This document shows, in pieces, positions 1-64,000 of a DNA stretch of 64,000 bases (position 1 is its first letter; every line of letters starts with the position of its first letter). Position numbers and translations under genes: made by a program. The stretch comes from an archaeon (GTDB taxonomy: Archaea > Nanobdellota > Nanobdellia > Woesearchaeales > GW2011-AR9). The stretch lies in the NCBI GenBank assembly GCA_018696395.1, contig JABHQR010000001.1:1-64000 (forward strand), read 5' to 3'. Under the pieces are notes generated by a model. It was not told the DNA's origin. It did not search any database and was given only the letters and a program-made list of their open reading frames with translations.

Positions 1-1
1 T

Positions 2-142
2 AGGTTTAGAGGATTAAGAAGTAAAATACCTTATATGAAAAAAAGAGAATTTGGATGGAAAGTAATAACTTATAACTTAGAAAAGTTAGCTAAAGTTATT
101 CGGTGGATCATAGCTAATCTCTTTTGGGACAGCGCCTATTAA
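2..142 (+). CDS. C-terminal end of a gene cut by the left window edge
   Basis: An open frame enters from the left edge and ends at TAA (140-142), giving 46 residues. The peptide is basic and rich in Trp and aromatic residues (GWKVITYNLEKLAKVIRW). It vaguely resembles the tail of some transposases or DNA-binding proteins, but no diagnostic motif is visible, so I do not assign a function. It faces the minus-strand gene that follows, and an AT inverted repeat lies between them. The true start and family lie outside the window. Confidence 0.45.
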   Translation, partial: RFRGLRSKIPYMKKREFGWKVITYNLEKLAKVIRWIIANLFWDSAY

Positions 143-165
143 ATAAAATTTTGAAACTATAAAAA

Positions 166-186
166 AATATTAATTAAATTAATATT
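166..186. terminator. AT-rich inverted repeat between convergent genes
   Basis: AATATTAATT (166-175) is followed by one A and then its exact complement AATTAATATT (177-186). It covers the stop codon of the minus-strand gene and lies about 25 bases after the stop of the plus-strand fragment. A shared transcription end is plausible, but a perfect palindrome of only A and T can also arise by chance here. Confidence 0.25.
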
Positions 187-1171
187 CTAAATCAACTCTT
201 AATTCGGCTAAACTCATTAAATAGATACCAATCTTCTTTAAATGATGTAAAATTTCTTTTTCATCGCTACTTAATGATTCATATACTTCCCGATTGTAAG
301 TATGACCCATAATATCAAATTCATACATATCTAAACAAGCTTCTTTATTGAACTTGTAAAACAATTTATAATATTTTTTTAACTGATTTTCCTGAATATC
401 AAACAATTCAGTCATTTTTGAACCCATCTTTTTTGCTTCGATTAAATGAATTGCAATTTTTTTATACTCATCCCCAATAAGTTCTAATAAAAATAAAATT
501 GTATGCATAGTAGGAGTTTTTCTAAAATCTTTATACCCTTTCTTGTTAAGTACCCTAATACAAAAATCAATAAATCTATCAATATTAGTATCAATTAAAT
601 GAACACTTTTCAAATTTTCTTGAGCATTTCCTTTCTTTACTGAACTAGATACTTCTTCAGCTAGAGAGATTAATAATAAAAAAATTCTTCGTAAAGCATT
701 GTCAAACTCTTGGGGTGTAGTTCTCCCTAGTTCCTTAATTGTACAACTTTTAGATTTTTGATCAATAATCTCTACGCCTATACATCTATTAACCATTAAT
801 TGAATTACTTCAATTGGACTTAATACTGGGCCTTTATCTTTTTCATCAGAATATAAAAAATTTAAAGTATTATATGATAAAGCAGAATATCTTTGTTTAT
901 TATCTAAATTGTCAAATACCAATTTAAATTCATCATAACCGGCCCTGTAAACTGAAGATACATACCGCCAGATAATTTTAGAAGTTAAACCACGTACATC
1001 AATAGTTATCTCAGGTAAAGTTAAGTTTCGTTCAGGAGAAACTACTAATGATTCACCTTGTTCTATAAAGTCAAGCTCTTCACCAGCTTTAACATGATGT
1101 TTTTTACACCAACTTTTAGGCAAAGTGATAGTAAGAGTATTATGTCCTTGTTTGATTATTTTTCTTTTAAT
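179..1171 (-). CDS. AbrB-PhoU family regulator (phosphate-uptake-regulator-like), apparent AUU start
   Basis: The N-terminus reads KRKIIKQGHNTLTITLPKSW, the signature of the SpoVT/AbrB DNA-binding domain that archaea fuse to a PhoU-like helical domain (about residues 90-330 here). Such proteins are thought to regulate phosphate transport or related transcription. The first conventional start is TTG at 1123, which would remove most of the AbrB strand. In frame upstream, the family sequence extends to ATT at 1169-1171, immediately preceded by TAA (1172-1174); an ATG four codons before that stop cannot be used. I therefore place the start at AUU, giving 330 residues. A weak Shine-Dalgarno-like GGGGTTGAT lies just upstream. 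A sequencing error or a damaged start are the alternatives. The gene at 36127 is a paralogue. Confidence 0.75.
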   Translation of the reverse strand: MKRKIIKQGHNTLTITLPKSWCKKHHVKAGEELDFIEQGESLVVSPERNLTLPEITIDVRGLTSKIIWRYVSSVYRAGYDEFKLVFDNLDNKQRYSALSYNTLNFLYSDEKDKGPVLSPIEVIQLMVNRCIGVEIIDQKSKSCTIKELGRTTPQEFDNALRRIFLLLISLAEEVSSSVKKGNAQENLKSVHLIDTNIDRFIDFCIRVLNKKGYKDFRKTPTMHTILFLLELIGDEYKKIAIHLIEAKKMGSKMTELFDIQENQLKKYYKLFYKFNKEACLDMYEFDIMGHTYNREVYESLSSDEKEILHHLKKIGIYLMSLAELRVDLEY

Positions 1172-1251
1172 TTATATCAACCCCATGGCGTATATAACAC
1201 CTAAAACCAAAGATATACAAAAGAGAGTTGACAATATATATAAACCTTTGG

Positions 1252-1278
1252 GAATATATTATATACAAAAATATATTC
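1252..1278. promoter_or_regulatory. inverted repeat between divergent genes
   Basis: GAATATAT (1252-1259) and its complement ATATATTC (1271-1278) flank an 11-base spacer in the gap between the AbrB-PhoU gene and the dehydrogenase gene. The position fits an operator for one or both divergent genes. The same half-site occurs as the contiguous palindrome GAATATATTC at 30224 and 43393. The composition is so AT-rich that chance is a real alternative. Confidence 0.25.
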
Positions 1279-1387
1279 GGATATACTATATAGTTTTGGA
1301 CATACCTTAATAGTAAATCTATTGTAAAATACTAAATAACCAATAAATTATACATTATTAACAATATTTTCTAGTAAAAAAGAACTA

Positions 1388-2458
1388 ATGAGGTGTATGA
1401 AAATAGCAAAAATCATGATTTATGGAGCAGGTGCTATAGGTAGAGGTTATTTAGCACCAATTTTTTATCAAAGAGGTCATCAAATATTTTTTGTAGAAAA
1501 AAATAAATCTGTTCTAAAAGAATTAAAAAGTAGAGATAAAAATAATTATCAAACAGCAATCATTGAAAATGGCGAGCAGAAACTTAAAGAGATTAAATTT
1601 GATGAAGTTTTTTCTTTTGGTGAAGAAAATGACATTATTAAAGATATGGACATAATTATGTTATGTGTTGGAGTAAATAATGTTGCTGAAGTTGCACCAA
1701 AGTTAAAAGATGCTAAATCAATTGTTTGTTTTGAAAATGATTATCATTCTGTTAATGAAATTAAAAAATTAAGTGGAAATAATAACGTTTATTTTGGAAT
1801 TCCAGATGTGATTGTATCAAATTCATCTCAATGGAGATTATATCGTAATGACCCATTATGTGTTGTAGCAGAAGAAGGAGAGTTATTATTTGAAAAAGGC
1901 AATTATATACTTGATGAAGATATTAAACAATTAGATACAAATGAACTAAAAGAATATTGGGCATGCAAATTTTATATTCACAACACATTACATGCAGTAT
2001 TAGCATATTTAGGATCCGAAAAAGGATTAAAATATATTCATGAATCCATTGAGAATAGTGAAATTAACTCTAAAATGAATAAAATTTTGTCAAGTATAAG
2101 AAATTCTTTAATTAAGAAAAAAATTGTTAGTCCTGAAATGGTAAGTTATTATATTGAACGTGAACTAAAACGTTTTTCTAACCCATTACTTGTAGATCCA
2201 ATTTCCCGTGTAGCACGAGAACCAATAAGAAAGTTACGTTCCCATGACAGGTTAATCGTACCATTAAGATTAATGCAAGAATGTAATGAAGATATAAGTG
2301 GGATTTGTGAAATAATTAGTAAAGTACTTGATTATAATCCACCAAAAAAAAATGATGAGATATATACATTAAGAAAAGTAATTGGCAAAGAAGGAATTTT
2401 AAGAGAAGTTAGTGAAATTTGTGAAAATGAAGAAATGTTTAGTAAATTGTTGGGATAG
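1388..2458 (+). CDS. mannitol-1-phosphate 5-dehydrogenase-like NAD(P) oxidoreductase
   Basis: A Rossmann fold opens the protein, with the dinucleotide motif YGAGAIGRGY at residues 12-21. The second half matches the mannitol dehydrogenase family: WACKFYIHNTLHAVLAYLG at 191-209 carries the Lys-Asn-His catalytic arrangement (K194, N199, H202), and a later segment (NPLLVDPISRVAREPIRKL) matches the conserved C-terminal region. Known family members interconvert mannitol-1-phosphate and fructose-6-phosphate or oxidise related polyol phosphates; the substrate here cannot be read from sequence. Length (356) is close to MtlD. There are two possible starts, ATG 1388 and ATG 1397; a GAGGTG lies between them, too close to the second to decide. 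No transporter or polyol genes are adjacent. Confidence 0.75.
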   Translation: MRCMKIAKIMIYGAGAIGRGYLAPIFYQRGHQIFFVEKNKSVLKELKSRDKNNYQTAIIENGEQKLKEIKFDEVFSFGEENDIIKDMDIIMLCVGVNNVAEVAPKLKDAKSIVCFENDYHSVNEIKKLSGNNNVYFGIPDVIVSNSSQWRLYRNDPLCVVAEEGELLFEKGNYILDEDIKQLDTNELKEYWACKFYIHNTLHAVLAYLGSEKGLKYIHESIENSEINSKMNKILSSIRNSLIKKKIVSPEMVSYYIERELKRFSNPLLVDPISRVAREPIRKLRSHDRLIVPLRLMQECNEDISGICEIISKVLDYNPPKKNDEIYTLRKVIGKEGILREVSEICENEEMFSKLLG

Positions 2459-2464
2459 AAAAAA

Positions 2465-3154
2465 TCAAATAAAACCATGTTTCTTAGCAATTTCTTCCAA
2501 ACTCATACCTTGAACAAGATCTTCAACATACTGATCATAATGTTTTAAATCATGAACATGCTTTTCAACAAGTATAAGAAGTTTATCTTTAGTTGTATTC
2601 ATTGCCCTTAAATTAGCACCAAATGACCGATAATAATTTTCATATAAGATGCTACAATGTTCAAATTTACGTTTATGAGCTTTTGGTAAAGTGATTTTTA
2701 TTGCCCCATCTTGTTTGAAATCAAAACTAAATGGAAATAACCTACAGATAATTGGCCTATAATCAAAAATGATACATCCTTCAATATCTTTCAAAAATTT
2801 ACAATGACCATCTTTTCTTTTCAATTGTAAAACCTTACCATTACGAAAATGTTTGTAAAAAAAAGGATCACCATGTTCTACATTTTTCCTATGTTCTTCA
2901 CTAACTTTTTCAAAATAAGCAATTTCATCTAGAGCCATACCAGTTTCTTTACTAATTTTAATAACATCATGTAATGTAACAAAAATACCACTACCATCAC
3001 CAGTACAACACCCACCACCTTCAGCAGCACATTGTTGACATAATGTCTGGTTAGCAAAATCATCATCTGCTTGTTTAAGTTTAGTACAAATTTGACAATC
3101 ATTAATGTTATGTTCTACATTAAAATCATTTCCTTTGACATCATTCTCAACCAT
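2465..3154 (-). CDS. YkgJ-type cysteine cluster protein (putative metal or Fe-S binding)
   Basis: Cysteines are arranged as in the YkgJ/UPF0153 family: C20 and C23, C39 and C42, the pair C49-C50 in GGGCCTGDGSG, then C118, C127 and C137 in the block ending DYRPIICRLFPF. Family members are predicted to bind zinc or an iron-sulfur cluster; their reactions are mostly unknown. The C-terminal 60 residues are helical and charged. The gene converges on the dehydrogenase gene with only six bases between the stop codons. Confidence 0.8.
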   Translation of the reverse strand: MVENDVKGNDFNVEHNINDCQICTKLKQADDDFANQTLCQQCAAEGGGCCTGDGSGIFVTLHDVIKISKETGMALDEIAYFEKVSEEHRKNVEHGDPFFYKHFRNGKVLQLKRKDGHCKFLKDIEGCIIFDYRPIICRLFPFSFDFKQDGAIKITLPKAHKRKFEHCSILYENYYRSFGANLRAMNTTKDKLLILVEKHVHDLKHYDQYVEDLVQGMSLEEIAKKHGFI

Positions 3155-3321
3155 CCGCTAGGCTTTACACTACTTGTTTATTAGTGTTACTATTTTGAGA
3201 AAAATCAGATAGTAATGAATTAAAAATGTATGAAATGATAGTAATAATTAAAAATAAGAACGTTCTTGAGATAATTAGAGGCCTGATAGTTTAAAATTAT
3301 AATATAGATATAATAAATACA

Positions 3322-5922
3322 ATGGCTGATAATTTAGAAAAAATTAGTGCAGTATTAGGAATACCATTCTCAGAATTAATTGATACTAGCAGATATGAAT
3401 ATATAAGAGGCATTGGATCAGGTACATTTTCTGATGTGAGCCTAGAAAGATCACCTGATTTAAATGAAGTTGCAGTTAAAGAATATAGGTTAGGGATAAG
3501 GGATTTAAAAGAAGCAAGTTTAAATGAAATGAAAGCAGAGTTTGAGTTAAGAAAAAAATCATTTCAAAGAGAATTTAAAACTTATAAAAAAGTTCAACAT
3601 AATCAGATACCTTTATTTCACGGAGTTGGAGCATTTTCAAGAGAACGAGGAAAATTTTTAGAATTTCAACCTAAGTTAATTTTAGAATTTATTGATGGAG
3701 AAACATTATCTGATAAAATCAAAAATGGTGGTTTAAGTTCAGAAGATATCAGAAAAAACTTTTTTGATGTACTGAACCCTTTAGAAGCATTACATTACGC
3801 AAATTCTAAACCAATATTTCATCGTGATCTTAAACCAGCTAATCTTAAAATAAATTCTGAAGGATTAATTTATCTGTTAGATTTTGGAACAGTAAGAGAC
3901 GAATTATTGAAAACTAATAGAGGTAGTATGGCAGTAGGAACGTTAGGGTATGTTCACCCAAAACAATTTGAGGGAGAACCATCGTTCAGAACTGATTTAT
4001 ATTCATTAGCAGCAACTTTTTATGCAGTAAGCGTAGGAAAAGAATTAGAAGCTTATGAAAGATTATCTTCTGAATTACTTGAACAAACTAACCTTGATCA
4101 ACATATGAAAAAAATTATTTATTTACTTTACGATTTTGAATTAAGAGGACCACAGAATATTAAGGAGTTACGAGATTATTTAGAAAGGCCAATTGAAGTT
4201 AGAGGAAAAGATACCATTGAAAGTGAAAATGTTATTGGTTTTGATAAAATATTTGATGACGTCATAGAAAAAGGTTTACAAGAGTTAGATTTACTATTTC
4301 CATCAAGTAACGAATTAAAACCTTTTGAAATAGAAGAGGACAAGAAACTAACAAGATTAGAAGTAGAAAGTATAGAAAAAAAACTAAAGGATAATAGAAC
4401 TTCAAGAAGACTAAGTTTAATTTCAGGAACATATGCAGCAGCAGCAGCAGCAATGGTTTCACCAATGGTGGGAATACTAATTGACCCATTAACAGGATTA
4501 ATTGCTACTGCTTCCGCAGGTTTTGGAATAAGGTATCTTCATTTAAAAAATAAACAAAGAGGATTAGAAGAAGATCTCAATATTGTAAATGAAGAGAATG
4601 GTGTTATTAGGACAATAAAAGGAAATTTATATGAAGCTAAACAAAAATTGACATCATATAAAAAAACTCCAAACATAATACTTCCAGCATTTAATTTGCT
4701 TGGAACATATTTTCTCTGTACAGAAAGTTATACTGTAGCAGGGATTTATTATGGATTAACATCATTAATAGGATTATTAGAGAATAAACCATCTCACCCA
4801 TGTGAATTCAGAGTAAAAGACCTTGAAAAACAACTTCAGCAGACTATTGAAGAATCCATAAATACCAGAAAAGAAATAATACTAAAAGAATCAAGTTTAC
4901 TAAATAAATTATGGAATTCAAGGTTAGTAATTAAGTTGTGGAATTATCACTTAAATGCTGGTGAAAGACTGTATGAGACAAGTGTTGCAGATGATTCAAG
5001 TATGACTGTAAAAGATATGAAAAGATTAGCTAAAAGAAAAGAACTATTTGCATTAGTTGCAGAAGACCCTAAAAGAAAAGCAAGATTAGAGGAGATATTA
5101 CAAGATCATGAGATCCCAATAAAACCCCAATCATTCATTAAAAAGTTATACAATGAAATCAAAGGAATTAAAGGTTATTATGAACAATTCCATGAGAAGA
5201 TTGAAGAATATCATGACATATATAATTTCCAAAACTTTAATTTAACTAAAGTTAAAAAAATGATTAAAGATGCTGAAATTTTAAGGATTTTAGGAGGCAT
5301 ACAAGAAAATCAAGATTATACTTTTTTATATGAAACATTATTTACAAATAAAAAATCAACAATAAATAATGCTTCAGATGGTGGAAATAGTTACTTACTT
5401 GAAACAACGATTAAAGAGATTAGAGAAATTGAAAGAGACACTGGGATTGATAATTTTTCTGAGATTTTAGAAAAAAATTTTAGAAAAAGATGTAAAAGAA
5501 ATTATAAGAATTTTATATCATTTAATTTAGATAGAGATAAAAAAATTAAAGCAAAACAATTAGAATTAAAAAATAGTGGTTATGATCTTAACATTTGGGA
5601 TGAATTTATGGAATTAACAGAAGAATGGTGTAGTTATCAAATGATGGACATGGAATATGTTCCAAAAGAAATAATTAAAAAATCATATCTCACCACACCA
5701 GCAAGAGTTTACACCTATAATCAACTAACAGAATATAGAACAACAGTCCTTAATGAAGATTTAGAGTTTACTGATGTTACTAGAAAAATAGGTTATTTTA
5801 GAAATTTTGCTAAAGAAAGAAACATAAATTGGGACGAACACTTTCAAGAACAAGAAAAAGAAATTATTCGAGTAGCTGCTGCCAAAAGCAATAGATTGAT
5901 GGTATTAAACAGTGAATTATAA
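3322..5922 (+). CDS. membrane-anchored Hanks-type Ser/Thr protein kinase
   Basis: A full protein kinase domain spans about residues 22-290: glycine loop RGIGSGTFSDV (29-39), ATP-anchoring K53 in AVKEY, catalytic HRDLKPAN (167-174), metal-binding DFG (187-189), and a conserved FRTDLYSLAATF helix (222-233). Two hydrophobic stretches follow, near 368-405 and 447-485, and should place the protein in the membrane. The remaining 380 residues are highly charged and probably form coiled coils. The start is ATG, with no clear Shine-Dalgarno, downstream of an AT-rich promoter region. The layout (kinase, hydrophobic hairpin, long helical tail) is the same as in the protein at 47083, so the two are paralogues. 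Substrates are unknown. Confidence 0.85.
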   Translation: MADNLEKISAVLGIPFSELIDTSRYEYIRGIGSGTFSDVSLERSPDLNEVAVKEYRLGIRDLKEASLNEMKAEFELRKKSFQREFKTYKKVQHNQIPLFHGVGAFSRERGKFLEFQPKLILEFIDGETLSDKIKNGGLSSEDIRKNFFDVLNPLEALHYANSKPIFHRDLKPANLKINSEGLIYLLDFGTVRDELLKTNRGSMAVGTLGYVHPKQFEGEPSFRTDLYSLAATFYAVSVGKELEAYERLSSELLEQTNLDQHMKKIIYLLYDFELRGPQNIKELRDYLERPIEVRGKDTIESENVIGFDKIFDDVIEKGLQELDLLFPSSNELKPFEIEEDKKLTRLEVESIEKKLKDNRTSRRLSLISGTYAAAAAAMVSPMVGILIDPLTGLIATASAGFGIRYLHLKNKQRGLEEDLNIVNEENGVIRTIKGNLYEAKQKLTSYKKTPNIILPAFNLLGTYFLCTESYTVAGIYYGLTSLIGLLENKPSHPCEFRVKDLEKQLQQTIEESINTRKEIILKESSLLNKLWNSRLVIKLWNYHLNAGERLYETSVADDSSMTVKDMKRLAKRKELFALVAEDPKRKARLEEILQDHEIPIKPQSFIKKLYNEIKGIKGYYEQFHEKIEEYHDIYNFQNFNLTKVKKMIKDAEILRILGGIQENQDYTFLYETLFTNKKSTINNASDGGNSYLLETTIKEIREIERDTGIDNFSEILEKNFRKRCKRNYKNFISFNLDRDKKIKAKQLELKNSGYDLNIWDEFMELTEEWCSYQMMDMEYVPKEIIKKSYLTTPARVYTYNQLTEYRTTVLNEDLEFTDVTRKIGYFRNFAKERNINWDEHFQEQEKEIIRVAAAKSNRLMVLNSEL

Positions 5923-6001
5923 TATAAAAGAGAATCTGAGATATAAACATTACTATTACAATTCAATAAAGCTTATTAACTAAAAGTTACAAACTTAAGT
6001 A

Positions 6002-7303
6002 ATGGCAGAAATTTCTAAACAAGCGGAAGAAATTAACAAAAATTTATTACAGAAAACACCAGTAATTTATAGTCTTCTTTCTAATAAAGGTAAACAAGCG
6101 TTCTTTCCTAGTCAGGGGATCATTAAACAAAGTCAAGAAGCTAAAGGAACAAGACTTAATGCAACTGTAGGTCAAGCATTCGAAAACAATTCTGAAGTAA
6201 TGATATTACCATCATTTGCTAAATGTTCAAATTTGTCAAATAAAGAAACATTCTTATATTCTTCAAGTTATGGAAATACAGAATTAAGAAATAAATGGAA
6301 AGAGTTAATTTTAGAAAAAAATTATTCAGTTATAAAAAATGAATCACAAAATAAGATTTCTTTACCTATTGTAACAAATGCTTTAACTCATGGACTTTAT
6401 GTTGTAGGCCAATTATTTATAGAAGAAAATGATGAGATTATTGTTCCTGATTTAATATGGGGAAATTATAATTTAATATTCTCTCAAGCAAAATTCAATA
6501 AATTTAAATTGTTTAACGATGAAAATAGATTTAATATTGAAGGATTGAGAGAAAATATGAATTCTGAGGGTAGTAAAAAAATATTAATTCTTAATTTTCC
6601 AAATAATCCTACAGGATATACACCTACAATAAATGAAGCTGAACAAATTAAAGAGGTCATCCTTGAAGCATCAATTAACAACAAAAGAATTTTAGTAATT
6701 TGTGATGATGCATATTTTGGATTAAATTATGAACCTAATTGTTTCCAAGAATCAATCTTTGCAAAATTAGTTAATTTGCATGATAATGTTTTAACAATAA
6801 AAATAGATGGTGTTAGTAAAGAATATTTTTCATGGGGATTACGAGTAGGATTCATTACTGCAGGAAATAAAAAATTAGATTTTGAAACTAATCACATATT
6901 AGAGGATAAATTTGCAGGTACAATTAGAGCAACAGCATCAAATATTTGTACTCATTCTCAAAATTTATGTTTGAAAGGTCTTTCTTCAGAAACATTACAA
7001 CAAGAGAAAGATAATACTTATAACAAACTTAAGGGAAGGTATGAAGAAGTTAAACAAATTCTTAACAATAAACCCGAATATAAAAATTATTTCGAAGCGT
7101 TACCATTCAATTCAGGATATTTCATGTGTATCAAACTAAAGCAAGGGAATGCTCAAGAATTGCGTAAAATATTGATTGAAAAGGAAAGTATTGGACTTAT
7201 AGCTGTTAATGATAACATTCTAAGGATAGCTTATTCAGCCATTGGAAAAGAAGATTTAAATGTAATATTTGAGAAGATTCATGCATATTTAAATGAGTTT
7301 TGA
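6002..7303 (+). CDS. PLP-dependent class I/II aminotransferase
   Basis: Fold type I aminotransferase with the usual landmarks: NFPNNPTG at 198-205, the PLP-pyridine-binding aspartate in ICDDAYFG (D235/D236), the Schiff-base lysine K273 in DGVSKEYFSWGLRVG, and substrate-carboxylate region R281. Length 433 is normal. The N-terminal 60 residues are longer than in minimal AspC-type enzymes. Substrate preference (alanine, aspartate, aromatic) cannot be fixed. The gene stands alone between the kinase and the secreted GH3 protein on the same strand, with about 80-115 bases on each side. Confidence 0.85.
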   Translation: MAEISKQAEEINKNLLQKTPVIYSLLSNKGKQAFFPSQGIIKQSQEAKGTRLNATVGQAFENNSEVMILPSFAKCSNLSNKETFLYSSSYGNTELRNKWKELILEKNYSVIKNESQNKISLPIVTNALTHGLYVVGQLFIEENDEIIVPDLIWGNYNLIFSQAKFNKFKLFNDENRFNIEGLRENMNSEGSKKILILNFPNNPTGYTPTINEAEQIKEVILEASINNKRILVICDDAYFGLNYEPNCFQESIFAKLVNLHDNVLTIKIDGVSKEYFSWGLRVGFITAGNKKLDFETNHILEDKFAGTIRATASNICTHSQNLCLKGLSSETLQQEKDNTYNKLKGRYEEVKQILNNKPEYKNYFEALPFNSGYFMCIKLKQGNAQELRKILIEKESIGLIAVNDNILRIAYSAIGKEDLNVIFEKIHAYLNEF

Positions 7304-7343
7304 ATAAAAAGATACCCCTTGGGAGTGATTACAAAAGGCAAAG

Positions 7344-7352
7344 TTTATAAAT
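7344..7352 (+). promoter_or_regulatory. TATA box for the GH3/LysM protein gene
   Basis: TTTATAAAT lies 67-75 bases before the ATG at 7419, in a context typical of archaeal TFB/TBP promoters. GAGG at 7407-7410, eight bases before ATG, is the likely ribosome binding site. Confidence 0.45.
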
Positions 7353-7418
7353 AATCCTTATTTCTAAGTATAATATTACAATAAATACCATAAGTATAAC
7401 TTTAACGAGGACCATAAT

Positions 7419-9776
7419 ATGACATTAAAAAATAAAGTGAAAAGTGGAATTAGAATGTTAACACCACCCACAAAATTAGGTAAAATTTATGCTCTTGCAG
7501 CTTTGATTTCAACCCCAATTGCAGGAACCTTAGGTTTAGAGTTATATACATCAAAATATCATCCAAAAGAAAACCTTGCAGTTAAGTTAAAATTAGGGAG
7601 TGCAATAGACAAAGTTTTCAGTCCTTTTATGTCATGTAATCCAGAAAATGACTATCAAAATCAAGAAGGTCAAATTATAGATATGGAAACACTTTCCCCT
7701 AACGATATTGCATTAGAAACAATCGTTACTACAAATAATGGAAGTAATGAACCTCAAGGTGGAATTATTTATGTTAGTAATAATGCAATTTTTGTACCTG
7801 CTTTTGAAAATCAATATAATCCTAGTTGGGGTAATTTAGATAAACTTATTGAAAATCTTAATAATACAGATAGAACTATCAAACCAGCCTTAGCAGACGA
7901 AGGTGAAGGTGGAAAAGTGATTAGAATTCCTTTAAGTTTACCGTCCCCAGAGATATTATCTAATTATTTATCAGGAGAAGTTCCTGAACAATTAAAAACT
8001 AATCCAAAATATAAAGGACACTTTCTAGTTAAGACAGAGAATGGGTGGGAAGCACCAGAGAGTAGATCTGTAAGAAAAGATAAAATTAAAGATAAATATG
8101 AAGATGCAGCAAGTGTTCTTACTGGATATGGTGTAAATTTTGTATTTGGTCCAGTATTAGACCTTGTCCCAGAAGATAAAGAAAGAGTTCCAAACAATAT
8201 TATGGTAACTCAACAAAGGTCTTACGGGGATGATTTAGAAACTGTACTAGAACTTGCAACCTTATACACTGAAGTAATGCACAGCAAAGGCATTGATGTA
8301 ATTGCTAAACATTATGTTGGAACTGGTTTCATAAAAGGAGATAGTCATGATGGAAATTTAAATGGTTCAACTAGAAACATGTTTGATGAAGAAGTTGAAG
8401 TATCGAAAAAAGTTTTCAAGAAAATGTCATCTTCAATTGAAGGAATCATGATTACCCACAATAAAGATTCAGATTATGAAATGATTGATTCAGTTAATCC
8501 AGAAGTTTACCAAGAAATAAGAAGTTTCTTTGATGGAATAATTATAACTGATGATATGTCAATGGGATCTGTTAAAGTAATGTATGAACCAAGATTTGGT
8601 GATGATTGGTTAATGCAAGCTTGTTTAGATGCGTATATAGCGGGAGCAGATGCAATTATCTTAAAAAATCCTGACGATGCTGAAGATCTTAGAGCAAGAC
8701 TTGTTGAAAAAATGGCTTATGATTCAGAATTTAAACAAATGATGGATGAAAAGTCAGCAAGAATGATTGAGTTCAAAGGTTTAAATGTTTTAAATGAAAA
8801 TTTAGAACAACCAGAACAATTAATTGCTGATGTTACTGTAAGTGATACTGATGAAAATGGTCCAAATGCAGACCTTAGTTTGAAACCAACTGATAATGTT
8901 AAAGCCCAATGGGTTCCAGTTAAAGTAAAAAGTGGTGACACATTATTAGGTTTAATTGCTACAGAAGATTCAGACATTGCTTTCTTTAATTCAAGAGGAC
9001 AACCAGCAATAAGGAATCAAGATGAATTTAATTCAATCAAAGAAACTTTCATAAAAATCAATAATGTTCAACCAGATGGTATGAGAGCTGGAAGTATTTA
9101 TTTAGTTCCTGATTTGAACCTTGACGGACAAGTATCAGATAGAGAAAGTTATAGGCCTGTGCCAGTTGTTGAAGAAGCAACCCGAGTTTGTCAAATCAGA
9201 GAGTTAGATGATTTACCAACAGTTTCACACAAATTCAAAAGAGGAGAAACTCTTTATTCAGTATTATCAAATATGGGTGTAGAAGTAACTTATCCTAATA
9301 GTAGGAGATCACTTCCATTGACTAGCGGACCTTTAGCACCAATTTATCAACAATTTAAAATAGATAATCCAAATGCCCCATCAAATCCTAGAAGATTAAT
9401 GGCAGGTGAAACATTTCAATTTAGAGAGTATAATGATTTACATTGTGATGGTTCAACTACAAGTAATGTTGACACTCAAAATAATCAACTAGTTCCAGCA
9501 CAAGTCCAATCAAATACAACTGGTGATGATTTAATCAGATACAAAGTTCAAAGAGGACAATTATTTTATGGATTTTTAGCAGGTGAAGGGATAAATGTTA
9601 GGGATTCAAGAGAAGAATTTTTGCCTTTGAAAACTGGAACTTTATCTGGTTATTATCAAGATTTCAAAAATGCTAACCAAGGGTTTAGTGGAATGAACGA
9701 TTTTGATGCTGGTAAAAATTTTCTGTTCGTTGACATAAATAACAATGGAAGAATTGATTATAAAAAAATAGATTAA
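7419..9776 (+). CDS. secreted or anchored GH3 (NagZ-like) hydrolase with three LysM-like repeats
   Basis: A hydrophobic segment at 21-42 anchors or exports the protein. Residues about 95-455 form a glycoside hydrolase family 3 N-terminal barrel: NFVFGPVLDLV (240-250), the substrate-binding KH at 297-298, the catalytic-loop DSH (308-310) and the nucleophile region IITDDMSM (375-382). In bacterial NagZ the Asp-His dyad and the DD motif do the catalysis, releasing N-acetylglucosamine from cell-wall fragments. Three C-terminal repeats (about 500-575, 603-680, 707-783) begin like LysM domains (VKSGDTLLGLI, FKRGETLYSVL, VQRGQLFYGFL). The first and third end in calcium-loop motifs (DLNLDGQVSDRE, DINNNGRIDYKK). 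The combination points to binding and cleaving an amino-sugar polymer outside the cell; the target is unknown. Confidence 0.8.
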   Translation: MTLKNKVKSGIRMLTPPTKLGKIYALAALISTPIAGTLGLELYTSKYHPKENLAVKLKLGSAIDKVFSPFMSCNPENDYQNQEGQIIDMETLSPNDIALETIVTTNNGSNEPQGGIIYVSNNAIFVPAFENQYNPSWGNLDKLIENLNNTDRTIKPALADEGEGGKVIRIPLSLPSPEILSNYLSGEVPEQLKTNPKYKGHFLVKTENGWEAPESRSVRKDKIKDKYEDAASVLTGYGVNFVFGPVLDLVPEDKERVPNNIMVTQQRSYGDDLETVLELATLYTEVMHSKGIDVIAKHYVGTGFIKGDSHDGNLNGSTRNMFDEEVEVSKKVFKKMSSSIEGIMITHNKDSDYEMIDSVNPEVYQEIRSFFDGIIITDDMSMGSVKVMYEPRFGDDWLMQACLDAYIAGADAIILKNPDDAEDLRARLVEKMAYDSEFKQMMDEKSARMIEFKGLNVLNENLEQPEQLIADVTVSDTDENGPNADLSLKPTDNVKAQWVPVKVKSGDTLLGLIATEDSDIAFFNSRGQPAIRNQDEFNSIKETFIKINNVQPDGMRAGSIYLVPDLNLDGQVSDRESYRPVPVVEEATRVCQIRELDDLPTVSHKFKRGETLYSVLSNMGVEVTYPNSRRSLPLTSGPLAPIYQQFKIDNPNAPSNPRRLMAGETFQFREYNDLHCDGSTTSNVDTQNNQLVPAQVQSNTTGDDLIRYKVQRGQLFYGFLAGEGINVRDSREEFLPLKTGTLSGYYQDFKNANQGFSGMNDFDAGKNFLFVDINNNGRIDYKKID

Positions 9777-9870
9777 TTTTTTTTATTTTAAACAAATTTA
9801 TATTAATGATAACAAGATATACATCCCACTATATAAATTCTTAATAAAAAGTGTTGAAAATTACAAACAC

Positions 9871-10494
9871 ATGAACATTGGCGTTGATATGGATGAGATT
9901 ATTGCAGACATGGTTACTAAATTAGTCCCTTGGCATAATGAGAATTATGGAACCGATATTAAAAAAGTACAAATTAGAGATTATGATTTAAGTAAAGTCT
10001 GGGGTGGAACCAGAGATGAAATGCTAAAAAAGTTTAATTCATTTTATGTTTCAGAACATTTTTTTCAAATTGAACCAGTACCAGGATCAATTGAAGGAAT
10101 AAATGATATATCTTGTAACAACACATTAACAATAATAACTTCTCGTTCAAATTTAGTAAAAAATGAAACTTATGATTGGATAAACAGATATTTTCCTAAC
10201 AAATTTGATGATATTATAATAACTGGAGCATGGACAAAAAGTGGTTTTGATATCGATGAAAAAGATTTTGGGAATAAATCAGATGTTTGTAAAAGCTTAG
10301 GTATTGACATAATGATAGAAGATTGTTATCAATACGCAATGAACTGTTTACCACACATAAAAAAAGCAATTTTACTTAATCAACCTTGGAATGAAAGTTT
10401 CAATCCCACACATAAAGGGATTGATAGAGTTTATACTTGGCCAGCTATCGTACAAAAAGTAGGTGAATATCAATCTTTAGTAACAACAAGATAA
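9871..10494 (+). CDS. 5'(3')-deoxyribonucleotidase-like HAD phosphatase (NT5C type)
   Basis: The N-terminus NIGVDMDEIIADM supplies the HAD motif I aspartates D6 and D8. TIITSR (motif II) and later MIEDCYQYAM (motif IV region) follow, and LLNQPWNESF near the C-terminus is typical of the NT5C family (PF06941), which dephosphorylates nucleoside or deoxynucleoside monophosphates. Length 207 fits. It may balance the deoxynucleoside kinase (30519) and ribonucleotide reductase (43525) in the same window. Its last 25 bases overlap the end of the convergent gene at 10470. Confidence 0.75.
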   Translation: MNIGVDMDEIIADMVTKLVPWHNENYGTDIKKVQIRDYDLSKVWGGTRDEMLKKFNSFYVSEHFFQIEPVPGSIEGINDISCNNTLTIITSRSNLVKNETYDWINRYFPNKFDDIIITGAWTKSGFDIDEKDFGNKSDVCKSLGIDIMIEDCYQYAMNCLPHIKKAILLNQPWNESFNPTHKGIDRVYTWPAIVQKVGEYQSLVTTR

Positions 10495-11102
10495 TTTAAC
10501 ATTGATTCTACCATACACCTAGTAGCTAAATAATTTCTTTCATAAGCTGGTTCTGGGCCATTAAGTTCAAGTTGTGCAATATGAAGTTTATGATTAGTAT
10601 AATCAATTTTTTTTTTAACAGGAGAATTATTTTTTTTTTTAATATCAAGAGAAGCATCATTATATTTTTGATGTAATTTCTTGATTTCAGTACCCCCAAA
10701 AAATTTAATATTATCATCAAAAGTTAAAATGTGTGAAGATAATCTGTTTAAAAAAGATTTTTTAATTTTATAATCTAAAGTTCGATCACTTAAAGTACCT
10801 AATTCCAAAACATTTGAATTAATTGGTTGATTTGTTCTTCTAGAATATTTTCTTCGATGTAAAGAGATTACACCTATTTGATCGTATTGAGTAAGCATCC
10901 TGTCAACAAAAGCACAAATATGATGTTCTGTATTTTTAATACATGAATTTCTTGGACCTTCATAAATAAAAGAATAAGTTCCAAGATCTTGATGTAATAT
11001 CTGGTTTATTTTTACAGTGTAAAGTTCATCAGAATGAATACAAACAGCTAAAACAGGAATAGAACCCTCAGAGAGACTTAGTTTATATTTATCATTAGAC
11101 AT
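10470..11102 (-). CDS. hypothetical protein, perhaps N-formylglutamate-amidohydrolase-like
   Basis: A 210-residue protein with no signal peptide or membrane segment. The start VLAVCIHSDELY and the end LHIAQLELNGPEPAYERNYLA are faintly like the first and last strands of N-formylglutamate amidohydrolase/zinc carboxypeptidase-related folds, but the metal ligands are not clearly present, so I leave it unassigned. A poly-lysine/asparagine stretch lies near residues 150-166. It converges with, and overlaps by 25 bases, the deoxyribonucleotidase gene. Confidence 0.6.
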   Translation of the reverse strand: MSNDKYKLSLSEGSIPVLAVCIHSDELYTVKINQILHQDLGTYSFIYEGPRNSCIKNTEHHICAFVDRMLTQYDQIGVISLHRRKYSRRTNQPINSNVLELGTLSDRTLDYKIKKSFLNRLSSHILTFDDNIKFFGGTEIKKLHQKYNDASLDIKKKNNSPVKKKIDYTNHKLHIAQLELNGPEPAYERNYLATRCMVESMLNYLVVTKD

Positions 11103-11219
11103 AATGATAAGATTATTAATTTAGATTAATTAATTTAGTTGTATTAGATTATAATAAAAATGTTATTTTATTTTAAAAAGAGATTCATAATTTAACAAAA
11201 AAAAGAAAATAAATAAAAA

Positions 11220-11450
11220 TTACTTCCAGATCTGATATTCTTTAATTATCATAATCATGAAAATTATTAACAGAATAGCACCAGCAATTAAGTACCAGAT
11301 ACCTTCAGTAAGTAACCCAGTACTAAGAGTTTGGAACATACCCCATCCCATTACAATAAATCCTAACCATAAAAATTTGTCTAGAACAAGTTTCATAATT
11401 TCAAATTCTTGCTCATCAGTCATCCTTTTTTTAGCTTTACGCTTAACCAT
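11220..11450 (-). CDS. small two-helix membrane protein of the pilin locus
   Basis: 76 residues: a basic N-terminus (MVKRKAKKR), an amphipathic stretch, then two hydrophobic helices near 27-45 and 51-68. It follows the pilin gene at 11511 on the same strand with 60 bases between them and could be cotranscribed. The revcomp of CACCTTC just upstream gives GAAGGTG as ribosome binding site before ATG. I do not recognise the family; a role in pilus assembly is only suggested by position. Confidence 0.6.
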   Translation of the reverse strand: MVKRKAKKRMTDEQEFEIMKLVLDKFLWLGFIVMGWGMFQTLSTGLLTEGIWYLIAGAILLIIFMIMIIKEYQIWK

Positions 11451-11510
11451 TTTGAGTCACCTTCTTTATTATTTTTGTGAATTATTATTAATTTAAAAAA
11501 TAAAAAATAA

Positions 11511-12092
11511 TTAAGTTGTTTTTATGAAAAATGTCTTACTGTCATATTCAGACCCATCAGTTTCATCCGTTACAACAACCTTAAACAAATAATTTCCTGT
11601 TTTATCAGGAGCAGTTATTGATACCGGAACCACTTTATTATCTCCAGCGCCTAACACTTGAGAATAATCATCCCAACCTAACCTAGCACTTACTGAAATA
11701 CCATCCGAAGTTGTCCAGGTAGTTGTTTTCTCAGATACAAAATCAACAAATCCACTATCAGATTTAACTTGAAATTTCACAAGAAAACTCTTCTCAGAAT
11801 CTTCTGTATTCTTTATACCAATTGCTTGAGTATCCATTTCACCAGTTTCTAAAGTAATGTCTGTTGCAGGAAACGACAATTTATTATTACTAGTTCTTAA
11901 ATCGTCTAGAATTTGTTGTCTGACTGATTCTTGTACAGAATTACTAGTATCTTCCATACTACCAAATTGTCCTTTTACAAACCCCAATCCTAATCCTAAA
12001 ACAACAAAGGCAATTACTACAATTACAATCGCTTCAATTGACAAATTCAACGAAGCTTTCTTACCAAGAAATTTTAAATTAAATTTCACCAT
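11511..12092 (-). CDS. archaeal type IV pilin/archaellin-like protein
   Basis: The N-terminus has the class III signal layout: a basic stretch (FLGKKASLN) directly followed by a long hydrophobic helix with an early glutamate (LSIEAIVIVVIAFVVLGLGLGFV). After processing by prepilin peptidase this helix would form the filament core. The rest, about residues 60-193, is a beta-rich domain with the pattern of an immunoglobulin-like or CARDB-type fold, presumably exposed. GAGGTGCATAA upstream supplies the ribosome binding site. The prepilin peptidase gene lies about 600 bases upstream on the same strand, supporting the assignment. Confidence 0.75.
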   Translation of the reverse strand: MVKFNLKFLGKKASLNLSIEAIVIVVIAFVVLGLGLGFVKGQFGSMEDTSNSVQESVRQQILDDLRTSNNKLSFPATDITLETGEMDTQAIGIKNTEDSEKSFLVKFQVKSDSGFVDFVSEKTTTWTTSDGISVSARLGWDDYSQVLGAGDNKVVPVSITAPDKTGNYLFKVVVTDETDGSEYDSKTFFIKTT

Positions 12093-12207
12093 TTATGCAC
12101 CTCTTTAATTAAAGTTAAAATTTTTTACAATCTTATTAACATCTATTTTTTAATATTTATAATCTAGTTAATTAATTTTAATATAAAAAGCTTTGCATTA
12201 ATAATTA

Positions 12208-12603
12208 TTAAATAGATTTAGAATTTAAATCACTTTCATCACCATATTCTATAAATTTGTTATGATGATCTGGTTCATTGAAATTTTTATCTTTATTATG
12301 TTTGATTCCACACCAAAATGTTTCAGTATCAGAACAGATCTTACTTGTATATGCAATTAAACCATTACCATATCCACAATAAGCACAATTAATTTTCTCT
12401 AAAGGATCTAAATAACTTAATTTATGTCTGTCAATTTTAATATAACTAGACCGTTTAATTAAAGGGAGTTTATACAAACGAAAACATATTTGGTGATAAA
12501 TTTCAATAGTAATATCCAGAAATGCTAAAGGAACAATCATCCCATAAATAAATGGGGCAGATAAACCCAGCCTAAATTTATTTCTAAACTTACGTGATTC
12601 CAT
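12208..12603 (-). CDS. conserved hypothetical protein with CxxC motif
   Basis: 131 residues. A hydrophobic N-terminal part (PFIYGMIVPLAFLDITIEIY) is followed by a strongly patterned segment, YIKIDRHKLSYLDPLEKINC-AYCGYGNGLIAY, then TFWCGIKH and an acidic tail. I recall this pattern from a widespread uncharacterised bacterial and archaeal family of roughly the same length; no function is established. The cysteines (CAYCG and WCGIKH) could bind a metal. It sits between the pilin and the prepilin peptidase on the same strand. Confidence 0.65.
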   Translation of the reverse strand: MESRKFRNKFRLGLSAPFIYGMIVPLAFLDITIEIYHQICFRLYKLPLIKRSSYIKIDRHKLSYLDPLEKINCAYCGYGNGLIAYTSKICSDTETFWCGIKHNKDKNFNEPDHHNKFIEYGDESDLNSKSI

Positions 12604-12671
12604 CTGACAAAAGAAAAACTAAGTGTTTAAATGTTTTTTGTATAAAATGATTAATTATGATTCTTTTTTAC

Positions 12672-13571
12672 TCAAAATAACACACTACTTAACCATTCCC
12701 AGAAAAACATTAAAACTAAATAAGCAAAAAGAAAACCAGGAACTAATGGCAAACCTTCTTTAATTTTAATTTCAGTAAGTTGACCTTCACTGTATAATTG
12801 ACGTAAATGGTTTAAATCTTTTCGATCAATAACTTTTTTCTCAACAACTAACTCTTTCCTACCGAGATTTTCTTTCATCACATAAACATCTTCAGCTAAC
12901 CAATCACCTTCAACTAAAAAAGGAATTTTTCTTGCCTGAATAAAACAAGTTTCTTCTACTGAAGCTACAAATATAAATAAATAATATCCTAATAAAGGAA
13001 TTATTGCAAGAACTAAAAAGAATACCTGCCAGAAGGTTAATATTAAAAATAAAATTGTAAAACCCAATGCAACAAAATGTTCCACTTTATTTTGTTTAAT
13101 TTTTGATTTAAAAGAAATTATGAAATTTTTTCTTTTAATGAAAGCTAGGACCAACATCCAAACTAAACCATAAATTGCACTTACAAGTAATAGTAGTAAG
13201 AAGAATAAAGCTAAACCCCAAGCCAGATTTATATTACTTGAAGTTCCAAAAATGAAATCCGTACCTAAAACTACACCCATCCCTAACAACAATTTACTAT
13301 CTGCTCCACCCCATTGCCCACTAAAAAAAAGAACTGAAGCAATAACTAGACAGATTATAAATCCAACCAATCCTGAAACTAAAAACTGCCAACCATAATC
13401 TATTGCAAAAGTAGCTCTTAACAACAATGCTAAAAAAATAAACCCATAACTAATCATGTCAGGAACTTCTCTTCTTTTAATATCAGTATAAGAAGCAATT
13501 ATTAATGTGATTAATGTTAATATAAATAAGGAGATATTAGCAGTACTTAATTCTATCATGTTGAAATACAT
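12672..13571 (-). CDS. archaeal type IV prepilin peptidase (A24 family)
   Basis: A polytopic membrane protein with both aspartates of the GXGD aspartic peptidases: D30 in YTDIKRREVPD and D91 in WGGADSKLLLGMG. The glycine motif is GGADSK rather than GxGDxK, still with the essential Asp. Known relatives (PibD/FlaK) cut the signal from pilins and archaellins at the cytoplasmic face. A soluble stretch of about 80 residues interrupts the last helices (residues 205-275), a common insertion in archaeal members. It probably processes the pilin at 11511. The start could be M1 or M5. Confidence 0.85.
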   Translation of the reverse strand: MYFNMIELSTANISLFILTLITLIIASYTDIKRREVPDMISYGFIFLALLLRATFAIDYGWQFLVSGLVGFIICLVIASVLFFSGQWGGADSKLLLGMGVVLGTDFIFGTSSNINLAWGLALFFLLLLLVSAIYGLVWMLVLAFIKRKNFIISFKSKIKQNKVEHFVALGFTILFLILTFWQVFFLVLAIIPLLGYYLFIFVASVEETCFIQARKIPFLVEGDWLAEDVYVMKENLGRKELVVEKKVIDRKDLNHLRQLYSEGQLTEIKIKEGLPLVPGFLFAYLVLMFFWEWLSSVLF

Positions 13572-13629
13572 ATCTTAAAGAATTTTTTTAGGTATATTAA
13601 GTTTTGGGTATAATTTAATATATTAAATC

Positions 13630-13824
13630 CTAACCGGGACAGTCAGTACAAGGAGTTCCACCATTACGTGCACCACAGCAGATAACTTTCTTCCAGATAT
13701 TTCTTTTCACACCATAATGTGAACCATAAGATGTAGTCCCACTTACTTTATACCCCATGCTACCTGCTGAATATCCAACTGGACCATTAAAATATCCGCC
13801 CGAACTAGACCCATAACTCACCAT
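13630..13824 (-). CDS. small Gly/Ser/Tyr-rich protein with C-terminal cysteines
   Basis: 64 residues. The first 45 are Gly, Ser and Tyr repeats (YGSSSGGYFNGPVGYS) and the end carries CC and CTDC (CCGARNGGTPCTDCPG). A good TATA-like TTTATAAA lies about 30 bases before the ATG, leaving a very short leader. The composition resembles the N-terminal 110 residues of the protein at 50199. Function unknown; surface or structural material is a guess. Confidence 0.5.
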   Translation of the reverse strand: MVSYGSSSGGYFNGPVGYSAGSMGYKVSGTTSYGSHYGVKRNIWKKVICCGARNGGTPCTDCPG

Positions 13825-13934
13825 AATTAACTATTGTTAAGTTGTCTTTTTTATAAATATAATGGTGTATTGCAAAAAATTAAGAAAAAAAGAAAGTAGT
13901 GTGAATATTAAAAAAAGTAATTTAAAATTAACAC

Positions 13935-16900
13935 TTACTCACCCATAGACATTAAACTAACAATTTCAGTTAAAGAGAATATAATATCATCTAATTTATT
14001 GGTAGGTTCTACTTCAATTTCTCCACTGGTAAGTCCAACTACTAATTGACCTATTACTTTTACAGCAACCCAGGATTCCTTTACTTTTTCCATCTCTATG
14101 CCTTTCTCTTTTTCCCACCAAGGACCTTCTACATGTTCACCTTCAACTTCTTTAGCTACAGTACTCATAATATCATACAAGAAATCAAAATCTACGCTAA
14201 CAATAGCGTCTTGAGTACCGTCATAATCACTTACTTGTTCAATTCTCATAACAACTTCTGGATTAACTTTCATCAAACCTTGGAATACCAATTCTTCTTC
14301 ATCTTTAATTTGAAAAATGATTTCAGCACCATCATCAAATCTATCACTAATTTTGTTAATCTTATCCATTATTTCTTCATTTTGTTGAATCTCTGCAACT
14401 TCATGAGCAGGTGGACCTTTTGGACCACCAAATTCTTCGTTCATTTTTTCAATGATAAACTCTTTTGGTGGAAAAATCCAAATTTTCATGTAAGGATTAA
14501 GAACATTAATATCTTCACCACCTTGACTAAAATGATCAGTTTTCTTATATTCTTCCCAGATTTCCACATCACCATAAATACTTTGATAACTTAATTGAAT
14601 AGGCATATATTCTTCAGGAAATTCAGTTTCCCCTAAACAAGCTAATGTCCAAGCAGTACGATCAGTATTTTCCATTAAGACCCTATGTAACCCATTAATA
14701 ATTCTCATATGATCTTCAAATTTATTTGGATCATCATTTACAAATTCGTTAAAGAACCAATCCATAAAATCTTCATTAAAAGATTCTTGAATTAACTTCC
14801 TTTCTTCAATCAATTTTTCAAGATCTTTTTTACACCAATCATCTTCCATCACATCAAATGAATTATGTTTGTATTCTCCGAATTGTTCTAATTCTTCACC
14901 CCAACCATCAATCCAAAATCCAGCTTGTTCATCACCGTTAGTATATGTGTCACAGTTTGCACCAAATTGTAAAAGTTCTTTATCTTCTTCCCATGAATCA
15001 CCTGATTCACATGCAAAATTCAAAATTCTTTTTTTATCTTCACTACATTTTGGTTCTGCACAATCACTATCACTTTGACAACCATCACACTGACCTTCTA
15101 ATTCACAACCATTTAACCAATCACCATCACAATCACTATATCCCTCTTCACATTCACAGTGACCTCGTTCTTCATCAAAGAATTGTTTATCGTAACATTC
15201 TAAATCGCCATTTTCATATTGACACAAGTTACATACTTTACAAGATTCATCACATTGTTCTAAATCACCATTTTCCCAATCACATTCCCAACAATCTTTA
15301 CAATCATCATCACAATCTTTATTGTCATTATAGTTTTGATTATCATCTTCTTCTTCGAGATCTTCAAACCACACATAATCATCTGCAACAGCCATTCCAG
15401 TAATCAAACTACTAGTACCTAAATTCTGTTCACCGCTAGAATCATCATTACCCTCATCTGATGGCACTGATTCTGATTCACTTTCTTCTTCAACAGGTTC
15501 AGATTCATGAGAATCACTTTCTGGTTCATTATTATTTTCTGGGACTTCACCATCATTCCCCTCTTCAATACTATTTTCATCAGTAGGTTCTGACACCTGT
15601 TCTTCAGTTTCTCCTACGGGATCTTCATCAATTTGATCAGTTTCTCCATTATCTTGTTCAGTATCGTTTCCTTCTTCATTGTTAGAAGAATCATCTGCAT
15701 CTTCATTATTCTCCGGCTCAGCAGGTTCTAGTTCATTATTATCATTATTTGAGTCATCGTTGTCATCATTAGGAGGAGGACCATTTTCACCATAACCTAA
15801 ACATATGCACATGCCATCAATACAATTAGTATTCTGATCACCACATTCTTGTTCACAACCATCTTTACATTCAGACACTTCGTTATTATCATCACCTTGT
15901 TCAGGAGAATCATCATTACCTAAACACACACATTTGTCATTTACACAATCAGTATTCTGATCACCACATTCTTGCTCACAACCATCCTTACATTCAGATT
16001 CTTCATGATTACTTTCTTCATCATTTCCATTGAACCAACCATCATCTTGATTTTCTTCTTCCCACATTTGTTCACAATCACAGTCAGGATCATCACAGTC
16101 CCAATAAGTATCACCATCATCATCTTGACCGTTGGTACAATCTTCATCCCCTCCCTGGGCAGAAACACATTGGGCATCTTCACAATAAAAATTTTGATCA
16201 CATTGTTCTTCTTCAGAACGACACCAAGCATTGTTAATTTCAACTGTTTCTTTTATCAAATAATCTTTATATTCAATTCTTTCAATTTTTTGTTTAATAA
16301 GATCATCAAGACCAATATCATTTACTGTATCATACAAAAAATCTTCCAGTTCATTAGAAGTAATATCATTATCTTCTTGTGCTCTCCAATTTAGTTCAGA
16401 TAAGTAATTGTTTAATTTTTGTTCTTGAGAATAAAATTCTTTTCTAGCATCAGATGCTGAATTAGAACTTTTAATTTCATCAACCACATCATCTAACATC
16501 TCAATAAAACCATTTTTGACTTCTTCAATTTCGTTATTATGCAAATCTTCCCATGCATAACCAGAATCAAAATGTTCATCACCAATTTCTTCTTTATTTC
16601 TACTTTCAATATGTGCCCAGATATGAAAATTATCTTCGTCAGACTTCACATCATGGTTAATAGACAATTCTGAATATAGATCATCATTATCAACAATTGT
16701 TCCAGTGATATAAGTTACATCAACAGTTTCTTTCCTACTTAATAAACCAGAAAAAATGTTACTACATTCATCAGGATTAGTATTAATGTAATTATTAACA
16801 TTTGATTCAACATTAGCAGCAGCTTCACCCAATTCAGATAAACTAACATCACCATTTTCATATAAATCAACCATTTCTTGAAATGAATTTATAAAAAGTC

Positions 16901-17630
16901 CAATATCAACATTTTCTCCTTCTGTTTGAAGAGAAGATTGTATCCCTACATGATAAAATAATAATATTTCATTTCCATCTTTAATTCCATTTGGCCAAGC
17001 ATGTAATGTGACCCTAACTTTGTCCCCATCAAATAAAACATTTTCAAAGTAAGGTACTTTTTCATCAAGTTTAGTTGATTGACCATCATTATCTATCCAA
17101 ATTTCTTCCTGATAACCACTAGGGCTTCCAAACAAATCTTCAACAAAATCAATTGATAAACCTTTGAAATAATCTCCCTCTTCTTTTGAATTCATTTGAG
17201 GTAATTTACTGGCTAGATTAGAGATTTCTTCCCAATCAGAATTATCAGCAGCTTCTGTAATCTCTTTAAGAACTTCAACCGTATCTTCATCACCTAAATC
17301 TTGAAATAAAACAATTAATTCATCTACAACATTTTTTAATTTTTCAGCATCTTTATCCATAAAGGCAATTTCTGCTTCTTTACCCAACTCTAAAATTTCA
17401 TCTGAATAAGCTGGGTCTATATTAGAATCTGAAGAATACTTTTCCATCTCACCATCAATCTCTTCATAGAACTGCTCTTCAACCACATAAATGTTAGTTT
17501 TAAATTTTAAATAATCTAATTCACCATTTTCATATTGTTGAGCGTAATCAGAAACTTGATCAAAGTCAGCAGCAAAAACCATCCCAGTTAAAGCAAGGAA
17601 TAAAATTAACATCACACTTATCTTTTTCAT
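13935..17630 (-). CDS. giant acidic, cysteine-rich secreted protein
   Basis: 1231 residues with a clear signal peptide (MKKISVMLILFLALTGMVFA, cut before ADFDQ). Residues 20-480 are mostly helical and acidic. Around 500-530 is a Cys/Asp cluster (DDDGDTYWDCDDPDCDC) resembling calcium-binding MopE-type repeats. Two near-identical 41-residue units (about 548-612) read SECKDGCEQECGDQ and CVCLGND, each with six cysteines. An almost purely acidic, Asn-rich linker (613-740) ends at SSLITGMAVADD, and further Cys clusters run to about 870. A C-terminal 360-residue domain is folded-looking and without repeats. No C-terminal membrane helix is seen. It is likely exported and disulfide-stabilised; its role is unknown. 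Confidence 0.7.
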   Translation of the reverse strand: MKKISVMLILFLALTGMVFAADFDQVSDYAQQYENGELDYLKFKTNIYVVEEQFYEEIDGEMEKYSSDSNIDPAYSDEILELGKEAEIAFMDKDAEKLKNVVDELIVLFQDLGDEDTVEVLKEITEAADNSDWEEISNLASKLPQMNSKEEGDYFKGLSIDFVEDLFGSPSGYQEEIWIDNDGQSTKLDEKVPYFENVLFDGDKVRVTLHAWPNGIKDGNEILLFYHVGIQSSLQTEGENVDIGLFINSFQEMVDLYENGDVSLSELGEAAANVESNVNNYINTNPDECSNIFSGLLSRKETVDVTYITGTIVDNDDLYSELSINHDVKSDEDNFHIWAHIESRNKEEIGDEHFDSGYAWEDLHNNEIEEVKNGFIEMLDDVVDEIKSSNSASDARKEFYSQEQKLNNYLSELNWRAQEDNDITSNELEDFLYDTVNDIGLDDLIKQKIERIEYKDYLIKETVEINNAWCRSEEEQCDQNFYCEDAQCVSAQGGDEDCTNGQDDDGDTYWDCDDPDCDCEQMWEEENQDDGWFNGNDEESNHEESECKDGCEQECGDQNTDCVNDKCVCLGNDDSPEQGDDNNEVSECKDGCEQECGDQNTNCIDGMCICLGYGENGPPPNDDNDDSNNDNNELEPAEPENNEDADDSSNNEEGNDTEQDNGETDQIDEDPVGETEEQVSEPTDENSIEEGNDGEVPENNNEPESDSHESEPVEEESESESVPSDEGNDDSSGEQNLGTSSLITGMAVADDYVWFEDLEEEDDNQNYNDNKDCDDDCKDCWECDWENGDLEQCDESCKVCNLCQYENGDLECYDKQFFDEERGHCECEEGYSDCDGDWLNGCELEGQCDGCQSDSDCAEPKCSEDKKRILNFACESGDSWEEDKELLQFGANCDTYTNGDEQAGFWIDGWGEELEQFGEYKHNSFDVMEDDWCKKDLEKLIEERKLIQESFNEDFMDWFFNEFVNDDPNKFEDHMRIINGLHRVLMENTDRTAWTLACLGETEFPEEYMPIQLSYQSIYGDVEIWEEYKKTDHFSQGGEDINVLNPYMKIWIFPPKEFIIEKMNEEFGGPKGPPAHEVAEIQQNEEIMDKINKISDRFDDGAEIIFQIKDEEELVFQGLMKVNPEVVMRIEQVSDYDGTQDAIVSVDFDFLYDIMSTVAKEVEGEHVEGPWWEKEKGIEMEKVKESWVAVKVIGQLVVGLTSGEIEVEPTNKLDDIIFSLTEIVSLMSMGE
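15789..16034. repeat. two tandem 123-base units inside the giant acidic protein gene
   Basis: The segment GTATTCTGATCACCACATTC occurs at 15829 and 15952, and the following 30 bases match with only two differences. The offset of 123 bases equals 41 codons and encodes the duplicated six-cysteine unit. The near identity suggests recent duplication or ongoing gene conversion. Confidence 0.7.
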
Positions 17631-17778
17631 TTTGTGATATGTAAGTATATTTAATATAAATAATTAACTATAAATACAGATTAATTTATTAATTAAGTTT
17701 ATGAAAGATTATTGTTAAATTAATTTTTTTGTAAAATTAGTAAATTTTATAAATACAAACAAACTTACTTTTAGTGAG

Positions 17779-19491
17779 ATGGTAATGGTAGTTAGTGATA
17801 TGTTCTTACAATTAGCTTTAGTTGTATCTATCGCAGCATTCTCAGCATTTTTCTTTAGACTGATTAGACAACCACAATTATTAGCATATATCATTGTTGG
17901 TGTTTTAATAGGACCAGTGTTTAATTTAGTAACAGATTTAACTATGATTGAATCTATGTCAACCATAGGAATTGCATTCTTGTTATTCTTAGTAGGATTA
18001 GAAATTGACATTAAAAAATTAAAAAATGTAGCTTTAGTATCTACGTTTGGCGGTACAATCCAAATAGCAGTTTTGTTTTTAGTTGCTTTTCTAATTGCAT
18101 TATCGTTAAGTTTTGTTTCAATAGAAGCAATTTACATTGCATTAATGTTAGCGTTCTCTTCAACAATGATTGTAATGAAATTCTTATCTGATAGAAGAGA
18201 ACTTAGTACATTACATGGAAGAATTATTGTAGGGATATTATTATTAGAGGATGTAATTGCAATTTTAGCTTTATCTGTTCTAACTTCAATAAATGGGTTT
18301 GAAGCATCATTATTAATAGTAGCGTTATTAAAGTTCTTAAGTTTGTTTGGTTTAGCTTATGTATGTAGTAAATTTTTATTCCCATCAATTTTTAAATTTT
18401 CAGCAAAAAACCCAGAATTACTTTTAATCACATCATTAGCAACTTGTTTTTTATTTTCCTTAATATTTCAATATTTAGGATTTTCAATAGTAATTGGTGC
18501 TTTCGTTGCAGGATTAACTTTAGGTAACTTACAATATAATGTAGAGATCATTGCTAGAGTTAAATCATTACGAGATTTTTTTTCATTGATATTTTTTGTA
18601 TCTTTAGGTATGGCGCTTACTGTTGCTTCCTTGAAAAGTTATTGGTTAGCATTAATCATTTATATCATATTTTTGTTAGTCTTTAAGCCACTACTGATTA
18701 TGACAATCTGTTCAGTGTTTAAATTCACAAGAAAACCATCATTTTATACTGCGATATATTTAGCTCAAGCAGGAGAATTTGCATTAATTATTGCTTCACA
18801 AGGGTTATACTTAGGACATATAGGCCAAGAATTATTTTCTATGATTGTATTTTTAACAATATTATCTATGACTTTAACATCATATGTGATAAAGTTTAGT
18901 GATAAATTGTATAAGTTATTTAGTGAAAAATTAAAGATATTTGAAATTTTCAATGCCGAGGGATTAGAATTTATTCCAACCGAGATAAAACCAACAATCA
19001 TCTTATGTGGACATAATCGAGTAGGGTATAGTATATTAAAAAGTTTGAATAAGATGAAAAATAAAATTCTGATTGTAGATTATAATCCAGAAATTATTTC
19101 TAAATTAGTTAAACAAGGATATCATTGCATTTATGGTGAAGCTGACGATAACGAGATTATTGAAAGGATGAACTTGAAAAATGTAAAGTATTTACTTTCA
19201 ACAATACCTTATTTGAAAGAAAATAAAAAGTTAATTAAACGAACTAGGTCAGTGAATAAAAAAGCAAAAATTATTGTTACTGCAGATAAAATTGAAGATG
19301 CACTTAAATTTTATGACCTTGGGGCTAATTATGTAATCTTACCACATTTCTTAGGTGGTGAGCATGTAGCTAACCTTTTCAGTAAGGTAAGGAAAAGAGA
19401 AGTTAAATTAAAAGATGAAAGGGATTCTCATTTAAAAGAATTAAAAGAAAGAATGAAAATTGGACATGATCACCCAGTACAAATGGGTTGA
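17779..19491 (+). CDS. Kef-type cation:proton antiporter with TrkA-N domain
   Basis: Residues 1-370 form a CPA2-type antiporter with about 12 membrane segments: RLIRQPQLLAYIIVGVLIGP (27-46) and GIAFLLFLVGLEID (62-75) are family signatures. After a linker, a TrkA-N Rossmann domain begins near residue 405 (TIILCGHNRVGYS) and ends about 530; it would bind NAD(H) or other nucleotides and gate transport, as in KefB/KefC. Function is probably potassium or sodium export in exchange for protons. Possible starts are ATG 17779, 17785 and 17800; the N-terminal helix seems complete with any of them. A TATA-like TTTTATAAAT lies about 30-35 bases upstream. Confidence 0.88.
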   Translation: MVMVVSDMFLQLALVVSIAAFSAFFFRLIRQPQLLAYIIVGVLIGPVFNLVTDLTMIESMSTIGIAFLLFLVGLEIDIKKLKNVALVSTFGGTIQIAVLFLVAFLIALSLSFVSIEAIYIALMLAFSSTMIVMKFLSDRRELSTLHGRIIVGILLLEDVIAILALSVLTSINGFEASLLIVALLKFLSLFGLAYVCSKFLFPSIFKFSAKNPELLLITSLATCFLFSLIFQYLGFSIVIGAFVAGLTLGNLQYNVEIIARVKSLRDFFSLIFFVSLGMALTVASLKSYWLALIIYIIFLLVFKPLLIMTICSVFKFTRKPSFYTAIYLAQAGEFALIIASQGLYLGHIGQELFSMIVFLTILSMTLTSYVIKFSDKLYKLFSEKLKIFEIFNAEGLEFIPTEIKPTIILCGHNRVGYSILKSLNKMKNKILIVDYNPEIISKLVKQGYHCIYGEADDNEIIERMNLKNVKYLLSTIPYLKENKKLIKRTRSVNKKAKIIVTADKIEDALKFYDLGANYVILPHFLGGEHVANLFSKVRKREVKLKDERDSHLKELKERMKIGHDHPVQMG

Positions 19492-19601
19492 ATGTTTAAT
19501 TTCTGCTACCAATACTCTTAAACTAATCTATTTAATAATAATCATAAATAAAATCATTTACAGTAACAATTATAAAACCAACACCTTTTTCTTAACTTAA
19601 C

Positions 19602-20594
19602 ATGAATTTTCAAAAATTAGGTCCAGTAGAAAGCAGTAAGAGATATCTTGACTTAGCATTCAGTAAAGCTAGAACTAAAGCCAAAGAAAGAGATATTAAT
19701 TCTAAAGACAAATTAGAAATAGCTCGAAGATTAGAGATGTTAAAATTGGATGTAGTTAAAGCAGATTTAATCAGTAGATTAGAGAGAATCTTATCAGAAT
19801 TCCCTGGAGTGGATCATTTATCAGAATTTTATATCAAATTAATGAAATTAACTTTGGATTATCCAACAATGAAAAAATCTTTTGGAGCAGTTAACTGGGC
19901 AAATGAAAAGATCAGGCATTTCCATAGGTTATATGTTGGGAAAGTATCTAATGCAACAAATTATAACAAAATTAAAAGTCATTCTAAAGAGTATTATGGA
20001 AGAATTTCTTCAATTATGAAACAGATTGATGCTAATTTGAAATATCTTGAAGAATGTCGAAGAATTATGAAAACTTATCCTGATGTTAAAGAGATATTTA
20101 CTGTTTGTATTTATGGATTCCCTAATGTTGGTAAAAGTACGTTCCTTAACAAACTTACTGGGAGTAAAGCTAAAACAGCTGCATATTCATTTACCACTAA
20201 AGGGATCAATTGTTCATATTTAGATATTAAAACTATGGAGGGAGCTTCTAAAGTTAAGAATAAGAATCAATTAGATGATTGGGCACAAGTATTAGATGTA
20301 CCAGGAACCTTAGCAAGACCAGAACGAATGAACCTAATTGAACTTCAAGCAGATTTAGTATTAAAAAATTTAGCTGAATTAGTTATTTATGTATTTGATC
20401 TTACTGAAACTTATCCAATCCAAGAACAAGTTAAATTATATCGAATGGTTTCTAAGATTCAACCAACATTAGCATATATCAGTAAAAAAGACTTAATTTC
20501 TAAAGAACACATTAAAGATTTTTATGAACAGTATGAAATTGATCATTTCACATTTGATCAAATTAAAGAAAAAATTGCTGATTCCAAAAATTGA
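19602..20594 (+). CDS. NOG1-type GTPase
   Basis: Residues 1-160 match the NOG1 N-terminal helical domain (GPVESSKRYLDLAFSKARTKA, then LSEFYIKLMKLTLDYPTMKK). The GTPase core follows: P-loop YGFPNVGKST (171-180), switch TTKGI, G3 LDVPGT and G4 ISKKD in place of NKxD. NOG1 proteins act in large ribosomal subunit maturation. Archaeal forms are shorter than eukaryotic ones, as here (330). G4 is slightly degenerate. The gene stands alone, 107 bases after the antiporter. Confidence 0.88.
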   Translation: MNFQKLGPVESSKRYLDLAFSKARTKAKERDINSKDKLEIARRLEMLKLDVVKADLISRLERILSEFPGVDHLSEFYIKLMKLTLDYPTMKKSFGAVNWANEKIRHFHRLYVGKVSNATNYNKIKSHSKEYYGRISSIMKQIDANLKYLEECRRIMKTYPDVKEIFTVCIYGFPNVGKSTFLNKLTGSKAKTAAYSFTTKGINCSYLDIKTMEGASKVKNKNQLDDWAQVLDVPGTLARPERMNLIELQADLVLKNLAELVIYVFDLTETYPIQEQVKLYRMVSKIQPTLAYISKKDLISKEHIKDFYEQYEIDHFTFDQIKEKIADSKN

Positions 20595-20657
20595 TTCACT
20601 TTAGCATTCTAAACCCAAAAAAACAATAAAGTTTAAAAGGGGAAAAAGTTTACTGTA

Positions 20658-21485
20658 ATGTATATGTCACACTCTCTAAATATGATGATTATCTTTGCAG
20701 TCATCAATCAACTAATATTTGTATGCGTAATCGTACTAATTTATTTACATTTCCATAAAAAAGCTAAGTATAAAAGATATTTAAAACGAAAAGAAGAATT
20801 CTTACGAAGAAAAGCAATGCAAGAAGGTAATGCTGATAGTTGTAGTTGTGATATTAAACAGAACAATGTTACAAAAGAAAATTCTAAACCAAAGAAAGGT
20901 AAAAAAAATAAAGTTGATTATGATCAACAGTTAAATAATGTTGAATGTAAATTATGCGATTTAAGATCAGATTTAGACAATTATTATAAACCAAAACCTC
21001 TGAATGAGTTACATCAAGAAATGAAAAGTAGTTTTTTAGATCAAGAGGTAGATTTCTTAGATAAACAAATTAATGATAAAATTAAATCTCACCCTTACGT
21101 TACAAAAAAACAAGTTATTGATCGTAAGTATCAAGATAAAATTAGTAATTTAAATGACCAGATTGTTTCATTGGGTGGTTCTCAACAAGCAGTTAGTCAA
21201 CCTAAAAAAGTAAAGACAATTACAGAATTAAAGATAGGAAAAGAATTAGATAAAATTAAAGATTTACTTGACAAGTATGATACAGAACCTGATACATTTA
21301 TGGGTAAAGTAAAGAAAAAGTTCAAAAGTAAAGAAGAAATTGACGCAGAAGCAGAAGCAATTAAGTTAGTACAAAAAATTTCCCGTATGATTGAGGGTAA
21401 TCATCCAATCCCACCTAACGAACTTCTATGGATTAAGGATGAAGTTAAAAATTTAAGAAAAGATATTAATGAAGATTTGTATTGA
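20658..21485 (+). CDS. membrane-anchored lysine-rich hypothetical protein
   Basis: One hydrophobic helix (residues about 9-31, MMIIFAVINQLIFVCVIVLIYL) is followed by a basic stop-transfer stretch and about 240 charged, mostly helical residues. A CSCD motif at 56-59 and a CKLC motif at about 97-100 could form a metal site. The rest has heptad-like spacing of hydrophobics. The end overlaps the region just before the NUDIX gene start, so the two may share a transcript. Family not recognised. Confidence 0.65.
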   Translation: MYMSHSLNMMIIFAVINQLIFVCVIVLIYLHFHKKAKYKRYLKRKEEFLRRKAMQEGNADSCSCDIKQNNVTKENSKPKKGKKNKVDYDQQLNNVECKLCDLRSDLDNYYKPKPLNELHQEMKSSFLDQEVDFLDKQINDKIKSHPYVTKKQVIDRKYQDKISNLNDQIVSLGGSQQAVSQPKKVKTITELKIGKELDKIKDLLDKYDTEPDTFMGKVKKKFKSKEEIDAEAEAIKLVQKISRMIEGNHPIPPNELLWIKDEVKNLRKDINEDLY

Positions 21486-21493
21486 GAATTGAT

Positions 21494-21913
21494 ATGGTAA
21501 AGTCATCTAGAGCTATAATTGTTCATAATGAAAAAATTCTTTTGATACATAGAATAAAAAATGATATGGAATATTATGTTCTCCCAGGTGGGAAAATTGA
21601 AGAAAATGAAACTCAAAGAGAAGCAGTGATTAGAGAAGTTAAAGAAGAAACAAACTTAACTATTGAAATCGATAAACTGCTATGGAGACATAATGAACAT
21701 ATCAAAATTAACAAACATAATGAAAAAATTGTGGGATATTATTTCTTAGCTAAAAAATTTAAAGGTGAATTAATGTTAGGCGGACCAGAGAAAGAACTTC
21801 AATCAAAAAACAACATATTTTTATTAAATTGGTACCCAATAAATGAATTAAAAGAAATTTTAATGTATCCCATTGAAATAAAACAAAAAATCATAAATTT
21901 ATTTGGTAATTAA
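21494..21913 (+). CDS. NUDIX hydrolase
   Basis: The complete NUDIX box is visible, from GGKIEENETQREAVIREV through KEET, with the REVKEE glutamates that bind magnesium. Family members hydrolyse nucleoside diphosphates linked to another moiety (for example oxidised dNTPs or ADP-ribose). A TTG at 21482 is in frame and overlaps the preceding stop; I prefer ATG at 21494 (MVKSSRAIIVH), which starts just before the first beta strand and gives 139 residues. Nine bases separate it from the upstream stop, suggesting coupling. Confidence 0.82.
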   Translation: MVKSSRAIIVHNEKILLIHRIKNDMEYYVLPGGKIEENETQREAVIREVKEETNLTIEIDKLLWRHNEHIKINKHNEKIVGYYFLAKKFKGELMLGGPEKELQSKNNIFLLNWYPINELKEILMYPIEIKQKIINLFGN

Positions 21914-21917
21914 TACC

Positions 21918-23054
21918 CTAAGTCCCCATCCCAAACTGACTGATTATATTTTCTAACATATCATCGATTTCATCATCATTCCCTTTATTTGAATTATCAA
22001 ACTCAAATATTTGACCATGATTATCCTTTTTTATTGCATCTACAAAACAATCTCTTTTCTGCAAATAACTATGCTGACAGACAATTCTTCTTTCAATTTG
22101 TTCAGGACTATGGCCCCTTCCTTCCAATCTTTCCCTTTGAACATCTTTACTGACATTAACTAAAGCAACATTATTATTACATAAGTAAGACATCCCAGTT
22201 TCTGCTATTAAAGCAGCATTAAGTAAGATTAAACCTTCTTTACGATAAAGTTCTTTTTGATATCTAACTAAAAGGGGCTTTCCCATAATTTTGTTCAGTT
22301 TTTCTCTTGCATCCGTATTATTAAAAATTAATTCACCTAACATCTTCCGATTAATTGAACCGTCAGAATTTCTAGTTTCAGGCCCAAATGTTTGCATAAT
22401 TTCTTCTCTTACCGTTATATATCTTGGTTCTTTTAAGTCAGTAATTATTTGATGACCTATATGGTCTAGTTCTATATTATGAACTTCAATACCCTTAGTA
22501 GTCCCTAATTCAACTAACTTTTTACTGACATAAGATTTTCCTGCACCAATTTCACCAGTGACACCCAAGACATATTGTTTAGATATTCTTTCTTCTAATC
22601 TCTGTTTAACATCTAATGGAACAAATTCATGAATAAGGCCGTGTTCACTTTGTATTGCTTTAACATTACTTGAAGAAACATGAGTTAAATGTGGCCTTGC
22701 AAATAAAACATGAGTATCAATACCTAATTTTTGTGTTTCACCAATTTGATGTAACAAAGATTCATATTCAACATCAGTTGGACCCCTTACACCTTTAACT
22801 ATAACTCCTATTTTTTTTTCATATGCATAACTTACCAATAAACCCTCAAATGAATCAACAGTAACATTCAGGTACTTTCCTAATGCTTTGTTAGCCATTT
22901 CTGTTCTTTCAGCTAAAGTAAACATATAATTCTTCTTTGGATTAACTCCAATTCCAACAATAACTTCATCAAAAGCTTTAGAAGCTCTTTCAACAATGTC
23001 CATGTGACCATAAGTTATGGGATCACCAGAAAACGCATATATTGCTTTTACCAT
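21918..23054 (-). CDS. bifunctional CoaD-CoaE fusion: phosphopantetheine adenylyltransferase and dephospho-CoA kinase
   Basis: Residues 1-158 are a bacterial-type CoaD: nucleotidyltransferase motif SGDPITYGHMDI (9-20; the first His of the usual HxGH is Thr), VKGVRGPTDVEYE (86-98) and the SSSNVK motif (127-132). Residues 160-378 are a CoaE-type P-loop kinase: GVTGEIGAGKS (164-174), LDHIGHQIITDL, and the lid region ERLEGRGHSPEQIERR. Together they perform the last two steps of coenzyme A synthesis, adenylylation and 3'-phosphorylation. Most archaea use an unrelated-looking archaeal PPAT and a GTP-dependent kinase, so this fusion of bacterial-type enzymes is unusual. It converges on the NUDIX gene, four bases apart. 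CoaBC lies at 38002. Confidence 0.87.
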   Translation of the reverse strand: MVKAIYAFSGDPITYGHMDIVERASKAFDEVIVGIGVNPKKNYMFTLAERTEMANKALGKYLNVTVDSFEGLLVSYAYEKKIGVIVKGVRGPTDVEYESLLHQIGETQKLGIDTHVLFARPHLTHVSSSNVKAIQSEHGLIHEFVPLDVKQRLEERISKQYVLGVTGEIGAGKSYVSKKLVELGTTKGIEVHNIELDHIGHQIITDLKEPRYITVREEIMQTFGPETRNSDGSINRKMLGELIFNNTDAREKLNKIMGKPLLVRYQKELYRKEGLILLNAALIAETGMSYLCNNNVALVNVSKDVQRERLEGRGHSPEQIERRIVCQHSYLQKRDCFVDAIKKDNHGQIFEFDNSNKGNDDEIDDMLENIISQFGMGT

Positions 23055-23166
23055 TTTTATTATACCAGTTTGATAGTGTTTTAGTTATATAACACTTATC
23101 TTTAAAGAACATCTAAAACCTGAATTTTTTTTAACAAAAGTTTAAAGAAAAAATAATATTAAAAAA

Positions 23167-23691
23167 TTAAGAACTTTCTACTTCAACAATCCTACATGTA
23201 CAAGGCATTTTCTTGGATGCTCTAACTAAAGCTTTTTTACCTAATCGAAGGTGTGCTTTGTCTAACCTTAATTCCATGATAGTTTGTCCTTCCTTCAATC
23301 GAGCTGCAGAACTGATAACCTTACCAAATGATTTCTTCATTCCAGTACTCATCCTGTCCGCACCTGCCCCGGAAGCTAATGGGTTCTCTCTTAAAATGTG
23401 AAATGGATAAACTTTAATCTTTAAATGATAATCTTTGTTAATTGTTTTATCCAATAATTTGTTTGAAGTTAACCTAGCTGCTTCTAAAGCGTTATGCCTT
23501 ACATTCATAGCCCTAGTTGAAGTTAACCTTAATGTTGTGTTGTATTCACCTTTAATATTACCTAAGTCAAACTTGATAACTTTCATATGAGGGAAACCAC
23601 CACGCACAAAGTTCTTCTTATTGTACTTACTAATCCTAGTATAAGGTCTTTCTAACTTTTGATATGCTGCAAATTTCCTTATTCGTGCCAT
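23167..23691 (-). CDS. rpl10e: large-subunit ribosomal protein uL16 (archaeal L10e)
   Basis: The sequence MARIRKFAAYQKLERPYTRI and the long conserved middle (RLTSTRAMNVRHNALEAARL; ADRMSTGMKKSFGK) identify archaeal L10e. It binds 23S rRNA near the tRNA sites. I start at the second in-frame ATG (23691) because archaeal homologues begin MARIR; an ATG three codons earlier would add MGN. Length 174 is standard. A short gap separates it from the hypothetical gene at 23754, which lies upstream on the same strand. Confidence 0.95.
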   Translation of the reverse strand: MARIRKFAAYQKLERPYTRISKYNKKNFVRGGFPHMKVIKFDLGNIKGEYNTTLRLTSTRAMNVRHNALEAARLTSNKLLDKTINKDYHLKIKVYPFHILRENPLASGAGADRMSTGMKKSFGKVISSAARLKEGQTIMELRLDKAHLRLGKKALVRASKKMPCTCRIVEVESS

Positions 23692-23753
23692 ATTACCCAA
23701 AAAATAACGTTCAGTTTTTAAATGTTACTGTAATTTAAGAGATATATTATTAA

Positions 23754-24086
23754 TTATTCTTCATCCCACTTAACTTTACCCTTGTATGTTGTTCTAAGTA
23801 TACATGATTTTTGAAATAATTCTTCACAGATTTCAACAGAAACACCAAACTCTTGTGAAGCAAATTTATATGCAATAGGTTTTTGTAATTCTAAAGCTTT
23901 TAAAAGTTCATCAAAATCATTATAAGAATCAGTGTTATTATTACAGAAATTATTAATCCAAGTAGTAATAACAGATTCATCCCTAGTCATATAACCATCA
24001 CCAATTGCTGTTCTTGCATAAGCATCATATTTAATCATATCATCTGCAAAATCTTCAATACTTTTTCTATCAGGGATATGCGACAT
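23754..24086 (-). CDS. hypothetical acidic protein
   Basis: 110 residues, acidic, predicted helical, no signal peptide, no cysteine motif suited to metal binding. It lies between the uL16 gene and another hypothetical on the same strand, with 49-62 base gaps. ATG start; upstream sequence is AT-rich. I do not recognise the family. Confidence 0.55.
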   Translation of the reverse strand: MSHIPDRKSIEDFADDMIKYDAYARTAIGDGYMTRDESVITTWINNFCNNNTDSYNDFDELLKALELQKPIAYKFASQEFGVSVEICEELFQKSCILRTTYKGKVKWDEE

Positions 24087-24135
24087 GAGAGTTCAAAATT
24101 GAGGTTGATTAAAAAAGTTAATTGAAAAAATTAAG

Positions 24136-24645
24136 TTAATAATTTCTCATACCATCTATTGGTGATATCATATCAGTACGTTCTTGATAGGTCTTAATTA
24201 ATTCAATTATTTCACTAGCAAGATATGTTCTTCCCAATTCTAAACCAAATTCTTCTAATGAAATCTTATCATCATCATTAGCTATATCATAACAAGGTTT
24301 AGATATCCTTCTTTCATTACTACCAGGTCTGTTATTACAAGATTCACAAATTGAATCAATTCCCTCAACAATTTCAATTTGCAGATCAGGATTTGTTAAT
24401 ATTTTATCATAAATGTCATGAATATCATCTTCAGTTTGATCAGTATAAATACCTAATGTTGGTCTTGATTCTACTTTAACATCAGAATCATATGATTTTA
24501 ATAAATTGTTTAAATTCGAATCTATTGGTGAATTCTCAATGTAAGAGATACTTGAATTTGTAAACCTTTGAGCCATATTCCTGTTAAATAGTTTTTTAGC
24601 AATACTATCAATATGATGACCTCTTAACCTAATTTTTTCTACCAT
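24136..24645 (-). CDS. DUF1284-like protein
   Basis: The start KIRLRGHHIDSIAKKL resembles the RLRPHHLLC motif of DUF1284, and the middle IEIVEGIDSICESCNNR matches the family's later segment with a CxxC. Family members are short and may bind iron-sulfur or metal through the histidines and cysteines; their function is unknown. The C-terminal 50 residues are helical and appear specific to this protein. Confidence 0.6.
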   Translation of the reverse strand: MVEKIRLRGHHIDSIAKKLFNRNMAQRFTNSSISYIENSPIDSNLNNLLKSYDSDVKVESRPTLGIYTDQTEDDIHDIYDKILTNPDLQIEIVEGIDSICESCNNRPGSNERRISKPCYDIANDDDKISLEEFGLELGRTYLASEIIELIKTYQERTDMISPIDGMRNY

Positions 24646-24708
24646 ATTAACAAGAAAGTATCACTCATTTATAAATATTGCGATAATTCGTCACCAGCAA
24701 GGAGTGAT

Positions 24709-26364
24709 TTATTGAGTTGAGCCAAACCTATTCAACCCTAACTGCCCTTTACGCTTTCCAGCAGAAACTTCTACTGGAATATCTTCACCCAACTGATTTT
24801 TCACATTAACCGCCATAGCTTTACCAATTAATTGAGATAAAGTAGAAAGATCAACCTTTTTCAAATCACCAAAATCTTTAAGGCCATTATTATACAGTCT
24901 ACGCGCTCTTTTTCTTCCTACACCTTTTAGTTTAAGTAAAGGTAAAAGTTCTTCCTTGACACCATTCTTAAGCCTGTAACGTAATTTACGAAGATCTCTT
25001 CGAATATCTTTATAGTTCAGTAGGCCAGTAAGTTCAATCAAAGAGTATAATAACCAATTTGCAATTTCTAATTTAGCCCTAATTTCTCCAGGTCGGACAT
25101 CAAATTTGTCAAATAACAAATCTTCACCAGATTCGTTTGCCCAAGATTCAAAAAACAAAGCAGTCTTAATTGAGTTCATAAACATAGAATATTCATAATC
25201 AAAATGATCTGGTTCTTTTTGTAAAAGATTGTCAAAATTGTTTAATAATTCACTTTGGATTAAATCAAACTCTTTTTTCTTAACTCGAAGTAAAGGACGC
25301 ATTTCAATAGTGTTTGATACTGCTTGCAGATATGAAAAAATCTTAATTTCAGTATCAAGTTTATTAGCACGTTCCATACGATCAAGTAAAGATCTTGCAG
25401 TTAATGGATCTAAATAAAGTTGAGACACTCTTTTACCAATCATTGTAGCTCTCAATTGATCTTTATCTTCACAAGAATTATCAGTTACTGTGCTTGGAAT
25501 TTTTTTAACTTTTTTCCACATATCTTTAGCGCTTACAAACATGGAATCAGTTTTAAGGATATTATTATTTTTATCATCAACTCTTAAACTACCTAATTTT
25601 TTCTTATCAACTACAAATCCCCATTCAATCAGTTTCTTTAAAGTTCTGTCCATGATACTTTCTAATTCATCAAAATCATTGTACTGCGCTGCCCAAAAAG
25701 TTTCTCGAAAAAAATCTTTCATTTCTTTTTTAGTTTTAATTATACCTGATGCAATCAAAGAAAGAAGATAAGTTCTTAACACTGGTTCTGCTGCAAGTTT
25801 AGAATAAATATCTTCAGGAACACCACAGATATAACGATTATAAATTTCATCTTTTTCAATGACAGTCCTAGATATTGAGATTGCTTCACCTAATTTAGAA
25901 TGTTCAGGCCTACCGGCTCTGCCAGCCATTTGCATGTATTCTAATACAGGTATCCAATCCATACCCCATTTACCACTAAATCTTTTCAATGACTTAAGAA
26001 TTACCCTATAAGCTGGGAGTGATAATCCCGCAGCTAAAGTAGGAGTACAACAAATAATTGTTATATCACCATTACGAAAATTATCCTCCACAATATCTCG
26101 TTGCTTAGAAGCTAAACCAGAATGATGAAATGCAATACCTTTCTTTAAAGTTTTAGCTAAACGTTTACATTGTTTAGTTGGAGAAGAAACTGATTTAAGA
26201 GATTGTTCACTTAGTTGATTAAGAAGTTCAGGGTTGTGTATTTTGGAGATTAAATTAGCAATATCTTCTGCAGTTCTTTCAGCACTAGCTTTACTGGAAA
26301 CAAACACTATTGCTTGTTTGTTCATTCGTACTGTTTCTAAAGCTAGTTTAATTGTATCATCCAA
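24709..26364 (-). CDS. Hel308/Ski2-like helicase lacking the first RecA domain
   Basis: What is present matches the second half of Hel308: RecA2 with QAIVFVSSKASAER (17-30), AFHHSGLASKQRD (78-90), TPTLAAGLSLPA (107-118) and motif VI QMAGRAGRPE (145-154), then the winged helix, the ratchet helices and a helix-hairpin-helix near 478-506 (LKLKGVGRKRARRLY). Hel308 unwinds lagging strands at stalled forks. The RecA1 half, with Walker A and DExH, is absent: the frame is closed by TGA four codons before the TTG start and the next gene begins 92 bases upstream. The remaining 551 codons are uninterrupted. It may be one half of a split helicase or a truncated gene; alone it cannot hydrolyse ATP in the normal way. 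Confidence 0.8.
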   Translation of the reverse strand: MDDTIKLALETVRMNKQAIVFVSSKASAERTAEDIANLISKIHNPELLNQLSEQSLKSVSSPTKQCKRLAKTLKKGIAFHHSGLASKQRDIVEDNFRNGDITIICCTPTLAAGLSLPAYRVILKSLKRFSGKWGMDWIPVLEYMQMAGRAGRPEHSKLGEAISISRTVIEKDEIYNRYICGVPEDIYSKLAAEPVLRTYLLSLIASGIIKTKKEMKDFFRETFWAAQYNDFDELESIMDRTLKKLIEWGFVVDKKKLGSLRVDDKNNNILKTDSMFVSAKDMWKKVKKIPSTVTDNSCEDKDQLRATMIGKRVSQLYLDPLTARSLLDRMERANKLDTEIKIFSYLQAVSNTIEMRPLLRVKKKEFDLIQSELLNNFDNLLQKEPDHFDYEYSMFMNSIKTALFFESWANESGEDLLFDKFDVRPGEIRAKLEIANWLLYSLIELTGLLNYKDIRRDLRKLRYRLKNGVKEELLPLLKLKGVGRKRARRLYNNGLKDFGDLKKVDLSTLSQLIGKAMAVNVKNQLGEDIPVEVSAGKRKGQLGLNRFGSTQ

Positions 26365-26455
26365 AAGTAATGTTCACCCAACATAGTAAGATAACACTTA
26401 TAATAAATAAGTTTCGGGTGTAAAAAATAAAAATAGAAAGTAAAAAAATAAAAAT

Positions 26456-28894
26456 TTAATCATCACTCCAGTTTTCAATCGTGTAAACCTTTACAGTATA
26501 CTCATTGTCTGATTGAGCTTGTTGAGAATTTGCAGACCCACTAGACGAACTAGAGCTACTGCTTGAACTTGATGAACTAGTAGTAGTTAGTTTAATTTCA
26601 TCTTCATCAACCATTATTGTCCATTCAAATTCAATTTTACTTCTACCATCACTAATTTCAACTTCAACTTTTTTCTCACCACCACTAGTAAATTCTCTAG
26701 TGATAGCATTAGTACCTTTGATTTCGTTAAAGTCAAAATCACTAAATGACCATTCATAAGTTAATTCGTCTTCGTCAAAATCGTAAACTTCTACTGAAAA
26801 AGTTAATGCTTCATCTTCAACATCAGTATAAATAATTTCATCTTCAGGAGTATAACTTACAATTTCAGGTATCTGATTAACATTCTTAACAACAATTTTC
26901 ACAGGATGTATTACTTCTGCTTCACCATCAGTTACTTTAAAGTCAACCCAATAAGTTGTTTCTTCACTACTAAACTTCTTGTTAAGGTAACTTGATTTTG
27001 ACCACAAATTATCCCAATAAGAATCAGACCTATTTATCACAGAATCATATTCAGGTTCCCATAAGAAAATATTGTCTGATAAAGATGCACCAGAAGGCAT
27101 TCCTTCTGCAGTTAGATTAAGAATATCTTCACTATCAGAATCTTTTACATCAATACTAATCATAAACTCTTGACCCTCATTTACAACAATATCATCATCT
27201 TTAATCTTAATTGTAGGTTCACGATTATTTTTAGTTACAACAATATTTACTGTTTCAGTGACAGATAAATAACCATCACTTACAGTCACATAAACAGTAT
27301 AATTCCCTTCATCTTCATACCCAGTATTCCATTCACCTTGACTGTCAAATGGTTCAGTAAAATAATATCTTACAATGTCACCATCTGCGTCTTCAGAATT
27401 AACATAAAGTTCAAGATCTTCAGTTTCCATAATTGTTTGGTTATACAATTCAGTGATTTCTGGTGCTCGGTTAGTATTAAAAACAGTTAAATCAATATCT
27501 TCACTACTACAAAGATCTTTACCACAAACCTCTACTTGGAAAGAAGACTTACTTTTCTTAGTAAAAAAATGCTCCAACCTCATTGAGTTTAATATGTCAG
27601 TTATAAAATTAGAATTTCTAGTTATATAATCATAGGACACATTCCAAACTAATGTTTGGTTTTCTTCTATAAATATTACATCCCCTGGTAAACCAGTAAA
27701 TTCAAAAGTAATATTATCACCATCATAATCTTCAGCATCAATGTGCCATTCAATATAATCACCCTCATACACACCAATGTCAGTACTAACATTAATTTCA
27801 GGTGCCCTGTCAAGATCAAGTACTTCAATACTTAAATTAAATGATGAACTTAGTTCACCATCAGTAACACCAATTTCTGTATTGTAAACACCAGCATCTT
27901 CATAACCTGTTGCCCACATACCTGAGCTGTTTAATGGAAGTTTAAAATCAAAAGTGATTGTATCTCCATCCATATCAATTTCAGGTAATTCTAATTTTAA
28001 TATTTCAGTTTCATACAAAGTAATTTGCTGATCACCAATATTAGGTGCCCGATTAGTTTTGTAAACTTTTATAGTCCAAGAATATTGAGTAGATAAATCT
28101 TGATCACTTACAGTTAAATTTAATTTATGCGTACCTTCATCATCAAAATCAAGGTAAAGATCATATTCTGCACTTGATGAGATGGTTTTATTATTTAATT
28201 TCCATTCATAGTATAATGCATCATCCCACTCATCACCATCAGTTGCAGTTACGTACAATTCTAATGTTTCATTTTCATTAGCTTCAACAATCGAATCTTC
28301 AGAGAATAAATCAATTAAAGTAGGGGCCTGATTTTTTTCTTCAATATTAATTTCTAGCCATTCAGTGACTTCATATTCAATATCTTGAGCAATTACTTCA
28401 ATTACATACCTACCCGCATCAGTATAATCAGTTTGCCATTCACCATTTTCATCAAAGGGTTCTTCAAAATGATATTTTAATATGTCTTTGTCAGGATCAA
28501 CAACATAATCTTTAAGATCAATTAAATCTGTCTCATCAACGGTAATAGAATTTATAGTAAATTCAGGTGCTCGGTTTTTTTCTTCAACAACAATATAAAT
28601 TGTTTCACTTGTACTTGCTTGACCATCAGAAGCAGTTATGTTAACATAATATTCACCAGCATCTTCATAACTTGTTTGCCAATGACCAGATTCATCAAAA
28701 GGACTAGTATAATTAAATGTAACATCATCACCATCAGGATCAGTGGCATCAACGTCTAACTGAACACCTTCAGTTTCTTCAACAGTAAATGTAGTGATTG
28801 CTAACACAGTAAAAGAAAGTGATATTAACAGTGTTAATACTAATAATAAAGTTAGCATGATTGTTAATGTTTTAGGGATGGTTTTAATTTTCAT
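26456..28894 (-). CDS. secreted Ig/cadherin-like repeat surface protein
   Basis: A hydrophobic signal or anchor segment (about 8-33, TIMLTLLLVLTLLISLSFTV) is followed by at least six repeats of about 90-110 residues. Each has a DPDGDDVTF-type acidic loop, then W-x-T-x-Y-x-D-x-G-x-Y and an A/V-x-DG strand (for example GHWQTSYEDAGEYYVNITASDG is split across residues about 70-92). This is the bacterial-like Ig/cadherin pattern of calcium-dependent adhesion modules. Near the end is a run of twelve serines and then a Gln/Asn tail. No C-terminal anchor is visible. The lipoprotein gene upstream (29084) carries the same repeat, so the two form a paired surface locus. Confidence 0.8.
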   Translation of the reverse strand: MKIKTIPKTLTIMLTLLLVLTLLISLSFTVLAITTFTVEETEGVQLDVDATDPDGDDVTFNYTSPFDESGHWQTSYEDAGEYYVNITASDGQASTSETIYIVVEEKNRAPEFTINSITVDETDLIDLKDYVVDPDKDILKYHFEEPFDENGEWQTDYTDAGRYVIEVIAQDIEYEVTEWLEINIEEKNQAPTLIDLFSEDSIVEANENETLELYVTATDGDEWDDALYYEWKLNNKTISSSAEYDLYLDFDDEGTHKLNLTVSDQDLSTQYSWTIKVYKTNRAPNIGDQQITLYETEILKLELPEIDMDGDTITFDFKLPLNSSGMWATGYEDAGVYNTEIGVTDGELSSSFNLSIEVLDLDRAPEINVSTDIGVYEGDYIEWHIDAEDYDGDNITFEFTGLPGDVIFIEENQTLVWNVSYDYITRNSNFITDILNSMRLEHFFTKKSKSSFQVEVCGKDLCSSEDIDLTVFNTNRAPEITELYNQTIMETEDLELYVNSEDADGDIVRYYFTEPFDSQGEWNTGYEDEGNYTVYVTVSDGYLSVTETVNIVVTKNNREPTIKIKDDDIVVNEGQEFMISIDVKDSDSEDILNLTAEGMPSGASLSDNIFLWEPEYDSVINRSDSYWDNLWSKSSYLNKKFSSEETTYWVDFKVTDGEAEVIHPVKIVVKNVNQIPEIVSYTPEDEIIYTDVEDEALTFSVEVYDFDEDELTYEWSFSDFDFNEIKGTNAITREFTSGGEKKVEVEISDGRSKIEFEWTIMVDEDEIKLTTTSSSSSSSSSSSSSGSANSQQAQSDNEYTVKVYTIENWSDD

Positions 28895-29083
28895 TGTAAA
28901 TTGGTTATTTTAATTTTTTTGATCATTAATTTTAATTATTATAATATTTGAATTAACTTAATTTTTTAGTTTTAATTTAACATATAACATCTACCAAACT
29001 TTACTATCACCAGATTATTACTGGCCCACCAATCAATATTTAATTTTAATAATTAAAAAAAAAAACTAATACTATAGTATCAA

Positions 29084-30103
29084 TTATTCAGCATCTGCAG
29101 AAACTTCAATAATCTCTGGAGGCATGTTAACATCTTCTACTACTAGATTAATGGTATCACTTACAGTATCTTTGCCATCGTACGCAGTAATAGTAATACT
29201 ATATTCACCATTGTCTGTGAAACTAGTATCCCAAACACCATCACTACCAACAGGATCGCTGATTGTAATAGTAATTTCGTCACCGTCTAAATCACTAACT
29301 TCAGGTTCAATAACTACAGTTTCACCTTCGTTAACACTAATCTCATCATCGAAACCACTTAATATAGGTAATTCGTTAACGTCTGTAATACTTAATAAGA
29401 AACTGATTTCTGTTTCAAGTTCACCATCACTTGCTAACACAGTAATTGTATAATCTCCTGCACTAGTATGATCAGATACAAAAATACCACTTGCTAAAGG
29501 TTCTGAAACAGTTACAGTTACTGCATCATTGTTAGGATCTGAAACTACTGCTTCAAATTCAATAACGTCACCTTCAGAGTAATACATATCATCAACATCT
29601 TCAATTTCTGGAGCTACATTAACTCTATTAACTATGATTAAAATGTCTTGGGTAACAGTATGTACTTGGTCAGTCGCAGTTAAAGTAACGTAATATTCAC
29701 CTGCATCACCATAACTTGTTTGCCATTCACCCATTTCATTTAATGGTGAAGTAAATGCATAAGTCACATCATCATTATCAGGATCAATAATATTTACGTT
29801 TAATTTGATAGCTTCATTTTCACTAACGTAAAACATTAATACTTCTTCATCAACTTCTTCAACTTCTTCTTCAGCTTCTTCCATATCAATTGTAACTTCT
29901 TCTTCAACTACAACATCTTCAGCTTCTTCAACTAAGTCATTATCTTCTAATTGTCTTTCAATCTCAGCGATCTCATTAATTAAATCAGTTTCGCCTTCCT
30001 CTTCTTCTGTAGAGTTTGGTACATCATAAGCTTTATAATTTAAACAGCTTGTTAAGAATAGTACCATTACTAATACAGAAACCAATGCTAAAATTTTCTT
30101 CAT
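29084..30103 (-). CDS. lipoprotein with Ig/cadherin-like repeats
   Basis: The signal peptide MKKILALVSVLVMVLFLTSC ends in a bacterial-style lipobox with C20. An acidic Glu/Val linker (about 30-95) precedes three repeats (about 98-335) of the same type as in the neighbour at 26456: IDPDNDDVTYAFTSPLNEMG followed by EWQTSYGDAGEYYV, then two diverged copies. The protein would be tethered by lipid on the outer face of the membrane with an extended acidic stalk. The intergenic gap to the next gene, 189 bases, is AT-rich. Binding partner unknown. Confidence 0.8.
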   Translation of the reverse strand: MKKILALVSVLVMVLFLTSCLNYKAYDVPNSTEEEEGETDLINEIAEIERQLEDNDLVEEAEDVVVEEEVTIDMEEAEEEVEEVDEEVLMFYVSENEAIKLNVNIIDPDNDDVTYAFTSPLNEMGEWQTSYGDAGEYYVTLTATDQVHTVTQDILIIVNRVNVAPEIEDVDDMYYSEGDVIEFEAVVSDPNNDAVTVTVSEPLASGIFVSDHTSAGDYTITVLASDGELETEISFLLSITDVNELPILSGFDDEISVNEGETVVIEPEVSDLDGDEITITISDPVGSDGVWDTSFTDNGEYSITITAYDGKDTVSDTINLVVEDVNMPPEIIEVSADAE

Positions 30104-30353
30104 CGTTCATTGCACCCCCAAATCCATGAGTATATCATGTTTGTGTATTTATTTTTAGTATAACTAAATGTTTTTGTAAGTATTCTCGGATGATAACTCG
30201 TATTTAAAGATTTATACGCAACAGAATATATTCTACCTCAAGTAATATTATCACAACATATGTATTGGAGTGAGGTATAATTACATACTAACAATAATTA
30301 CAATAATGTTAATAAATAAATAAGTCTTGAAATTATGTTAGAAAAATAAAAGG

Positions 30354-30450
30354 TGGCCCCACCGAGATTTGAACTCGGGACTTCACGATTTCTTTTCGGA
30401 ATAATTCCCAATTATCAGTCGTGCGCTCTACCAAACTAAGCCATGGGGCC
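30354..30450 (-). tRNA. tRNA-Ile (GAU) with a canonical-position intron
   Basis: Reading the minus strand, the acceptor GGCCCCA (30450 downward) pairs with TGGGGCC (30361-30355), followed by discriminator A at 30354. The D-arm, the T-arm with loop TTCAAAT, and an anticodon stem CACGA/TCGTG are all intact once an insert of about 23 bases (30389-30411) after loop CTGATAA is removed. The anticodon is GAT (bases 30416-30414). The insert is at the usual 37/38 archaeal position and can fold with the anticodon region, as expected for splicing-endonuclease introns. CCA is not fully encoded (CCT follows the discriminator). Confidence 0.93.
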
Positions 30451-30476
30451 GATACAAGATAGGCAGAAAAAGTGCT

Positions 30477-30487
30477 CCTTTTTAAAG
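30477..30487 (-). promoter_or_regulatory. TATA/BRE element of the tRNA-Ile gene
   Basis: On the minus strand this reads CTTTAAAAAGG and lies 27-37 bases before the tRNA 5' end, the spacing expected for an archaeal promoter whose transcript starts at or just before the mature tRNA. Confidence 0.5.
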
Positions 30488-30518
30488 ATTACGCTTAAGA
30501 AAAAGCAACGTGATTAGA

Positions 30519-31229
30519 TTAATTTTGCATTAGCTTTATTTTATCTAGCATTAAATTTAAACATTCAGCATGATAATCACCATTACGATTCATATCTTGT
30601 GAAGCATCTATCCTCAACACTTCAGGAACTGGAACAGCATATTTACCGTCATAAATTTTATGAATATTGTTAACTACATGAGTATACCGATCATTAATTC
30701 GTTTCAAATAATCTGCGGGGACAACTTCAACCCCTTGTTCTTGTGCTCTCTGTTTATTTCTTCTAACTAAAATGTTAGGATCTTTTACTTCAAGATAAAT
30801 AATTAATTTTTCCAACCATTTGTCTACATCTTCTTTTGTCCGATCAAGTTCATCTAAGGCATCAAATAATCTCTCTTCATACTCTAAAAATTCTCTTCTT
30901 TTAAGATAACCTTCACGATAAGAGTTATAAGCAAATATCTCTCCACCTTCAATCATCCCTCGATCAAAGATAAATAGATCTTTTTTTCTTTTAGCTCTCC
31001 TATGTCTTGCGATCCTAGAACTTAAACAATCTAACTCAAAACCATAAGTGTTATCTTTTCTATCTTCGTAAAACTCTTCACGCCAAACCGGATCCAAAAA
31101 TTCTGGGAAGATATTGACACCCAAACCAATTTTGGATTTTACTAAATCTTTATTTTTTTCAACATAGTCTACAAAAGTACTTTTACCTGCACAAATATTT
31201 CCCATTACTAATACAACTAAATCTGCCAT
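30519..31229 (-). CDS. deoxynucleoside kinase family protein
   Basis: The P-loop GNICAGKSTF (10-19) is the variant typical of deoxynucleoside kinases, followed by a FPEFLDP motif (substrate-binding glutamate), an aromatic/Arg region (LDCLSSRIARHRRA) and FDRGMIEGGEIFA in place of the DRS motif. The C-terminal LEVKDPNILVRRNKQRAQEQG holds the lid arginines. It probably phosphorylates a salvaged deoxynucleoside. It forms a two-gene operon with the P-loop protein at 31238 (8 bases between stop and start). Confidence 0.85.
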   Translation of the reverse strand: MADLVVLVMGNICAGKSTFVDYVEKNKDLVKSKIGLGVNIFPEFLDPVWREEFYEDRKDNTYGFELDCLSSRIARHRRAKRKKDLFIFDRGMIEGGEIFAYNSYREGYLKRREFLEYEERLFDALDELDRTKEDVDKWLEKLIIYLEVKDPNILVRRNKQRAQEQGVEVVPADYLKRINDRYTHVVNNIHKIYDGKYAVPVPEVLRIDASQDMNRNGDYHAECLNLMLDKIKLMQN

Positions 31230-31237
31230 TTAATTTA

Positions 31238-31849
31238 TCACCTAATTAAATACTTTTTATCACAACCTAAATCATCTAAAGTTTGATTCACAATTATCTG
31301 TGTCCAGATATCACGATAATTATCTTCTTCGTGAGGGATAGGAAGTTCTTGATAATCTATTTTATTTATATCTAAAAATGATTTTATTCGTTTATCCATA
31401 TCTTCTTGAAAATCAGCTTCAACATCCCTAACTCCATTATGTTTAATCTCAGTATTATCAACAATTGGTAAAAAGTAAAGTTTATTGAAGGGATACTTTT
31501 CTAAATGACCTAATGTCATAGACAGAGCATATTTATCTTCACCAAATCTTCTTTCTAAATAACAATAATTATCTGGACCACGATCACAAATCATAACATC
31601 ATATTTAGGATTTCCGGGACCACCTTTAGAATATTCAATTTCTTGAGCAAATTGTCGATGTAAAATCCATAATTGAGAGTCTTTAGTAGTTTCTTGATTA
31701 ATTGATAACCCTAACTTTTTAGCTTCAGTAGCCATTTCTCTAAGAACAGTTGCTTCAACATTTCTTCGTTTAAGTTCACCTTCAACTATCGCTGCTAACG
31801 CAGTTTTACCCGTACCATGCGTAGAAACTAAACCTATCTTATAAACCAT
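31238..31849 (-). CDS. P-loop kinase/ATPase of the NadR-like type
   Basis: The P-loop is STHGTGKTAL (9-18). A second motif, VMICDRGPDNYCYLERRFG, has the Walker B-like DRG used by NadR-type nucleoside kinases and related AAA_28 proteins. KLYFLPIVDN and a C-terminal helix complete an adenylate-kinase-like fold. It is likely a nucleoside or small-metabolite kinase. It is the upstream member of the pair with the deoxynucleoside kinase; the shared orientation and tight spacing suggest a salvage role. Confidence 0.75.
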   Translation of the reverse strand: MVYKIGLVSTHGTGKTALAAIVEGELKRRNVEATVLREMATEAKKLGLSINQETTKDSQLWILHRQFAQEIEYSKGGPGNPKYDVMICDRGPDNYCYLERRFGEDKYALSMTLGHLEKYPFNKLYFLPIVDNTEIKHNGVRDVEADFQEDMDKRIKSFLDINKIDYQELPIPHEEDNYRDIWTQIIVNQTLDDLGCDKKYLIR

Positions 31850-32070
31850 ATCTATCCTCTTTTTAAAAATTTAATCCTAACAAAACATCTGATTTTTAAT
31901 GAAATAAATGATTTTTTAAATGTTTAAAAGTATTGTGATTATTTCAGATATAGTTTAGAAAGTTTATTAAAATTATTTTAATTAATTAAAAAAAATTGGC
32001 ACCACACCATTTTTAACAATTTAGAAAACCCAATCATTAATCTAAAAATTTAATGTTTTATTTTTAGCCT

Positions 32071-32210
32071 AAAAATTACTGGTAGGGGGCGAGGTACCCC
32101 ATACCAGCGGACTCTTTTTTAGGTTAAAGACACCCTCACTCAATTCCCCATCAAGCTAAGCGATGCTCAGATACTAATACTCGCCTTCAACCGCATTACG
32201 TTCTGTTATC
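32071..32210 (-). ncRNA. candidate structured RNA in a GC-rich island
   Basis: A 635-base gap (31850-32484) is very AT-rich except here, where GC content rises sharply, the classic sign of a structural RNA in an AT-rich archaeon. CTGGTAGGGG (32079-32088) pairs with CCCC (32097-32100) and, past a bulged A, TACCAG (32102-32107): ten base pairs. Its eight-base loop contains GCGAG, complementary to CTCGC at 32180-32184, a possible pseudoknot. GCGG 32107-32110 can pair with CCGC 32191-32194. On the minus strand the big hairpin is followed by TAATTTTT, a terminator-like end, so I favour that strand; on the plus strand a T6 run (32115-32120) also follows. I tested 5S, SRP and RNase P signatures by eye and none fits. 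No ORF is present. Confidence 0.5.
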
Positions 32211-32484
32211 ATTTTTCAAAAAGGAGAGATTATTAAAAGATTATTGTGATTGTTTTTTTGTGTTGAGAAGGTTATTAAATTTAATAACTAATCTAACTTA
32301 ACTAATCAAAATTAATTAACCAAACTGAGATGTTCGAATTGATGTCTTTAATAAAATGTCTTACAATATTGGTTTTGAAGTTTGTTTAAATAATTAATAA
32401 TTGTTAGTAAAATATATCTGTAACTGAAATTAATTAGATAATTCAATAATTAACTTTATATAATAAGCTAATAATAAATTATAT

Positions 32485-34089
32485 ATGCGATTTACAATAA
32501 TTGATTGTTATACTGATGAACCATCTGGATTAGGAGTATTACCCACGTTAGGAACTTATCCCAGATATTTAGCAGGTGCAGTCTTAGAATCAGGTAACGA
32601 ATTTTATTATTTAACTATTGATGATATTAGAGCTACAGTTTTGGAATATGAAGGGAAAAAAACAGTTCTGCAAATTAAAGAAAAAGAAAAAGAGATCAAA
32701 ACTAATGTTAAGATTAGAAATTTAACTCCTAACTTTGGAGACATTACTAAAATTTTAGATTCAAGTGATGTAATTATCATTATTGCAGGTGTTCACACGC
32801 CTGGGAAATATTTATCAGCGTATCCCGGAACAACTAAAGAGATTTCAACTTTATTGAAAAAGTTAAGATGTAAAACATTTAAAGTTCTTACCGGACCAGC
32901 AGCACATACAGGTTCAGGATTATGGGGCGGGAAAAAAGCAAGAAGCGTTGACCAAGATGTTGATCAATTTGATTTAGTGGTAAAAGATTTAGAATACAAA
33001 TTTGATGAATTGATTAAAAATAATTTCACAGAAGATATTAATTTTGATATTATAAATAATAATTTAAATAAAAAAGAAAATCAAAATTACAAAACTTATG
33101 ATAAAATTTCTAGGAAAGCAGTTTTAGGTGCAAGTATAGTTGAACATTTACCTTTAAATCCAAAATTTGTGACAGTGGAAATTGAAACAATGAGAGGTTG
33201 TGCTAGGAAAGTACCTTGTTCATTTTGTACTGAAAAATTGAAAAGTAATTGTGTGGAAAGAAGACCAGCAAAAGATATCATTGAAGAGATCAAAGCTTTA
33301 TCAAAAGTAGGATTAAACAATTTTAGAATTGGTAAACAAACTTGCATTTATTCATATGGGGATGAAAAAAAGTTAGAACAATTATTCAAAGAGATTAGTA
33401 AATATGCTAATATTTTACATATTGATAATGTTAATCCAACATTTGTGAATGAAGAAAAAACTAAAACTTTAGTTAAATATTGTACATCAGGTAATGTTGC
33501 TGCAATGGGAGTAGAAAGTTTTGACAAAAAAGTTATCAAAAGTAATATGTTAAACACATCACCAGAATTAACTTTCAAAAAAATTAAATTAATTAACCAG
33601 TATGGTGCAGAAAGAGGGAGTTGTGGAATGCCAAAATTCATTCCGGGGATCAATTTAATTTTTGGATTGATTAATGAAAGTAAAAATAGTCATAAAGAAA
33701 ACTTATTCTGGTTAAATAAAATTATAGACGAAGGATTACTGTTACGAAGAATTAATGTTAGAGAGGTAGTAATATTTCCTGAAACTCAATTAGATAAAGA
33801 AGCGGGAGATAAATTTCTTAAAAAGAATAGGAAACATTATTGGAAATGGAGAAATGATATTAGACAAAATATTGATCATGTTATGCTTAAAAAAATTGTT
33901 CCAGAAGGAACTATCTTAAAAAATTTACGAACAGAGATTTATGATGGTAATACCACATTTGCTAGACAAGTGGGCACATACCCTTTAGTCGTAGGTATCA
34001 AAGGAAGAATCCAGTTAGATGAGTTTGTTAATGTTAAAATCGTAGGACATATGTTACGTAGTTTAGTTGGTGAAATCGTCTCAAAGTAG
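32485..34089 (+). CDS. B12-binding/radical SAM protein
   Basis: The N-terminal 180 residues have a cobalamin-binding-like alternating fold (LGTYPRYLAGAVLESGNEFYYL, then VLTGPAAHTGSGLWGG). The radical SAM barrel starts near 225 with METMRGCARKVPCSFC-like spacing: C239, C245 and C248, that is CX5CX2C rather than the common CX3CX2C. Strand motifs LKVGLNNFRIGKQ-type and GVESFD follow. The C-terminal 120 residues are basic with a TRAM-like end (VGTYPLVVGIKGRIQ). Archaeal relatives are annotated only as radical SAM/B12-binding proteins; methylation or methylthiolation is possible. The gene follows the RNA-like island and is monocistronic. Confidence 0.8.
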   Translation: MRFTIIDCYTDEPSGLGVLPTLGTYPRYLAGAVLESGNEFYYLTIDDIRATVLEYEGKKTVLQIKEKEKEIKTNVKIRNLTPNFGDITKILDSSDVIIIIAGVHTPGKYLSAYPGTTKEISTLLKKLRCKTFKVLTGPAAHTGSGLWGGKKARSVDQDVDQFDLVVKDLEYKFDELIKNNFTEDINFDIINNNLNKKENQNYKTYDKISRKAVLGASIVEHLPLNPKFVTVEIETMRGCARKVPCSFCTEKLKSNCVERRPAKDIIEEIKALSKVGLNNFRIGKQTCIYSYGDEKKLEQLFKEISKYANILHIDNVNPTFVNEEKTKTLVKYCTSGNVAAMGVESFDKKVIKSNMLNTSPELTFKKIKLINQYGAERGSCGMPKFIPGINLIFGLINESKNSHKENLFWLNKIIDEGLLLRRINVREVVIFPETQLDKEAGDKFLKKNRKHYWKWRNDIRQNIDHVMLKKIVPEGTILKNLRTEIYDGNTTFARQVGTYPLVVGIKGRIQLDEFVNVKIVGHMLRSLVGEIVSK

Positions 34090-34167
34090 TGATTAATTGT
34101 TTCAAAAATGTGAGATATAAGTTTTTTTTTAGAAAAATATAAATAGTTACTACTCACTCAAAGGAAC

Positions 34168-35931
34168 ATGTTCAACACTGAAGACACAATAGCTTACCTC
34201 TTGCTTTCGAACCAAGGTCTTAATTCCGAGATTGATATTTACAAAGTACAGGATATCTTAGAAGGTTTAGGATTAAGATATGATATGAATAATGACATAT
34301 TCACATCAAATAATGGAACAACATTACATCTAGAGGAGGCAGTTAATTTTCTAAATGAAAAATGCGGATTTTCTGTTATTAATGAAACTGATTCAGGTGA
34401 TTTAGTTAATAATGAAAATTTAAGCAGAGAAGTCAAAAAAAAAGATTTAAATGTTATATTGGACAAAGAGATTAGTAATCCCAGAGTTAAAAATATAAAA
34501 AAATCAAGATTAGATTTATTAGATAATACCATTAATTTACCAACCACCACAATTAACGAAGAATTAATCGATAAACACGACGGACATCAAAATGATAATT
34601 GGAAGAAATCAGAATCTTGGCTTAATATCGATTTAAATGAAATAAAAAAATGGGAAGAAAATTTTGAATTAAGAGGTCCTGCTAGAATTTATATTTCAAG
34701 ATACATTTCAGATACTAAAGGTAAAAAAATTAAAATCATAAGAGGTTCAATTAAAGAAAAAATTTTGAGATCTTATCTTTCCGAAGATTCAGATTGGGGC
34801 ACAGAATTAATAGCATCAAAAGTCATTGATATCATCAATAAAACAATAACACCCACCATCAGGACAAGAATAGAAGTTACAAAATACGAAAAAGATTTCT
34901 TTGAAAGAAACGTGATTAATCGAATTAAAAAAATTTTTAAAGATAAAGAAATAAAATATATTTCTGAAATAGACCAAATTATTAGAGAGAATTATTTAAT
35001 TCAACCAGCTCAAAAATATCTTAATATTAGATTATCTAGTATGAAAAAAGAAGCGATAAATAAATTTATCCCATTAAGAGAGCATGAAGTTAAAGCATTA
35101 GAGGATTATGCCATATCCAGAAAATTAAGATATAGTCCAGAAGATTTTAAAGAGATTTATGACAATTTAAAATTAACATATAGATTATTTCAAGAAACCA
35201 ATATTGAATTACCCTCGTTTTGGGATGAAATTGAGGAAAGTGAAGATCCTGATTTTTGGAATAACAAAGGCATAGATAACAACAAATCAGGAAAGTTTGA
35301 AGACGCAATCCAAAATTTTGATAAAGCAATAGAATTGAACCCAGAAGATGACGATTATTGGTACAATCGAGGAAATGCAAAATTTCTATTAGAAGATGAT
35401 GTTGGAGCGATTAAAGATTTCACTAAATCTTTAGAATTAAATCCTAACAATGAGAATGTTTGGAATGAACGTGGAGTTGCAAAACATTATTCAAAAGGTT
35501 ATGTTGGAGCTATTGAAGATTTCACTAAATCTTTGGAATTAAATCCTAACAATGAGAATGTTTGGAGTAATCGTGGAAATACAAGATATAATTTAGAGGA
35601 TTATGTTGGAGCTATTGAGGATCTCACTAAATCCTTGGAATTTAATCTTAACAATGATAATGATTGGAATGTACGTGGAATTGCAAAATATCAGTTAGAA
35701 GATTATTTAGGTGCAATTGAAGATTTCACTAAATCTTTGGAACTAAATCCTAACAATGCAAATGTTTGGAATCTTCGTGGAAATGCTAAAGATAAGTTGG
35801 GTGATCATATCAGTGCGATTGATGATTATATTAAAGTTTCAGAACTTAAACCTGATGACACTGTTTTTTTTAAATATCTTGAGAATTATAAAAGTAAATT
35901 AGAAGAACAGGCAAGTACAATAGAAGATTAA
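34168..35931 (+). CDS. TPR-repeat protein with unique N-terminal region
   Basis: 587 residues. The first 360 are charged and not recognised; residues 150-345 look helical and basic and might bind nucleic acid or protein. From about 361 to 575 run six tetratricopeptide repeats of 34 residues (FWNNKGIDNNKSGKFEDAIQ, then NFDKAIELNPEDDDYWYNRG, and so on). Four central repeats are near-identical in DNA at a 102-base spacing. TPRs serve protein-protein interaction. A TATA-like AAATATAAATAG lies about 30 bases before the start; it is the next gene after the radical SAM gene but 78 bases away. Confidence 0.8.
   Translation: MFNTEDTIAYLLLSNQGLNSEIDIYKVQDILEGLGLRYDMNNDIFTSNNGTTLHLEEAVNFLNEKCGFSVINETDSGDLVNNENLSREVKKKDLNVILDKEISNPRVKNIKKSRLDLLDNTINLPTTTINEELIDKHDGHQNDNWKKSESWLNIDLNEIKKWEENFELRGPARIYISRYISDTKGKKIKIIRGSIKEKILRSYLSEDSDWGTELIASKVIDIINKTITPTIRTRIEVTKYEKDFFERNVINRIKKIFKDKEIKYISEIDQIIRENYLIQPAQKYLNIRLSSMKKEAINKFIPLREHEVKALEDYAISRKLRYSPEDFKEIYDNLKLTYRLFQETNIELPSFWDEIEESEDPDFWNNKGIDNNKSGKFEDAIQNFDKAIELNPEDDDYWYNRGNAKFLLEDDVGAIKDFTKSLELNPNNENVWNERGVAKHYSKGYVGAIEDFTKSLELNPNNENVWSNRGNTRYNLEDYVGAIEDLTKSLEFNLNNDNDWNVRGIAKYQLEDYLGAIEDFTKSLELNPNNANVWNLRGNAKDKLGDHISAIDDYIKVSELKPDDTVFFKYLENYKSKLEEQASTIED
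35421..35830 (+). repeat. four tandem 102-base TPR-coding units
   Basis: CACTAAATCT or CACTAAATCC recurs at 35421, 35523, 35625 and 35727, exactly 102 bases apart (34 codons), with long matching flanks coding for DFTKSLELNPNNENVW. Nucleotide identity higher than needed for the protein suggests recent expansion. Confidence 0.75.
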
Positions 35932-36126
35932 GATTTGAACAAAAGTTTTAAATTTAAATAAAATTAATAATTTGATTAAGATATTTTAGGATTAAAAAAA
36001 GAAAAGTAGATGATTACATTGGAGATTATGTATCTCAAAAATATTTTAATATTAATCCATTTGAATATGCTTTAGAGATTAAAGAAGACGTAATGAATAA
36101 AATATTTGAATAAAACTATTTATTTC

Positions 36127-37029
36127 TCACCTTGTTAACATTGAAATGTTTCTTGAATATCCAATTATAAAATCTAAATCCCTAGCCTGCTCAAATAAAG
36201 TTAAGTTCTTCTTTTTATTAGCAGTTTCAATGAAATGAAGAATGTTTAATCTTAATTTTGTTTCTGGTTCAATCAATTGGATTGCTTTATCAAATTTATG
36301 GTTATAAAAGTACATATAACTATTATGATAATGTATTTTAACTTCTGAAAGAAATTTAGACATCTTGTTATCACTAATTTTAGGAAAATCTCGAATCAAT
36401 TCGCTGGTCCTTTTAATTTTTTCAGCCACCATTCGACAATCTAAGGCATGAAGTAAACTAATTTCATTATGTTCAGTAAATTTTCCTTCATCAATATATC
36501 TCCTAACTTGCATAACTAACATATAATAAAATTTAGTAACATTTTCATCAATTTCTTTCAAAATTTCTTTATTATTGTCTTCTAAAAGTTCGTCCATTGC
36601 ATTCATTGATAGAAAAAACATACGATTAAGACATTCTTTAATTGAAAGTTCATCAATTTTAAAACATTTAACTAAAACTTTATCCTCTTTTTCTTCAATA
36701 ACTTGAGCATTCATAAATTTCTTTAAAACAAAATAAACTTCTAATTTCTTAACTCGGTCTTTGGCTTCAAACTTAACAACAATATTTTCATAACCTAAAA
36801 AGTATTGTCGGAAAAAATTTCTAATAAAATATTTATCATAATTTATAATAACCTTATCTTTCTTTTCTTCATGAATATCATAAGGGGAAATTGTTAAAGT
36901 TCCATTCTTAGCATTTTGAATCTTTAATTTTGAACCTTTCTTAAGTTTAAAAGATTTGGTCCAATCCCTCGGTAGAGTAATCAAAAGTGAGCCAGAAATT
37001 TCCTGTAATTTTCGTTCAGTTATTTTCAT
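36127..37029 (-). CDS. AbrB-PhoU family regulator
   Basis: The N-terminus MKITERKLQEISGSLLITLP followed by RDWTKSFKLKKGSKLKI is a SpoVT/AbrB DNA-binding domain (1-50). The rest (about 75-300) is a PhoU-like helical bundle (LSMNAMDELLEDNNKEI; CRMVAEKIKRTSELIRDFP). It is a paralogue of the gene at 179, with a conventional ATG start here. GGTGAT (37037-37042 on the minus strand) precedes the ATG by seven bases, and TTTATAAAC-type TATA lies about 40 bases upstream. The gene is divergent from the amidohydrolase-coaBC operon, and the shared gap holds palindromes that could be its operator. Confidence 0.82.
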   Translation of the reverse strand: MKITERKLQEISGSLLITLPRDWTKSFKLKKGSKLKIQNAKNGTLTISPYDIHEEKKDKVIINYDKYFIRNFFRQYFLGYENIVVKFEAKDRVKKLEVYFVLKKFMNAQVIEEKEDKVLVKCFKIDELSIKECLNRMFFLSMNAMDELLEDNNKEILKEIDENVTKFYYMLVMQVRRYIDEGKFTEHNEISLLHALDCRMVAEKIKRTSELIRDFPKISDNKMSKFLSEVKIHYHNSYMYFYNHKFDKAIQLIEPETKLRLNILHFIETANKKKNLTLFEQARDLDFIIGYSRNISMLTR

Positions 37030-37078
37030 ATGATAATCACCTAATTAATTTAAAGATTAATTAGTTTATAAATATATT

Positions 37079-37103
37079 CTTTAAAGTTTAAACTTCTTTA
37101 AAG
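37079..37103. promoter_or_regulatory. cluster of three small palindromes between divergent promoters
   Basis: CTTTAAAG (37079-37086), GTTTAAAC (37086-37093) and CTTTAAAG (37096-37103) are each perfectly palindromic and adjoin one another between the AbrB-PhoU gene and the amidohydrolase-coaBC operon. A further TTTAAAG is at 37117-37123. AbrB-type dimers bind such symmetric AT-rich sites, so this may be an autoregulatory operator. This is inference from position. Confidence 0.35.
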
Positions 37104-37147
37104 ATTTATAGAATAATTTAAAGTTAATGTTTTGCTAACTGTTAATT

Positions 37148-38005
37148 ATGAAAAAGATAGATATTCATTGCCACACCACAAACAGAAGAATTAAAGATAC
37201 AATTTCTGGAGATGCGAGCTTAGAATTTATTCTTAATGATATGGGAAAATATGAAATTGTTAATACCAACGTTTTAGCGACATATTTCCCACACAAAAAT
37301 TCAGGAATATCTAATTACAGAATGCTTAATTGGATCAATAGATACAATAAAAAGGAAGATCAATTGAATGCACAAACTAAATTTACTATGTTTGGAAGTT
37401 TAGATTTTGAACATTATTTTTATCAAGGATTAAATGAACTAGAAGAACTTGCTTCTGAAAGATTGATCAAAGGGATTAAAATTTACACGTGTTACCAAGA
37501 GGTTGATTTTGAATCAAAGAGATTTGAAAAAATATTAACTTTAGCAAGGGAACAAGATTTACCATTAATGTTTCACATAGGCTATTCTTATTCTAGTATG
37601 AGAAAGTATGGGAAAGTTTCAATTGCCAAGACTGTTAAACCAAATGATCTTGAAAAAACTATTAAAAAAAATCAAGACATTACTTTTATTTTAAGTCATT
37701 TAGCAAAACCATTTTTATCTGAACTTATTGAAGTTGTAAATGACAATATAAATGTTTACTCGGATATGAGTGGATTATTAGATTCTTATTTTGAACAAAA
37801 GGAAATTCCAAACTCCATTGAACAAATTAAAAGATTTGTTGGAAGATGTGGTCCTTCAAAACTATTGTTTGGCACAGATTTTCCAGTACAAACACATTAT
37901 GATTCTATTTTTATGATTGAAGAAGCAATGAAAAATTATTCTCAAAAAGAACTGAAGAACGTGTATTATGACAATGCACAAAAAATATTGGAGGGAGAAA
38001 AATGA
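37148..38005 (+). CDS. amidohydrolase family metal-dependent hydrolase
   Basis: Landmarks of the amidohydrolase-2 (PF04909) group are visible: HCH at 7-9 (DIHCHTTN), a possible metal/lysine position in LIKGIKIYTCY, FHIGYSY, ILSHLAKP and FGTDFPVQTHYD with the catalytic Asp. The fold is a TIM barrel that hydrolyses or decarboxylates a small carboxylate or amide. Length 285 fits. It overlaps the start of coaBC by four bases (ATGA), so the two are translated together and the enzyme may touch pantothenate or cysteine metabolism; that link is inference. Confidence 0.8.
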   Translation: MKKIDIHCHTTNRRIKDTISGDASLEFILNDMGKYEIVNTNVLATYFPHKNSGISNYRMLNWINRYNKKEDQLNAQTKFTMFGSLDFEHYFYQGLNELEELASERLIKGIKIYTCYQEVDFESKRFEKILTLAREQDLPLMFHIGYSYSSMRKYGKVSIAKTVKPNDLEKTIKKNQDITFILSHLAKPFLSELIEVVNDNINVYSDMSGLLDSYFEQKEIPNSIEQIKRFVGRCGPSKLLFGTDFPVQTHYDSIFMIEEAMKNYSQKELKNVYYDNAQKILEGEK

Positions 38006-39225
38006 GCCAAACAGATAAAGAAAAATCAAACGAAGATCTAAAAGTTGACATTATAGGAGATTACCTAAAAGACAAATCAATCGCCTTATGCATATCAGGA
38101 GGAATTGCTGCAATAGAAACACCAAAGCTTGCTCGAAGATTACGTAGATATGGTGCTAATGTTAAAACTTATATGACTAAAGAATCTCAAAAATTTATTG
38201 GACCTGCAGCTTTAGAGTGGGCCACCGAACAAGAGGTTGTGACTGAACTTAGTGGTAGATCAGAACATATTTGTATGGAAGATTTAGTCTTAGTTGCACC
38301 TGCAACAACTAACACTATCAATAAGATGTTTCAGGGTATTGCAGATAATACAATTACTACTTTAATTGCTAGTGCATTAGGAATGCAAAAACCAGTTTAC
38401 ATAGCCCCAACAATGCATGAATCACTTTACAACAACCCATTTTTTCAAAGAAATTTAAGATCGTTAGAACCAGGAAATAAGTTTGGAGATTGTAAAATTA
38501 AATTGATTCAACCAAGAGTAGGGGAAGGTAAAGCTAAGATGCCACGATTAGATACTATTGTAGCAGAAGTCAGTAGAGAACTTTCTGAACACCCCATCAA
38601 AGAGAAACAATTATTGATTACTGGCGGAGCAACACCTGTTTGGATTGATGATGTTAGATTAATAACTAATAGATTTTCTGGAAGTCTTAGTAAAAGAATT
38701 GCCATGGAAGCTTATTTACGTGGTGCCCATGTAAAATTGTTAATTGCCAAAAATGGAGTGATGGTACCAGAATATATTAATCAATTAAGGCACAACGATT
38801 TAGATGAATATGTTAATAATGTGTTTAAAGAACTAAATTCAGATAAGAAATATGATGCAGGAATATTTTCAGCAGCAGTAGCAGATTATCAACCAATTAA
38901 AAAGAGAGAAGGAAAAATCCCATCTAAAGGAGCATTAACAAACATTGAATTAATTGAAACAATTAAAGTTATCAAAAAAGTTAGAGAAGAATTTCCGATA
39001 TTACCAATGGTAACTTTCAAGTATGAAGATGGAGTGAGTGTTGAAAGATTACTTGAAATTGCAAAAAGCAGAACAGAAAATTATCAGTTAGTTATTGCAA
39101 ATCGTGCTCAAGACATGAAAACCAATCATGAAGCTTATTTTGTTACTAATGATCATGTGAATAAAGTACATTCATCACAAGAAATTGCTAGCAATTTGAT
39201 TAATTATTTAGGTTGTGTATTGTAA
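38002..39225 (+). CDS. coaBC: CoaBC: phosphopantothenoylcysteine decarboxylase/synthetase
   Basis: The CoaC half (about 20-190) has ISGGIAAIETPKL (31-43), the active-site H89 in SEHICMEDLVLVAPATTNTI, and the flavin-binding PATTNT. The CoaB half (about 195-405) begins LLITGGATPVWIDDVRLITN, with NRFSGSLSKRIAMEAYLRGA, and contains the AVADYQP and GALTNIELIETIKVI segments. It makes 4'-phosphopantetheine from phosphopantothenate and cysteine, upstream of the CoaD-CoaE fusion at 21918. Length 407 is typical. It overlaps the amidohydrolase gene by four bases. Confidence 0.92.
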   Translation: MSQTDKEKSNEDLKVDIIGDYLKDKSIALCISGGIAAIETPKLARRLRRYGANVKTYMTKESQKFIGPAALEWATEQEVVTELSGRSEHICMEDLVLVAPATTNTINKMFQGIADNTITTLIASALGMQKPVYIAPTMHESLYNNPFFQRNLRSLEPGNKFGDCKIKLIQPRVGEGKAKMPRLDTIVAEVSRELSEHPIKEKQLLITGGATPVWIDDVRLITNRFSGSLSKRIAMEAYLRGAHVKLLIAKNGVMVPEYINQLRHNDLDEYVNNVFKELNSDKKYDAGIFSAAVADYQPIKKREGKIPSKGALTNIELIETIKVIKKVREEFPILPMVTFKYEDGVSVERLLEIAKSRTENYQLVIANRAQDMKTNHEAYFVTNDHVNKVHSSQEIASNLINYLGCVL

Positions 39226-39263
39226 ATTAAGTTTAATTGATTAAAATAGATTATTTTTTCTTT

Positions 39264-39668
39264 TTATTTGTGATATGGTTCATTGTTCAAAATAGTGAAT
39301 GCTCGATATAATTGTTCCAAAAAGATTAATCTAACTAACTCATTTGGATAAGTCATTTTGGATAAAGATATTTTTAAGTCAGCTTTATGAAGTATTTCTT
39401 CAGGTAAACCGTCTGATTCACCGATTAAAAAAATTAAAGGTTTATTTTCCATATAAATTTTGTTAAGGTTTTCAGCAAACTTTTCAGAGGGATATTCTTT
39501 ACCATGGACATCAAGTGCAATGATAAACCCTTTCAAATGTTTTTCTTCGATTGAATTTACTTCTAGATATTCCATCTTAGTATATTTAGTAAGTCTTTTT
39601 AAAAACTCTTCAATACCTAACTTAACATAATCTTTCTTTACTTTCCCAACACAAATTAGTTTCATCAT
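39264..39668 (-). CDS. rlmH: RlmH-like 23S rRNA pseudouridine methyltransferase (SPOUT)
   Basis: MKLICVGKVKKDYVKLGIEEF and the knotted C-terminal segment KPLIFLIGESDGLPEEIL, then KMTYPNELVRLIFLEQLYRA, match RlmH, which methylates N3 of pseudouridine 1915 in helix 69 of 23S rRNA using S-adenosylmethionine. I start at ATG 39668 (ATG 39665 is adjacent) because homologues begin there; the longer frame to 39737 adds 23 low-complexity residues. Length 134. It converges on coaBC. Confidence 0.9.
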   Translation of the reverse strand: MMKLICVGKVKKDYVKLGIEEFLKRLTKYTKMEYLEVNSIEEKHLKGFIIALDVHGKEYPSEKFAENLNKIYMENKPLIFLIGESDGLPEEILHKADLKISLSKMTYPNELVRLIFLEQLYRAFTILNNEPYHK

Positions 39669-39778
39669 TTTTATAGTTACTATGTTAGGTTTAAGATTAA
39701 GTTTGTTTAAATAATTATCGATAATCAAAGAAAACATTAATAAAAACTAAAATCTTACTTAAATCCAGAGGTGTATTG

Positions 39779-41053
39779 ATGCAAGAGATTATGAGAAAAA
39801 GTCTTATCAAAGATATAGATAGTTTAATTACAATTCTTAATATTGGAAATAATCAAAAAACTGTTGATACAGAAGCATTAAACAAGTTAAGTGACCACAC
39901 AGTAAAAGATGTTGCATTATACAAAAATTTAGATGCAGTTTCGTTAGCAGTATTAATATATTCAATCTCAAAAATTTATTCAAAACTTTCAGAAGAAAAA
40001 AGGAAAGATTTACTGACAGAATTAAGTTTCTTTAGATCACACTTATCAGAAAAGAATTTACCTCGTTATAATAAAAGTTTACAGACCTTGTTTGATATAA
40101 TTAAATGTTGTGACCAGGATGTTAAAAGTCATGTTCAAAATGTTCTTTATGCTGCTAAAATAAATAAAAGTAACACTTTACTAGAACATGGATTATCAGT
40201 TACAAGGGCCGCCAGAGCAATGGGCATCAGTCAATGGGATATACTAAATTATACTGGTCATACAACAATCCATGAGAAACATGTTGAAAAAGTGTCCCCA
40301 ATTAAAAGAATGGAATATACCATTAAATTGTTTAATTCGATACCAAAAAAAGGTGAAGAAAAAATATTATTTTTTGACGCAGGACCAATAATCACATTAG
40401 CTATGGCCAGATTACTTTGGGTATTGAAACCATTGAAAGAAAAATTTAATGGGAGATTTTACATTACAGAAGCAGTTAAAAAAGAAATTGTTGAAGATCC
40501 AATTAATATTAGAAAATTTAAATTTGAAGCACTTCAAGTAATGAAACTAATCAGAGAAGGAATTTTAGAGATTTATCCTAAAGAATTAAATTCAGAAATA
40601 AAATCAATAACTAACCTATCAAATCAAACGTACAAGATTAATGATAAATGGATAGAGATCATTCAAGCTGGAGAAATTGAAACTATTTATGCTTCTAGTC
40701 ATAATGGACCCAAATATGTTGTAATTGATGAACGTACTATCAGGTTATTAATAGAGAACGGTAAAGAGTTAAAATCGTTATTAGAACGAAGAACCAGAAA
40801 GAAAGTCACATTAAATATGGACCATATTAAAGAATTTAATTCTAAATTAGGAAAAATTAGAATAATAAGATCAATCGAACTTATTGGATTGGCATACATG
40901 TTAGATGTTTTGAACCCATATTTACCATTAGAAATGTCTGAACCTAAAAAAGTGTTATTAGATTCAGTATTATGGGATGTAAAATATAATGGTTGTGCAG
41001 TAACAGATCATGAAGTAATTGAATTAAAAGAATATTTGTTAAATAATTTTTAA
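39779..41053 (+). CDS. PIN-like domain protein
   Basis: 424 residues. The N-terminal half is helical and includes TRAARAMGISQWDILNYTGH, which looks like a helix-turn-helix. From about 195 the sequence ILFFDAGPIITLAMARLLW and FYITEAVKKEIVEDP, with later YVVIDERTIR, follows the PIN-like nuclease pattern: an aspartate after the first strand, a mid acidic residue and a later Asp. A role as RNase or toxin-like regulator is possible. A TTG three bases earlier is in frame; GAGGTG at 39769-39774 is better spaced for ATG 39779. Confidence 0.65.
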   Translation: MQEIMRKSLIKDIDSLITILNIGNNQKTVDTEALNKLSDHTVKDVALYKNLDAVSLAVLIYSISKIYSKLSEEKRKDLLTELSFFRSHLSEKNLPRYNKSLQTLFDIIKCCDQDVKSHVQNVLYAAKINKSNTLLEHGLSVTRAARAMGISQWDILNYTGHTTIHEKHVEKVSPIKRMEYTIKLFNSIPKKGEEKILFFDAGPIITLAMARLLWVLKPLKEKFNGRFYITEAVKKEIVEDPINIRKFKFEALQVMKLIREGILEIYPKELNSEIKSITNLSNQTYKINDKWIEIIQAGEIETIYASSHNGPKYVVIDERTIRLLIENGKELKSLLERRTRKKVTLNMDHIKEFNSKLGKIRIIRSIELIGLAYMLDVLNPYLPLEMSEPKKVLLDSVLWDVKYNGCAVTDHEVIELKEYLLNNF

Positions 41054-41114
41054 GAGTACATTTATTCTCTTGAAAAGAAAGCTTTTTAAAAGATGATTAA
41101 TTCTAGACACACAG

Positions 41115-41429
41115 ATGTCTAAAAAGTGTATTATATGTAATGATCCTGCAGAGTATAAAATTAAAGATAGTTTAGATTATTACTGTGCAGATTGTGCAAT
41201 TGAAAATTTTAGTGATATTTCTGTTTTAGTTAAAGTTGAAGAAGAAGCTCAAAGGTTAAAACAATTTCTAAAAAAGAAAATTGATTTTAATAAATTAAAT
41301 GAACAAGCGAACATTGGTAAAGAAACTGATGAAAAAACTGTTGAAATCAAACAGGGATTAGATCTTACTGAAGAAGAGGAAGGAGATGAAATCAGTAAAA
41401 AAGAAAACGTAGAATTTGAGGAAGAGTAA
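41115..41429 (+). CDS. small zinc-finger protein with acidic tail
   Basis: 104 residues. The N-terminus MSKKCIICNDPAEYKIKDSL with YYCADCA supplies CxxC...CxxC, a treble-clef or B-box-like zinc site (residues 5-31). The rest is charged: a helical Lys/Glu stretch and an acidic tail ending in EFEEE. The gene lies between the PIN-like and site-2 protease genes on the same strand with short gaps. Interaction with protein or RNA is plausible but unproven. Confidence 0.7.
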   Translation: MSKKCIICNDPAEYKIKDSLDYYCADCAIENFSDISVLVKVEEEAQRLKQFLKKKIDFNKLNEQANIGKETDEKTVEIKQGLDLTEEEEGDEISKKENVEFEEE

Positions 41430-41473
41430 TAATTATTCAAATAAAAGCAACTATAAAAGGTTAAATTCTAAAA

Positions 41474-42076
41474 ATGTATTACCGACCAAACAAACATTTC
41501 AAGATAGGAAAAATAAGTACTTCTAAAATAGAAATCATTGATATCATAAAATCTTGGTTAGCAATATCATTAGCTTTTACCATTGCAAACATAGGACTTA
41601 GTTTTAATATAAATTTTATAATTTTACTAATTGTTTCAGCATTAACTATAGGAATCGGGTTCTTGTTACATGAATTAGCCCACAAATTTGCAGCACAACA
41701 TTATGGGTGTGAAGCAGAATTTAGATCATTTGATCAAATGTTAGTTGTTGGAGTATTAATTTCATTCTTAGGATTTTTATTTTTCGCACCAGGGGCAGTA
41801 TTTATCTCTGGCAGAGTTACAAGAAAAGAAAATGGGATTGTTAGTGCAGTTGGACCATTAACAAATTTCACACTAGCGATGTTATTTCTCGGTGCAGGAA
41901 TACTTTATCCAATGTTAGGCATTGTTTCAATTATTGGATTTCAAGTAAATTTGTGGTTAGGATTATTCAACATGATTCCATTTGGTAATTTCGATGGAAA
42001 GAAAATTTTATACTGGAACAGGTATATCTGGACAGTAATGGTTATCTTTGGAGTTTATTTTATTTTCTTTTTTTAG
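41474..42076 (+). CDS. M50/site-2 protease family membrane metalloprotease
   Basis: A six-helix membrane protein with the zinc motif HELAH (66-70) in FLLHELAHKFAA and the third ligand D174 in NMIPFGNFDGKKI; SAVGPLTNF (124-132) is the conserved GPxxN motif. Such enzymes cut membrane-embedded substrates. Length 200 is at the small end, without PDZ or CBS domain. The likely ATG is 44 bases after the zinc-finger gene stop, so both may be in one transcript. Confidence 0.85.
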   Translation: MYYRPNKHFKIGKISTSKIEIIDIIKSWLAISLAFTIANIGLSFNINFIILLIVSALTIGIGFLLHELAHKFAAQHYGCEAEFRSFDQMLVVGVLISFLGFLFFAPGAVFISGRVTRKENGIVSAVGPLTNFTLAMLFLGAGILYPMLGIVSIIGFQVNLWLGLFNMIPFGNFDGKKILYWNRYIWTVMVIFGVYFIFFF

Positions 42077-42106
42077 GAATTTGACAGATATTAAAATTTA
42101 GAGATA

Positions 42107-42532
42107 TTACAATGGTTTTGATCCTAAATTTTCAGAAAACCTTAGTAAATACCCATCTGGATCTTGAACAAGAAATTCTTTATTTCCTAAAAGTTCATTT
42201 CCTTTTCTATACCAATTTTCTTCAAGTTTAATAAAAAGAGGATAATGATTATTTTTAAGGTTCGTAAGAATTGGTTTAATTTTATCAACTTCTATTTGGA
42301 GATTAATACCCCTTCCAAAAGGATGTTCCAATTTTCCAGTGACCCAATTATCATTTATTTCTTCAATCATTAACTGGACATCTTGAAATGAAATCATAGC
42401 AAATTTAGATTCTTCCCTTTTATATTCAATTTTAAAACCAATAATGACAGTATAAAATTGAATGCTTTTTTCAAAATTAGTTACACTTAATTCTGGTATT
42501 AATTTATTGAATTTCATGATAAAATCAAACAT
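42107..42532 (-). CDS. VOC (glyoxalase/bleomycin-resistance-like) protein
   Basis: A 141-residue protein with the paired beta-alpha-beta motifs of the VOC fold: KLIPELSVTNFEKSIQFYTV, FAMISFQDVQLMIEE, and the second half INLQIEVDKIKPI with EFLVQDPDGYLLRFSENLG. Family members bind metals or sequester drugs; with no further context the substrate is unknown. A start five codons later (MKFNKLI) is equally possible. It converges on the site-2 protease gene. Confidence 0.8.
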   Translation of the reverse strand: MFDFIMKFNKLIPELSVTNFEKSIQFYTVIIGFKIEYKREESKFAMISFQDVQLMIEEINDNWVTGKLEHPFGRGINLQIEVDKIKPILTNLKNNHYPLFIKLEENWYRKGNELLGNKEFLVQDPDGYLLRFSENLGSKPL

Positions 42533-42684
42533 TGATTAAATATATAAACTTTTTCAAATTAATGTTTTTATCATAAATTAAAAAAGATTAGGTTATAAAA
42601 GTGATAACCAATATACTCTTTTGTTGACTGCAATTTAGTTTTATCGTCTGAAAAATAGGCAATTAACCTCTATTCCATAGAAAA

Positions 42685-42694
42685 GTATATATAC
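42685..42694 (+). promoter_or_regulatory. TATA element before the zinc-ribbon gene
   Basis: GTATATATAC lies 62-71 bases upstream of the small gene's ATG at 42756, preceded by A-rich sequence as in archaeal BRE/TATA promoters. GAGGT at 42744-42748 before the ATG is a good ribosome binding site. Confidence 0.4.
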
Positions 42695-42755
42695 TAATCC
42701 TATTTTCTAGGAGTAAAAGAGGAGTTATTTATTTTTTTAAAAAGAGGTTAGATGG

Positions 42756-42881
42756 ATGAAGCAACACGTATTTCAGGAGGTTAAAAAGTTCAAGATCCAA
42801 AGGTGCTGCAAAGGATGCGGTTCCAAAATTGTGGTTGAGAACGCCAACCGATACTACTGTAAGAAGTGTAGAGGTTACTAA
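42756..42881 (+). CDS. 41-residue zinc-ribbon protein
   Basis: ATG at 42756 opens a 41-codon frame: MKQHVFQEVKKFKIQRCCKG, then CGSKIVVENANRYYCKKCRG and Y before the stop. Two knuckles (C-K-G-C-G and C-K-K-C, with an extra adjacent Cys) and a basic N-terminus are typical of small zinc ribbons such as ribosomal S27ae/L37-type proteins or transcription-factor ribbons; I cannot choose. GAGGT at 42744-42748 is a well-placed ribosome binding site, an in-frame TAA (42738-42740) blocks any longer form, and codon use (GTG, GCC, CGA, AAG) is more GC-rich than the neighbours, as in highly expressed genes. A TATA element lies at 42685. Confidence 0.72.
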   Translation: MKQHVFQEVKKFKIQRCCKGCGSKIVVENANRYYCKKCRGY

Positions 42882-42922
42882 TTCTTTTTTATTTTTTATT
42901 TTTATTTATGAAAAATGAGATA

Positions 42923-43282
42923 TTATTTATTCATATTTCTATCACGATATAATTTTATCGCTTCAATATGTTCTAAACCTTGACGATAAATATTTAGCTG
43001 TTCTTTTACAGATTCATGTGCAAGACCCATAGTATATTTACAACCCTCTGAATCGTAACCTAAATGAGGAATATTTGAAAATAATTCGAATTCACTTAAT
43101 AACCTTTGAGCTACTTCTTTTCTAGGTTTATACCATTGATAAAAATCTAGATCGTCCATTTCAATAATTTCTGCAATATCAGACCGAACTGGCAAAATCA
43201 AACCAGATAATTCCTTACCATCAATCGCAGGATATAAATCTAAAGGTTTTAATTTAATTTTACTTTCTAATTCAATTACCAT
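42923..43282 (-). CDS. hypothetical protein
   Basis: 119 residues, mixed charged, no cysteine pattern, signal or membrane helix. Features seen are an early VIELESKIKLKPLDLYPAID block and an aromatic stretch DLDFYQWYKPRKEVAQRLL that looks helical. Its orientation is opposite to the zinc-ribbon gene (convergent) and to the ribonucleotide reductase gene (divergent). I do not recognise the family. Confidence 0.55.
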   Translation of the reverse strand: MVIELESKIKLKPLDLYPAIDGKELSGLILPVRSDIAEIIEMDDLDFYQWYKPRKEVAQRLLSEFELFSNIPHLGYDSEGCKYTMGLAHESVKEQLNIYRQGLEHIEAIKLYRDRNMNK

Positions 43283-43390
43283 AATAATTTAAAAAAAAGG
43301 GTTTTATTTATTAATAATTTCCATACTTAAAGATATAAATCTGCATCCAAGATATAATGTTAAAATGTTAAATTTTAAGAATTACTTTTT

Positions 43391-43404
43391 GAGAATATAT
43401 TCTC
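43391..43404. promoter_or_regulatory. 14-base palindrome upstream of the ribonucleotide reductase promoter
   Basis: GAGAATATATTCTC is perfectly symmetric and ends 13 bases before the TATA-like TATATAAAG (43418-43426). A repressor bound here would block TFB/TBP. Its AT-rich symmetric design recalls NrdR boxes in bacteria, but the sequence differs, so the regulator is unknown. Confidence 0.4.
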
Positions 43405-43417
43405 TAGTACTTAAATC

Positions 43418-43426
43418 TATATAAAG
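43418..43426 (+). promoter_or_regulatory. TATA box of the ribonucleotide reductase gene
   Basis: TATATAAAG sits about 100 bases before the ATG at 43525. The implied leader of roughly 70 bases contains a G5/T6 tract and ends with the strong ribosome binding site GAGGTGGT (43513-43520). Confidence 0.45.
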
Positions 43427-43524
43427 AAATTCCATTTCATTTTTAGTACTTTTTCGGAAAGAATTTAAGGGGGTTTTTTGATTAAGTATTTAGATTATTG
43501 TCGTACAAAAAAGAGGTGGTGTAA

Positions 43525-46509
43525 ATGATTGATAAGATTAGACTAAATAGTGGAGAGATTGTAGATTTCCAATACGAACAAACATTAAATTCTATTTCTA
43601 ATGCATTGATGGAAAGAAGTAATTTTAATGAAAAAGAAGCTAAAGGTATTGCTCAAAATATTATTGGATTAATAAGTGAAAAGTTTAATGATACAATCCC
43701 TACCCAAGAAAATTTTGAAACCATGGTGGGTTTAGTATCTAAGGCGACTGTCCATGACACAATTGACAATTCTGAGATTATAAGTAATCAAGTAGAACAA
43801 ACAAAAATAGATAGCAATCAGCCTGAAGTTAGTGAAACTTTTGAACAAGCAAGTGAAAATAATTCTGATAATGAGAATGAAGAAGATGACGATGCTGAGG
43901 AAGGAGAAGATGAAGAAAGTAACGAAGATACTGACGAATCTGAAAGTATCGTACCAGAAACTAGTCAAGTGTTTACTGATGAAACACAAAACATTGAAAC
44001 TGTCAGTAACGATGCAGAAGTTTTGGAAAAAGAAGAACAAAACAACCAGTATTATTACGATGAACCCGAACAAACAAATAATGAATTAAATAAAGAAAAT
44101 GATCAATTTGAAGAACCTCAACCAAAAACTGACAATTTAGAGGGTCATCAAGTTGAAGTACAACCAGAACAAAATATTGAACAACCATTAGAACAAGAAC
44201 GTCAGAATAAAGAATCAAATGAAAATAATTCAGAATTACCCAAAGAAGTCGTACCAGAACCAAAACAAAAAGAGATTAATAAAGATTTACAATTATTAGA
44301 TGAATTAGGGATACATTGTTCTAAACAAGCAAGAAGAATATTAGAAGAATCAGACAATTTTGATGAATTAGGAAGATCAATTTTTTTAGACAGGTATTCA
44401 GTAAAAGATAAAAAAGAAAATACCCAGTTAGGTGATTTAGTAATCGCCATAACAAAAGAAGATGCTAAATACCCTAAAAAAGATTTAGGAGTAGTAAAAT
44501 CAATTGTTGGAGATAAAGTTAAATTACATATGATTACTGGTGTTTTTTCAGATAAAGTTAACAATTACGAATTTGAAACTTCAATTTGGATGTGTGACAG
44601 ACCAGTTGAATCAATCAGAGACGCACATAAAAGAGTAGCTAGAGCAGTTTCAAGTGTTGAAAGTTCTGAAGAACTAAAAAAGGAATGGAGTGATAAGTTT
44701 TTAGAACATTTACAAAAGAAACATATTCAACCTGCAGGAAGAATTATGACTGGCGCTAGCATGGGAGAAGACGCTTATACTAAAAATTTAACATTATTCA
44801 ATTGTTATGTTATACCTAGTCCAAAGGATAGTAGAGAATCAATTATCAAAGACACGTTATACCAAATGACTGAAATAATGAGTCGTGGTGGTGGTGTAGG
44901 CATAAATATTTCAACATTAAGACCAAGATATTCTTATGTTAAAGGTGTACATGGAAAATCTTCTGGTGCAGTTTCATGGGGAGGATTATTTTCTTACGCA
45001 ACTGGTTTGATTGAACAAGGTGGTTCTAGAAGAGGAGCATTAATGTTAATGTTACAAGATTGGCATCCAGACATTGAAGAATTTATTACTGCTAAACGAA
45101 AAAGAGGTATGATTGAAAATGCTAACGTTTCAGTTTTGATTTCTGACAAATTTATGGAAGCATTAGAAAATGATTCTAACTGGAATCTTGAATTTCCAGA
45201 TTATGAAGCAGAAGGCATGAGAAAATTGTACAATTCTGAGTGGGATGGCGACATAGATAAGTGGAAACAGTTAGGAAGGCCAGTTAAGATTTACAAAGTA
45301 GTTAAAGCAAGAGATATATGGAAGGTAATTGTATCTTCTGCTCATGCAAGTGCAGAACCAGGAATTGTTTTCATTGAAAGATATAATAAATTAAGTAATT
45401 CTTATTACTTTAATCCAATTGTATGTACTAATCCTTGTGGAGAACAAGGTTTGCCACCATGGGGCGTTTGTAACTTAGGGCATTTGTATATGGCATCTTT
45501 CTTAAAACAGATTGGTGAAGATAACCAAGGACCATTATATGAGATCAGTTGGGAAGAGCTTAAAGATTCAGTAAAAGTTCTGAACAGATTCCTTGACAAT
45601 GTTATTGATTTAACACCATACCATTTCAAAGAAAATGAAGAAAACCAGAAAAATGAACGTAGAGTTGGTTGTGGAACTTTAGGATTAGGTGAAATGTTAA
45701 TCAAATTAAGGATTAAGTATGGTAGTCCAGAATCTTTAGAGATTATTGATAAAATTTACAAAGTGATTTGTGAAGAAGCTTACAAAAGTTCAACTGATTT
45801 AGCAGCAGAGAAAGGAGAATTCCCAATGTTTGATAAAGAAATGTTTATGCAAAGTGGGTTTGTAAAAAAATTGCCTGACCATGTCAAACAACAAATTCAA
45901 GAAAAAGGAATGCGAAACGTAACTTTAATTACTCAAGCACCCACTGGTACAGTAGGTACAATGTTAGGGAGTTCTACAGGAATTGAACCTTATTACGCTT
46001 TTGAATTTTATCGACAGTCCAGGTTAGGATTCCATAAAGTTAAGATACCTTTAGCTAAATCTTATGTTAATGAAGATGGATCTTTACCAGAATATTTTGT
46101 TACTGCACTTGATTTAAGTCCTGAAGATCATGTTAGAGTTCAAGCAGCAGTACAACAGTGGACAGATTCTTCAATATCTAAAACAGCTAATGCACCGGAA
46201 AATTTTAGTGTTCAAGATACTGCTAATTTATATGAATTAGCATACAAATTAGGATGTAAAGGGGTAACTATTTACAGAGACAATTCTAGAACTGAACAAG
46301 TTTTGTCAACTAGTGAAGATACAGAAAAAAAGAATATGGAAAGTGCTAATGAAGGTAAAAAAGTAGATGCCCCATTAAATGACATTAGCAATCAAACACA
46401 AGTTCCAGAAGATCCAAAACAGCCTCAACCGGAAGAACCAAGTTCAGGTGCAGCATGTGAACTTAAAGTTGACGCTTATGGACAAGTGTACAAGAGCTGT
46501 TCTGAGTAA
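43525..46509 (+). CDS. nrdJ: class II (adenosylcobalamin-dependent) ribonucleotide reductase with disordered insertion
   Basis: Residues 1-85 form an ATP-cone (DKIRLNSGEIVDFQYEQTLN), the dATP/ATP allosteric switch. Residues about 90-265 are almost entirely Glu, Asp, Asn and Gln, surely disordered. The class II module follows: FLDRYSVKDKKENTQLGDLV, then catalytic landmarks C427 in LFNCYVIPSP, MSRGGGVGINISTLRP, and the thiyl-radical region C638-G-E640 in TNPCGEQGLPP. The C-terminus ends CELKVDAYGQVYKSC, the redox tail that reloads the active site. It makes deoxyribonucleotides with vitamin B12. A strong ribosome binding site (GAGGTGGT) and a palindrome upstream suggest controlled expression. 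No B12 synthesis genes are in the window, so B12 is probably imported. Confidence 0.93.
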   Translation: MIDKIRLNSGEIVDFQYEQTLNSISNALMERSNFNEKEAKGIAQNIIGLISEKFNDTIPTQENFETMVGLVSKATVHDTIDNSEIISNQVEQTKIDSNQPEVSETFEQASENNSDNENEEDDDAEEGEDEESNEDTDESESIVPETSQVFTDETQNIETVSNDAEVLEKEEQNNQYYYDEPEQTNNELNKENDQFEEPQPKTDNLEGHQVEVQPEQNIEQPLEQERQNKESNENNSELPKEVVPEPKQKEINKDLQLLDELGIHCSKQARRILEESDNFDELGRSIFLDRYSVKDKKENTQLGDLVIAITKEDAKYPKKDLGVVKSIVGDKVKLHMITGVFSDKVNNYEFETSIWMCDRPVESIRDAHKRVARAVSSVESSEELKKEWSDKFLEHLQKKHIQPAGRIMTGASMGEDAYTKNLTLFNCYVIPSPKDSRESIIKDTLYQMTEIMSRGGGVGINISTLRPRYSYVKGVHGKSSGAVSWGGLFSYATGLIEQGGSRRGALMLMLQDWHPDIEEFITAKRKRGMIENANVSVLISDKFMEALENDSNWNLEFPDYEAEGMRKLYNSEWDGDIDKWKQLGRPVKIYKVVKARDIWKVIVSSAHASAEPGIVFIERYNKLSNSYYFNPIVCTNPCGEQGLPPWGVCNLGHLYMASFLKQIGEDNQGPLYEISWEELKDSVKVLNRFLDNVIDLTPYHFKENEENQKNERRVGCGTLGLGEMLIKLRIKYGSPESLEIIDKIYKVICEEAYKSSTDLAAEKGEFPMFDKEMFMQSGFVKKLPDHVKQQIQEKGMRNVTLITQAPTGTVGTMLGSSTGIEPYYAFEFYRQSRLGFHKVKIPLAKSYVNEDGSLPEYFVTALDLSPEDHVRVQAAVQQWTDSSISKTANAPENFSVQDTANLYELAYKLGCKGVTIYRDNSRTEQVLSTSEDTEKKNMESANEGKKVDAPLNDISNQTQVPEDPKQPQPEEPSSGAACELKVDAYGQVYKSCSE

Positions 46510-46563
46510 TTTTGTTTTTTTTATTTGTTTTTTCTTTATCTTTTCTGATTCTTACCAAAATAC

Positions 46564-46571
46564 TTATAAAT
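46564..46571 (+). promoter_or_regulatory. TATA box of the tRNA-Phe gene
   Basis: TTATAAAT ends 26 bases before the mature tRNA 5' end (46598), standard archaeal spacing for a transcript beginning at or near the tRNA. Confidence 0.55.
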
Positions 46572-46597
46572 GAATTAAAGATTTCTGTGATTGTATT

Positions 46598-46714
46598 GGG
46601 GCTGTAGCTCAATCTGGGACGCAAGAAAGTAAACTTACTGAGTTTACTGCTAGCGCAGGAAAGAGCACTAGACTGAAGATCTAGGTGTTCGGGGTTCAAA
46701 TCCCCGCAGCCCCA
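46598..46714 (+). tRNA. tRNA-Phe (GAA) with a noncanonical D-loop intron
   Basis: Acceptor GGGGCTG (46598-46604) pairs with CAGCCCC (46707-46713), discriminator A 46714. D-stem GCTC (46607-46610) pairs with GAGC (46663-46666), the anticodon arm CTAGA-CTGAAGA-TCTAG has anticodon GAA and no intron, and the T-arm is CGGGG-TTCAAAT-CCCCG. A normal nine-base D-loop, AATCTGGGA, results only if 43 bases (about 46619-46661) are removed. The insert carries a six-base-pair hairpin, GTAAAC/GTTTAC. The junctions form a bulge-helix-bulge: bulge GGA (46617-46619), helix TCTG/CAGG, bulge AAA (46660-46662). Introns away from position 37/38 are rare and known mainly from Thermoproteota and some DPANN. CCA is not encoded. 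Confidence 0.92.
46619..46661 (+). other. predicted noncanonical intron within tRNA-Phe
   Basis: Removing these 43 bases restores a consensus D-arm. Inner pairing CGC/GCG (46620-46622 with 46653-46655) and the hairpin GTAAAC (46629-46634)/GTTTAC (46642-46647) support it. Cleavage between the second and third base of each bulge is assumed; the exact cuts could shift by one base without changing the joined sequence. Confidence 0.75.
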
Positions 46715-46771
46715 TATATTATTCTATTAAAAAAAGCAGACGGTAGATGTATTAATGTTGGAGAGAAAACA

Positions 46772-47083
46772 ATGGATTACTTACAATTTCATGATATTAA
46801 AATACCTTACCAAGGCCAAGAGTTAGGAATATTTTTGAATGGATCATATAATACTTATTTATCAATTGATGTTGAAAGGATACAAGAACAGTTTAATTTC
46901 ATACCAAAAGATGATTGTATTAAATCTATTGATAATTTTCTTAAAAAATCAGAAACTGATTTACGAGAGATTACAGGAGTTCATTCAAAAAGATATAATA
47001 TACCACATTATAAAGTTCAAGGGATAACAAATTCTGTTAATTTAATGAGAGATGTATTAGATGCGTTAAGAGGAACGCAATAA
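46772..47083 (+). CDS. small protein translationally coupled to the second kinase
   Basis: 103 residues from ATG 46772. The longer reading frame to 46685 begins inside the tRNA and is rejected. The sequence MDYLQFHDIKIPYQGQELGI looks beta-rich and soluble, then helical at the end. Its TAA (47081-47083) shares one base with the kinase ATG (47083-47085), so ribosomes likely reinitiate. Such coupling often marks a partner or regulator. It begins 57 bases after the tRNA-Phe, with no obvious promoter of its own. Family not recognised. Confidence 0.7.
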   Translation: MDYLQFHDIKIPYQGQELGIFLNGSYNTYLSIDVERIQEQFNFIPKDDCIKSIDNFLKKSETDLREITGVHSKRYNIPHYKVQGITNSVNLMRDVLDALRGTQ

Positions 47084-50000
47084 TGTCTACAAATCAACCA
47101 CTTAAAATACACATTGGAAGATCAAGAGCTAATGATAATAATAAACAACAGGAACAAATATCTAACCAAAATCCTACAACAATAGCTCAACAATCAGTTA
47201 GATCATTAGATGAACAATTAAAAAATCCAACACATCAAGAATTAAGTGTATTATTAAAAATACCTAGAAACCAAATTAGAAACATTTCTGATTTTCAAAT
47301 TATTGAAAGGTTAGGTAGAGGAACTTATTCTCGTGTATACAAAGCATTAAATCCAGAACAAAATATTGTTGCAATTAAAGAATATAATTTTGCTTTAACT
47401 TTAAATCAATTTGATGAAGAGAAAGAAGCATTTCAAAGAGAAGCTGCTTTGTTTAGAGATTTAGGTTATCATGAGCAGATACCAACATGTATAGCTATTG
47501 CCGCAAGAATTTCGGAACATACAGGAGATTTTATTGAATATAACCCATCCATTGTCATGGAACATGTTACTGGTAAAACCTTGGCTGAACGTATTGCCTT
47601 AAAAGAAGGATTTACTCCAGAACAGATTAGAAATTTAATTGAACAATCAAGAAGCCCATTAAACGCATTACATCATGGCAATTCTCAACCCAGATTTCAT
47701 CGTGATATTAAACCTGCAAATCTAAAACTTAATGATTCTGGTTTACTTTACATCCTAGATTTTGGAAGTGTAAGAGATACTTTAATTGGAACATTTGGCG
47801 GAACAATGGGTAAAGGTAGTTTAGGTTATGTCCACAAAGAACAGTTTTCTGGTAATCCATCGTTCAGAACAGATTTATATTCATTAGGAAGAACACTTTA
47901 TGCTGCAGCCATTGGAAAAGAGATGAACCCTTATGAAGAATTTTCTCAAGAAAAATTAGATCAAACTAATTTAGACCATAATACTAAAGAAATTATTGAA
48001 ATACTTTGTAGAGAAGATTTGTCTGGACCACAAAACATTGCTGAATTAAGTGAATTAATTAATCCTATACCAAATGAAGTAAGAGGAGAAGAGAGTACAG
48101 AGTTAGAGGTTGCTGGAGAAAGAGAGATAGATAAGGAGAAGTTAAGTAGAAAAAGATTACAGATAGGATTAATTGATTTATTGTTAAAACCAAATCAGAT
48201 TAGTCAAATCAGATCTTTAAATTATATTTCAGCACTAGGTTCAACTTACGTTGCCTTAAGAATTTATCAAAATACACAAAGCTCATTATTAGCAGGACTG
48301 ACTTTATTAGCACCTTTTGGTTTTTCTTTAGCAAATTATTACCTCATTAGAAGTGATAAGAAAAAAATAAATCAAAGAGATTACGAAATCAGACAATTAG
48401 AAAATGAAATGGATCAAATTTCTCAAGGAACATTAGTGCAAGGTGAAGGTTTAGAGTGGCATGAGAATGAGTTAAAGAAAAGTAAAAGAACTAGTTTACT
48501 TGATCCAATCCACGCTCTTTCAACTTCAATATCTACTGTTTCAAATTTAATTAATGTCATATCCTATTTGAAAGGAGACTTCACGATATTACTAGGTTCT
48601 TTAGCAGTTAGTGGAATTACAACCCCCATAGCAGCATACCTAACTAACAAAGGAATAAAAGATATTTATAATATTAAAAAATCAAGTGAAGCTATCGCAA
48701 TAATAAATGAACAAGACTCAAAAATTAAAGTAGCTAGAAGAAAAGCGTTTGATTTAAAATTTGACAAGTATACACATAAACATGAAGAGCAAGGATTAGG
48801 TTACTTTGTTAGAAGAAAGTTAAGGAAGAAAAGGAAAATAGAGAGAAAAAAGTTAATTACTAAAATTCAAAGTATTGATCAACAAAGAGAGGATCAAGGT
48901 ATTGCCGAATATTTACATGAATCAAATGCAATAAGAGCTAAAGAATTAGAAGAGGAGTTATCTGAAGAAAAAAATGAACTAACACAGATTATAAAAGAAG
49001 AATCAAATAAATTTGAACCTTTGCAAAGAGAACTTGCTAGAGCTAGTAGAGTACATAGAAAGAAAAAATCATTTTATTTTAGAAGAACAACAACATCGAA
49101 AAAAGGTAAACAATTATTTAATTCACAAGGATCAGAACAAACTAGCAATGGCGAACCACTTTACCTTGGGGCATTAACACATGAGCCAAAAGTTGAAGAT
49201 ATTGAAACTGCAATTAATTTAATTAACTTCTTCTACGACAAATATTCAAAATCTAAAGATTCTGCTATTTTAACATTACAAAAAATTTCAAGAAGAGATG
49301 ATTATTCTGTCACAATTAAAAAAATAAAAAGAGACATAAAGGAACTTAAATCAACAGGGATCAGAATAAATGATTTAGAATCTACAATTAATAATGTAGA
49401 GAAAAAAAGGATTAATTTAGGTATAACAAAACCAAGATTTGATCATCAAAAATTGCTAAGAGATAATGCAAGAAATAGAAACTTATATCTTAGTGATCAG
49501 ATTAGAAAAATGTCTTTGAGAGGTTCAAGAAAAGAAGATTTTGATCATTCTATAAATGAATTACGAGAATTATACAAATCATTTCAAAATGAAGAAAAAA
49601 TAGACATTGACCAATTTGAATGGTTATGGGAATTTAATAATGTGAAGTTAGCTGATTACAATTCTTTAGATGAAAAAGTTGAAGCATACATTGGGTTGGT
49701 AGACATGTTTGATGAAAGTCCTGAACATGCTAAATCAATTTACAGAAAAGCTATTTATCTTGCAAAAGATGGTTACAGGTATGGTTGTTGGGGGTTTTCA
49801 GATACATTTGAAGAATTAAAACAAAAGTTTGATTTGGACATTCCTATTGGGATAAATCAATTAATTGAAAGCATTTACAAAGAAGTTATTTTTGAAACAG
49901 TTCCGAAAATATTAGATGAACATTACTTAAAAAAAAGAAATGACCATGAGTGGTACCCAGATATTGAGATTAAAGAGATGAAAAGATATGTTAATGATAT

Positions 50001-50202
50001 TGTTGAGAACATTGAATCCGCATCAAATGAACATGTTAATTATTGGAGTAATTATTGGAATGAAAAATATCATGATTTTATTAAAAATGAAAGGCACCCA
50101 GAAGTAATCAAGGCAACCCACCAATTAAATGAGATTTACCATATAAGAAAATTAGGATTATTAGTACAAGAAATGAATGAAGCAAATAAAGCAATGAACT
50201 AA
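47083..50202 (+). CDS. second large membrane-anchored protein kinase
   Basis: 1039 residues. A Gln/Asn-rich leader (1-65) is followed by a full kinase domain: glycine loop ERLGRGTYSRV (75-85), K99 in AIKEY, HRDIKPAN (206-213), DFG (226-228) and FRTDLYSLGRTLY (261-273). Hydrophobic stretches follow at roughly 375-425 and 495-545. About 480 charged, helical residues make up the tail. The arrangement repeats the kinase at 3322 (kinase, hydrophobic hairpins, long helical tail); shared wording includes FRTDLYSL and a GxLGYVHxxQF activation segment. The upstream small ORF is coupled to it. Its end overlaps the convergent metalloprotease gene by four bases. Confidence 0.88.
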   Translation: MSTNQPLKIHIGRSRANDNNKQQEQISNQNPTTIAQQSVRSLDEQLKNPTHQELSVLLKIPRNQIRNISDFQIIERLGRGTYSRVYKALNPEQNIVAIKEYNFALTLNQFDEEKEAFQREAALFRDLGYHEQIPTCIAIAARISEHTGDFIEYNPSIVMEHVTGKTLAERIALKEGFTPEQIRNLIEQSRSPLNALHHGNSQPRFHRDIKPANLKLNDSGLLYILDFGSVRDTLIGTFGGTMGKGSLGYVHKEQFSGNPSFRTDLYSLGRTLYAAAIGKEMNPYEEFSQEKLDQTNLDHNTKEIIEILCREDLSGPQNIAELSELINPIPNEVRGEESTELEVAGEREIDKEKLSRKRLQIGLIDLLLKPNQISQIRSLNYISALGSTYVALRIYQNTQSSLLAGLTLLAPFGFSLANYYLIRSDKKKINQRDYEIRQLENEMDQISQGTLVQGEGLEWHENELKKSKRTSLLDPIHALSTSISTVSNLINVISYLKGDFTILLGSLAVSGITTPIAAYLTNKGIKDIYNIKKSSEAIAIINEQDSKIKVARRKAFDLKFDKYTHKHEEQGLGYFVRRKLRKKRKIERKKLITKIQSIDQQREDQGIAEYLHESNAIRAKELEEELSEEKNELTQIIKEESNKFEPLQRELARASRVHRKKKSFYFRRTTTSKKGKQLFNSQGSEQTSNGEPLYLGALTHEPKVEDIETAINLINFFYDKYSKSKDSAILTLQKISRRDDYSVTIKKIKRDIKELKSTGIRINDLESTINNVEKKRINLGITKPRFDHQKLLRDNARNRNLYLSDQIRKMSLRGSRKEDFDHSINELRELYKSFQNEEKIDIDQFEWLWEFNNVKLADYNSLDEKVEAYIGLVDMFDESPEHAKSIYRKAIYLAKDGYRYGCWGFSDTFEELKQKFDLDIPIGINQLIESIYKEVIFETVPKILDEHYLKKRNDHEWYPDIEIKEMKRYVNDIVENIESASNEHVNYWSNYWNEKYHDFIKNERHPEVIKATHQLNEIYHIRKLGLLVQEMNEANKAMN

Positions 50203-51164
50203 CTACAAACTCCAACTTTGCCTTTAACTAACTCAAGATACAGTTTCCATACATCTTTACCTTGTTGAAGTTTCTTAACAACATAATTGAATGCAATATC
50301 GTGCAAACCATTGTTAGCAGGATTTTCTGTTATCAATGAATCACCAAGTCCAGCAATATCATTCTCTTGTATAACTTTCATCCAAGCCATAGAAAAAGCG
50401 TAAGCTTTTGCTTCTTCATCGTGCGCACTAGGTAAAGTTTCACTAAGAACGTGACCTAATTCGTGGCCGATAGTTAACATAACTCGAGCAAGATTATCAT
50501 TCAAAATAAATATTTCTGATATCATACCAAATTTATTCCTGTTAATAGATAATCCAATCGCACCAGGATTGTTGGCAATTTTAGCAAACTTTTTCTGGCC
50601 TAAAATACTTACTTTAATATTACTAGGAAATTTTTCTTCAAACATTTTCTCAAAAGCGTCTTCTACATACCCACGAACTTCTTCAGAATCACCTACAAAC
50701 ATACCGCTTCTTCCAGGAACAATGAAATTATCTGGAATAAAATGATAATTCTCCCTGGTTTTGAATAACTCGTAAGTAGGAAGACTAACACCACCACCTC
50801 TTCCCCCCACTGAATTTGAAATATTAATTAAAGAATAATTTGAAAAACCAGCCTGAGAATCACCGTAACTATCATGACCACTTATTGGATCAAGATAAAC
50901 TGGCATACTTACACCAGAACTGATGTAACCACCTGAACCAGTACCAGAAGACATAATATAACCTATTGAACTTACTGAAGAACTTGTTGCACTAGCACTA
51001 TAAAAAGTTGAACTCAAACTACCAACTGAATGCATTGGTTCATTGGTAATATATTCTAACCCAGAACTCCCATTATTACTTGAAGCAGAGGAATAAGCTA
51101 TACCTCCAATTGAAGATCCAGTACAGGAACCCCCAATACAATAAGACTGAGTCGTTTGGTACAT
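50199..51164 (-). CDS. predicted zincin metallopeptidase with Ser/Gly-rich N-terminus
   Basis: The first 130 residues are low complexity, rich in Ser, Gly, Tyr and Ala. From about 135 a folded domain contains the zinc motif HELGH (234-238) in MLTIGHELGHVLSET, followed 12 residues later by HDEEAKAYAFSMAW whose glutamates could be the third ligand. The pattern fits a gluzincin-like peptidase. No signal peptide is seen, so it may be cytoplasmic or exported by another route. It converges on the kinase gene with a four-base overlap. Confidence 0.7.
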   Translation of the reverse strand: MYQTTQSYCIGGSCTGSSIGGIAYSSASSNNGSSGLEYITNEPMHSVGSLSSTFYSASATSSSVSSIGYIMSSGTGSGGYISSGVSMPVYLDPISGHDSYGDSQAGFSNYSLINISNSVGGRGGGVSLPTYELFKTRENYHFIPDNFIVPGRSGMFVGDSEEVRGYVEDAFEKMFEEKFPSNIKVSILGQKKFAKIANNPGAIGLSINRNKFGMISEIFILNDNLARVMLTIGHELGHVLSETLPSAHDEEAKAYAFSMAWMKVIQENDIAGLGDSLITENPANNGLHDIAFNYVVKKLQQGKDVWKLYLELVKGKVGVCS

Positions 51165-51291
51165 AACAAATGTTTAAATGATTTGTAAGAATTTAAGTTT
51201 ATGCTGGATGGTGAGACAGATTGGTCAACAAGATAGATATATATGATATAATCCACAAATGTTTATTTAGTTTATATTGTTACAAGCATTT

Positions 51292-51585
51292 ATGAGAGCT
51301 AAATATTTAGGTCATGATGGGATTTTAAATCATAAAACAATTGATTCTTGGATATTATCTGCCCCTGACACTAGAAGGATTCTTTTTAATGTTAGATCCA
51401 ATTTTGAGATTCATTCAATGTATCTTTTTAAAGATGTAACTATTGATTATTGGTGTAGTGGAGATCATAAAGATGGAGCCCCAATCGAATTAAAAATCAA
51501 TGGTGGTATTAAAAGTAATTATGACAGTGTATGTGATAAATTCGAAGAGGTTTTTCCTAGGTTAAAAAGAACATATAGGAATTAA
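51292..51585 (+). CDS. hypothetical small protein
   Basis: 97 residues from ATG 51292 (a TTG at 51277 would add five residues). The sequence is mixed, with a YWCSGDHKDGAPIELKINGG stretch suggesting a small beta fold. It converges on the dehydrogenase gene with a two-base gap. I see no known motif. Confidence 0.5.
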   Translation: MRAKYLGHDGILNHKTIDSWILSAPDTRRILFNVRSNFEIHSMYLFKDVTIDYWCSGDHKDGAPIELKINGGIKSNYDSVCDKFEEVFPRLKRTYRN

Positions 51586-51586
51586 A

Positions 51587-52591
51587 CTAACATTTCACAA
51601 CATTAACTTTTCTTCCTTTCTTATAACATTTAAAGTTCTTAACAGTTGTATCAAGTATTCTCTGCAGTGCTTCTTTAGTGTTAAACGCGTTATGAGGCGT
51701 AATTACAACATTTGACATATTAAGTAACATATGATTTTCAAGTAAAGTTTTCATATTACAATTATTACGATGTTTCTTAGTTAATAACTGTGTTTCTTCT
51801 ATAATATTACATTCTTCTTCCAACACATCTAAACCAGCACCAACAATTTTTTTAGTTTTCAATGCCCAAACTAATGCATCAGTATCAATCACACCGCCAC
51901 GTGAAGTGTTAATCAAAATACAATTAGGTTTCATTAATTTGAATTTTTCTTTATTGATGAGATGTTTTGTATGTTTATTTAATGGCACATGCAAACTGAT
52001 CACATCAGAATTTTTCAATAAATTGTTCAGAGTAACATATTTGAAACTTAATTCTTTTGCTAAATCTTTATTTTTATAAACATCAAAAACTTGAACTTTC
52101 ATTTCAAACCCTTTCGCCATTCTTACTAAGTGTTGCCCAATCTTACCACAACCAACAATTCCCAAAGTCTTGCCTTGTAAATCAAACCCTCGTAAACCAT
52201 CTAAACTGAAACTAGAATGTTTAGTTCGTTCAATACTGTCAAACATTTTTCTACTTAGATTTAATATTAAAGCAAAAGCATGTTCTGCCACAGTATTTTC
52301 TCCATAACTTGGAACATTACAAACAGTAATTTTTCTTTTTTTACATTCTTCCAAATCAATATGGTTAAAACCAGTACTTCTAGTAGTAATGAACTTTAGT
52401 TTAGGCATACAATCAAGAACTTTAGAATCAATTTTAGAATAGATAAATATAGAGACTGCTTCTAAATCAGAATATTTGACTGCATTTTTACAATTAATTT
52501 TATTGTAAGAAAAAAATAATTCATCTTTTGGAAATTCTTGTGATAATTCTTTCTTTTCCCAAGATTCCAATTCAAAAAAGCCAATTTTCAT
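51587..52591 (-). CDS. D-isomer-specific 2-hydroxyacid dehydrogenase
   Basis: NAD-binding motif GIVGCGKIGQHLVRMAKG (about 143-160), catalytic Arg in INTSRGGVIDT, Glu in GLDVLEEE and His in ITPHNAFNT are all present. The protein reduces a 2-oxoacid such as pyruvate, or works in reverse; D-lactate or glycerate are likely candidates, and the large spacer around 265-300 is close to D-lactate dehydrogenases. Length 334 is normal. Start ATG with a purine-rich leader. Confidence 0.88.
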   Translation of the reverse strand: MKIGFFELESWEKKELSQEFPKDELFFSYNKINCKNAVKYSDLEAVSIFIYSKIDSKVLDCMPKLKFITTRSTGFNHIDLEECKKRKITVCNVPSYGENTVAEHAFALILNLSRKMFDSIERTKHSSFSLDGLRGFDLQGKTLGIVGCGKIGQHLVRMAKGFEMKVQVFDVYKNKDLAKELSFKYVTLNNLLKNSDVISLHVPLNKHTKHLINKEKFKLMKPNCILINTSRGGVIDTDALVWALKTKKIVGAGLDVLEEECNIIEETQLLTKKHRNNCNMKTLLENHMLLNMSNVVITPHNAFNTKEALQRILDTTVKNFKCYKKGRKVNVVKC

Positions 52592-52629
52592 ATTTAATAA
52601 AAAAAGAAAAACAAAACAAGTTAATAAAT

Positions 52630-53610
52630 TTATGGTTCAACAGTAATAGTTAATACCGCAGTAGTTATAATCGCATCAGTAATAACACAACTCATTGGTT
52701 CAGTAAAAGTCCATTGAAAAGTTTCACCATATTGCAAAATTGAACTTCTAATGTAATTACACTCCCTGTTACCTAATATCATAGCAGTCTTAATAGTATT
52801 ATCATCCCTAGTATTTATCCATTGTACTGTATCACCAACATTGATAGTTAACTCACTTGGATTAAATTCAGTTGTTTCAATTTCAATTAAAGTAACACTA
52901 GATTCTTCCTCAGTTTCCTCTTCTGTTTCTTCTTCAACTTCAACTTCATTTGCTTCTTCAGTTTCAGTTTCTTCTGTTGTATCATCAGATTCAGTTTCTT
53001 CTTCAGTAACTACATCTTCATCTTCAGTTTCAGATTCGGTCTCGACCTCTTCTTCATTTTCTGTTTCTTCTTCTTCAACAACTACATCTTCAGTATCTTC
53101 TTCAGCTTCTTCTACTTCCTCCAAGATTTCATCAACAATAGCAATATCATTACTTTCGCCACTATCATCAGATGCAAATTTCATAAAGAAACCAGCTACG
53201 CCAAATTTAAATTTATTCCATAAACCATTTGCTTTGTATACAATTTCATCATTATCTAAAGCATTTTTTAAAACTGATAAAGGGTCTGTTGATTGAGAAA
53301 GTTTTTCCATAACACCTTCAGAAACATAAACATCTAATGATGCGTCATCTAAAGCTTCAGTTTTAATTTCTTGTACAGTAGCATCACTAATACTTACACC
53401 CATAGTTAGAACTTTTCCAGAACCAAGAGTAACATGGATATTAATATTTTCATTTCCAAACAAAGGTTCTAAAAAATCAGGAATTGTTGCACCTTCTAAA
53501 CTAGATAAATCAATATTGGACAAATCAACTTCTGCAACAACTAAACTTGCAGAAAGTATAAACATACTAAATAAAACTAAGTAAAACATACTTTTCTTTA
53601 ACATCTTCAA
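52630..53610 (-). CDS. secreted protein with acidic linker and cupredoxin-like domain
   Basis: Signal peptide (about 1-26, MFYLVLFSMFILSASLVVA) and an N-terminal domain (27-135) of unknown type are followed by a Glu/Thr-rich linker (about 160-240) and a C-terminal beta domain (243-326) with the cupredoxin pattern FNPSELTINVGDTVQWINTR. The usual copper ligands (His, Cys, His, Met) are not all present: there is no histidine in this domain, only two cysteines and several methionines. It may be a metal-free structural relative. It probably decorates the cell surface. Confidence 0.72.
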   Translation of the reverse strand: MKMLKKSMFYLVLFSMFILSASLVVAEVDLSNIDLSSLEGATIPDFLEPLFGNENINIHVTLGSGKVLTMGVSISDATVQEIKTEALDDASLDVYVSEGVMEKLSQSTDPLSVLKNALDNDEIVYKANGLWNKFKFGVAGFFMKFASDDSGESNDIAIVDEILEEVEEAEEDTEDVVVEEEETENEEEVETESETEDEDVVTEEETESDDTTEETETEEANEVEVEEETEEETEEESSVTLIEIETTEFNPSELTINVGDTVQWINTRDDNTIKTAMILGNRECNYIRSSILQYGETFQWTFTEPMSCVITDAIITTAVLTITVEP

Positions 53611-53714
53611 TTACCTCACTGATATTATAAATTAATTAACTTTTAATCTAAAATATTTGAATTATTTTATTAATCTTATGAATTACCTTGTTTATTTAAG
53701 GTTTTTTAACATAA

Positions 53715-53840
53715 TTAAAGATAATACTGATAGTTACCTAGAACTATAAAAAGTTTAGAAATTAGTTGATTAGTACCACTCAACAATACTAAATTAACCG
53801 AAACATTTAAATATAAGTTGTTACTTTGAAGTATTAACAT
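53715..53840 (-). CDS. possible 41-residue ORF behind a strong ribosome binding site
   Basis: On the minus strand the perfect anti-16S match GAGGTGAT (53850-53843) precedes ATG at 53840 by two bases, and the frame runs 41 codons to TAA (53717-53715). The peptide begins MLILQSNNLYLNVSVNLVLL and is hydrophobic and AT-codon driven. It may be a leader peptide or only chance. It lies just beyond the hairpin at 53855. Confidence 0.3.
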   Translation of the reverse strand: MLILQSNNLYLNVSVNLVLLSGTNQLISKLFIVLGNYQYYL

Positions 53841-53854
53841 CTATCACCTCTTTT

Positions 53855-53889
53855 CCCCAGCAAGGTGTTTTCGGATACTTTGCTCGGGG
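53855..53889. other. strong GC-rich hairpin in a 324-base gene-free gap
   Basis: CCCC (53855-53858) pairs with GGGG (53886-53889), and AGCAAGGT (53859-53866) pairs with ACTTTGCT (53877-53884) with one G-U pair and one bulged C: about 12 pairs. On the plus strand five T residues follow, as in an intrinsic terminator, but no plus-strand gene lies upstream. On the minus strand TTATAAAAA (53898-53890) just before it resembles a TATA box. The remainder of 53611-53934 is AT-rich with nothing else clear. Confidence 0.5.
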
Positions 53890-53934
53890 TTTTTATAATC
53901 AATTTCTCGTCATTAAAACAATTACATCAAGAGA

Positions 53935-55824
53935 TTATTTTTTCCTATATTGGAAGAATAACCAAGCTAAAATACATCCAATAAACAATCCCTGGATCAA
54001 CCCATTGAGAAAAGTCATTACATCTTGATTAAATTTGAAGTAAGAAAATATAGAATTTGACTCTTCTTCAGCAAAATATATGTCTAATTCACTCAGTTCT
54101 AAAGCATATTCTAAGTACAATAAAGAAGAATAAGAATCTTCATCTTGCAAACTTTTTGAATATTGATAATAAGAATAACCTAATATTGGAAAAATCCCCT
54201 CTTCAGTATTTTTAGATATTTCTCTTTCCACTGCTGCAAGTTTACTTTCATAGAAATTTTCGAAATTATTTTCAGTTATCCCTAATGAACTTAATATTGT
54301 ACTAGCTTCAGCTTTAGCTTCTGAAGCTTTCATCAGGCAAAGTTCTGATTCATCAACAAATAAATGCTGGTTTGCTGAATTAAATTTATCTTCAATCCTT
54401 GATAAGTCAATCATAGGTAAATAAATTTTAGCATATTGAAGTAATTCTTCCCCTTCAGCAATTTTTTGGTAACAAGCATTATTTAAAGAATCTTGGTCCA
54501 TTTCAAAGTTTTTACCAGTCATTTCAAAAAAGTGCATCCAAGAAAGTGCAGAAAATAATCTTTCTTTACCATAAGCTAACTTAAAAACCGGGTCTGTAGC
54601 ATCATCAATATTGTCTAAAATTTCTTCAACTTCATTAATTCTACTAACTACCGCCATTTTAGCTTGTAAATCAGAGATGGTATTAATTTCTTTAGAATTT
54701 AATAAATCACTTACAGTTTCAATATTTTCTTCTAGTTCAGATATTTTCAGGTCCTGTTCCTTCCAATTTAAATCTTCTTCAATATAAAATTCATGTGTAA
54801 ATTCTAAATTAATTCCAAAACAAAAACTTGCTGCTGAATAATAATCACCATTAGCCTGAGCAACTTCCGCAGCTAACCTTCTTTCTTCAATTAAATCAGA
54901 AAAATTTTGTGATAATTGATAATTATTTTTGAATAAATCTTCTAATTCTTCTGAACGACCACATAACTGTTCAGCAAGGTCTAACATAATATCATTATAA
55001 CTACTATCAACTTCAATTTCATAATTATCCGATGAAACTTGAACATTAGTTAGTTCATAGACTAATTCATTTAAATCAATTACTTCTTTAACTTCAAGGT
55101 CCATTTCTTCATACGATAAACTTAACTCATTATCCAATACTTGACCATATGAATAATTGAAATAATCAATTACAATTATCTCAGAACTAGATTCATTCGT
55201 CACATTAAAAATATTATAATTGATTAAGTCTATATCCAACCCTAACTTTAATTTAATTTCATTACTAAATTGGTCAGTTGAACCTAATGAGACTAATACT
55301 TTAGATAGATTATGTTCAAACGCAGTTATAACTTTTTCTTCTACTGCACCAACAGGACCAATAATACCACCTGAATTGATAGTACCTGTCACAGCAACAG
55401 ATTCATCATGTTCCAAATCAAGAACAGTAATTGCAGTTAAAGCAGACATTGCAGCACCGGCACTAGGGCCACCAATAATACTAGATTTTGCCCTTATAGT
55501 GTAAATAAAATCATATTGGTCACAATCTAGATCAAAATAATCACAAGCAATATCTTTAGCATACCTTGTAGAGATTTGAGTATCAATTTTAGTTAATGGT
55601 GAAGTGTCAAGAAAAACTCTTCCAGTACCATCCCTTACTTCCAAATAAAGGTCCGCAGTACTTCCAACATAAGTCATGTTATTAATTTCTTGTACTGCTA
55701 AAAGGTTAACGTGCCTAATGTCATAAGGGCTAGCGTTAATAGTTGGAGTTATTATTGTAAGAATGGTAATAAATATTAAAATAAAAAACATTACATTAAG
55801 AAACTTCTGAATTCTATTAACCAT
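53935..55824 (-). CDS. membrane-anchored Lon-type (S16) protease without ATPase domain
   Basis: An N-terminal hydrophobic segment (10-29) and a C-terminal one (about 603-623, LIQGLFIGCILAWLFF) enclose a long extracytoplasmic region. Residues 35-200 form the Lon proteolytic domain: nucleophile S121 in SIIGGPSAGAAM and general-base K164 in GAVEEKVITA. There is no AAA+ module. The middle (280-600) is helical, perhaps coiled coil. Stand-alone Lon-like proteases act outside the cytoplasm or on unfolded substrates, without ATP. Length 629. Confidence 0.85.
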   Translation of the reverse strand: MVNRIQKFLNVMFFILIFITILTIITPTINASPYDIRHVNLLAVQEINNMTYVGSTADLYLEVRDGTGRVFLDTSPLTKIDTQISTRYAKDIACDYFDLDCDQYDFIYTIRAKSSIIGGPSAGAAMSALTAITVLDLEHDESVAVTGTINSGGIIGPVGAVEEKVITAFEHNLSKVLVSLGSTDQFSNEIKLKLGLDIDLINYNIFNVTNESSSEIIVIDYFNYSYGQVLDNELSLSYEEMDLEVKEVIDLNELVYELTNVQVSSDNYEIEVDSSYNDIMLDLAEQLCGRSEELEDLFKNNYQLSQNFSDLIEERRLAAEVAQANGDYYSAASFCFGINLEFTHEFYIEEDLNWKEQDLKISELEENIETVSDLLNSKEINTISDLQAKMAVVSRINEVEEILDNIDDATDPVFKLAYGKERLFSALSWMHFFEMTGKNFEMDQDSLNNACYQKIAEGEELLQYAKIYLPMIDLSRIEDKFNSANQHLFVDESELCLMKASEAKAEASTILSSLGITENNFENFYESKLAAVEREISKNTEEGIFPILGYSYYQYSKSLQDEDSYSSLLYLEYALELSELDIYFAEEESNSIFSYFKFNQDVMTFLNGLIQGLFIGCILAWLFFQYRKK

Positions 55825-55943
55825 TACAATTTTAACCCAAATTAAGATTATATAAGTATTATTGTTAAAGAACAGTTGTGATAATTCTTACAGATATAAA
55901 AACACAAAACACTTTTAAACAAAACTAATTCTACGAATCTAAA

Positions 55944-56726
55944 ATGAGTCAAGGGAAATATTTAGATGACATATTAGAATTTATTTCAATGGATTATGAT
56001 AATGAAATGTTATCAGTACATCCAAGAGATAAACTTAATGGGATTCTGGAAAATTATAATGATCCAAAAACTTTAATGGTGATTGATATTGATGGTACAA
56101 TTAAAAGGTCACCAACAATGTCAATTGTAAAAAAGACTGTGTTTAAACCTCAAAGATATTACAAGAATCTTGAATGGTTAGGAAATATGTTGTTAACTTT
56201 ACCAATTGCAGGATGGCAAAGGTGGTCCTTAGAAAAAATTGAAACATTTTCTTTAGAATATGCTGAAACTAATGTGATAGAAACTTTGAGAAACAATTAT
56301 CCTAACGTAAATTTAAACAAAATTGCTGAAACTGAATCCCCACAACTATTTCCAGGAGTAAAAGATGTTTTAACTTATTTTTCTCAACCAAAAAAATTGT
56401 TAGTTTCAAGAACTTTTGAAGAGTTAGTAAAAGCTACTGAAAAAGAGCTTAACAATGGTGTCCAATTAATTCATAATTCATACCACAGAATAGATGATAA
56501 AGTAAAATTAGTATTAGACCAAGCCGAACAACAACGTTGTGAAAAAATCTTTATTTTTGGAGATTTACAAAACGATATTGATCCAGCCACTGAAGCTAGA
56601 AAGTTAGGTTATGATGTATTTATGGCCAGAGTTTGTAAACAAATGCTTAGAAAACATTACCACTCAGATGTTGATTTGTATATGCAAAGGAATTGGACAG
56701 GTTTAAGAGATATGTTAATAAGCTAA
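55944..56726 (+). CDS. HAD-superfamily hydrolase
   Basis: Motif I MVIDIDGT (45-52) supplies D48 and D50; LLVSRTFEEL is motif II, and IFIFGDLQNDIDPATEARK carries the motif III/IV acidic residues. A helical cap of about 70 residues (55-130) follows motif I. It is a phosphatase or phosphohexomutase-like enzyme of unknown substrate. Monocistronic, about 120 bases from the divergent Lon gene. Confidence 0.78.
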   Translation: MSQGKYLDDILEFISMDYDNEMLSVHPRDKLNGILENYNDPKTLMVIDIDGTIKRSPTMSIVKKTVFKPQRYYKNLEWLGNMLLTLPIAGWQRWSLEKIETFSLEYAETNVIETLRNNYPNVNLNKIAETESPQLFPGVKDVLTYFSQPKKLLVSRTFEELVKATEKELNNGVQLIHNSYHRIDDKVKLVLDQAEQQRCEKIFIFGDLQNDIDPATEARKLGYDVFMARVCKQMLRKHYHSDVDLYMQRNWTGLRDMLIS

Positions 56727-56853
56727 AAATATAAGTAACATTTATAAAAATCACACTAAATTTAAGTAAAGTATAGGAGATGTGGGTATTGGCTTACCTG
56801 AATCCTGAAAGATATAAATAAAAAAGATAGATCAGTGCTGTGTAAGCACATTA

Positions 56854-56858
56854 ATGGA
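56854..56858 (+). promoter_or_regulatory. ribosome binding site of L15e with an upstream hairpin
   Basis: GGAGG, eight bases before the L15e ATG (56867), preceded by a GTGCT-GTGTA-AGCAC stem-loop about ten bases upstream. The hairpin could modulate access to the site, but this is inference. Confidence 0.45.
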
Positions 56859-56866
56859 GGCCTAAA

Positions 56867-57442
56867 ATGGGATTATACCAACAAGTAAGAAATATTTGGA
56901 AAAAACCAAAAGTAAACATGCCTGAATTATGGCGTGAAAGATTAATTGAATGGAGAAAAGAACCTTCAACAATTAGAATTCTAAGACCAACAAGAATTGA
57001 TAGAGCAAGAAGTCTAGGTTACAAAGCTAAACAAGGTTATACAGTAATTAGACAAAGAGTTCTTCGTGGTGGTCATACTAGACCTATGATTAAAAAAGGT
57101 CGAAGATCAAGAAATTATGGTACCAAACTTAACTTAAGGAAAAGTTACCAAGTTATCGCTGAAGAAAGAGCAGCAAAAAAGTTTACTAACATGAGTGTAT
57201 TAAACTCATACTGGGTATGTCAAGATGGTAAATATTATTGGTATGAAATAATTTTTGTTGATCCTGCACATCCAGTTATCAAAAGTGATGATAAAATTAA
57301 CTGGATCTGTGACAAGAAACATTTATCTAGAGTTTCAAAAGGTAAAACTTCTGCAGGTAAAAAATCTCGAGGGATGAGGAGCAAAGGTAAAGGTTCCGAA
57401 AAAGCAAGACCTGGTAGAAGAGCTAACCTAAGAAGGCATTAG
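56867..57442 (+). CDS. rpl15e: large-subunit ribosomal protein L15e
   Basis: The sequence MGLYQQVRNIWKKPKVNMPE and the basic central block (RVLRGGHTRPMIKKGRRSRN) with the conserved WYEIIFVDPAHPVIKSD are those of archaeal/eukaryotic L15e, which binds the large-subunit rRNA core. Archaea and eukaryotes have it; bacteria do not. Length 191 is standard; the tail is unusually Lys/Arg/Gly rich. Strong ribosome binding site. Confidence 0.96.
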   Translation: MGLYQQVRNIWKKPKVNMPELWRERLIEWRKEPSTIRILRPTRIDRARSLGYKAKQGYTVIRQRVLRGGHTRPMIKKGRRSRNYGTKLNLRKSYQVIAEERAAKKFTNMSVLNSYWVCQDGKYYWYEIIFVDPAHPVIKSDDKINWICDKKHLSRVSKGKTSAGKKSRGMRSKGKGSEKARPGRRANLRRH

Positions 57443-57508
57443 TTTTTCTTATTTTTTTATTTTATTTTAAATTATTCTAGAGAGTGATTGATAAGTTTAA
57501 ATTTAACA

Positions 57509-58567
57509 ATGAAATCAGAAGATTATCAAAAACTATTTGAAGTACAAGGATTAAGATTTTTAGTTAATGATATCTGGATGACCCATTACAAACATCTTGA
57601 AGCGTTAACAATTGTGGTTGATGACGTATTTCATAGTTATTTACCAAAAGAGATGGTTAAAGTAACTTTAGTAAAAGGATTAGATTTACTAAGTGATAAT
57701 GATAAATTTGAAGAGTATAAAAAAGAATTTCTTAAATTTGAAGAAGAACTTAGAAGTTATGCAAAAGAATTAATTGACAAAAAAGAAGTTTCATTTAATA
57801 AATTAGAAAAATTTCTTGATTTAATTTCTAAATTCTTTAATTATTACTCAAAAACAGAATTTTTTTATACTGACAAAGCTTACTTAGAACTTTCAAACAA
57901 GAAAAATTTACTAATCCATGGCGAATTAAAAAATCAAGGTAGGGCATTACTTAATGATATATTTTTTGGAAAAAAAGGATATCTAAACATAATGTTAAAG
58001 ACCTTAGAAGAAAAATTTAATATTAATTCTGATGATCTCCAATGGTACAATAAGAAAGAAATTTTAGACTTGTTTCTTGAGAAAAAAAATTCTGAGGAAG
58101 TGATTAATAAAAGAAAAGAAGGATTTATTTTATTAGGTCAAGACAATAAACTTAAAGTTATAATTGGTAAAGAGGTATTTGATGTTAGTACAAAATTTAT
58201 AATTAAAGAACATGATAAAAAAGAGGTAAAAGGAATCATTGCAAATAAAGGTGAAATAGTTACAGGTAAAGCTTTAGTCATTGAAGCAAGCTATGATCTT
58301 TATGATAAACTTCCAGAAATTATAAACAATATGGAAAAAGGAGAAATTCTTATAGCTGAAACTACATCACCAGAACTATTTCTTGCATGCCAAAAAGCTT
58401 CTGCAATTGTAACTAACCAAGGTGGATTGTTATCACATCCAGCAATTATAAGTAGAGAATTTAATATTCCTTGTATTGTTGGAACTGGTAATGTAACCAA
58501 AATTATCAAAACAGGCGATTTAGTAGAAGTAGATACAAATGAAGGGATTGTTAGAAAATTAGATTAA
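57509..58567 (+). CDS. PEP-utilising enzyme mobile-domain protein
   Basis: The last 110 residues form the swivelling phosphohistidine domain of PEP synthase/PPDK-type enzymes, with the catalytic His in GGLLSHPAIISREF and the following IPCIVGTGNVT. The first 230 residues are helical and not recognised as the ATP-grasp or PEP-binding domain. Proteins with the mobile domain alone transfer phosphate between partners, or act in synthases of unusual type. I begin at ATG 57509; a TTG at 57488 adds seven residues. Confidence 0.78.
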   Translation: MKSEDYQKLFEVQGLRFLVNDIWMTHYKHLEALTIVVDDVFHSYLPKEMVKVTLVKGLDLLSDNDKFEEYKKEFLKFEEELRSYAKELIDKKEVSFNKLEKFLDLISKFFNYYSKTEFFYTDKAYLELSNKKNLLIHGELKNQGRALLNDIFFGKKGYLNIMLKTLEEKFNINSDDLQWYNKKEILDLFLEKKNSEEVINKRKEGFILLGQDNKLKVIIGKEVFDVSTKFIIKEHDKKEVKGIIANKGEIVTGKALVIEASYDLYDKLPEIINNMEKGEILIAETTSPELFLACQKASAIVTNQGGLLSHPAIISREFNIPCIVGTGNVTKIIKTGDLVEVDTNEGIVRKLD

Positions 58568-58592
58568 AATAAAAAAATAAGAAAATAAAAAA

Positions 58593-59816
58593 TTACTGAT
58601 ATCTTCTATCTCTTTGTCTTCGGTGTCCGCCTCTACGTTGTTGAGGTCTTCTTGGACCGCCTCTACCAAAATTGTCACGATTACCTTCATGCCTTCTAGC
58701 AACAACCCTTTCAAATTCAGGTAAAGGTTCTTCAACAATATCTAAACTTTTATCACGAAGAACGTTATTGAAATTGTCATGATCACGCATACTTAACAAA
58801 CTTATCGCTTTACCTTCTTTTCCTGCCCGAGCAGTTCTACCAATCCGATGAATGTACTGTTTACTATCGGTAGGAAGATCATAATTGTATACATGACTTA
58901 CATCATCAATATGTAATCCTCTTGCTGCAACATCAGTACAAACTAAAACGTAAGATTTCCCAGAATTAAAAATTTCTAAAGTTCTTGACCTTTTTGCTTG
59001 TGTTAAACCACCATGGATAGGAATTGCATTAATACCATTTTTTCCAAGATTGTTTGCAACAAAATCGGTTTCACGTTGAGTGTTACAAAATACCATTACT
59101 AAACTAGAAGTTTCTTTCTTAAGTAAATGCACTAACAAAGAAAATTTCATGTTGTTTGGAACTTGATAAAAATTTTGTATCAACTTACTTTTATCAACAT
59201 AAGCTTCCACTGAAATGTTGATTGGATTCTTCATATGTTTCTTAGCTAACTTTTCTAAATCATAAGGAATTGTTGCAGAAAAAAGTAATGTTTGTCTTAC
59301 ATCAGCACACTGACTTAAAATCCTGTTCACATCATCAATGAAACCCATATCTAACATTCTATCAGCTTCATCTAATACCGCAACTTTAACTTTACTTAAA
59401 TCTAAAGTACCTCTTGATAAATGATCTAAAACTCTTCCGGGAGTACCTACCACAACATCTGTCTTTCTTAAAAGGTCCATTTGAGGACTGATTGAAACTC
59501 CACCATAAATAGCAGTAATCATCAATTGTTTATATTTAGAAAAATGTTTCATTGCATCTTTAACTTGTTCTGCAAGTTCACGAGTAGGAGTTAAAACAAT
59601 TGCTTGTATGCCCCTACCTTTCCTACTATTTTGAATTATACCAGCCGAAAATGCTAATGTTTTACCAGAACCAGTTGCAGAACCTGCAATGATATCTTTT
59701 CCTTCAAGTATTAATGGAATTGACTTCTCTTGAACTTCAGTAGGAGTATCAAAAGTTTCTTCTTTTATTCTTTCTAATAATGGGCCTTCTATCCCTAATT
59801 TTTCAAATTTGTTCAT
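58593..59816 (-). CDS. DEAD-box RNA helicase (RhlE-like) with RGG tail
   Basis: Motifs in order: Q motif PTEVQEKSIPLI, Walker A GSATGSGKT, PTRELA, DEAD in VLDEADRMLD, SAT, then the RecA2 motifs including VCTDVAARGLHIDD and HRIGRTARAG. The C-terminus is an Arg/Gly-rich RGG-like tail (RGGPRRPQQRRGGHRRQRD) that binds RNA. It likely remodels ribosomal or structured RNA at low temperature. I start at ATG 59816, preceded by GAGGT at nine bases' spacing; an earlier ATG at 59852 lacks a site. Confidence 0.9.
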   Translation of the reverse strand: MNKFEKLGIEGPLLERIKEETFDTPTEVQEKSIPLILEGKDIIAGSATGSGKTLAFSAGIIQNSRKGRGIQAIVLTPTRELAEQVKDAMKHFSKYKQLMITAIYGGVSISPQMDLLRKTDVVVGTPGRVLDHLSRGTLDLSKVKVAVLDEADRMLDMGFIDDVNRILSQCADVRQTLLFSATIPYDLEKLAKKHMKNPINISVEAYVDKSKLIQNFYQVPNNMKFSLLVHLLKKETSSLVMVFCNTQRETDFVANNLGKNGINAIPIHGGLTQAKRSRTLEIFNSGKSYVLVCTDVAARGLHIDDVSHVYNYDLPTDSKQYIHRIGRTARAGKEGKAISLLSMRDHDNFNNVLRDKSLDIVEEPLPEFERVVARRHEGNRDNFGRGGPRRPQQRRGGHRRQRDRRYQ

Positions 59817-59973
59817 TTTATATTTACCTCGTATATGTTCGAAGTTAGTCATATTATAATGTAATTAGCATTATGTAATTATCATAAATAAATATTATTT
59901 TTCAATATTATTTCATCAGTATAACTAACTTAGTTCTATCTGTTATATTGTATTTTATGTCAGAAAAAGTAAA

Positions 59974-60016
59974 TGGCCTTAATCGCTTCCGGCTAAGCAC
60001 TCTTTCTCCCAGGCCA
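59974..60016. ncRNA. candidate hairpin RNA in a GC-rich patch
   Basis: In an otherwise AT-rich 367-base gap (59817-60183), TGGCCT (59974-59979) pairs with AGGCCA (60011-60016), and inside it GCTT (59985-59988) pairs with AAGC (59995-59998). The patch is far more GC-rich than its surroundings. It could be a small RNA or the end of one; I see no box C/D or H/ACA signature and no promoter I trust. The frame of 67 codons that crosses it on the minus strand looks non-coding. Confidence 0.35.
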
Positions 60017-60183
60017 AATTGTATATTTAATTTGTTCCTTTCAATATATAGTTTATTGTATAATTGATACTGGTTTATAAAGTTATTTGTTATTAATTGA
60101 TAATGCAACAATAATGACTTTATTTACGTATATATCTCAATACTCAGAAAAGTATTTATAACAACCTAGATACTATTATTAAA

Positions 60184-61281
60184 ATGAAAATAGGCATATT
60201 TTTAACATTAATTTTAAGCACAGTATTACTAACTGTTATACTTTCTTCCTGTTCTGTTGAAGATTTTAATACAATTGTTGGAGCAATAGAATTTGAAGAA
60301 ATTGAAATTGAACAAAATCAGATAAATAGTATAGTAAAAGATAATGGAGACATATCGGCATATTTTTGCCCAGATGATAATTGTGAAAATGCAGTGTTAG
60401 AATTTCTTGATTCTGCAGAAAAATCAATACATTGTGCATTATATGAATTAGATTATGAATCAATCAATGAAAAAATCATGGAATTAGATGAACAAGGGTT
60501 GGATGTTAAAATTATTGTTGATAACAATTATATTGATGATTTTTATGAATTTACTGAAGAGACTAATTTAAGTTATGTTAAAACTGATGGTTGGGGGCAG
60601 ATGCATAATAAATTTTGTATTATTGATAATGAAAGAATCTTTACTGGTTCAATGAATCCATCTACAAATGGAATTACTAAAAACAATAATAATCTGTTAA
60701 TTATTAATTCAGAGATGTTATCTGCAAATTATGAAAATGAATTTGAAGAGATGTGGGATGGAACTTTCAAAAAAGGTGACCCCACACTTAACGAACAGAT
60801 CATACTTAATCAAGATACAGATAATGAGATATTAGTAGTAAATTATTTCTGCCCAGAAGACAATTGTGCGGAACATATTAAAGAGATAATTTCACAAGCA
60901 CAAAAAAGCATCCATTTCATGACTTTCTCATTCACCCATGATGAGATCTCAAATTCAATCTTATTAAAAACATTGGAGGGGGTTGAAGTTAAAGGGATAT
61001 TTGAATCTAGGCAGGTGTCAAGTTATTCTGAATACCAAGTTATGGAATACCAAACTAATGTTACAGTTTACAAAGATGCTAACTCTAATAACATGCATCA
61101 CAAAGTGTTTATCATTGATGAAAGTATTGTAATTACTGGTTCAATGAATCCTAGTGCAAATGGTGATGAAAGTAATGATGAAAATGTTTTGATAATGCAT
61201 AATGAAGAAATTGCTCAATGGTATGAAGAAGAATTTGAAAAATTGTTTACATTAGCTAAAGAGAATAGTGATTATGAGTAA
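60184..61281 (+). CDS. phospholipase-D-superfamily lipoprotein with two HKD domains
   Basis: Signal peptide and lipobox: a hydrophobic stretch ending VILSSC with C23. Two phospholipase-D-type halves follow. The first has H141-x-K143-x4-D148 in MHNKFCIIDNE and GSMNPSTN; the second has H305-x-K307-x4-D312 in MHHKVFIIDES and GSMNPSAN. Each half also begins with a matching cysteine pair (FCPDDNC, FCPEDNC). The enzyme would act outside the cytoplasm, on phosphodiesters in DNA or lipids; nuclease activity is the common role for such short proteins. The internal duplication is clear. It is the last complete gene before the surface protein. Confidence 0.85.
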   Translation: MKIGIFLTLILSTVLLTVILSSCSVEDFNTIVGAIEFEEIEIEQNQINSIVKDNGDISAYFCPDDNCENAVLEFLDSAEKSIHCALYELDYESINEKIMELDEQGLDVKIIVDNNYIDDFYEFTEETNLSYVKTDGWGQMHNKFCIIDNERIFTGSMNPSTNGITKNNNNLLIINSEMLSANYENEFEEMWDGTFKKGDPTLNEQIILNQDTDNEILVVNYFCPEDNCAEHIKEIISQAQKSIHFMTFSFTHDEISNSILLKTLEGVEVKGIFESRQVSSYSEYQVMEYQTNVTVYKDANSNNMHHKVFIIDESIVITGSMNPSANGDESNDENVLIMHNEEIAQWYEEEFEKLFTLAKENSDYE

Positions 61282-61329
61282 TGAATAATAAAACTGAAAA
61301 GAGTTAATTAAAAGAACAGAGATCATTAC

Positions 61330-64000
61330 TTAATTATTTTTTCTAAACCACACAAACCCACTAATCACCAATGTTAACAATAAGAAGGTAGTAATATCAT
61401 TAAACTCAGGAACACACGAATTAGAAATCCAAAGTGAAGATTGTTCATTGAGTTGATCATAAGAATCAGAGTCACAAATAACGCTCCAAGCATGACTATT
61501 AGTCCCTTCAAAATCAGAATTAGAATAATAATACAATTGAGTTAAACTATTAAAACTCATTGAAACATTAGTAATTGAAATACTTGTAATTGTAATTTTA
61601 CAATTACCAGAATCAGCAGACGGAGTAATAGCTTCCCCAGTTAAGTTTGTGTAATTAACATAAAATAAAATATTACTACAAGTTTGTTGAGAACCAGAAG
61701 TAAGATCTAAATCTAAATTTGCATTAATTGTAACTTCTGGGCCTGATAATAAGGTAGTATTAACAGATACATTTGCTTCGTCAGCAGCATAAAACTTAAA
61801 AGTATGATTACCTTCACCCAATTCATTACCTAAAAAATCATAATGATATAATTTCCCATCAATAACATTACTATCACCAGCATCAGTTTCGCTCATACTA
61901 TAGTTAGAGGCACCATCAAATTCTAATATCACATAACTTGCAACATCATTCTCAGCATCAATATAAGTCACATTAAATCTATATAATGAATCATAACTTC
62001 CACTAGCCGGATTAACTGCAGGATTAGTTAAGTTAGGGGCATTACCTTCACCACCACCAGTACCTTGAATATTAGTAACTAAATAATAATCTTCACCATC
62101 AACTGTTGTTTCTGTTACTGTCATCCCACTTCCAGTTTGATTAACACCAATAGTAACTTTATTGTCACAAGTGGGTGTTGTTGCTTCCAAAGAAGATGCT
62201 CCTGGACAGACATAAACCTGACCAGAATTAGAAACTCTTGGAATGTATAATGATTTACTTACAACATTATCAACAGAAGATAATCCATGAATAAAAGCTT
62301 TTTTCTGAGATAAGTCTAAATCAGATGACACAGCACTTAAGTTTATGTCTGAAGTATAATTAAAACTAATCTTTGCAATAAGATTCCCGGAAGTCCCAAA
62401 CAAACCTTTACCAAAAGTAATATTTTGAACATTAAGTTCTCTCTTTTCCTCACTATTAATTCCAAAATTTGAAGTCCTCATGATTTTTCTTAAAGAAGGT
62501 AAAGATTCTATTATGTAACCAGCTGTAAGAAGCGAACTTTCAGAAAAATCATAATTTTTAATGTATGATAAACAAGAGGTACTATTAGAACTGTAATAAT
62601 AACCAGTAGCATTATTTATGAAAGAGTCTCCACCTTCAATTAAAGTCCCATTAGTATAGTTAGAGTTAAGTGTTAAATTAAGATAAATTAATTGTGATGT
62701 GCTAGCACTAACAGTAATATTGGTCCAGTTTATTATTCTGCTAGTAATATCAAAAGAATCATATTCTAAATTAGTATTATTAAATATTAAACCATCATCA
62801 AAAGTATTAGAGATAAAAAGATTATGAGCATCAGCACCACCATTGTTAGTTATGTTTAACAGATATTGAACAATTTGTAATAACCCACTATTATTACCAG
62901 ATAAAATTGTGTTTGTAACAGTTATACTTGGTTCACTAGCAGTAGCAACTAAATTTTTGTTAATTAAAAAAGTCACATCTGTTGAACTGTTTTCATAATG
63001 GAAAGTTGCATTATTAGATATACTTCCACTACCATTAACACAAGTGTTTATGGTTAAACCATAATTTTGTCTTTCAGTTAAATCACCATAATCAAAAATT
63101 AATTTATTTCCAATTGTCGAATAATTAATTGAACCACCTGTAGAAGAATAATTAACAAAGGAGAGAATACTTGATAAAGTATCATTAACAATAAAATTGT
63201 TTGCTGGTGATTGAGTAAAATCTGAATTAATAGTATAAATTAATGAGTCACCATAAGATAAAACACTATTACTTTGAGAGAGAGTAAATGTTGGATCATT
63301 TATTGTAACAACTTCATTATCACTTGAAGAGTAAGTTCTAATTGTCCCATTATATCCCCCAGATAAGGAGGAATTATAACTAGAATAATTAATCTCAACT
63401 TGATTAAACAATGTATCATTTGCTAAAACATACTCACCTGAATTATATGTTTCGTTCACCTTAGCAACAACAATACTACTCCAGATATCATTATGACTTA
63501 AGTAAGGAATTAACCAAACTATTGATTGATTGTTTTGACTTAAAATGGATTGAGTAGAACTAATATAACTAATCCCATCAGGAAATGTATCATTAATTAA
63601 AAGATTATATCCTGCAGAGGTCCCATTATTAGTAAATGAAATATTGTATGAAAAAGTTTTATTGATAGATACTATTGAAACATTAGCAACTTTTTGAATG
63701 TTATCCGAGGGTTCAGTGATAGTAGTATTAGCACCATTAGTTAAACTAAAACTTGAAGAAGAAGAGTTTTGGTAAGTTAATTCAACTTGTGACGATAAAA
63801 TATTCCCAGCAGTGTTAGATACAGTATTATTGATATACCCTGTAATTGTTAATAAAATAGTTTCCCTGTTAGAGATATCACCAAAATTAAACAACAATTG
63901 TTGATCATTTTGGATGAAAGAATAATTGTTTAAACTATTATTTGTTTGAGTCACATAAACCAAACCTGATGGTAAAGTATAATTTATCAGTACCGAATCA
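61330..64000 (-). CDS. large surface protein with DUF11-type repeats and PEF-CTERM-like tail (N-terminus outside window)
   Basis: The frame is open to the right edge, where it continues with NYTLPSGLVYVTQTN; the true start lies beyond it. Four or more repeats of about 130 residues share a pattern such as FTNNGTSAGYNLLINDTFPD followed by GISY, typical of DUF11 conserved-repeat surface proteins. Many N-x-S/T sites suggest N-glycosylation. A second domain near the end (ASGSYDSLYRFNVTYIDAEN) is Ig-like. The C-terminus VPEFNDITTFLLLTLVISGF followed by VWFRKNN has the PEF motif, a hydrophobic helix and a basic end, the layout of PEF-CTERM signals that archaeosortases process. Confidence 0.8.
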   Translation of the reverse strand, partial: DSVLINYTLPSGLVYVTQTNNSLNNYSFIQNDQQLLFNFGDISNRETILLTITGYINNTVSNTAGNILSSQVELTYQNSSSSSFSLTNGANTTITEPSDNIQKVANVSIVSINKTFSYNISFTNNGTSAGYNLLINDTFPDGISYISSTQSILSQNNQSIVWLIPYLSHNDIWSSIVVAKVNETYNSGEYVLANDTLFNQVEINYSSYNSSLSGGYNGTIRTYSSSDNEVVTINDPTFTLSQSNSVLSYGDSLIYTINSDFTQSPANNFIVNDTLSSILSFVNYSSTGGSINYSTIGNKLIFDYGDLTERQNYGLTINTCVNGSGSISNNATFHYENSSTDVTFLINKNLVATASEPSITVTNTILSGNNSGLLQIVQYLLNITNNGGADAHNLFISNTFDDGLIFNNTNLEYDSFDITSRIINWTNITVSASTSQLIYLNLTLNSNYTNGTLIEGGDSFINNATGYYYSSNSTSCLSYIKNYDFSESSLLTAGYIIESLPSLRKIMRTSNFGINSEEKRELNVQNITFGKGLFGTSGNLIAKISFNYTSDINLSAVSSDLDLSQKKAFIHGLSSVDNVVSKSLYIPRVSNSGQVYVCPGASSLEATTPTCDNKVTIGVNQTGSGMTVTETTVDGEDYYLVTNIQGTGGGEGNAPNLTNPAVNPASGSYDSLYRFNVTYIDAENDVASYVILEFDGASNYSMSETDAGDSNVIDGKLYHYDFLGNELGEGNHTFKFYAADEANVSVNTTLLSGPEVTINANLDLDLTSGSQQTCSNILFYVNYTNLTGEAITPSADSGNCKITITSISITNVSMSFNSLTQLYYYSNSDFEGTNSHAWSVICDSDSYDQLNEQSSLWISNSCVPEFNDITTFLLLTLVISGFVWFRKNN

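Follow-up and report, generated by a model that had tools for sequence, protein, structure and literature searches.

A predicted noncanonical bulge-helix-bulge intron at position 20/21 of tRNA-Phe in a Woesearchaeota-like archaeon

Introduction

Position 20/21 is a known site of noncanonical tRNA introns in Crenarchaeota and Nanoarchaeota, in which multiple introns may interrupt a single tRNA (PMC4090602). The system described here shares with those introns the position, the bulge-helix-bulge (BHB) principle, and the fact that one tRNA may have several introns, but its host is a Woesearchaeota-like DPANN archaeon. Canonical BHB introns at position 37/38 resemble the present one in their 3-nt bulges, 4-bp central helix, and (predicted here) cleavage between the second and third bulge nucleotides. 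In contrast, the present intron lies in the D-loop, and two unpaired bases set its outer helix, the D-stem, apart from the motif.

As for the splicing endonuclease EndA, the alpha4 enzyme of Methanocaldococcus jannaschii (1a79) and the one studied here have in common a single gene, N and C domains, aligned Tyr/His/Lys residues, an acidic loop, and no extra loop. Unlike the M. jannaschii case, the present host has D-loop, T-loop, and 30/31 introns and an EndA with a Lys-rich tail of about 75 residues. The (alpha-beta)2 EndA of Nanoarchaeum equitans (3iey) is the closest solved sequence, and its host also has noncanonical introns, but only one EndA subunit gene was found in the present genome. 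ARMAN-2 EndA (epsilon-2, with an ASL loop; PMC12397907) likewise belongs to a DPANN host with noncanonical introns; it is a three-unit fusion with a specific loop, whereas the present EndA is one unit long. The range of introns cut by the endonuclease (PMC4033280) has been tied to the CSL and ASL loops (PMC12397907), and relaxed motifs are reportedly not removed efficiently by alpha-type enzymes (PMC6379350). A search of open-access papers returned none on tRNA introns of Woesearchaeota.

Here I analysed a 64,000-nt stretch of contig JABHQR010000001.1 (assembly GCA_018696395.1, positions 1 to 64,000), hereafter the window, together with the rest of the genome, covered by targeted searches and short stretches of sequence, and its relatives. 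The working tRNA-Phe gene of this genome almost certainly carries a noncanonical archaeal BHB intron at position 20/21. This reading is based on the exact geometry of the cut sites, covariation, the presence or absence of the insert in relatives with unchanged exons, and the failure to find a second tRNA-Phe gene. Neither the kind of intron nor its site is new; what was less expected is the enzyme.

Results and Discussion

An interrupted tRNA-Phe gene

As read from the sequence, a complete tRNA-Phe(GAA) gene lies at 46598-46714 on the forward strand and would give a 117-nt RNA. All arms are present, as stated in the initial annotation: the acceptor stem GGGGCTG/CAGCCCC with discriminator A, the D-stem GCTC/GAGC, the anticodon arm CTAGA-CTGAAGA-TCTAG (anticodon GAA at 46675-46677), and the T-arm CGGGG-TTCAAAT-CCCCG. 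A TATA-box-like sequence, TTATAAAT, was read 27-34 nt upstream of the gene (46564-46571), and the similar TTATAAA is found upstream of several relatives' tRNA-Phe genes. ARAGORN called no tRNA at 46598-46714 in the window, and the Rfam RF00005 match is confined to the 3′ part of the gene (46651-46706, 33.9 bits), both of which are expected for an interrupted D-arm. Directly downstream, 47083-50202 encodes a large protein with an N-terminal Ser/Thr-kinase-like domain; the protein encoded at 3322-5922 of the window is also large, has such a domain, and looks related.

An insert of exactly 43 nt (46619-46661) enlarges the D-loop at Sprinzl position 20/21 and separates a 5′ exon of positions 1-20 (46598-46618) from a 3′ exon of positions 21-73 (46662-46714). 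When one- and two-intron splice solutions were enumerated, the removal of 46619-46661 ranked first. The joined D-loop is AAUCUGGGA, identical to that of intronless relatives, and the spliced tRNA has a cloverleaf score of 37.3; the intronless tRNAs of this genome score about 33-37. The precursor folds stably, with a minimum free energy (MFE) of -48.4 kcal/mol, 4.4 s.d. below dinucleotide shuffles. The apical hairpin of the intron (AGUAAAC-UUACUGA-GUUUACU, 46628-46648) is formed in both the MFE and centroid folds. Thus, the 43-base enlargement, the hairpin fold of the insert, and the restoration of a consensus loop, all proposed in the initial annotation, were borne out. A group I intron was rejected, since its catalytic core requires a few hundred nucleotides as against the 43 nt of the insert and no match was found at the Rfam gathering threshold.

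The D-arm contains one strict 3-4-3 BHB motif, whose cuts coincide with both ends of the insert; only 25 of 20000 shuffled inserts reproduced the same cuts. In the central helix, UCUG of the exon (46613-46616) pairs with CAGG of the intron (46656-46659). The first bulge is GGA (46617-46619), with the predicted 5′ splice site between its second and third nucleotides (46618 and 46619), and it leads into an inner helix of CGC (46620-46622) and GCG (46653-46655). The second bulge, AAA (46660-46662), is indicated by the motif and by the pairing in relatives, and has the predicted 3′ splice site between 46661 and 46662. It had been proposed that the D-stem serves as the outer helix. The motif and its exact cuts stand, but the D-stem, formed in the MFE fold by GCUC (46607-46610) and GAGC (46663-46666), is displaced from the second bulge by the unpaired exon bases A14-A15 and is not stacked on the motif (0 stacked outer pairs). 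This places the 3′ splice site within a 2x3 internal loop; the strict (canonical) hBHBh′ form, in which the outer helix directly flanks the second bulge, is not seen in this gene. Since A14-A15 face the second bulge, the motif falls into the relaxed (bulge-helix-loop) class.

A single alpha-type endonuclease gene

Only one EndA gene was found in the genome (L028, 1036-1788; 250 aa), with both the N and C domains; PF01974, PF02778, and the EndA protein as queries each gave this one match. The RtcB ligase is also represented by one gene (E 3e-174). Among solved structures, the closest relatives of EndA are the N. equitans catalytic subunit (3iey_A), which is the nearest, and the M. jannaschii homotetramer (1a79). 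In the sequence alignment with 1a79 (residues 27-171), the only gap is of a single residue, which argues against a Crenarchaea-specific loop. Thus, as to the subunit type, which the initial annotation had proposed to check, the genome appears to have only the simplest, short alpha-type EndA, predicted to lack this loop. The N-terminal extension of about 75 residues is rich in Lys. Long charged tails are common in EndA of this family and do not track D-loop introns. The tail was therefore rejected as the cause of D-loop introns, since genomes of other families with such introns (for example, G071 and G092) have short EndA frames of 186-187 aa.

In the proposed mechanism, the pairing of UCUG in the D-loop exon with CAGG in the intron would leave two 3-nt bulges in the precursor. 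The endonuclease would cut between the second and third nucleotides of each bulge and free the 43 nt, and RtcB would join the exons into the normal D-loop. I infer that the tRNA-Phe precursor is cut and joined in this way and that the single alpha-type EndA is the agent. The displaced outer helix, which makes the motif a relaxed one, speaks against this full reading. Either the alpha-only EndA may tolerate the displacement, or there may be an unseen partner.

Such a partner could be a second EndA subunit that enables the removal of D-loop introns, in the manner of the (alpha-beta)2 N. equitans enzyme; this possibility concerns the enzyme and not the intron. It would fit the fact that the closest solved relative comes from a heteromeric enzyme, and a structural subunit that has diverged far enough might be missed by the searches. 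However, all three queries led to the same gene, though the EndA query was sensitive enough to match N. equitans NEQ261 in the PDB (E 1.3e-15), and EndA was found in 136 of 145 sampled genomes, nearly always as a single match. A second subunit is therefore considered unlikely. The initial annotation had taken the intron to imply an endonuclease of broad specificity. This is a reasonable conjecture, but the sole gene found is of the alpha type and lacks the loop linked to broad specificity.

The chances seem about even that, in an order of DPANN archaea, relaxed tRNA introns of the D-loop and T-loop are spliced by an alpha-only endonuclease that has neither CSL nor ASL. If true, this would break the accepted link of subunit type or specific loops to intron diversity. 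With a single 250-residue protein as the enzyme and a single 117-nt RNA as the substrate, the system offers a natural test of whether relaxed introns need special endonuclease loops or a second subunit.

Further tRNA genes with predicted introns

Judging from the predicted inserts, the genome is intron-rich in its tRNA genes, anticodon-loop inserts included. The enumeration of splice solutions gave an 18-nt intron at 30/31 with a perfect motif for tRNA-Asn (L019; contig C23, 33915-34005). tRNA-Arg(CCU) (L182; contig C8, near 114218-114296), which at 14.6 bits is well below the Rfam cut-off, has two predicted introns: a D-loop intron of 22 nt at 19/20 and another of 18 nt at 37/38. tRNA-Pro(UGG) has a D-loop intron solution with one central-helix mismatch. 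By inspection, tRNA-Ile(UAU) (L181; contig C23, 64319-64410) carries inserts in both the anticodon loop and, near 59/60, the T-loop. In the window, ARAGORN reported a 23-nt anticodon-loop insert in tRNA-Ile(GAT) (30354-30450, reverse strand), for which the splice script gave no good strict BHB. The script also gave no convincing 37/38 solution for some other tRNAs (e.g., L008, L010, L016, L018, and L022); thus, a failure on an individual gene carries no weight as evidence.

Conservation and covariation among relatives

The predicted intron is most strongly supported by the comparison with relatives. Within the family, tRNA-Phe has a D-loop insert in 18 genomes, this one included, and a plain D-loop in at least 7, as read from their sequences. 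The inserts are 20-43 nt long or absent, and the exons are unchanged. G003 and G028 have an intronless tRNA-Phe gene at the syntenic locus, next to the ribonucleotide reductase gene that also neighbours tRNA-Phe in the window. The tRNA-Phe genes of the family have two insertion points, 20/21 and 19/20. Of the 12 genomes first examined, AAYCUGGGA is restored by the top-ranked splice solution in 11 and by the second-ranked solution in the remaining one, G026. The motif was found at the proper cuts in 13 of 14 genes of the 20/21 type (this one included), as against 0.07 expected by chance.

For the motif alignment, 17 sequences, three other families included, were hand-trimmed to the motif and their apical loops were replaced by GAAA, so that the motif alone was tested. 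Overall, 96.8% of the motif cells are paired, and the D-stem is paired in 17 of 17 sequences. The central helix is paired in 98.5% of cells, a value favoured by the placement of rows on the conserved GGA and CAGG, which does not favour the inner helix; the outermost central-helix pair varies among C-G, U-A, and U-G. The covariation score is 0.324, compared with 0.137 for shuffled alignments, none of which (0 of 500) scored as high. Two-sided (compensatory) changes occur in 17 cells, and most of the covariation falls in the inner helix, where all three pairs have such changes. The loops diverge while the pairing stays constrained exactly around both cut sites.

These results bear on whether the insert might be kept in the mature tRNA-Phe as an expansion segment forming a long extra D-arm hairpin. 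Its stable fold would suit such a role, but the variation of the insert beside unchanged exons, the constraint on pairing at the cut sites, and the presence of splicing machinery and many other intron-bearing tRNAs in the same genome make retention highly improbable, and removal as an intron is the preferred reading.

D-loop inserts in tRNA-Phe were also found in six other families of the order (f19, f24, f41, f45, f48, and f67), as well as in f42 and elsewhere in the class, and tRNAs of other isotypes carry D-loop inserts too. This calls for a broader version of the earlier statement that noncanonical intron sites are seldom seen beyond Thermoproteota and a few DPANN: such inserts are common in this group, recurring in different parts of the order and also outside it. 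The tRNA-Phe of G033 has three introns, in the D-loop, anticodon loop, and T-loop. G144, from another family, has two tRNA-Phe genes (L191 and L213) with near-identical D-loop introns, and both genes also have inserts in the anticodon loop and the T-loop. Multiply interrupted tRNA genes, which escape simple tRNA finders, thus have a large and apparently undescribed reservoir in Woesearchaeota-like archaea.

The only recognised tRNA-Phe gene

The 24 contigs of the genome assembly total 1.38 Mb, with a completeness of 98.9%. Among its RF00005 matches, even at E up to 10, there was no second tRNA-Phe, and hence no normal tRNA-Phe(GAA) gene elsewhere of the kind that the initial annotation had considered. 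With 24 contigs, another copy might lie in a gap and supply the cell while the present gene is decayed or silent; this is barely credible, given the completeness of the assembly searched, the intactness of every arm, the TATA-like box, and the same arrangement kept in relatives. Neither tRNA-Trp nor tRNA-Gln was recognised among the RF00005 matches at the same E limit; their genes may be split or extensively interrupted, or may lie in gaps. Ribosomal protein L15e of the window places the host among DPANN archaea of the Woesearchaeota type: it shares 76% identity with its counterpart in Candidatus Woesearchaeota archaeon SI047_bin129, and its nearest matches are mostly from Woesearchaeota or Nanoarchaeota assemblies.
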